Positions 1 through 25,998 of a stretch of 25,998 bases of DNA are shown piece by piece (position 1 is the stretch's first letter; every line of letters starts with the position of its first letter). Below the pieces are notes generated by a model. The model had not been told where the DNA came from, ran no database searches, and saw only the letters and a program-made list of their open reading frames with translations. The position numbers and the translations under genes were made by a program. Source of the DNA: a virus; the IMG/VR virus record IMGVR_UViG_3300022221_000024, positions 1 through 25,998 of that record, one strand, 5' to 3'.

Positions 1-1
1 T

Positions 2-532
2 GCATTTAGTTTAAACAAACGTGCTGACTATACAGCAATAGTAGTGGTAGGAATAGATGCAGACAACAACATCTACGTCTTGGACATCGATAGATTCAGG
101 ACTGACAGAATCTCTGATTACTTTGAACACATCTTACACTTGTCCAACAAGTGGTCCTTTAGAAAACTCAGGGCAGAAACAACCGTTGCTCAAATGGCAA
201 TCGTCAAACAACTCAAAGAACTTATCAAGCAACATGGACTAGCCATTAGTATAGATGAGTTTAGACCTAATAAAAGTCAAGGTAATAAACAAGAACGTAT
301 TTCATCTATATTAGAACCTAGATACGATAACATGAGTATATGGCACTACCGTGGGGGTAATGTTCAAACACTAGAAGAAGAACTATCTTCACGTAATCCA
401 CCGCACGATGATGTAATAGATGCTCTTGCTTCAGTAGTAGACATGGCTGTTAAACCAGCTAGGAATGCAAGAAGAGCTAACAACAGTAATAACATTGTGT
501 GGGCAAATAATAAATTTAGGGGTAGTCGTTAA
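2..532 (+). CDS. terL: Terminase large subunit, C-terminal nuclease part (partial)
   Basis: The reading frame is open to the left edge, so the gene begins outside the window and only about 176 C-terminal residues are here; the GTG at 44 is an internal valine codon, not the start. The terminase large subunit packages phage DNA into the prohead: an N-terminal ATPase (not seen here) drives translocation and a C-terminal RNase H-like nuclease cuts the concatemer. Visible support is the pattern of the nuclease core: beta strands running into GIDADNNIYVLD, an acidic position in RAETT, and the C-terminal HDDVIDALA motif, whose aspartates are the usual last metal ligands of this fold. Its stop codon overlaps the portal start by one base (TAATG), and terminase directly before portal is a normal phage order. 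Confidence 0.88.
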   Translation, partial: AFSLNKRADYTAIVVVGIDADNNIYVLDIDRFRTDRISDYFEHILHLSNKWSFRKLRAETTVAQMAIVKQLKELIKQHGLAISIDEFRPNKSQGNKQERISSILEPRYDNMSIWHYRGGNVQTLEEELSSRNPPHDDVIDALASVVDMAVKPARNARRANNSNNIVWANNKFRGSR

Positions 533-2274
533 TGGCTGGCGAAACATTAGACTTAGACAACATTATTAGTCCTGACAACATGGCTGTTCAGATTTCTGAA
601 CGGTGGGTTGAATGGTCTACTCTGCGTGATAAAAAGGTTGAGGAGTGGAAAGAACTCCGAAACTACTTATACGCTACGGATACTACGACAACTAAGAATG
701 CTATGCTTCCTTGGTCTAACAGTACCACTACTCCCAAGCTAACTCAAATCATGGATAATCTCCATGCTAATTACTTCTCAACCTTATTCCCTCAGAAGAC
801 ATGGTTTAAGTTTGAGGCTAAAACTCGTGAAGATAACATAAAGGTAAAACGTGATGCTATTCAATCTTACATGGAAAACAAACTTGCCCAATCTGATTTT
901 GTCAACATTTCCTCAGATCTGTTATACGACTACATTCAATATGGGAACTGCTTCGCCACAGTCACATGGGAAGAAAACTACCAAAGTAAAAAAGACGACA
1001 GCCTCGTAGTAAACTATATCGGACCTAAGTTAGTCCGTATCTCACCCTTTGATTTATGCTTTAATCCAACAGCATCTTCATTTGAAAAATCTCCTAAGAT
1101 TATTAAGTCAATTAAAACCTTAGGTGAAGTTCGTAAGATGATTGAGTCAGATCCTAGCAAAGAATACATGCAAGGGGTCTTCCAAAAGATGGTGAATGCT
1201 AGGGCTGCTGTCAAAGGTTCAGAAGAACAAGCTAAGTCTAACGCCTACCTTGCTGATGGGTTCTCATCTATTCAGCAATACTACGATTCAAACTATGTAG
1301 AAATCCTTACTTTCTATGGAGACTTCTACGATAGTCTGACAGATACTCTTTATGAAGATCGTATTATTACAATCGTAGACAGAGCATACGTTTTAGATAA
1401 TCAGGAGAACCCTAGCTATCTTGGTCATGCTCCTATCTTTCATGCAGGGTGGCGTCCTCGCCCTGACAACCTCTATGCTATGGGTCCACTAGATAATCTT
1501 GTCGGTATGCAGTACCGTATTGATCACCTAGAAAACCTAAAGGCTGACGTATTCGATCAGATCGCTTACCCTATTATTAAAATCAGGGGTGACGTAGAAG
1601 ACTTTGACTTTGCACCTGCTACCCGTATATACATGGGAGAAGAAGGTGACGTAGGTTACTTAGCTCCTGATGTAACAGCCTTGAACGCTGACCTGCAAAT
1701 TAGGGCGCTAGAGGACAAAATGGAAGAGATGGCTGGTGCACCCCGTCAAGCTATGGGAATACGCACAGCAGGGGAGAAGACAGCCTTTGAGGTACAAACC
1801 TTACAGAATGCATCCTCACGTATCTTTGAACATAAGACAGCACACTTTGAGAGAGTATTCTTGGAACCTATTTTGAATGCTATGTTTGAAGTATCAAGAC
1901 GTCGAATGAATATAGCTGACACAGTTCGGGTATTCGACAGTGCAGCTAATGCTATTATCTTTAGAACTATAACTAAAGATGACATTACAGCTAATGGTAA
2001 GATCGTAGCTATGGGGGCTAGACACTTTGCTGAACGTGCTCGTAGAGTACAGAGCCTTACACAGCTTTACCAATTAAAACTGCAAGACCCAACAGTTGCA
2101 GCCCACATGTCAGGCAAAGAGTTTGCCCGTATACTCGCAGAAGAGTTAGGCGAAATGACATTGTTTGGGGAGAATATCTCAGTTCAAGAACAACTAGAAA
2201 CACAGTTACAAGTCCAAGAAGCTGAGATGGAAAACCAAGAAGTATTAGCACAAGCACAGGAGCTAGGATTATAA
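532..2274 (+). CDS. Portal (head-tail connector) protein
   Basis: A protein of 580 aa, in the size range of podovirus portals (T7 gp8 is somewhat shorter). The portal ring sits at one capsid vertex, is the channel for DNA packaging and ejection, and nucleates capsid assembly. The sequence is consistent with a mostly helical protein with a conserved middle (around 265-400, containing GHAPIFHAGWRPRPDNLYAMGP and a LVGMQYRIDHLENLKADV helix) followed by EKTAFEVQTL around 425, which is a typical marine podovirus portal pattern. The C-terminus is rich in Gln and Glu. Position between terminase and scaffold/capsid supports the call strongly. The start ATG overlaps the terminase stop, and its own stop overlaps the next small gene. 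Confidence 0.88.
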   Translation: MAGETLDLDNIISPDNMAVQISERWVEWSTLRDKKVEEWKELRNYLYATDTTTTKNAMLPWSNSTTTPKLTQIMDNLHANYFSTLFPQKTWFKFEAKTREDNIKVKRDAIQSYMENKLAQSDFVNISSDLLYDYIQYGNCFATVTWEENYQSKKDDSLVVNYIGPKLVRISPFDLCFNPTASSFEKSPKIIKSIKTLGEVRKMIESDPSKEYMQGVFQKMVNARAAVKGSEEQAKSNAYLADGFSSIQQYYDSNYVEILTFYGDFYDSLTDTLYEDRIITIVDRAYVLDNQENPSYLGHAPIFHAGWRPRPDNLYAMGPLDNLVGMQYRIDHLENLKADVFDQIAYPIIKIRGDVEDFDFAPATRIYMGEEGDVGYLAPDVTALNADLQIRALEDKMEEMAGAPRQAMGIRTAGEKTAFEVQTLQNASSRIFEHKTAHFERVFLEPILNAMFEVSRRRMNIADTVRVFDSAANAIIFRTITKDDITANGKIVAMGARHFAERARRVQSLTQLYQLKLQDPTVAAHMSGKEFARILAEELGEMTLFGENISVQEQLETQLQVQEAEMENQEVLAQAQELGL

Positions 2275-2363
2275 TGCCAAAGAACAAACCTTACGGCGGT
2301 AAAGCCAAGAAAAAAGAACCAGTTAAAACTATGAAGAAGATGGTAACAAAGAAGAAAAAGTAA
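2274..2363 (+). CDS. Lysine-rich 29-aa peptide between portal and next gene
   Basis: A 29-codon frame starts at the ATG overlapping the portal stop (TAATG) and ends at a TAA that overlaps the ATG of the next gene, again as TAATG. The product begins MPKNKPYGGKAKKKEPVK and ends in four lysines; roughly half of its residues are Lys and there is no acidic patch. The exact fit between two overlapping junctions, leaving no unused base, is the main evidence that it is translated. No function can be assigned. A peptide this basic could bind DNA or an acidic scaffold/portal surface during head assembly, but that is inference. Confidence 0.6.
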   Translation: MPKNKPYGGKAKKKEPVKTMKKMVTKKKK

Positions 2364-2605
2364 TGAAATCTTCTTGGTTTAAAGATTGTAAGACAAAGGA
2401 AGAAAAGGCTAAAGTTAGTCAAGTGCTTTCATCTAACAGAGAAAGCCTCCTACGTCTTGAAGTAATTCTTGAGTCTATGCTTGAGAATAGACCGACTACG
2501 ATGGACTACGATTGTCCTTCTTGGTCACACAAAGTAGCTGATCGTATCGGTTACAACAGAGCACTAACCCAAGTGCTTGACATTATCAACTTAGACAAGG
2601 AATAA
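2363..2605 (+). CDS. Hypothetical protein, 80 aa
   Basis: An 80-aa soluble, probably helical protein with no recognised motif. It begins MKSSWFKDCKTKEEKAKV, contains a leucine-rich helix (RLEVILESML, about 31-40) and a conserved-looking centre MDYDCPSWSHKVADRIGYNRAL at about 48-69, and ends with a short acidic/basic tail. It starts in a TAATG overlap with the lysine-rich peptide and is followed after 4 bases by the scaffold gene, so it belongs to the head-assembly block. Small unknown proteins in this place are common in marine podoviruses, and an accessory role in head assembly is only a guess from position. Confidence 0.75.
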   Translation: MKSSWFKDCKTKEEKAKVSQVLSSNRESLLRLEVILESMLENRPTTMDYDCPSWSHKVADRIGYNRALTQVLDIINLDKE

Positions 2606-2609
2606 AATT

Positions 2610-3383
2610 ATGGTATTTACTGACAGTGCTGCAACCAAACAGCCTGAACAGAACGCAGAGCAGACACAGACAGAAGCCTCACCACAGACTTCTTTTCTGG
2701 ATAAACTCGTAGAGACAAAGGGTGAGAATTGGCGTGACCCTGAGACTCTTGCTAAAGGTAAACTTGAAGCAGATGGCTATATTAAGAATCTTGAAGATCA
2801 ATTAGTCCAGATGCGAGAGGATATGAAGAAGCAAGATTATCAAGCCGATCTTCTAGCCCAACTCCAAAATAAGGCCACTGAAACTACCACAGTGAATAAC
2901 GGAGAGTCCAATAATAATAATGGTAGCATTGACACACAGAATACCACTGGAGTTGTTGATGAGGATACTTTGAAGAGCCTTGTTGAAAAGACACTTACTC
3001 AACGAGAGAAAAATAGCACTGTACAGCAGAATCTTTCTCAAGTTGATAAAGAGTTAGAAAGTTCTTTTGGTACTGAAGCGGCGGCTACAGTCCAGAAAAA
3101 AGCTGAAGAACTAGGTATGTCAATGGATCGTTTACGTGACATTGCATCTGAATCTCCTTCAGCATTCTTTACTCTTATCGGTCAACCAGAAAAAACCTTT
3201 AGCCCTATGGTTCAAGGTTCGGTTCGTACTGAGGGTGTCAACATGCAAGCCTCGGCTGATAGGAACTGGTCTTACTACCAGAATCTACGTCGAGAAAATC
3301 CTAATCAATATTATTCACCTAAAATTCAACAACAACTTATCCAAGATAAGATGAAGATGGGTGATAAATTCGGCAACTCATAG
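2610..3383 (+). CDS. Capsid assembly scaffolding protein
   Basis: A protein of 257 aa immediately before the major capsid gene, as expected for the scaffold that shapes the prohead and leaves before DNA packaging. Composition fits: very hydrophilic, rich in Gln, Glu, Lys and Asn, with a low-complexity GESNNNNGS linker at about 97-105 between two predicted helical, coiled-coil-like parts (about 55-90 and 115-185). The C-terminal region is basic and aromatic (NWSYYQNLRRENPNQYY), which is typical of a capsid-binding tail. An AAGGA Shine-Dalgarno sequence at 2597-2601, eight bases before the ATG, supports the start. The sequence alone is divergent, so the call rests mainly on order and composition. 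Confidence 0.8.
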   Translation: MVFTDSAATKQPEQNAEQTQTEASPQTSFLDKLVETKGENWRDPETLAKGKLEADGYIKNLEDQLVQMREDMKKQDYQADLLAQLQNKATETTTVNNGESNNNNGSIDTQNTTGVVDEDTLKSLVEKTLTQREKNSTVQQNLSQVDKELESSFGTEAAATVQKKAEELGMSMDRLRDIASESPSAFFTLIGQPEKTFSPMVQGSVRTEGVNMQASADRNWSYYQNLRRENPNQYYSPKIQQQLIQDKMKMGDKFGNS

Positions 3384-3396
3384 AAAGGACTAGCAA

Positions 3397-4371
3397 ATGG
3401 CTGGTATGATTTCATCAAATGCGGATATGCAAAGGCTTATCCGTTCAGAGGTTTACTCCTCAGAACTAAAAGACATCCTTCGGGATGAAATGCAAGCACA
3501 ACGGTATGTCCGTATGCTAGAAGGTTTTCCTGACGGAACAACCTTTACAATTCCAACCATCGGAGAAACAACTGCGTCTAACTATACAGAAGACAATGCT
3601 GTTTCATACGTTCCTATGGACACAGCGGAGTTTCAATTCACGATTGATCAGTACCTGCAATCAGCTTCTTACCTTACTAAGAAAGCTTCTCAGGACTCAT
3701 TCTATGCTGCTCAATTAGAAGCTCGTTTTGTTCCTGAACAAGAACGTGCAATCATGGAGCACTTTGAGGCTACTACATTTGCCTCGCCTGAAGTTGGTGT
3801 TGCAAACAACGCACAAGAACTTCAGAACGGTATTGCTCACCGTATTTCAGGCGGTAATGCCGGTAAGTTGGAACTTTCTGACTTTGCGTATGCTCGTTAT
3901 ACGTTGAAGAAAGCCAATGTTCCTGATCGTGGAATGGTTGCAATTGTTGATCCATCTGTTGAATACCAAATCAATACACTGACGAACCTTGTCAACGTGT
4001 CTAACAACCCAATGTGGGAAGGTATTGTTCGTGATGGTGTAGCAACAGGTATGCGTTTCGTAGCTAACGTATATGGTTTCGACGTATATACATCTAACTA
4101 CTTAAAAGCAACAGTAGCTGATACAGCCTTGAAAGAAAAGGACAATTCAACTACTAACGCCTTTAACTCAACCAATGGTGTAGCTAACTTGTTCTTCTCA
4201 TCAGATGCTAGTGCTAACCCATTCGTAGGTGCATGGCGTCAAATGCCAGAGGTAGACTACGAGTACAACAAGGACTACCAACGCCACGAGTATGTAACTA
4301 CTGCTCGTTATGGTGTTAAGAAGTATCGTCCAGAAGGTATTGTTACTATCGTAACTAAGCCTGGTCTATAA
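3397..4371 (+). CDS. Major capsid protein
   Basis: A protein of 324 aa, a usual length for a T7-like HK97-fold capsid subunit. It forms the icosahedral shell. Visible features are a helical N-arm (about 10-45), then a beta-rich region with FPDGTTFTIPTIGETT (about 45-60) and FTIDQYLQSASYLTKKASQDS, and a domain with RGMVAIVDPSVEYQINTL at about 177-194. It follows the scaffold and is followed at once by a terminator, as often seen for capsid genes. Codon use is the most biased of the window (many CGT arginines), as expected for the most abundant product. An AAAGGA ribosome site at 3384-3389 lies seven bases before the ATG. Confidence 0.9.
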   Translation: MAGMISSNADMQRLIRSEVYSSELKDILRDEMQAQRYVRMLEGFPDGTTFTIPTIGETTASNYTEDNAVSYVPMDTAEFQFTIDQYLQSASYLTKKASQDSFYAAQLEARFVPEQERAIMEHFEATTFASPEVGVANNAQELQNGIAHRISGGNAGKLELSDFAYARYTLKKANVPDRGMVAIVDPSVEYQINTLTNLVNVSNNPMWEGIVRDGVATGMRFVANVYGFDVYTSNYLKATVADTALKEKDNSTTNAFNSTNGVANLFFSSDASANPFVGAWRQMPEVDYEYNKDYQRHEYVTTARYGVKKYRPEGIVTIVTKPGL

Positions 4372-4381
4372 TAAAATTAAG

Positions 4382-4408
4382 GGTGGCTCCTTCGGGGGCC
4401 ATCTTTTC
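4382..4408 (+). terminator. Rho-independent terminator after the capsid gene
   Basis: A nine-pair stem (4382-4390 with 4395-4403, including two G-U pairs) closes on a UUCG tetraloop and is followed by TTTTC. It lies ten bases after the capsid stop codon. It would end or attenuate the head-gene transcript. Confidence 0.85.
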
Positions 4409-4410
4409 TC

Positions 4411-4439
4411 TTGACAACACTTATATTTATATGTATAAT
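4411..4439 (+). promoter_or_regulatory. Consensus sigma-70 promoter
   Basis: The -35 box TTGACA (4411-4416) and the -10 box TATAAT (4434-4439) are both perfect consensus and are separated by 17 bases, the optimum. Transcription should start near 4446, giving a leader of about 20 bases before the ATG at 4466. The site directly follows a terminator, so it probably restarts transcription for the decoration and tail genes, read by host RNA polymerase with its housekeeping sigma factor. Confidence 0.85.
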
Positions 4440-4465
4440 ACTTAAAACACTAGCAGAGGTTTCTA

Positions 4466-4930
4466 ATGGCTAACGTAGAACATAGTGCACTTACAGATCC
4501 TAACTTACATGAACCTAAAGGATTAACAGGTACTTCCCACAGTGGTCGGGTATATGTGTCTAATGGTAGTGCTTCAGGGGCTTGGACAGCTAGGCAAGAT
4601 TTAATTACCGTTCACATTCATGATATTTCAACAGCAACAGACATTTATGTTCCTATTATAAATGCAGGTACAGTTTCTAAACTTCAGACAGTAACTTCTG
4701 CTGCAATAGCTGGGTCAGATTTAATTATAACAGCTTATAACTCTTCTAGTGCTTCGATGGGAAACTTAACGGTTACTCAGTCAGGGTCTGCTGCGGGGGA
4801 TGTAGATGAAAAGTTACCTACTTCAAACAACACAGTAGCGGCAGGAAGTTACATTAGGATTAATAGCAACGGTGGCCCTTCAAGCCACGTTGATGTAATG
4901 CTTATTATAGCCGTGGATCGTACATCATGA
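4466..4930 (+). CDS. Putative head decoration or fibre protein
   Basis: A protein of 154 aa, the first gene after the promoter. It opens with ALTDPNLHEPKGL, a short segment that I recognise from phage head- or fibre-associated proteins, where it precedes a glycine/serine-rich stretch (VYVSNGSASGAW here, about 29-40) and a beta-rich domain. The rest alternates polar and hydrophobic residues as a beta sandwich would. There is no signal peptide or membrane segment. A dedicated consensus promoter and an AGAGG ribosome site at 4455-4459 suggest high copy number, which suits a decoration protein. It could instead be a short tail appendage; the function is not proven by sequence. Confidence 0.6.
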   Translation: MANVEHSALTDPNLHEPKGLTGTSHSGRVYVSNGSASGAWTARQDLITVHIHDISTATDIYVPIINAGTVSKLQTVTSAAIAGSDLIITAYNSSSASMGNLTVTQSGSAAGDVDEKLPTSNNTVAAGSYIRINSNGGPSSHVDVMLIIAVDRTS

Positions 4931-5652
4931 AGACAACTCTTTTACAAATTGTACAATCTATTTTGTCAGACATGGATTCTGAAGATGTCAATAGCATTTC
5001 AGATACCGTTGAGGCTCAACAGATTGGGTCAGTAGTAGAGGATACCTACTACAATATTATTGCTGCCCGTGAGATACCTGAGCACAATAAGCTGATGACA
5101 TTGACAGCTATGGCTGACTCAGCTAAACCCACTCACTTCAAGTACCCTACTAACACAAAGCACATTGATAGAGTAGAGTATAACGTAGGGACTGTGTCTA
5201 AGAAAGACTTTGCTGAAGTCGCCTTTGTTGATCCAGTTTATTTCTTAGACAACATGGATGAATCAGGTTTACTCGTAGAGACTTACGATGGTAACTTAGA
5301 CATCTTTGTCGGAACAACCACAGCCCCTAGCTATTACACATCATTTGATGATGAGTATGTTATTATGAACTCTTACGATAGTGCTGTGGATACAACCCTA
5401 CAGTCATCTAAGATAAGAGCCTTTGGTTCTGTGTACCCTACGTTTAGTCAGACAGATTCTTTTGCACCTGACCTAGACAACACATTGATGCCCTTGCTTT
5501 TAGCTGAAGCTAAGTCAACTTGTTTCTCACTGTTCAAAGGGGGTTCAGACCCTAAGGTTGAGCAGGCTGCTCGTCGTTTAAAGTCTTACGTTATGAATGA
5601 TCAGTATAAAACTAAACGTCCTAACATTAGGAATTACTACGGAAGACATTAA
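4927..5652 (+). CDS. Tail adaptor, tail tubular protein A-like
   Basis: A protein of 241 aa placed where T7 has gp11, the adaptor joining portal to the tail nozzle. The N-terminal part (about 1-60) has the helical pattern SISDTVEAQQIGSVVEDTYY followed by an REIPEHNKL segment, a pattern common in the adaptor proteins of marine podoviruses. A beta-rich middle (about 75-160) and a C-terminal helix pair rich in charged residues (KVEQAARRLKSYV) follow. It overlaps the upstream gene by four bases (ATGA) and abuts the next by one (TAATG). The family resemblance is by pattern and order only, so an unrelated connector protein is possible. Confidence 0.65.
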   Translation: MKTTLLQIVQSILSDMDSEDVNSISDTVEAQQIGSVVEDTYYNIIAAREIPEHNKLMTLTAMADSAKPTHFKYPTNTKHIDRVEYNVGTVSKKDFAEVAFVDPVYFLDNMDESGLLVETYDGNLDIFVGTTTAPSYYTSFDDEYVIMNSYDSAVDTTLQSSKIRAFGSVYPTFSQTDSFAPDLDNTLMPLLLAEAKSTCFSLFKGGSDPKVEQAARRLKSYVMNDQYKTKRPNIRNYYGRH

Positions 5653-5951
5653 TGATTGAGTACGAACACGATACAGAAAACCAATACTGTTTGTGTAAAT
5701 CAGATAAGTTACTAGCTGAAGTATACATTGAAAAAGAAGTTGGTGGTTATAGGTTTTTTACTATTCGTTATCAACGTGGGCCAGTTCCCAAAGAACTATC
5801 AGGTAGATACACGAACATACCAGCAGCACAGAATGCCCTAGAACGGTACTTGCGGAACAAACCTGTTTCTAAAACTAAACGGGTAAGAGAGTACGCAGAC
5901 CAAAGAGAGATGGAACGAAATGCCGCAAAGTCTAAATCAAAAGGCAGTTAA
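5652..5951 (+). CDS. Hypothetical protein, 99 aa, between tail adaptor and nozzle
   Basis: A small soluble protein with no recognised domain. The first half (about 1-65) looks like a small alpha/beta fold with the segment GGYRFFTIRYQRGPVPKE; the second half is strongly basic (KPVSKTKRVREYADQREMERN) and ends in a Lys/Ser-rich tail. It starts in a TAATG overlap with the adaptor gene, and its last 32 bases overlap the start of the tail nozzle gene. It is co-expressed with tail genes, but no function can be stated. Confidence 0.7.
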   Translation: MIEYEHDTENQYCLCKSDKLLAEVYIEKEVGGYRFFTIRYQRGPVPKELSGRYTNIPAAQNALERYLRNKPVSKTKRVREYADQREMERNAAKSKSKGS

Positions 5952-8559
5952 TAACTTTATTAAAGGTTTGATCACTGAAGCTGGTGAGATGACTTTTCCT
6001 GAAGGTGCCTCTACAGATGAGTTGAACTGTGATTTACGGCGTGATGGTACTCGTAGGCGTAGACTAGGCGTTAAGCTAGAGGATAGCCACGTTTTAGAAC
6101 CTGCTACCCAAGCTGCTTTAAATGGCACTAAACCTTTGTCTAGCTTTACTTGGAAGAATGTTGCAGGTAATCCTGACATAGAATACCTTGCAGTTCACAA
6201 CGGACAATTTGTTATCTTCTACGATCAAAGTGCACCTCCTTATTCTGGAAAGTACTTAGGGTTTGTTGATTTAGCTGATGTTGATACTAGCCCAGCCTAT
6301 ACGGGTATGGACAAGCAAGCAAACGCACTTTCATTTTCTTCTATTAATGGTTTATTAATAGGAACACACGCAACTATTGGAAATAGTTTTACAGTATCAG
6401 AAGAAATAGCTGCTCTTGTTGGCTCAACAGACTCTTCAGGTTCTGGCACACCGGCGCAAGTACACATAAGGGTGCAAAACCCAGCAGTAGGAATGTCTTT
6501 TATTGTTACAGGTACAAATGCCTCTGGAGTAGTTATTACTGAAACTATTACTGCTGGTAGTGGTCATAACACTCCTTGGACGCCAGCCACAAGTAATACT
6601 TTTGCTACTGTAAGAACTGTAGAATTAACTGGACAAAGTACTCCTCAAGGTTATGTAAGGGTAGGGATTCAATCTGACGAAGATTCTATTTTTAACGCAA
6701 CAGGTGGATCACCTCTTGGTTTTTTGAGGTTAAACGGTATTTCTACAGGGGTTAATGGTCAAAAATATTTTCAAATAGAAAAAATAGATTTTAAAATAAG
6801 AGACTTTAGGTACTTTACGACTAATTTAACAAGTCTAAGCAAAACTACAGGTTCAGTAACTCCTGTTGAAGTAGGTGACGCCCGTATATACGATACTTTA
6901 AATTCAGGGTGGGCTTCTAAAAGTACTGGAAGAGTTGTGTCTAATAATGACGTTTCAGCTTTATACTATTTCAGAGCTAATTCTAGCACTCTTAATAAAT
7001 TTCCCGCATTAACTCATCCTTGGTTTTCAGGTAAAAATACTTCAGATCAGTTTGATGTAGATGAGTGGAAAAAAGTAGACGGGGGTAATTCTCTTTCAGG
7101 CAACGGACACTTTGTATTAGATTTCTTTAATAACTCTTCTAGAGCAGTTGAGGTTGCAGATGCAAACGCCCAATTACCTACTGCTACACTTTTATCAGCT
7201 GATCTTACCGATCCTATAAATTCTCGTTGGAGATCTTGTGAAGCCTTTTCAGGAAGAGTTTTCTTTGCAGGTTTAGATGACTCCGAATACGGTGGTTCTA
7301 TTGTATTCTCTAAACTTATTGACTCAAGAGAAGATATAGGCGCTTGTTATCAACAAAATGATCCTACCTCTGAACATTTATCCGCTTTGCTTCCTACTGA
7401 TGGTGGCATGATTACAATACCTGATGCTGACAAAATACAAAGACTGTATGCTTACCAGAGTTCTATCTATGTATTTGCTGAGAATGGGGTCTGGCAGATA
7501 AGTGGTGTTGATGGGGTATTTAAAGCTGATGCTTATTCTGTCAACCGTGTAAGCCGTGTGGGTATTCTTAATGCTCAGAGCTTTGTGGCTGCTGATGGTG
7601 CACCTTTCTGGTGGTCACGTTACGGTATCCACACACTTAGCACTGATCCAGTGTCAGGTCAAGGTGCTGAACAGAATATTTCTGTAACAACTATACAGGG
7701 TTTCTGGGATAGTATTGATGCTGATGCTAGAGAAAAAGTTATTGGTAAGTTTGATCCTATTAACAAAAGAATATACTGGGGCTATCCTAACAAGGATGCT
7801 TCCCCTGAGTATAAAATAAACAACTTTTTAATACTTGACATAACTCTTGGTGCTTTTTACCCTTGGAAAATTGAAGACAAAACATCTCAACAGTATGAAT
7901 CATTTATTGTGGGCTTTGAGTTTTATTCAGGTTTTGGTTCAGATGAATTAGTTAGAGATGTTAGAAGTGGGACTGATGGGGCAGATGATGTTGTAGTAGG
8001 AAGTGATGATGTTGTCTCAACAGCTATAAACTACCACAACACAGGTGATCCAAATATAATTCTACTTGTTAGTGCTACTGCTAACCAAATACCTAGTAAC
8101 AGACTTACTATGGGTTCTTTTTCAGGTGGTGACTATAAGGATTGGGGTGAGACTGACTACACATCCTTTGCTGAAACAGGCTATGATTTCGTAGGGGATG
8201 CTGTCTTAAAGAAGAATGCACCTTACCTTGTCACCTACTGTCGGGTAACTGAGACAGGATTTACAGGAAACCCTCAGGCTGGATACGAGGCTGTTAATCC
8301 TTCAGGTCTTCTTGTCTCATCTTCCTTTGACTTTAGAGAAACCTTTAGCCCTTCTCAACAAGTATACAGAAAAAAGTATCCAGTTGTTGTAGATCCTAAC
8401 AATTTAGACTTGTATGATTACCCTGAAGATGTTATAACTTCTCGTGTAAAGCTTCGTGGACATGGACGTTCAATGAGGTTAAGATACGAAAGTGAAACTG
8501 GCAAGGACTTCATACTTATTGGATGGGGTATTGTCCAAGGTAGGAACCCTAGGTATTGA
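5920..8559 (+). CDS. Tail nozzle, tail tubular protein B-like, with inserted Ig-like domain
   Basis: A protein of 879 aa in the place of T7 gp12, the nozzle through which DNA leaves. Its N-terminus carries the typical pattern FIKGLITEAGEMTFPEGAS, DELNCDL and RRRRLGV (about 10-49), as in gp12-like proteins. Residues about 172-253 look like an inserted beta-sandwich (Ig-like) domain: GMSFIVTGTNASGVVITET, then SNTFATVRTVELTG, a pattern frequent in phage structural proteins. The part from about 490 resumes the beta-propeller-like core (IYVFAENGVWQISG and similar strands). The stretch 6300-7330 is visibly more AT-rich and uses AGA/AGG arginine codons, unlike the later core. The start overlaps the preceding gene by 32 bases; the stop overlaps the next start as TTGA. 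Confidence 0.65.
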   Translation: MPQSLNQKAVNNFIKGLITEAGEMTFPEGASTDELNCDLRRDGTRRRRLGVKLEDSHVLEPATQAALNGTKPLSSFTWKNVAGNPDIEYLAVHNGQFVIFYDQSAPPYSGKYLGFVDLADVDTSPAYTGMDKQANALSFSSINGLLIGTHATIGNSFTVSEEIAALVGSTDSSGSGTPAQVHIRVQNPAVGMSFIVTGTNASGVVITETITAGSGHNTPWTPATSNTFATVRTVELTGQSTPQGYVRVGIQSDEDSIFNATGGSPLGFLRLNGISTGVNGQKYFQIEKIDFKIRDFRYFTTNLTSLSKTTGSVTPVEVGDARIYDTLNSGWASKSTGRVVSNNDVSALYYFRANSSTLNKFPALTHPWFSGKNTSDQFDVDEWKKVDGGNSLSGNGHFVLDFFNNSSRAVEVADANAQLPTATLLSADLTDPINSRWRSCEAFSGRVFFAGLDDSEYGGSIVFSKLIDSREDIGACYQQNDPTSEHLSALLPTDGGMITIPDADKIQRLYAYQSSIYVFAENGVWQISGVDGVFKADAYSVNRVSRVGILNAQSFVAADGAPFWWSRYGIHTLSTDPVSGQGAEQNISVTTIQGFWDSIDADAREKVIGKFDPINKRIYWGYPNKDASPEYKINNFLILDITLGAFYPWKIEDKTSQQYESFIVGFEFYSGFGSDELVRDVRSGTDGADDVVVGSDDVVSTAINYHNTGDPNIILLVSATANQIPSNRLTMGSFSGGDYKDWGETDYTSFAETGYDFVGDAVLKKNAPYLVTYCRVTETGFTGNPQAGYEAVNPSGLLVSSSFDFRETFSPSQQVYRKKYPVVVDPNNLDLYDYPEDVITSRVKLRGHGRSMRLRYESETGKDFILIGWGIVQGRNPRY

Positions 8560-8999
8560 TAAACATTAGAAAAGCGACAGAAGAAGATGTCTTTGACATT
8601 CTTGTTTTAGCTAGAGAGTTTTCAAGAGAAGCCCCTAAGTCTCATAAGTGGAACAAAGATAAGACAGAACAGTTTATACTTAGTTCAATCTTAAACTCTG
8701 TGTCAGACGTTTTAGTTCTAGAAGAGGACGATGAAGTAAAGGGTGCTCTTGTTTGTATTGTACACGAAATGTACAACTCTCTTACAGTACTTGCAACTGA
8801 ACTAGCATGGTTTGTTTCAAAAGATTACAGAGGTAAAAAGGGTTCTCTTTTACTTTTAAACTCTTTTGAAGAGTGGGCTAAAAACAATAATGCAGACTAT
8901 ATTACTTTATGTGATATAGAAAGCATAGCTAGTCTAGAAAAACTCTACGTTAGACGAGGTTATAAAAGAACTGAGTCTACTTACATGAAGGAACTTTAG
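8556..8999 (+). CDS. GNAT family N-acetyltransferase
   Basis: A protein of 147 aa with the GNAT fold pattern: it begins INIRKATEEDVFDILVLA, the usual first strand and helix, and has the acetyl-CoA-binding motif A as WFVSKDYRGKKGSLLLLNSF (about 89-108) and the late motif LEKLYVRRGYKRT (about 128-140). Such enzymes move an acetyl group from acetyl-CoA to an amine of a protein or small molecule; the substrate is unknown. The start is a TTG at 8556 that overlaps the nozzle stop codon (TTGA), which fits because the protein fold begins exactly there. All but one of its arginines use AGA/AGG and the gene is AT-rich, so it may be a recent arrival. It sits inside the tail gene block. Confidence 0.88.
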   Translation: MINIRKATEEDVFDILVLAREFSREAPKSHKWNKDKTEQFILSSILNSVSDVLVLEEDDEVKGALVCIVHEMYNSLTVLATELAWFVSKDYRGKKGSLLLLNSFEEWAKNNNADYITLCDIESIASLEKLYVRRGYKRTESTYMKEL

Positions 9000-9000
9000 T

Positions 9001-9492
9001 ATGGGTGTAGCAACGACACTAGCGGTTTTAGCCGTAGCTGGAACAGGCTATAGTATCTATCAAGCTGATCAAGGTCAAATTGCAGGTAAAAAACGAGCAA
9101 AAGCACAGCAACGTCAACAACAATTAGCTGCGACTAGATCTCGTCGACAAGCCCTGAGAGAAGCTCAAATGCAACGATCTCAGACCTTAGTAGCTTCACA
9201 AGCACTGGGTGCAGCAGGTGGTTCAGGAGTAGCTGGTGGTCTTACAGGCCTACAGTCTCAGCTAGGGTCTAGCCTAGGGTATTCAGGTATGCAAGGGCAA
9301 TTGTCTGGTCAGATCTCATCCTTGGGTGTACAACAGCAAGCAGCTATGGCAAGGTCACAAACAGGTGGAGCAATAGCTGGTTTAAGTATGCAGGGTTTAA
9401 GTATGATGCCCTCAGGAAGTTTAAGTAGTGGCCTTTCTAAAGTAGGTGATGCCTTTACTCTTGGTACTAGAGGTCTAGGGAGCTTTAATTAA
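9001..9492 (+). CDS. Internal virion protein, gp14-like position
   Basis: A protein of 163 aa with a hydrophobic N-terminus (TLAVLAVAGTGYSIYQA, about 6-22) that could insert in a membrane, followed by a very Gln/Arg-rich helix (about 25-62) and a Gly/Ala/Gln/Ser-rich remainder with repeated LSGQ- and SMQG-like segments. Composition and position (after the nozzle, before two giant proteins) match the small internal core/ejection protein of T7-like phages, which enters the host envelope with the DNA. An AAGGA site lies in the end of the GNAT gene just before its ATG. The identification is by context and composition, not by motif. Confidence 0.65.
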   Translation: MGVATTLAVLAVAGTGYSIYQADQGQIAGKKRAKAQQRQQQLAATRSRRQALREAQMQRSQTLVASQALGAAGGSGVAGGLTGLQSQLGSSLGYSGMQGQLSGQISSLGVQQQAAMARSQTGGAIAGLSMQGLSMMPSGSLSSGLSKVGDAFTLGTRGLGSFN

Positions 9493-12400
9493 TGGCAACT
9501 ATTCTAGGACAGGGCATTATAAAGTCAGTCTTCTTAGGTGATGATGAAGAAGAAACTAACGTCACACCTATAGAAGATCCTCGTTCATCTGCTGTTGAAC
9601 GAAAGGATACTGCTGTCCTAGGTGCTACAGGTAAATTACCTGAAGAATTAGAGATTCCTCATGCTGAGATAACTGAGAGAGTAAACGTAGCTTTGTCTGC
9701 TGCTGTAAGTTCTTACACAGATGAGGGTGCTGAAGTATATGAGACAGCAGAAGAATTACAGGATCAGGCCAAGAAGGGTTCTGATCTTGTTTCTATTGGC
9801 GACTACTTCGATAACTCATTCCATGCTATGGATAACCCTAGGCTTACAAGTGCCCAGAACCTAGCATCTATGAAGTATCAGCTAACAGTTGACAAACTAA
9901 CTGATGCTATTCAGGATCGTGCAGCCTCAACGAATGCTGGTTCAGTCTTGAATTGGTTTGATCGTTACATCCTAAGACAGTTTCCTATCGGTGCATTTGA
10001 AGATCTTACAATGAAACGTAAGAATGTTTCAGAAGAGTTTGCTCGTGCTCTTGCAGGTAATATGTCTATGGAAGAGTATGAAACATTACTTGACACAAGA
10101 CTAGACGAGTATCTTGGTCAGGGTGTTTTGTTTGCGGATAACCCTGCTGCTGTTGCTGATCTGTATGCAACAATCGAAAGGTTCGGGAACAACGACATAG
10201 CTGTTACTGAGGCTATTATTGGGGCTATCGACATATTCCCCTTTGTGTCAGCTGGTTTCAGCATAGGCGCTAAGAGTGTAAAGGCCGGTAAAAATCTAAT
10301 AACTCTTTCTCAAAATTCTGCAAAGCCCTCTTCTAAAGGGGCTATTACGATAACAACAAGTAAAGGGTCAGACGGTAAAGAAGTTGTAGAACTTAGAGTA
10401 GATGGTAAAGTTGTAGAAACATCTGATAGTATATCTGAAATTAGAAAGATTGCTAAAACAATTACAGATATTTCTCAGTCACCCACAGCATCTACTCGTG
10501 CAGGTGTTATTAACGGACCTGACGCTGCAACGGATGTCGCTGAGAATATAGCTGCACGTTCAGATGACCCTGAGAACTTAGCAAGCATGGGACCAAGCCT
10601 TACAGATCCTTTGTCTGACAATGCTCCTGTACGTCCACTAGGGCAAGCTGCTATGAATAACCATACAGCCACACAAGTAACAAAGGAAGCCTTTGAGTAC
10701 GTTGGACGTACTATGGGTGACATATATGATCAAAAACTTTTACAAGAATATATCACTACTAGGGTTAGTAACATTGCATCTACACTTAATCGGGGTGTTA
10801 TCAACTCAAAGCTTGACGGACGAACAGAGAAGCTTACCGTTCTCCTTGGTCATCCAAAGACAGGCAAAGCTTTAACTAAAGATGCTGCTGAAAAGTATGC
10901 TGAGAATGTACCTGAAGCTAATGTCGTAGCTATCAACGCTGACAAGGGTGCATATGCTGTTCAGGTAGATGAAGTAATTAAGATGGATGACTTCATTAAG
11001 ACTGACAAGTATGCCCAACTGCAACACGTAGAGGGTGTAACAGGTAAGCTGTTCAGCAAACTATTTCAGAGACTACCAACTTCTGGGTATCATTTACTTG
11101 ACAATGCTGATGCAACTAACTTAGCCTACCGTGCTGAAAGTGGTGCTGTCAGGCTTAATCAACTTAATAAGCCAATGATTGATCAAGTCAACAAGATGTC
11201 AGGTAAAGAGATCGATGAGGTAGGGGATATTATTCAGAGGCTACAGTCTCAGGATCTGTCTTCTCAAAGAAACTGGTTTACAGATGATGAGTTCAGTGAT
11301 CTCTGGAGGGCTGACCACAAAGGTATAGCACCTTCTCAAAAAGTGCTGGATGGTTACAGAGCTTTAGTCAATCTGTCTGACCACACTTATCATTTACGTG
11401 CCACAAGTCTTGTCAGAAGAATGCATGCAAATGGCTATCGTCGGATAACTGTTAATGTTGGTGGAGAAGAAACATTCCTAGCTGGTAAAAAACTAGGGGA
11501 GCTACCTTCAGATGTTAATGAGTTTATCGATGCTGACTCAGGGGTAAAGTTTACCAAGGATGACTATGACGGACCTATGGTTAATGTCTTTGAAATTGAC
11601 ATGGACATTGGCGGCATCAAGTATGTTGTAGACACCCGTACAATAAAACCCTTAGAGCCTGAAGATGCACTAGGTTATAATGCAGGTGGCCCTCGTGTAA
11701 ACCCTGAGGCAACTGACTTTGTTGTAATGCTAGACAAAGATGGTAAACCCTTAAAGGTAGCCCTGTCAGCTAGTTCAACTAAGTCGGCTACTACGGCTGC
11801 TAAACAGATGGGTAATCTTTACAGAGCATTGAAGGCCGGTGTTTTGTCAGATGATCTTGTCAAGGCTAACAACTCTTGGTATCCAGCTTTAACTAAAGTA
11901 AAAGACTTTGAGGATTTTGCAATAGATGCAGGGTTGAACCTAGACGTAGACGATCTTCAGTTCGCAACTAAACGCCGTGATGAAAACATCTTTACCGCTG
12001 GACAGGAAGATGCATTCGTTCCTAATGGCTCACTGACAGAATTTGCTATCTTCTCTAACAGACGTAATGACAATCCTTTGATTCACTTTGGTGGTTTGTC
12101 TACAGCTAATGACAACCCAATTAATGCGGTACTAAACCAAGTTAATACTGAAAGCAGACGGTTAGCATTCTCTAATTACAATGATGCTATTCAGGTTTCA
12201 CTAGGTAAAAAGATTAAACAACTAGCTGAACCAAATAGCCCTAATATAAACTATAGGGCTTACTATAGAAATATAGAAAACTACTTGCCTAAGGATTCAA
12301 CTAATCCTATCATAAGAAAAATATATGAACGCAAGAATATAACAGAGATGCGTCAAGGTGCTGAAGGTTGGGGTGACAAGTGGGCTGATCGTGTGTCTCA

Positions 12401-14027
12401 GGATATGTCTAATCTTGTCTATGACAACATCGGTGTTAAGTTTAACCCTAGCAACCCTGCACATGCTTTGACTAACTTTGGCTTTAAGACAACCTTCTTT
12501 GCTGATCCTTTTCAGATGCTTCTTCAAGCGGCACATTCAATAAACATTGTAGGTATGGCAGGTTTAGATGACGGTATAAAAGGTGCTGTCATGGGTAATC
12601 TTCTTCTGAAATCTTTAAAGCTAGAGGGTAAACCTTTAGACATTATGCTTGATCGTATGGCTAAACGGTTTGGTTACAGCAAAGATGAAATGACAGAGGT
12701 ACGTCAACTATTTATTGACAGTGCTCGTTATGAGATTGACCCGACAAACCTCATTGAAGGTTATCAAGCCCCAACAAACTCTGTCTCTCGTTCTCGTAAG
12801 AAAACTGCCCGTGTTGTAGGCAACAGTCTCAACAAAGGCTGGGAGAAAACTATGAATGCAGGTATGTTCTTCTTCAATAAAGGGGAACAAATAACTCGTG
12901 TGACATCTTTTGGTGCAGCAGTTCGTAAGTGGAAGGCTCAGAACCCTGACAAATCTATACTGTCTCCTGAAGGACGTACATGGGTTACAAATAAAGAACA
13001 GGCATACTCCTTAAACATGACAAACATGAGCCGTTCTCAGGTGCAGCAAGGTTTGCTGAGAGTACCTACTCAGTTCTACAGCTATATGCTAAGATCCTTT
13101 GAAGGTATCTTCGTAGGAAAAGACCTTACTGTACGGGAAAGAATGGGCTTTGCTGCTATGGTAGGGCCGTTCTTTGGTATGACAGGGCTAGGCTTATCTT
13201 CAGCTACCTCATCAGCCGTGGATTCTATGAACAGCTACCTTCCCGACGATATGCAGATAGAAGCTGGCAACGATATGTATAGGCTGGTAAAGAATGGACC
13301 TATCGATGCTTTGTTTGCATGGGCTGATGACAGATTAGTGGGTGATCGTGCACCTGAAGTGTCAGCAGCAAGCCGTGTCTCTTTAGGTGATGGTGTGGTA
13401 GACACCTTTAGGAACTATCGTGATGCATCTGCCCTTGAGATTGTTGGTGGTGCAGGTGGGGGTAAAGCTGGTGATGCATTAGTTGATTTTGCTCAGACAC
13501 TAGGGGCTATTAAACGTGGTGACGAAATTGTTGTCAAAGAAAAAACAATTGAGTTGTTCAGAAACTTTAAGTTCGTAGACAACCTGTCTAAAGCTTACGG
13601 TATCTTACAGTACGGAACATACTCATCTAAAACAGGGGCTAGAATAGATGCAAACTTTACGAACATGGATGCTTTATTTGCAGCAGCAGGTATCCCTCTT
13701 GAAGAAGTACAGCAAGTCTATGACTCAAAAGATATTATCTATAGCTCCAATAAAACTTATCGTCAGTATTCTAAAGAGATAGATAATAGAATAAATTTGT
13801 TCTGGGATGCCGTCAATAACCAAGATGCTGAAAGAGCTAACGAATACATGGACAGTATTTATTTGTCTATTAGTCGATTTACAGGGTTAAGCCCTGAGTT
13901 ACGCCAACGACTAAGAGATCAGGTACTAAGAGGGTTCTCAGACACGACAACCTTTGAACGTGTAGAACAGTTACGGCGTATCGGCAGAGCCACAGAAGCA
14001 GAACAACTACTTGAAACAACGAGGTAG
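9492..14027 (+). CDS. Giant internal virion (DNA ejection) protein, 1511 aa
   Basis: The largest gene in the window. In T7-like phages proteins of this size in this place (gp15, gp16) form the inner core stacked on the portal and are ejected to make a channel across the host envelope. No enzymatic motif is evident. The protein is mostly helical and charged, with an amphipathic or hydrophobic stretch at about 237-262 (IIGAIDIFPFVSAGFSIGA) and another at about 1218-1237 (FAAMVGPFFGMTGLGL) that could contact membrane. A segment at about 280-312 (KGAITITTSKGSDGKEVVEL) looks like a small beta insertion in more AT-rich DNA. The conserved-looking C-terminal third contains MNAGMFFFNKGEQITRVTSF and RVPTQFYSYMLRSFEGIF. 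It overlaps the preceding gene by one base. Confidence 0.7.
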   Translation: MATILGQGIIKSVFLGDDEEETNVTPIEDPRSSAVERKDTAVLGATGKLPEELEIPHAEITERVNVALSAAVSSYTDEGAEVYETAEELQDQAKKGSDLVSIGDYFDNSFHAMDNPRLTSAQNLASMKYQLTVDKLTDAIQDRAASTNAGSVLNWFDRYILRQFPIGAFEDLTMKRKNVSEEFARALAGNMSMEEYETLLDTRLDEYLGQGVLFADNPAAVADLYATIERFGNNDIAVTEAIIGAIDIFPFVSAGFSIGAKSVKAGKNLITLSQNSAKPSSKGAITITTSKGSDGKEVVELRVDGKVVETSDSISEIRKIAKTITDISQSPTASTRAGVINGPDAATDVAENIAARSDDPENLASMGPSLTDPLSDNAPVRPLGQAAMNNHTATQVTKEAFEYVGRTMGDIYDQKLLQEYITTRVSNIASTLNRGVINSKLDGRTEKLTVLLGHPKTGKALTKDAAEKYAENVPEANVVAINADKGAYAVQVDEVIKMDDFIKTDKYAQLQHVEGVTGKLFSKLFQRLPTSGYHLLDNADATNLAYRAESGAVRLNQLNKPMIDQVNKMSGKEIDEVGDIIQRLQSQDLSSQRNWFTDDEFSDLWRADHKGIAPSQKVLDGYRALVNLSDHTYHLRATSLVRRMHANGYRRITVNVGGEETFLAGKKLGELPSDVNEFIDADSGVKFTKDDYDGPMVNVFEIDMDIGGIKYVVDTRTIKPLEPEDALGYNAGGPRVNPEATDFVVMLDKDGKPLKVALSASSTKSATTAAKQMGNLYRALKAGVLSDDLVKANNSWYPALTKVKDFEDFAIDAGLNLDVDDLQFATKRRDENIFTAGQEDAFVPNGSLTEFAIFSNRRNDNPLIHFGGLSTANDNPINAVLNQVNTESRRLAFSNYNDAIQVSLGKKIKQLAEPNSPNINYRAYYRNIENYLPKDSTNPIIRKIYERKNITEMRQGAEGWGDKWADRVSQDMSNLVYDNIGVKFNPSNPAHALTNFGFKTTFFADPFQMLLQAAHSINIVGMAGLDDGIKGAVMGNLLLKSLKLEGKPLDIMLDRMAKRFGYSKDEMTEVRQLFIDSARYEIDPTNLIEGYQAPTNSVSRSRKKTARVVGNSLNKGWEKTMNAGMFFFNKGEQITRVTSFGAAVRKWKAQNPDKSILSPEGRTWVTNKEQAYSLNMTNMSRSQVQQGLLRVPTQFYSYMLRSFEGIFVGKDLTVRERMGFAAMVGPFFGMTGLGLSSATSSAVDSMNSYLPDDMQIEAGNDMYRLVKNGPIDALFAWADDRLVGDRAPEVSAASRVSLGDGVVDTFRNYRDASALEIVGGAGGGKAGDALVDFAQTLGAIKRGDEIVVKEKTIELFRNFKFVDNLSKAYGILQYGTYSSKTGARIDANFTNMDALFAAAGIPLEEVQQVYDSKDIIYSSNKTYRQYSKEIDNRINLFWDAVNNQDAERANEYMDSIYLSISRFTGLSPELRQRLRDQVLRGFSDTTTFERVEQLRRIGRATEAEQLLETTR

Positions 14028-14032
14028 ACTTT

Positions 14033-16525
14033 ATGTCAGTATTTAATCCTACACTTGAAACTGAAATTAGGTATGAGCAGCCAGTTCAAGCACCTCGTCA
14101 GTTTAGTCCTGTTGCAGCATTGGCTGATACAGCTACACAAGCCTTAAAGGTATTTGAGTCTTCCAAACCAACTCAAGCTTCTTTAAACCAAGCTATGGTT
14201 AATCAGTTCGGGGATGCTCTTGGTCGTTCTTTTGATATCCAACAAGGCCGAGATAATGGTAAACTTACCTCTTCGGAAGTGACAGAGTTAAAAACATTTG
14301 CTAGAAAATTTATTGAATCAAGCCCTAAAGCTATACCTGAAGGGCAAAGGCAAGCATATGAAGCTCTTACAGGTGAAAGCTGGGATGCGGTAAGCTTTAA
14401 AAGCAATGAGTTTTACGAGAAAGAACAGCTTTTACAGAGTGATCTAGGTCGGACTTTAGTTGCGTCTACAAAAATACTAAATTCTGAGGCTACCTCTGAA
14501 CAAATAAATGAGATTGTTCTAAACTCTATGGCTGAGGTAAATATTCTTAAACAGCAAAAAGCATTACAGGATGCTCGTGTAGCGATGGGTATGCCAGTTG
14601 ATGCTGGACCTGTTGTGGAAAGCCTGAGAACCGACTTTAGCCTGTTGTCAGCAAGTTTCTCTGAGTTTATTAAAGACGGAATAGTAACACAAGACGAAAT
14701 AAACTCTGCCTCTACTTCTGTAAGAGCTTTAATTTCAGGTCAGTACTCTCAGTACGAGGGTAATGCTCAGGTTAAAGCAGTCACAGATCAGATGTTTGGT
14801 CTTGTTGAAGACCTTAGGAAATTTGATACGGATGCTAACACTCTTGATGCCATTCACATAGCCCTAAACGAAGCTGAGTTTAACCCGTTTACGATCTCTA
14901 CTATACGGGCTATGATTAAAGAAAATCCTATGGAGTTTAAAAACTCAATACTTGGGACGTTTGAAGAAAAAGGTAAGACTTGGGTAGATGGTCTTAGTAA
15001 GATAATGTCCTCATCCCCTCAGGAGAATATAGAGCTAGTAGATATTTTTAGCAGACCTCCTGAACTGCCTGATACCTCTGGAGATAAGCCAGCCTACTTA
15101 ACAATACCTAGTGTCAAGGACAATCCAGAGGAATACAAACAAGTTCTAGAAGGACTAGGTGCTGTTACCTCAAGTACAAGCAAGCAAAAAGTTTTAAACA
15201 ATGAAGACGTGCGTAATACTTGGCTGAACAGTGTAAATCTTTTAAGCAGTCTTGTCGCATCTCAGTCAGATGAATACATCATGGGTGATAAACTTCTGTC
15301 TAAGTTTTCAAACAACCAGCTTGTTTCTACCCTAGAGTCTATCTATCAGGTAGATGGAGACAATGCTGCCCAAACTAATGACGCCCTTCAGAATGCTTTA
15401 AACTCTGAGTACCTTCGTCAGAAGATGGAGCTTGATCAAAGGTTAAGTGCAGGTGATGAACCTTACTTTATGGTTGATGGGGATAAGTTAGTCCTTAACT
15501 TAGACTTTCTTAGAAGTAAGATGGGTGATGTTCCTCAAGGTAATCGTCGTATGGCTGCTATTGAAGCAACTAATGCCCGTATAGAACAAGTCGGTGGGCT
15601 TGAACAGTTCCAAAAGTTACCTCAGAGTAGACGTAATGAAATTCTAGCTGGCAGTAACTTAGAAAGAATACTGGACACTAGGTTCGGAACAACATTAAAG
15701 TTGTTTAATAACTTAAAAATGATTGACAAGAAGAGGGGTCTTCTGTTAGAATTAGAAAAAAGATATCCCGCAGCTACCCAAGCTTTTAGAGGTGTTCAGG
15801 GAGATCCAGAGCTAGACGCCTTTGCACAGGAAGCTCTTAGTTCTGTCATGAATGATGACCGTATCTTCTCTCAGACACTTGACTCACTTGGCCCTGACCA
15901 ACCTCAGGCTAGTGAAGCGACAAGCATATCTGATGCCGCACCAATGGCAGCTATGAGGGCCGTACCCCCTTCCACAGAGGGTGGTCCTACTTCCCCTTTA
16001 GGTGATGTAGAAGTACCCTCACAGGAGATGCCTCTTCAAGAACAATCTCCAGAAACTGCACCTCAAATAACTCAAGGCACTTCGTTTGAAGATGCTTTAG
16101 TATCAAGGCTAATTAAAGAAGAAGAATTTAAGGGTACAGCTTATAGAGCTACAGAAGGTGAAACCTACCTTACGTTAGGTTACGGACATTATGGTTCTGA
16201 TGTTAAAGAGGGTCAAACTATCACAGAGGAAAAAGCACTAGAGTTGCTTCGCCAAGACATAAATGAAAGATTACCGGCTGTAAGAAAAGCTATACCCAAC
16301 TTTGACAATCTTTCTCAAAATTTAAAAGTAGAGATAGCTCAAAGCTGGTTCAGAGGGGGTATGTCAGGAAGCCCTGAAACAATAAAGCTTATAAATTCTG
16401 GAAAATTTAAAGAGGCTGCTACAGAGTTTTTAGATAATGAGGAATACAGAACAGCCAGAAAAAGAGGTAGAGCAGGTATTATACCTAGAATGGAGGGGGT
16501 AGCAGATGCTCTTAGGTCTGAATAA
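14033..16525 (+). CDS. Internal virion protein with C-terminal GH24 lysozyme-like domain
   Basis: A protein of 830 aa. Residues 1-610 are helical with no known motif and resemble other phage core/ejection proteins. A Pro/Ala/Ser/Gln-rich linker (about 615-683) leads to a lysozyme-like domain (about 684-830): KEEEFKG with E697 as the likely catalytic Glu, RATEG, then TLGYGHYG, and a final ARKRGRAGIIPRM. This matches the GH24 (T4 lysozyme) family, which cleaves the glycan of peptidoglycan. At the position of T4 Asp20 it has Ala706, and the Thr (T714) is displaced by two residues. As part of a virion protein it would open the cell wall during infection; with no separate endolysin in view it might also serve in lysis. 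A GAGG site precedes the ATG. Confidence 0.75.
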   Translation: MSVFNPTLETEIRYEQPVQAPRQFSPVAALADTATQALKVFESSKPTQASLNQAMVNQFGDALGRSFDIQQGRDNGKLTSSEVTELKTFARKFIESSPKAIPEGQRQAYEALTGESWDAVSFKSNEFYEKEQLLQSDLGRTLVASTKILNSEATSEQINEIVLNSMAEVNILKQQKALQDARVAMGMPVDAGPVVESLRTDFSLLSASFSEFIKDGIVTQDEINSASTSVRALISGQYSQYEGNAQVKAVTDQMFGLVEDLRKFDTDANTLDAIHIALNEAEFNPFTISTIRAMIKENPMEFKNSILGTFEEKGKTWVDGLSKIMSSSPQENIELVDIFSRPPELPDTSGDKPAYLTIPSVKDNPEEYKQVLEGLGAVTSSTSKQKVLNNEDVRNTWLNSVNLLSSLVASQSDEYIMGDKLLSKFSNNQLVSTLESIYQVDGDNAAQTNDALQNALNSEYLRQKMELDQRLSAGDEPYFMVDGDKLVLNLDFLRSKMGDVPQGNRRMAAIEATNARIEQVGGLEQFQKLPQSRRNEILAGSNLERILDTRFGTTLKLFNNLKMIDKKRGLLLELEKRYPAATQAFRGVQGDPELDAFAQEALSSVMNDDRIFSQTLDSLGPDQPQASEATSISDAAPMAAMRAVPPSTEGGPTSPLGDVEVPSQEMPLQEQSPETAPQITQGTSFEDALVSRLIKEEEFKGTAYRATEGETYLTLGYGHYGSDVKEGQTITEEKALELLRQDINERLPAVRKAIPNFDNLSQNLKVEIAQSWFRGGMSGSPETIKLINSGKFKEAATEFLDNEEYRTARKRGRAGIIPRMEGVADALRSE
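16492..16496 (+). promoter_or_regulatory. Ribosome binding site deciding the lipoprotein start
   Basis: GGAGG lies nine bases before the ATG at 16506, whereas the alternative ATG at 16530 has only a weak AGG fourteen bases upstream. This favours the upstream start, which lengthens the n-region of the signal peptide by eight residues. Confidence 0.65.
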
Positions 16526-16895
16526 ACCTATGAGAATACTCTTACCCTTAGCCTTAGTCCTACTACTCAGTGGTTGTCTATCCCCCTTCTCTTTACTGAG
16601 TGGTATCGGTGGGGGTGGGGGAGGCCCGACAGTAAATGCTAACACACAAGTAGGTAAAGAAAACAATCAGTCAGTTGTTGACCAGAGCAGCGACATATCA
16701 GGAGAGAACGTAGAGGTAGATCAATCAACAGGTGGTTTCACAGTGGACGGGGCCATCGATAACGTCAAGGTATTGAACCAAGACATACCCACATGGGTAA
16801 TAATCCTTCTAATCTTAGGATGGATGCTTCCTAGCCCTCAGGAAATATGGAGAGGGTTTCTAAAAACAATAACATTAGGACGGTATCGTGGATAA
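16506..16895 (+). CDS. Lipoprotein with C-terminal membrane segment, u-spanin candidate
   Basis: A protein of 129 aa. It begins with a lipoprotein signal peptide (MLLGLNKPMRILLPLALVLL) and a lipobox L21-S22-G23-C24, so C24 should be lipidated and held in the outer membrane. A poly-glycine stretch (about 35-40) leads to a polar, Val/Asp/Gln-rich region, and residues about 96-109 (TWVIILLILGWMLP) form a membrane segment followed by a short basic tail. An N-terminal lipid anchor plus a C-terminal membrane segment is the architecture of unimolecular spanins such as T1 gp11 (131 aa), which fuse the inner and outer membranes at lysis. Family identity is not shown by motif. The gene overlaps the lysozyme-domain gene by 20 bases and the next gene by 8. 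Confidence 0.6.
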   Translation: MLLGLNKPMRILLPLALVLLLSGCLSPFSLLSGIGGGGGGPTVNANTQVGKENNQSVVDQSSDISGENVEVDQSTGGFTVDGAIDNVKVLNQDIPTWVIILLILGWMLPSPQEIWRGFLKTITLGRYRG

Positions 16896-17154
16896 AGAAT
16901 CTTGGCTTACATCAAAATCTATTCCTTTAGCTTTAGTCGGAGCTATTCTATTACAGACAATAGCTGTTGTCTGGTATATGGCTGGGTTGGATAGCTCGGT
17001 TGAAACTAACATGAGAGATATAGCTCGTCATGAAATACGGATAGCTAAACTTGAGACATCAGCACAAGAACTATCTCTGATGAATGCTCGTATAGATGAG
17101 AACATTAAATCAATAAGATTAACTCTAGAGAAGATGGCTGGTAAAGATGGCTAA
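16888..17154 (+). CDS. Small membrane protein with one TM and coiled coil
   Basis: An 88-aa protein with a single membrane segment at about 12-33 (IPLALVGAILLQTIAVVWYM) followed by a heptad-like coiled coil at about 37-83 (RDIARHEIRIAKLETSAQEL and on). This layout is seen in i-spanins and in some small holin-like or accessory phage membrane proteins; the sequence does not decide between them. The start is a GTG with AGGA seven bases before it (16877-16880), and the gene overlaps the end of the lipoprotein gene by eight bases. Together with the lipoprotein it likely forms a lysis or envelope cassette. Confidence 0.6.
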   Translation: MDKESWLTSKSIPLALVGAILLQTIAVVWYMAGLDSSVETNMRDIARHEIRIAKLETSAQELSLMNARIDENIKSIRLTLEKMAGKDG

Positions 17155-17413
17155 GATAGAAAAGTCTAAGATGAAGTGCAACAAACCTAAACGCACTCCT
17201 AATCACCCTAAGAAATCTCATGTCGTAAAGGCTTGTGATGGTGGTAAGGAGAAGATCATTAGGTTTGGTCAACAGGGTGTGTCAGGTGCAGGTAAAAGCC
17301 CTAAGACAGCTAAAGAGAAAGCTAGGAAGAAGTCCTTCAAGGCTCGTCACGCCAAGAATATTTCAAAGGGTAAAATGTCAGCAGCTTATTGGGCTGACAA
17401 GGTGAAGTGGTGA
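17147..17413 (+). CDS. Small basic protein, 88 aa, late-arm end
   Basis: A very basic 88-aa protein: MAKIEKSKMKCNKPKRTP, then HVVKACDGGKEKIIRFGQQG, then a Lys/Ala-rich helix and a C-terminal RHAKNISKGKMSAAYWADKV segment. Two cysteines (in KCNKP and KACDG) and the YWADKVKW end are distinctive. I recognise the general type from tailed phages of marine bacteria, where such short proteins are conserved but of unknown function. The high charge suggests binding to nucleic acid, possibly with the virion. It overlaps the preceding gene by eight bases and is followed three bases later by the next gene. Confidence 0.7.
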   Translation: MAKIEKSKMKCNKPKRTPNHPKKSHVVKACDGGKEKIIRFGQQGVSGAGKSPKTAKEKARKKSFKARHAKNISKGKMSAAYWADKVKW

Positions 17414-17416
17414 TAA

Positions 17417-17869
17417 ATGGACCCTATCACTATAGCTATGGCAAGCTTCACAGCCATCAAAGCTGGTGTGTCAGCAGGTAAAGAGATAACTTCTCTGGCT
17501 AAAGACATAGGTAGTTTGTTTGAAGCTATAGATCAAGCCAAGGATAGTCATGACAAGAAGAGAAGCAGTGTCTTTTCTAGTGCAAATGAAGAAGCCTTGG
17601 ATACCTACGTCAATCGTAAGAAGGCTGAAGACTTAGAGAATAACTTGAGGGAAATAATTATAGCTGCCAGAGGATACTCAGGGTGGCAGGAATTAGTAAC
17701 TCTTAGAAAAGAAGTACGTCTAAGAAAGAAGAAAGAACTAGAAGACAAGAAGAAAAGAAATGCTGAACTGTTCGAGAAGATAGTTCTCTGGGGTGGTATT
17801 ACCTTGATAGCTCTGTTTACCTTTGGCTTTGGTCTTTTGTTTCTTATGTATTACATGGATAAACTCTAA
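17417..17869 (+). CDS. Hypothetical protein with C-terminal TM, 150 aa
   Basis: A 150-aa protein with a small-residue-rich amphipathic N-terminus (DPITIAMASFTAIKAGVSAG, about 2-21), a long charged helical middle with a run of Lys/Glu (about 98-115, RLRKKKELEDKKKRN), and a strongly hydrophobic C-terminal segment at about 122-146 (VLWGGITLIALFTFGFGLLF) that should span the membrane. Proteins with this N-terminus occur near the ends of the late arms of marine podoviruses. Its role is not known; candidates are a holin-like or superinfection/envelope protein. AAGGTG in the end of the preceding gene may serve as its ribosome site. Confidence 0.65.
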   Translation: MDPITIAMASFTAIKAGVSAGKEITSLAKDIGSLFEAIDQAKDSHDKKRSSVFSSANEEALDTYVNRKKAEDLENNLREIIIAARGYSGWQELVTLRKEVRLRKKKELEDKKKRNAELFEKIVLWGGITLIALFTFGFGLLFLMYYMDKL

Positions 17870-17871
17870 CC

Positions 17872-17878
17872 AAAAGGA
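17872..17878 (+). promoter_or_regulatory. Ribosome binding site pointing to a TTG start
   Basis: AAAAGGA ends seven bases before the TTG at 17886 and lies after the stop codon of the preceding gene. It selects TTG rather than the upstream ATG at 17823, which lies inside the preceding gene. Confidence 0.6.
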
Positions 17879-17885
17879 ATGTAAT

Positions 17886-18056
17886 TTGTCAAGTCCTAAA
17901 CCAACTAACCCTGCGTTATGGAATCGTGCAAAGCAAGCGGCACGTAAGAAGTTCAAAGTCTACCCATCAGCTTATGCTAATGCTTGGGCATCCAAGTGGT
18001 ATAAAGAAAAGGGTGGTAAATGGAAAGGCAAAGACAACAGAGTTAGGAAGGCGTAA
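17886..18056 (+). CDS. Small basic protein, 56 aa, with YPSAYAN motif
   Basis: The frame also reaches upstream to an ATG at 17823, but that part lies inside the membrane-protein gene; the ribosome site at 17872-17878 and the protein pattern favour the TTG at 17886. The product begins SSPKPTNPALWNRAKQAARK and continues with KFKVYPSAYANAWASKWYK and KGGKWKG. This short Lys/Trp/Tyr-rich type, with YPSAYAN, is one I recognise from many phages; its function is unknown. It is very basic with no acidic cluster, consistent with nucleic-acid binding, but that is inference. Its stop overlaps the next start (TAATG). Confidence 0.75.
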   Translation: MSSPKPTNPALWNRAKQAARKKFKVYPSAYANAWASKWYKEKGGKWKGKDNRVRKA

Positions 18057-18286
18057 TGGCTAAGGGTGGTCTAGGTAAATGGTTCGGTGAGCAATGGGTT
18101 GACGTTAAGACAGGTAAACCCTGCGGTAGAAAGTCAGCCAAGAAAAGTAAACGGCCCTACCCTGCCTGTAGACCTAAGTCTGTAGCTGGTAGTATCAGCA
18201 AGTCAGAGGCAAAGAAAAAGACAGGACCGAAAAGAGTTAAGTGGTCAACGACAGCATCAGGTAAGAAAAGGAAGGGGGGCAAGTAG
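18056..18286 (+). CDS. Small basic protein, 76 aa, last late gene
   Basis: A 76-aa protein beginning AKGGLGKWFGEQWVDVKTG and continuing with CGRKSAKKSKRPYPACRPKS and a C-terminal Lys/Arg/Gly-rich tail. The GLGKWFGEQWVD start followed by a cysteine/lysine-rich body is a pattern I recognise from phages of aquatic bacteria and from some other viruses; no function is known to me. Two cysteines flank the PYPAC segment. An AGGAAGG ribosome site lies in the end of the preceding gene. Its stop codon TAG (18284-18286) sits in the loop of the convergent terminator, so the gene fills the arm to its last base. Confidence 0.75.
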   Translation: MAKGGLGKWFGEQWVDVKTGKPCGRKSAKKSKRPYPACRPKSVAGSISKSEAKKKTGPKRVKWSTTASGKKRKGGK

Positions 18287-18296
18287 CCCCTCTTTT
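18272..18296. terminator. Bidirectional terminator between convergent arms
   Basis: A nine-pair stem (18272-18280 with 18286-18294, one G-U pair) with the loop AAGTA is followed by T-rich sequence on the + strand. Read on the - strand the same stem is followed by CTTTTC a few bases later. It lies exactly where the two transcription arms meet and includes the + strand stop codon in its loop and the edge of the - strand stop codon (18295-18297). Confidence 0.8.
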
Positions 18297-18480
18297 ACGT
18301 TTCAGTGCCCCAATCATAGCAGGTGTAATCCTTTACTAACCAACCACGATCTTCTATAAGTTTAATCCCTACACCTATACTGTCTATGCAGTCATCTGCT
18401 GTCTGATACATTTCAGGACCAGTAAATGTTTTACAAATCCCGTTATCTATATGACAGGCTAATATCAAAGCTGCTAACAT
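18295..18480 (-). CDS. Small four-cysteine protein, 61 aa
   Basis: A 61-aa protein with a short hydrophobic start (MLAALILACHIDNGICKTF) and four cysteines (C9, C16, C31, C54), then GVGIKLIEDRGWLVKDYTCY. The pattern of a short hydrophobic start, ACH, CKTF and a later C occurs in small proteins of many marine phages; the function is unknown. The hydrophobic stretch is too short and lacks a basic n-region for a sure signal peptide. If exported, the cysteines could pair in the periplasm. It starts in a TAATG overlap with the DUF3310 gene and is the last gene of the replication arm. Confidence 0.7.
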   Translation of the reverse strand: MLAALILACHIDNGICKTFTGPEMYQTADDCIDSIGVGIKLIEDRGWLVKDYTCYDWGTET

Positions 18481-18740
18481 TAACTCTTCCCTTCCATTTC
18501 AGTTATAAGTTTGTCTAAGTACCAACGTGCTTTCTTTAGATCCTCAACAGGGTTACCTTTGTATCTAAACCTGTGTAAGTACTTCTTAGTATTGCCTTCT
18601 AGGTAGCCCATGAACATAGTAGCTTCCATGTTATCCTTCATGTAATCAATGCATTCGATTGACCCATCCCCGTAGTGTGGTGGGTTGTTTACGTTATCTG
18701 TTTCAGGTATATCCAATTTACTTAAATCCCATTTAGCCAT
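18480..18740 (-). CDS. DUF3310 family protein
   Basis: An 86-aa protein with the full DUF3310 pattern: VNNPPHYGDGSIECIDYM (about 17-34), GYLEGNTKKYLHRFRYKGN (about 45-63), and DLKKARWYLDKLI (about 67-79). This family is common in phages and is found in T7 gp1.7, a protein with nucleoside monophosphate kinase activity that underlies dideoxythymidine sensitivity; whether the short stand-alone form has that activity is not known. A GAGGAT ribosome site precedes the ATG. Location in a nucleotide-metabolism arm fits a link to nucleotide pools. Confidence 0.9.
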   Translation of the reverse strand: MAKWDLSKLDIPETDNVNNPPHYGDGSIECIDYMKDNMEATMFMGYLEGNTKKYLHRFRYKGNPVEDLKKARWYLDKLITEMEGKS

Positions 18741-18750
18741 TTGTTTATCC

Positions 18751-19200
18751 TCAAGGAACTGTGATTAGTTCAGCTTCTGTAAAAGGAATATGAAAGAACA
18801 ACTCACCCTTGCGAATATACCTACCCTTAGCAGGTAACACACAGTCCTTTGTCAGTAGAGTATCCTTGATACGCCAGACTTTCTTTAAGTCAGACCGAAA
18901 GACATAGAAGTTTAGGACACCATTCTGTGTACCAAGTTTATCTAGTAGTCTTTGTTTACGTTCAGGGATACGAATCTCTTTCCACTCTAAGGGCCAATCT
19001 TCTTTCCATCCTGTCTTAACTTCAGCTTCATTGAAGTATGTGTACTCTCCTTTCTGAGACACAACGTCAACACTATAGTTCTCTTCGTTGTTGACAATCT
19101 GATGCCCCTTAGATTCTAAAAGGGACACCAGTGCCAGCCTTGCAGGTGCATCATACGCTTCATACAATGCCCTGCTAAACTGTTTTCTTACAGCAACCAT
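18751..19200 (-). CDS. PD-(D/E)XK nuclease-like protein
   Basis: A 149-aa protein with an N-terminal helix region, then a possible PD-(D/E)XK core: D45 in NYSVDVV, and E60-V61-K62 in FNEAEVKTGW. A strand with FYVFRSDLKKVWRI (about 98-111) and a basic GRYIRKGELFFHIP segment follow. This is the arrangement of restriction-endonuclease-fold enzymes that bind and cut DNA or recognise branched DNA, but the match is a short motif only. The ATG overlaps the stop of the 21-residue peptide upstream (TAATG) and lacks a clear ribosome site of its own, so translation may depend on that peptide. Alternative: a non-catalytic DNA-binding protein. Confidence 0.5.
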   Translation of the reverse strand: MVAVRKQFSRALYEAYDAPARLALVSLLESKGHQIVNNEENYSVDVVSQKGEYTYFNEAEVKTGWKEDWPLEWKEIRIPERKQRLLDKLGTQNGVLNFYVFRSDLKKVWRIKDTLLTKDCVLPAKGRYIRKGELFFHIPFTEAELITVP

Positions 19201-19265
19201 TAGAGTAAGATTTCTAAGGCTGCTATCACGGTAACGATTACGGCGTAAACTTCTAGTCCTGTCAT
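19200..19265 (-). CDS. Putative 21-aa membrane micropeptide
   Basis: A 21-codon frame too short for usual gene finders. It begins MTGLEVYAVIVTVIAALEI and ends with two further leucines, so almost the whole peptide is one hydrophobic helix long enough to span a membrane. The ribosome site AAGGA (19273-19277) lies seven bases before its ATG. The ATG comes one base after the stop of the upstream gene, and its own TAA overlaps the ATG of the next gene (TAATG). It fills what would otherwise be the only unused gap in this stretch. Function unknown; it may act in the host membrane or merely couple translation. Confidence 0.55.
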   Translation of the reverse strand: MTGLEVYAVIVTVIAALEILL

Positions 19266-19266
19266 G

Positions 19267-19464
19267 TTAAGATCCTTCTTTAGCTTCTAGTGAAATTCTT
19301 AGTTTATTTACGATGGCCTCATTAGCTGCTTGTAAACTATTTGATTGATAGTTTAACTGCATCTGTATATTATTGTTGTATTGAATCTCCTGTAATAGTT
19401 TATGTTGGTCTTCTGTAAAGTCTTCTGTCTCATATTCTTTTTCATCTAAGGTCATAGTAACCAT
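19267..19464 (-). CDS. Small helical protein, 65 aa
   Basis: A 65-aa protein beginning MVTMTLDEKEYETEDFTEDQ, followed by a Gln/Asn-rich helix, LLQEIQYNNNIQMQLNYQSN, and a second helix. The pattern (a short beta hairpin TLDEKEYETEDF, then a helical hairpin) resembles a family of short phage and bacterial proteins that I believe is DUF6447; its function is unknown. An AAGGAG ribosome site six bases before the ATG overlaps the stop codon of the RNR gene, so the two are tightly linked. Confidence 0.7.
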   Translation of the reverse strand: MVTMTLDEKEYETEDFTEDQHKLLQEIQYNNNIQMQLNYQSNSLQAANEAIVNKLRISLEAKEGS

Positions 19465-19474
19465 ATCTAACTCC

Positions 19475-21376
19475 TTATGTTATGTCAACCATTTCACAGA
19501 CATCACCCGTACATGCCATAGTCTGACTACCCGCAGTGTTATCTTGTTTCTCATACTCTTTTAGTTTGAAGAAGTCAACAGCTTTTGGCATCTGACTTAA
19601 ACTTTCTTCGTACTGTTCCTTAGTTATCTCTTGGTAAGGTGCTTGTTGGTAGGTGTGTTCGTTGTAAGGCAAGAAAGATACCCCTGACATTTCATCGAAG
19701 TGTTTATAGACAAAGGCTCCTACCTCAAACCATTCGTCTGACCTCACATTAATAGTAACAGAGGGCTTGTGCTCACACCAGTGTCGTTGATACATAAGCC
19801 AAGTCTCTAGCTGTTCAATAGCTGTCATATCCTCTGTGACAACAGCACCTGAGGGTGACTTGACAGGGAAGGAGAAGACAGTTGTTTGGTCTGGCTTCAT
19901 GACACAAGGCTCGTTAGGGATACCTTGGTCAGCCATGAACTGTGTTAGTGGATCTTTGTTGTCACCCCTGACTGTTCTAATGTAGTAGTTAGAATGACGG
20001 GCATGTATTCCAGAGGCTGAGTCAACGAGTTGGCTGACCGTTCCTGAGGGTTTGACACAAGTAATAGCAGCAGAGGGGTTGATACCAAGACGCTTAGACA
20101 AATCAATGTTTGTTTCAACTGCAACCTCTCGTAGTTTTTCAAGTGTCTTAGACAACCCGTGGTTCTGTGTTGTTGTCAGAGTGTTGTCCATTATCCCCGT
20201 AAGGGACACTCCAAGCAGACGTTCATCTTCTGTGTTTCTTTGCCACACTTTTCGCAGGTATGGAAATTTAGTGTAGGTGGACTGAATGGTTCCCAGAATA
20301 CTTGCCATACGGACTTTGCGTTCAAGATCATCATAAGAGTCTGTGGCACGGATAACAACTTCCGTAAGATTACAGAACTGATACGGACGCAGGATGATTT
20401 CGCTGCAAGGATTGGTTCCGAAATCCCATTCAGAATCACGCCGCCCATACTTAGCAGCTTGTTTCTTAGATGCCTCACGATTAAATACTCCTCTTTCACC
20501 TGATCCAGATTCCACAAGCGACATCCACTCACGCATAAACGACAAACTGTCAGGCTTCTCTGAGTATGCTACTGAGTTATTAGCCAAGGCACGTTGAGGA
20601 TTGTTCTCCCACCATGCACCTGACTTAGCATGACGCATACGATCATCTGACAGGTTAGACAAAGAGATCATAGCTGATCGACGTACACCACCAACGACAA
20701 CAACCTCACCTATCTTACACATAATGTCATGGCACTCAAGACTAGACAGCTTTCTACCCTGAGAATCCTTGAAGATCTTAACGACAAAGTTAAATAGATC
20801 GATTAAGGGTGCAGGTCCACTAGCTCTACCACCAAATGTTTTAAGTCTAGCGCCAGCAGGACGTACCTTTGACACATCCCATTGAGGGATCTCACCAGCC
20901 CAGAGGAGAGCAAGCACTTGACGGAAAGCTTTAGCCCAACCTTCTTTACTATCCTTAACGACGATTGTGGTATCACTGTTAAACAGTTCGGGAACTTCTG
21001 GGAGTTTACTTATGAACTGACGTTCAACACTGAACCCGACACCTGTACCACACAAGAGGATGAACATAGCTTCATCGAAGGATTTAGGATCATCTACGGG
21101 TAGATAAGAACAGTTATACCCTGAGGTATTATCACGTTCTAAAGCTGGACCCGCTGTCATCATAGCTCTCATGGATGGCATGATCTCTAGAGACAGGATA
21201 GCATTGCGTAACTGATTGACGTAGCTGTCATTCCCAAGGACAGGACGAACAACCTTATCCATGTACCGTTCTACTGTCTCGTCCCAAGTCTCACGGCGTC
21301 CTTCTTTCTCCAACCATCTAGCATAACGAGACGTGTGAATAAAAGCTTGATAATCTGTTGGTAGGTAGTTACTCAT
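19475..21376 (-). CDS. nrdJ: Class II (B12-dependent) ribonucleotide reductase
   Basis: A 633-aa enzyme that reduces ribonucleotides to deoxyribonucleotides, using adenosylcobalamin to start the radical. Visible landmarks are the first-half-site cysteine C89 in SGYNCSYLPV, the LLCGTGVGFSVER segment, the active-site loop NPCSE at 322-326 with radical-site C324, C335 in QFCNLTEV, the CVKPSGTVSQL loop, and the C-terminal redox pair C622-x4-C627 (ACTGDVC). This layout and length match the monomeric class II type (Lactobacillus RTPR). No class I small subunit or class III activase is visible in this window. It supplies dNTPs for phage replication, next to MazG-like and ThyX genes, and depends on cobalamin from the host. 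Its ATG overlaps the DUF1127 gene by eight bases. Confidence 0.93.
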   Translation of the reverse strand: MSNYLPTDYQAFIHTSRYARWLEKEGRRETWDETVERYMDKVVRPVLGNDSYVNQLRNAILSLEIMPSMRAMMTAGPALERDNTSGYNCSYLPVDDPKSFDEAMFILLCGTGVGFSVERQFISKLPEVPELFNSDTTIVVKDSKEGWAKAFRQVLALLWAGEIPQWDVSKVRPAGARLKTFGGRASGPAPLIDLFNFVVKIFKDSQGRKLSSLECHDIMCKIGEVVVVGGVRRSAMISLSNLSDDRMRHAKSGAWWENNPQRALANNSVAYSEKPDSLSFMREWMSLVESGSGERGVFNREASKKQAAKYGRRDSEWDFGTNPCSEIILRPYQFCNLTEVVIRATDSYDDLERKVRMASILGTIQSTYTKFPYLRKVWQRNTEDERLLGVSLTGIMDNTLTTTQNHGLSKTLEKLREVAVETNIDLSKRLGINPSAAITCVKPSGTVSQLVDSASGIHARHSNYYIRTVRGDNKDPLTQFMADQGIPNEPCVMKPDQTTVFSFPVKSPSGAVVTEDMTAIEQLETWLMYQRHWCEHKPSVTINVRSDEWFEVGAFVYKHFDEMSGVSFLPYNEHTYQQAPYQEITKEQYEESLSQMPKAVDFFKLKEYEKQDNTAGSQTMACTGDVCEMVDIT

Positions 21377-21554
21377 CCTTACCTCTTCCTCTCATTGTTT
21401 TGTCTTCTTCTAACCAGATCATTCGATCTATGTCAGCCCTGACAATGCCTATATCTTTTAACTCTTTGTCTGTCAACTGATTTAATTGTTTGATTGCTAG
21501 TCTATGTGAACGCCAAGTTGCAAGGTAATTAATGTATCGCCAGAACCATGTCAT
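21369..21554 (-). CDS. DUF1127 protein
   Basis: A 61-aa protein with the DUF1127 signature: WRSHRLAIKQLNQLTDKELK (about 14-33) followed by DIGIVRADIDRMI (about 34-46), then a charged tail. DUF1127 proteins are small basic proteins abundant in alphaproteobacteria; studied members affect RNA turnover and small-RNA maturation (CcaF1 of Rhodobacter sphaeroides) and phosphate or stress responses. A phage copy may redirect host RNA metabolism or regulation; that is inference. The start overlaps the MazG-like stop (ATGA), so it is translated with that gene. Its presence supports an alphaproteobacterial host. The aromatic start (MTWFWRYINYLATW) may be a short amphipathic helix. Confidence 0.85.
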   Translation of the reverse strand: MTWFWRYINYLATWRSHRLAIKQLNQLTDKELKDIGIVRADIDRMIWLEEDKTMRGRGKDE

Positions 21555-21931
21555 CTGTTGTCACCTGACCCAGCGAGGGTTCCTCTTTCCATACGTCCTT
21601 GTAACTTCTGCAAGTTCTCAGCAGCAACATCTGCCATGTCAACATTCAAGTCACGGCACAATGCAGCTAAGTACCACAGACAATCACCTAACTCAGCAAC
21701 TATAGAATTGTGATCTAACTCACCATCCCTGATAATCTTCTTAACCTTGTTGGCTACCTCTCCAGCTTCAGCAGCTAGACCTAAGGCTGGGTACACAATC
21801 TGGTACTCTTGTTTATAGATTGCTGTCTGTGCAGCCTCATCCATATAATAATTAAAACCCATATCTTCCTCTTCATCTTCAAACCAAAAGTCTAAATCAG
21901 GATCGTTAGTCACTCTTCCCATTCTGCCCAT
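21551..21931 (-). CDS. MazG-like nucleotide pyrophosphohydrolase
   Basis: A 126-aa protein with the all-alpha NTP pyrophosphohydrolase pattern: GLAAEAGEVANKVKK with E55 and E58, and AELGDCLWYLAALC with E80 and D83, the four usual magnesium ligands. Enzymes of this type split (d)NTPs to NMP and pyrophosphate; phage copies are proposed to clean or recycle nucleotide pools. Residues 1-23 are an acidic extension; an internal ATG at 21862 (M24) with AGAGGAAG just upstream would give a more typical N-terminus (MGFNYYMDEAAQTAIY) and may be the true start. The longer form overlaps the preceding gene by 22 bases. Confidence 0.88.
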   Translation of the reverse strand: MGRMGRVTNDPDLDFWFEDEEEDMGFNYYMDEAAQTAIYKQEYQIVYPALGLAAEAGEVANKVKKIIRDGELDHNSIVAELGDCLWYLAALCRDLNVDMADVAAENLQKLQGRMERGTLAGSGDNR

Positions 21932-22095
21932 GTCCTTTCTTCATTGGATACGTCTATATATTTATTAGGATCGATCAAGCCTTCTTCGACTAACAACTTT
22001 ATCACATGCCTTATAGATATATCGTTCTCTTCTAACAGCCAAATCAAATCAAAATCTTCAGCCAAGGTATCAAGTTTACTCTCATAGTCAAACAT
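21910..22095 (-). CDS. Hypothetical acidic protein, 61 aa
   Basis: A small acidic protein with a helical pattern, IWLLEENDISIRHVIKLLVE then EGLIDPNKYID, a type I recognise as a short conserved phage protein of unknown role. The frame also opens at a TTG (22101) that overlaps the endonuclease stop, but an AAGG eight bases before the ATG at 22095 makes that ATG the better start. The C-terminus (ERTWAEWEE) is strongly acidic. It lies between endonuclease I and MazG-like in the same operon. Confidence 0.7.
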   Translation of the reverse strand: MFDYESKLDTLAEDFDLIWLLEENDISIRHVIKLLVEEGLIDPNKYIDVSNEERTWAEWEE

Positions 22096-22097
22096 TG

Positions 22098-22466
22098 TCA
22101 AGACCTTTTCTCCTTAATCCACTCAATTGGAATGGTTTCTTTTGCATATAAGAAGTTGTGTCTGTCGCACCAATCAGCATAGGTAGACTTAGCACCCTTA
22201 GCTAACTTAGCTTTAGGGTTACTGAAGACAAAACGAATGTCGTATTCTGGATGTTGTTCTTTTACCATGAGATGTTTTACCCTGTCAGACGGAATAAACC
22301 TTCCTTTAGTTTCAATTATAATTCCATTAGGTAACACAAAGTCAGGGGTGTACGTTCTAAATCTCATGTCTTGCCATTGAATCTTTAGTGTTTCGTACTT
22401 GAATTTAACTTTGTGTTTCCTTAGATACTGTGCTGTTCTCTTCTCTAGTCCTGATCTGTAACGCAT
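22098..22466 (-). CDS. Endonuclease I (T7 gp3-like Holliday junction resolvase)
   Basis: A 122-aa enzyme that cuts four-way and other branched DNA. In T7 the homologue also helps break down host DNA and trims branches before packaging. The catalytic set is complete: E8 in SGLEKRTA, D42 in YTPDFVLPNGI, and E52-T53-K54 in IIETKGRF, with the same spacing as T7 E20, D55, E65 and K67. Length is close to T7 gp3 (149 aa) but a little shorter. The start overlaps the exonuclease gene by 22 bases with GGGAG eight bases upstream of the ATG. Confidence 0.95.
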   Translation of the reverse strand: MRYRSGLEKRTAQYLRKHKVKFKYETLKIQWQDMRFRTYTPDFVLPNGIIIETKGRFIPSDRVKHLMVKEQHPEYDIRFVFSNPKAKLAKGAKSTYADWCDRHNFLYAKETIPIEWIKEKRS

Positions 22467-23146
22467 TTAGGTGGCTCCCATAGTTGTTCTGGGTAGCGTC
22501 TTAACCACAGAAGCCTAGCATTCTCTATCACTCTGTCCTCTTCACCACCATACTCTCTCAGACATACCTCGTACAGATCTTGTTCTGTCTTGCAGTCAGT
22601 CACCATTCTCTCAGCTTTAGTTGGACCGATACCGTATAGACCTATGATATTATCTGCCCTGTCACCTGTAAGTATTTGTTTGTAAAAGAACTTCAAGCCA
22701 CTAAACTCATCGACAACTTTGAACTCTCTCTTGTTAGGGTTGTAATGTCTGCATGGAATCTGAAGCATGTCTTTGTCAATGGAGACAACGACTGACTCAG
22801 GTCCACCCTCAGTTGCAGCTATAGCTATAAGATCGTCAGCCTCTTCACCCTTAGATACTTCCGCTTCCCAGTTCTTTGACATGTGCTTGCGGATACCTTG
22901 AAGGTGGTGAGGTTTTTCTACGTCCTTCCTGTTACCCTTGTACTCATGGCTGACAGATATGTCATACCGAAAGTTGCCCTTACCTGTAAGATACACCTTG
23001 TACTTTTCTATGTTATACTCAAAGGCTACCGCATCGATAGACATCTGAATGAGATCGTCAACCTTATCTGTGGCGTCAGCTAACTCCTGATCCTCACAGG
23101 AGAATGCTGCACGATAGGCAAAAGGATCTCCATCTATAAGTATCAT
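22445..23146 (-). CDS. 5'-3' exonuclease (FEN/T7 gp6-like)
   Basis: A 233-aa member of the 5'-nuclease family. It begins ILIDGDPFAYRAAF (D5, D7), has the acidic cluster EEADD (101-105), SIDKDMLQI (D124, D126), and TGDRADNIIGLYGIGPTKAE (160-179) with D162 and D165 and the helix-3-turn-helix DNA-binding loop. This is the complete metal-binding pattern. In T7 the equivalent removes RNA primers and degrades host DNA to nucleotides for reuse. The ATG overlaps the thyX stop in an ATGA junction, and its end overlaps endonuclease I, so the two nucleases are made together. Confidence 0.94.
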   Translation of the reverse strand: MILIDGDPFAYRAAFSCEDQELADATDKVDDLIQMSIDAVAFEYNIEKYKVYLTGKGNFRYDISVSHEYKGNRKDVEKPHHLQGIRKHMSKNWEAEVSKGEEADDLIAIAATEGGPESVVVSIDKDMLQIPCRHYNPNKREFKVVDEFSGLKFFYKQILTGDRADNIIGLYGIGPTKAERMVTDCKTEQDLYEVCLREYGGEEDRVIENARLLWLRRYPEQLWEPPKCVTDQD

Positions 23147-23802
23147 TTACCGTAACCTCGTAGAGCCTTCCATGACACAGGGAATAAATCACACATCTTA
23201 TCACTGATGTGAGAGGCTACCTCTCGTGTCTCAGCCTGTGTGTCAGGTGCTCCACGTAACTTACACATATCAGCAAAGGCATCCAAGCTACCTGACCAAT
23301 ACCACTCAGTCATCATGCTCTGTGGCAGTACCATACGTGCTTGCTCAGGGCAGACACCTTGACTCAGAAGTTCTTTATATAAATCCAAGCATGAACCTAT
23401 CTCTCTGAAGTCTGACCATACGTCTACACTGCCCTCACTACCCTGTTTCTTGTCAGGGCTACGTCCACGCCATACATCAGGTGCGTAAAACTCAGGCTTG
23501 TTATCCACATACCTACGACTAATCTCATTCCAACGTAGGAACTTATGCTTGACAAGTTGTCTTGCCACAAACACAGGTGCCTTGATGTGGAAGCTTGCAA
23601 AGCAATGCCCGAATGGGCTGATGTGATTGTGTTCAGCTAAGTAATTGATAAGCTTCCTGTCTTTAAGCTTCATGTGTTGCTTGAAGCTATAGGCATCTGA
23701 CTCTTCGTAATCCCAATCACTCTCTTTACCAAAGCTTACTCTTGCAGCGTTTACCACTGTCAAGTCATTACCCATACTGCCTTTGCACGTTACTTCAATC
23801 AT
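23143..23802 (-). CDS. thyX: Flavin-dependent thymidylate synthase ThyX
   Basis: A 219-aa enzyme that makes dTMP from dUMP with methylene-tetrahydrofolate, FAD and NADPH. The family motif RHR-x7-S is present as K85-H86-K87-x7-S95 in KHKFLRWNEISRRY, that is with Lys in place of both arginines. Other support: the HNHISPFGH segment (58-66), and the C-terminal VLPQSMMTEWYWSGSLDAF followed by LRGAPDTQAETRE, matching the substrate-binding end of the family. Length is normal. It lies downstream of a hairpin after the ssDNA-binding gene, has only a weak ribosome site, and overlaps the exonuclease gene by four bases. With RNR it covers the dTTP supply. Confidence 0.93.
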   Translation of the reverse strand: MIEVTCKGSMGNDLTVVNAARVSFGKESDWDYEESDAYSFKQHMKLKDRKLINYLAEHNHISPFGHCFASFHIKAPVFVARQLVKHKFLRWNEISRRYVDNKPEFYAPDVWRGRSPDKKQGSEGSVDVWSDFREIGSCLDLYKELLSQGVCPEQARMVLPQSMMTEWYWSGSLDAFADMCKLRGAPDTQAETREVASHISDKMCDLFPVSWKALRGYGK

Positions 23803-23817
23803 TTATAAAACCTATTT

Positions 23818-23845
23818 AAAAGGACAGGGCCATTGCAGCCCTGCC
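23818..23845 (-). terminator. Terminator-like hairpin after the SSB gene
   Basis: On the - strand a stem of six G-C-rich pairs plus two more beyond a single bulged base (23838-23845 with 23822-23830, loop 23831-23837) is followed by TTTTAAAT. It lies just after the stop of the ssDNA-binding protein and before thyX. It may terminate or partly attenuate the transcript, which would lower expression of the genes below it relative to SSB. Confidence 0.65.
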
Positions 23846-23861
23846 AAGTTGGAAAGGAACT

Positions 23862-24347
23862 CTATGCAGCTTCATCTTCTCGTTCAGGGATAGGCACATG
23901 CTCCAAGATCTTAACTGACACAAGGCTTGTACGTGCATACTCCTTACCGTCTCGTCCTTGGAAGGTTGAGATAAGGTTAGTTACCTTTGCGACTGAACCA
24001 TTGCCGATAGTACCTTGAATGTCTACATCCCAAGGCTGTCCATCTTGATCCACAACCTTAGGTGCACCACCTGCTTGGGTAATCTCTTTACCGTCACGGT
24101 TAGTTACCAAGTGTTTGCGTTCAAACTTTAGGACTAACTCACCATCCATCAGTCGCTTCTGATTAGGTTTCTTCTGTGACTTAGCAGCCTTGAGTTTCTC
24201 AAAGTCTTCCTTGCTCAAGATTTGATTGACGGTGTATGCACCTTGGCACTCTTCATATGCACCATCAAACCCAACCATGTCACGGTTGTCTTCAAAGATC
24301 TTAGCCCATTCGATTGGACCTGTGGTTACTACTTCTTTATAAGCCAA
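23862..24347 (-). CDS. ssDNA-binding protein, T7 gp2.5-like
   Basis: A 161-aa protein of the gp2.5 type. Patterns are FEDNRDMVGFDGAYEECQGA, YTVNQIL (about 18-44), a basic middle (KKPNQKRLMDGELVLKFERK), and GNGSVAKVTNLISTF (about 115-129) followed by RTSLVSVKILEHVPIPE. The acidic C-terminus (EREDEAA) is short but in keeping with the acidic tail that contacts polymerase and helicase. It would coat single-stranded DNA at the fork and help recombination. The start is a TTG with a perfect AAGGAG eight bases upstream; no ATG is nearby. It has a promoter-like gap before it and a hairpin after it, so it may be its own transcription unit with strong expression. Confidence 0.82.
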   Translation of the reverse strand: MAYKEVVTTGPIEWAKIFEDNRDMVGFDGAYEECQGAYTVNQILSKEDFEKLKAAKSQKKPNQKRLMDGELVLKFERKHLVTNRDGKEITQAGGAPKVVDQDGQPWDVDIQGTIGNGSVAKVTNLISTFQGRDGKEYARTSLVSVKILEHVPIPEREDEAA

Positions 24348-24355
24348 TGTATAAT

Positions 24356-24361
24356 CTCCTT
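24356..24361 (-). promoter_or_regulatory. Strong ribosome site fixing the TTG start of SSB
   Basis: AAGGAG on the - strand ends eight bases before the TTG at 24347. No ATG or GTG lies at a usable distance, so the TTG is the start. Confidence 0.75.
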
Positions 24362-24379
24362 CTGGCTGTTTGTAAATAC

Positions 24380-24408
24380 TACATAGTTTATTATAGATAG
24401 GTTGTCAA
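24380..24408 (-). promoter_or_regulatory. Putative sigma-70 promoter upstream of SSB
   Basis: In the 104-base gap between polymerase and SSB the - strand has a perfect -35 box TTGACA (24408-24403) and, 17 bases on, TATGTA (24385-24380), a poor -10 match (3 of 6). A perfect TATAAT is also present (24395-24390) but only seven bases from the TTGACA, too close to pair with it. The first eight bases, TTGACAAC, are the same as in the strong promoter at 4411. Confidence 0.4.
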
Positions 24409-24451
24409 GTGTAAAGATAAATTAAAAGACAAAAAACTATTGCGTATGCCA

Positions 24452-25480
24452 TTAATGAGTATCTCTCCAGTTCTTACCTATGTCAGTTGAACCTGCGAGA
24501 GGGCAGGTCATGTCAAAGTTTTTACCTGCATCGACAATCGACTGACGTTGGATCTCACCTAACAACTCAGCATCACTGTACTCACCACACACCTCTGTCT
24601 GCCATTCATCGTGAGGCCATGTCACCAACCTGAAATCAATCCACTGTCTCTTGGCACGGTGCACCCACTGCAATGCAGCATGTTTCATAATGGTTGACTC
24701 ACCGTTCTGTAACATGCCAGCTAGTGTCTTGTGTTCACTAGGAACCTTGACCCTGCGTCCATCTAAACCTGTGAACCAACCTCGACTAGCTATCTCAGGT
24801 ATACGTTTCTTCTTTAACTTAGCTAGACCCTGAATAGATTCCATAAAGTTATCCACTGCCTGTGCAGCTTCCTTTGAGTTTACCTTTAGGATCTCAGCTA
24901 TCTTAGCATTACCTGCACCTAAAAGGAAGGCATAGATGAATGTCTTCGCCATGTCTCTTGTGATGTGAGACATACCCAAAGCCTTACGGTTTAGGTTGTG
25001 TATGTCAGTCTCATCTTCCTTCTTACCTGACACAATAGCATGGACGTATTCTTCTGACCGCATGAGGTGAGCAAGTACCCGTAACTGAATACCCTCAGCA
25101 TCCGTGCCAACAAGATAAGATCCCTTGGGTACACACCACAGTGCACGAAACTGACCATCATACTTAGCCTTAACCTGTTCGACTGCTGTCTTAGCATCAC
25201 CATGAAACTCAGCAGGGATGTTAGCTTGATTAGGGTTACGGTGTGCCATACGTCCTGTCCATGCACCAATGTGCACAAAGCTACCATGAATACGCTTGTC
25301 ATCCTTAACGTGCCCTAGCCACTCCACCAGTGAGCTTCTGCGTCCTTCTAGTGTCAACCACTCAGCTAACCGTTTACCCCCTTCAGGGGCGTCCTCAGGG
25401 AGTGTGTTAAGGTTTGCCTCAGATAAGGTCCACCCGTACCTAGCAAACTTACTTCCACGATCTTGCTTGTTCTCTTTCAT
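24452..25480 (-). CDS. Family A DNA polymerase, C-terminal polymerase part
   Basis: 342 aa holding the palm and fingers of a T7-type DNA polymerase. Motif A is LVGTDAEGIQLRVLAHL (D127), motif B is RDMAKTFIYAFLLGAG (R175, K179, Y183) and motif C is WPHDEWQTEV (H290, D291, E292). WTLSEANL and HGSFVHIGAWTGRMAH precede them as in T7-like enzymes. At the site equal to E. coli Pol I Phe762 it has Tyr, as in T7; at the site equal to Tyr766 it has Leu187. The N-terminal part lies in a different frame (+1 step), overlapping by 32 bases. The ATG at 25480 has AAAAGGG about ten bases upstream, so separate translation is possible. It ends in a normal WRDTH terminus. Confidence 0.92.
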   Translation of the reverse strand: MKENKQDRGSKFARYGWTLSEANLNTLPEDAPEGGKRLAEWLTLEGRRSSLVEWLGHVKDDKRIHGSFVHIGAWTGRMAHRNPNQANIPAEFHGDAKTAVEQVKAKYDGQFRALWCVPKGSYLVGTDAEGIQLRVLAHLMRSEEYVHAIVSGKKEDETDIHNLNRKALGMSHITRDMAKTFIYAFLLGAGNAKIAEILKVNSKEAAQAVDNFMESIQGLAKLKKKRIPEIASRGWFTGLDGRRVKVPSEHKTLAGMLQNGESTIMKHAALQWVHRAKRQWIDFRLVTWPHDEWQTEVCGEYSDAELLGEIQRQSIVDAGKNFDMTCPLAGSTDIGKNWRDTH

Positions 25481-25997
25481 AAATGATATGCCCTTTTGTC
25501 TTATCGAATGGTTGCCATCCAGCTTCCCATAGTCTTTCTATTCTTTGTTTAGGTGATGATGGTTTAAACTCTATGTAATCATAGCATACCAGTTCGTTGG
25601 GGTACACTGACTTATCCAATGCGGTTGCAAAGTATTGTTGGTTGGCATTGACAACACTGGAGTAGAGGGTTCCATCAGCTTTCTTTCTATACTTGATACG
25701 ATTAACCTCGACAAGCTTAGGCGGGAAGTCTTTCTGAAAACCTTTCTCAAGTTCTTCCATGCGTACACAGATCTCACCTAGTAATTCTTCTGCCCTGTCC
25801 TCGTCGAAGTAGAAGCCATTGTCTGACATGTTCTCACATACAATCTGTATGTCATGCTCACACCGTAAGGCTTCTTCCCACTCAGGTGCGTGTATTATAT
25901 CCTTGAAATGATGGTATAGTTTAACTGTAACAACTACGTCCTGTATGCAGTACTCAATCATTTCATCAGTTAGTTTTGAGTAATCATTGAAGCCTAA
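25449..25997 (-). CDS. Family A DNA polymerase, N-terminal part (partial)
   Basis: Open to the right edge of the window, so the start is missing. The visible 182 codons begin LGFNDYSKLTDEMIEYCIQD, where MIEYCIQDVVVTVKLY is exonuclease motif III of the proofreading domain, and continue through the thumb (FKPSSPKQRIERLWEAGWQP, KTKGHIIYERE). It then meets a TAA stop, while the next base register continues directly with GSKFARYGWTLSEANL, the sequence expected to follow in one polypeptide. The gene is therefore either truly split between thumb and palm, joined by a frameshift, or affected by a one-base sequence error. Exonuclease motifs I and II lie outside the window. Confidence 0.88.
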   Translation of the reverse strand, partial: LGFNDYSKLTDEMIEYCIQDVVVTVKLYHHFKDIIHAPEWEEALRCEHDIQIVCENMSDNGFYFDEDRAEELLGEICVRMEELEKGFQKDFPPKLVEVNRIKYRKKADGTLYSSVVNANQQYFATALDKSVYPNELVCYDYIEFKPSSPKQRIERLWEAGWQPFDKTKGHIIYEREQARSWK

Positions 25998-25998
25998 C

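What the first reader, a model, noticed from the sequence alone, without database searches (positions are those of the whole stretch)
25440..25500. DNA polymerase broken over two frames at the thumb-palm boundary
Sequence shows: the N-terminal frame stops at 25449 and the palm/fingers frame, one base out of register, starts at 25480, with 32 bases of overlap. The two together read as one normal T7-like polymerase. The downstream frame has its own ATG and a plausible, if weakly spaced, ribosome site. Inference: options are a natural two-subunit polymerase, a +1 (or -2) frameshift during translation, or a one-base assembly error. I see no classic slippery site. A true split at this place would give separate exonuclease/thumb and polymerase subunits.
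Basis: partly seen in the sequence, partly recalled or inferred. Interest (0 to 1): 0.6.

Follow-up and report, generated by a model that had tools for sequence, protein, structure and literature searches.

The report
Naturally two-piece phage DNA polymerase
The replication enzyme of this marine phage really is made as two separate proteins, and the cut point is a hot spot where different selfish DNA-cutting genes come and go in related phages, so the 'break' is a natural gene arrangement and not a sequencing error.

Summary
It is not an error. Three other metagenome contigs carry the same junction, and isolates ICBM2 and CRP-5 are annotated with two genes. In all 93 distinct split relatives without an insert, the polymerase ATG lies exactly 16 nt after the start of the conserved KGH motif. 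In 37 others one or two genes sit precisely at the junction, mostly homing-endonuclease-like (Endonuclease VII, HNH, HNH_3, GIY-YIG/T5orf172). They use the same ATG and usually end over a new polymerase ATG. In Cobavirinae phage T5S1-k141_653015 and relatives the halves lie 0.3-3.2 kb apart, some across the primase/helicase, so no frameshift or splicing could join them. Split and fused states changed at least 3-4 times, including one re-fused gene inside the split clade. Best reading: a natural two-subunit family-A polymerase whose junction is a recurrent homing-endonuclease insertion site, with the window in the empty state. It works like Aeh1 NrdA or phage 25 gp43A/B, but is an unusually plastic new case in a T7-like polymerase. 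Assembly of the halves is inferred.

The parts
25449..25997 (-). Polymerase subunit 1: 3'-5' exonuclease + thumb half (5' part lies beyond the contig end). The complete homologue in ICBM2 is 304 aa.
   Evidence: the intact ICBM2 homologue matches DNA_pol_A_exo1 (PF01612) and RNase_H_2; the window piece keeps the Exo III region (YCIQDVVVT).
24452..25480 (-). Polymerase subunit 2: palm/fingers half, 342 aa, with motifs A (GTDAEGIQLR), B (RDMAKTFIYAFLLGAG) and C (PHDEWQ).
   Evidence: Pfam DNA_pol_A E 1.8e-33; 63-80% identical to the Veravirus polymerases CRP-5, ICBM2 and CRP-4.
25449..25480 (-). 32-nt overlap coding the tail of subunit 1 (YEREQARSWK*, from the second base of the Y codon) and the start of subunit 2 (MKENKQDRGS); site where relatives carry endonuclease genes.
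25478..25480 (-). Start ATG of subunit 2, at +16 from the K codon of KGH. The same ATG starts the inserted endonuclease gene in nearly all insert-bearing relatives (L047 is the exception).
   Evidence: 93/93 uninterrupted relatives.
25491..25496 (-). SD-like AAAGGG (codons Lys-Gly of KGH), 10 nt from the ATG.
   Evidence: Gly codon is GGA/GGG in 93/93 uninterrupted relatives against 31% in the rest of the gene; Lys AAA 73/93 against 26%. Caveat: fused relatives with KGH also use AAAGGA.

Best explanation
The phage (Cobavirinae, Veravirus-like) encodes its T7-like family-A DNA polymerase as two polypeptides: an exonuclease/thumb subunit and a palm/fingers subunit. Each has its own start; the second starts inside the end of the first by internal, probably translationally coupled, initiation at a conserved ATG behind an AAAGG(A/G) motif. 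The two subunits presumably fold together into the ordinary T7-like polymerase shape, with the break in a surface linker. The junction is a recurrent insertion site for free-standing homing-endonuclease genes: an arriving gene uses the existing ATG and supplies a fresh ATG for the polymerase half just before or over its own stop codon, so both polymerase genes stay translatable. The window is the empty (uninvaded or cured) state. Shown: two genes, conserved architecture, inserts, unlinked halves in relatives, repeated state changes. Inferred: that the subunits associate and that the inserted genes home.
For: Same junction in other contigs L002, L003, L004, and two annotated genes in isolates ICBM2 and CRP-5. 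93 distinct uninterrupted split loci with ATG at an invariant place. 37 loci with inserts exactly at the junction, in which ORF1 has its own stop and the polymerase its own start; insert families Endonuclease_7, T5orf172/MUG113, HNH, HNH_3. Near-identical pairs with and without insert: L079/L068 98.3 and 99.6% flank identity, L081/L069 96.9 and 99.1%, L113/L248 98.9 and 98.6%, L014/L010 99.0 and 97.9%, L018/L010 98.3 and 97.2%. Unlinked halves: phage T5S1-k141_653015 exo half 9610-10470, primase/helicase 10667-12241, pol half 13195-14208; also L368-L371, L386; in T5S1 the pol half has its own AAGGAG ribosome site. AlphaFold2 of the natural re-fused relative L318: mean pLDDT 88.5, pTM 0.83, the only segment under 50 is residues 299-309, inside the junction (KGH begins at 285, YGW at 318); best PDB matches are T7 gp5.
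Against: No protein data: neither complex formation nor activity of the halves is shown. The exonuclease subunit of the window itself is cut by the contig end, so its first part is not seen. No inserted endonuclease has been shown to cut or home. The AAAGGA motif is also present in some fused relatives, so it is weak evidence for initiation by itself.
Confidence: 0.93

Rival explanations
1. Programmed +1 ribosomal frameshifting in the overlap makes a single fused polymerase, perhaps with the truncated exonuclease as a second product.
For: All 93 uninterrupted split loci have the same +1 offset and a short overlap, which is the geometry a frameshift would need.
Against: ORF1 stop codons are TAA (81) or TAG (12), never the slow TGA of known +1 sites in the counted class, and the codon before the stop varies widely (AGA, CGC, GGC, AGC, CGA, TAC, CGT, AAG and others); tail length varies (overlap 26-53 nt). 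The constant offset follows simply from the constant ATG. Loci with inserts, and loci with halves 0.3-3.2 kb apart, cannot use it, and their frame offsets include all three values.
Confidence: 0.03
2. One-base sequencing or assembly error in a normal single gene.
For: Close relatives with a single intact gene exist (CRP-4; L163-L209).
Against: The same junction appears in L002-L004, two isolate genomes and dozens of other contigs; frame-conserved ATG in 93/93; flanks up to 99% identical.
Confidence: 0.005
3. A self-splicing intron or a split intein joins the halves at RNA or protein level.
For: Phage polymerase genes often carry group I introns, and the authors of the OM43 phage paper suggested this for their split polymerase (PMC10580990).
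Against: No Rfam family at gathering score in 14 loci including ten with endonuclease inserts; inserts are almost wholly filled by the ORF; in the window only 32 nt of overlap exist, no room for intron or intein; tails after KGH are only 10-19 residues long.
Confidence: 0.01
4. The exonuclease half is a decaying remnant and the palm/fingers half works alone as an exonuclease-free polymerase.
For: The two genes are separable and in T5S1-like phages sit apart.
Against: Exonuclease motifs and the thumb half stay intact in the split relatives aligned, and the half is kept even when moved upstream of the primase; the thumb lies in ORF1 and family-A polymerases need it (general knowledge).
Confidence: 0.03

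Closest known systems
Split nrdA of Aeromonas phage Aeh1 with homing endonuclease mobE (reviewed in PMC2988022)
   Same: An essential replication-linked enzyme coded as two ORFs around a free-standing homing-endonuclease gene; intact single-gene relatives exist; no splicing.
   Different: Here the enzyme is a family-A DNA polymerase; several endonuclease families use one site; the empty split state is the commonest; re-fused and unlinked forms also exist.
gp43A/gp43B of Aeromonas phages 25 and 44RR (family-B polymerase; PMC2988022, PMC2993671)
   Same: A phage replicative DNA polymerase in two genes; an endonuclease may have invaded an already split gene; the phage 25 halves co-purify with activity according to the review.
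   Different: Unrelated polymerase family (B against A), different position, and 44RR has an untranslated intercistronic sequence instead of an overlap.
Split DNA polymerase of OM43 phages MEP401/MEP402 (PMC10580990)
   Same: Marine Zobellviridae-related phages with a family-A polymerase in two ORFs and a small ORF between.
   Different: Split at another place, immediately before motif A (gp13 ends ...LFLSRYGE, gp15 begins MILNADAKALEW); the middle ORF has no known family, and the authors leave open an intron.
DNA polymerase of Lentibacter phage ICBM2 and Roseobacter phage CRP-5 (Veravirus)
   Same: The same split at the same site, already annotated as two CDS.
   Different: Nothing essential; terms for a split are absent from the Cobavirus and RCA-phage papers searched.

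Membership tests
T7-like family-A DNA polymerase | Palm/fingers with motifs A, B, C (PF00476) | tested here: met
   Window ORF2: DNA_pol_A E 1.8e-33; GTDAEGIQ, RDMAKTFIYAFLLGAG, PHDEW present.
T7-like family-A DNA polymerase | 3'-5' exonuclease domain with Exo I-III | tested here: met
   Complete in homologues (DIET, HNxxxFD, YCxxDVxVT); in the window only Exo III is visible because the contig ends.
T7-like family-A DNA polymerase | T7 gp5 fold | tested here: met
   AF2 model of the re-fused relative L318 matches T7 gp5, E 2.6e-36, TM 0.76.
Gene in pieces with a homing-endonuclease insertion (Aeh1 nrdA/mobE type) | Gene coded as two ORFs while relatives have one | tested here: met
Gene in pieces with a homing-endonuclease insertion (Aeh1 nrdA/mobE type) | Free-standing endonuclease gene at the split | tested here: not met
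   Absent in the window itself (32-nt overlap); present in 36 of 130 distinct split relatives, with one more carrying a non-endonuclease insert. The window is therefore the empty state of such a site, not an occupied member.
Gene in pieces with a homing-endonuclease insertion (Aeh1 nrdA/mobE type) | Two polypeptides assemble into active enzyme | not testable with these tools
   Needs co-purification and activity assay.
Homing endonuclease genes (inserts in relatives) | Nuclease domain of a homing family | tested here: met
   PF02945, PF10544/PF13455, PF01844, PF13392 above cut-off; L019 and the HNH-repeat type only weakly or not matched.
Homing endonuclease genes (inserts in relatives) | Cleavage of the insert-free allele and copying into it | not testable with these tools
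   Only presence/absence in near-identical flanks was seen.
Programmed +1 frameshift gene | Conserved slippery codon and slow stop | tested here: not met
   Variable codon before stop; TAA/TAG stops.
Intron- or intein-interrupted polymerase | Intron structure or intein blocks at the junction | tested here: not met
   No Rfam hit; 32-nt overlap only in the window.

The most novel reading that the evidence does not exclude
The thumb/palm linker of this polymerase is a long-lived docking site: by being split with overlapping start and stop, the gene tolerates a turnover of unrelated homing endonucleases (and other small genes) at no cost, and in a sister lineage the two subunits became independently placed genes, so that the exonuclease/thumb and polymerase subunits can evolve and perhaps be regulated or exchanged separately.
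Probability: 0.35. Interest if true: 0.65.

Novelty: new variant of a known kind. Interest (0 to 1): 0.55.

Why it matters
It gives a natural two-subunit version of the T7-type DNA polymerase, a textbook single-chain enzyme, with fused, overlapping, interrupted and unlinked forms all present in living phages. That makes it directly testable how an essential enzyme survives being cut in two, whether splits begin as endonuclease insertions, and whether the exonuclease/thumb part can act as an exchangeable subunit. It also warns that polymerase-gene phylogenies and gene callers may treat these as broken genes or errors.

Tried and rejected
Assembly error (rejected). +1 frameshift (rejected). Intron/intein (rejected). 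SD codon test: GGA/GGG in 93/93, but fused KGH relatives also use AAAGGA, so it cannot be called selection for initiation. L318 scar searched against all loci for an endonuclease remnant: no match beyond itself, so how it re-fused is unknown; it is one contig. A first tree suggested a single origin of the split; a wider tree with T5S1-like and other fused relatives rejected one clade for all split genes (AU p 3e-5), while one clade for the window group plus L392 and L434 is not rejected (p 0.08). Direction of change (split first or re-fusion) cannot be told. SIO1, CRP-804, HTVC103P and Pasto polymerases checked and found to be single genes. Papers searched for a discussion of this split: none found in the library.

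Full report
OBSERVATION. The window holds, on the minus strand, an open frame that runs in from the contig end and stops at 25449, and a second frame from ATG 25480 to 24452. The second is +1 relative to the first; they overlap by 32 nt. ORF1 ends KTKGHIIYEREQARSWK*; ORF2 begins MKENKQDRGSKFARYGWTLSE. ORF2 is DNA polymerase family A (E 1.8e-33); the complete ORF1 homologue of ICBM2 has the 3'-5' exonuclease domain. By sequence alignment of the fused relative CRP-4 the junction falls at about residues 355-360 of T7 gp5, before the KGAPVVDDEVL stretch.

NOT AN ERROR. The nearest contigs L002, L003 and L004, from other metagenomes, have the same ATG and the same stop. Lentibacter phage ICBM2 and Roseobacter phage CRP-5 (isolates, Zobellviridae, Cobavirinae, Veravirus) are annotated with two polymerase genes that overlap at the same site. 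CRP-4, placed in the same genus, has one 626-aa gene. Scans of IMG/VR with ORF2-type proteins gave 195 distinct loci with both halves: 93 overlapping, 37 with a gap, 65 fused.

THE OVERLAPPING CLASS. In 93 of 93 the polymerase ATG lies 16 nt after the first base of the K codon of KGH, always +1. The ORF1 stop varies in place (overlap 26-53 nt) and is usually the TAA inside A/C/T-AAG-TTT, which codes the conserved KF of the polymerase; the codon before it is not conserved and the stop is TAA or TAG. That is not what a programmed +1 site looks like. AAAGG(A/G) upstream of the ATG is universal, but some fused relatives share it, so I count it as compatible with initiation, not as proof.

THE INSERTS. 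In the gapped class the DNA between the halves is one gene, in a few cases two. The gene starts at the same +16 ATG, in the +1 frame over the ORF1 tail, in all but one case (L047, whose gene appears to have lost its 5' part). In most it ends ATGGATGA, so that the polymerase gets a new ATG 8 nt before the insert ends and reads MDERGxKFxxYGW. Several families occur: Endonuclease VII type, T5orf172/MUG113 (GIY-YIG-like), HNH with a helix-turn-helix, HNH_3 with an AP2-like tail, an HNH type with repeats and only weak matches, and one (L019) without a Pfam match; L079 carries genes that are not endonucleases. L142 has two in a row. In L097, L098 and L113 the insert still begins with the polymerase's own first residues (MTVNKDINKDRGD), the mark of an insertion into an already split gene. 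No Rfam intron was found.

RECENT TURNOVER. Near-identical flanks with and without insert, or with different inserts, show present-day gain or loss: L079/L068 (98.3 and 99.6%), L081/L069 (96.9 and 99.1%), L113/L248 (98.9 and 98.6%), L014/L010 (99.0 and 97.9%), L018/L010 (98.3 and 97.2%) (junction DNA). On a tree of the polymerase half the insert label needs 9 changes, at least 7 forced by well-supported branches. L318 has a single frame across the junction, with 99.3 and 98.2% identical flanks to split L321: a re-fusion, resting on one contig.

UNLINKED HALVES. In Cobavirinae phage T5S1-k141_653015 the exonuclease half (9610-10470) and the polymerase half (13195-14208) are both annotated DNA polymerase but lie on either side of the primase/helicase and several small genes. 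L368, L369, L370 and L371 have the halves 2.4-3.2 kb apart and L386 1.5 kb, with the primase/helicase between them in those examined (L368, L370, L371, L386); others are 0.3-0.8 kb apart; all split at the same linker. The T5S1 polymerase half starts behind its own AAGGAG. In these phages no frameshift or splicing can give a single chain. This is the strongest evidence that the halves work as two polypeptides, and by homology it carries over to the window. A tree on both halves needs 4 changes between split and fused; one clade for all split genes is rejected (AU p 3e-5), so split and fused states changed repeatedly at this one linker; which came first is not resolved.

STRUCTURE. An AlphaFold2 model of L318, the natural single-chain version, is confident (pLDDT 88.5, pTM 0.83) except in residues 299-309, inside the junction (KGH begins at 285, YGW at 318). 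Its best solved matches are T7 gp5. The cut therefore falls in a flexible linker between well-folded parts, where two chains could plausibly assemble as one.

MECHANISM. Most likely both subunits are made from one message, the second by internal or coupled initiation at the +16 ATG, and fold together. An endonuclease gene arriving here takes over that ATG and provides a new one for the polymerase, so it costs the phage little. Shown: gene architecture, inserts, turnover, unlinked relatives. Inferred: association and activity of the halves, homing of the inserts.

COMPARISON. Genes in pieces around homing endonucleases are known: Aeh1 nrdA/mobE, T4 gene 60/39 with mobA, phage 25 gene 43 (PMC2988022). 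The split of OM43 phages MEP401/402 is at another place, before motif A (PMC10580990). What is different here is the family-A polymerase, the many endonuclease families at one site, the common empty state, and the fused and unlinked forms side by side. The split is visible in GenBank annotation but terms for it are absent from the papers I could search. I call it a new variant of a known kind.

Noticed in passing
L367 (PQ867845.1) 9200-14900 and L368 3936-7004: Strings of small ORFs in T5S1-like phages end with a shared C-terminal motif P-(K/E/M)-E-(F/Y); the DNA behind it is typically (A)AGGAGTT just before the next start, so the shared peptide tail is probably the ribosome-binding site of the next gene.
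   Followed up: partly
L361 (MEP401, OP830906.1) 6111-8221: The OM43 phage polymerase is split at another point, right before motif A, with a 77-aa ORF of unknown family between the halves.
   Followed up: partly
L047 and L048, between the polymerase halves: The GIY-YIG-like insert seems to have lost its 5' coding part: the +16 ATG frame closes early and the domain is reached from an internal ATG; possibly a decaying endonuclease.
   Followed up: partly
L142 2033-3000: Two endonuclease-like genes in tandem at the polymerase junction; the second begins with MQDSVTRGDK, resembling a former polymerase N-terminus, as if a second insertion hit the same codons.
   Followed up: partly
window 8556-8999 +: TTG-start ORF that reads like a GNAT-type acetyltransferase amid the structural genes (judged by eye; no family search run).
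   Followed up: no
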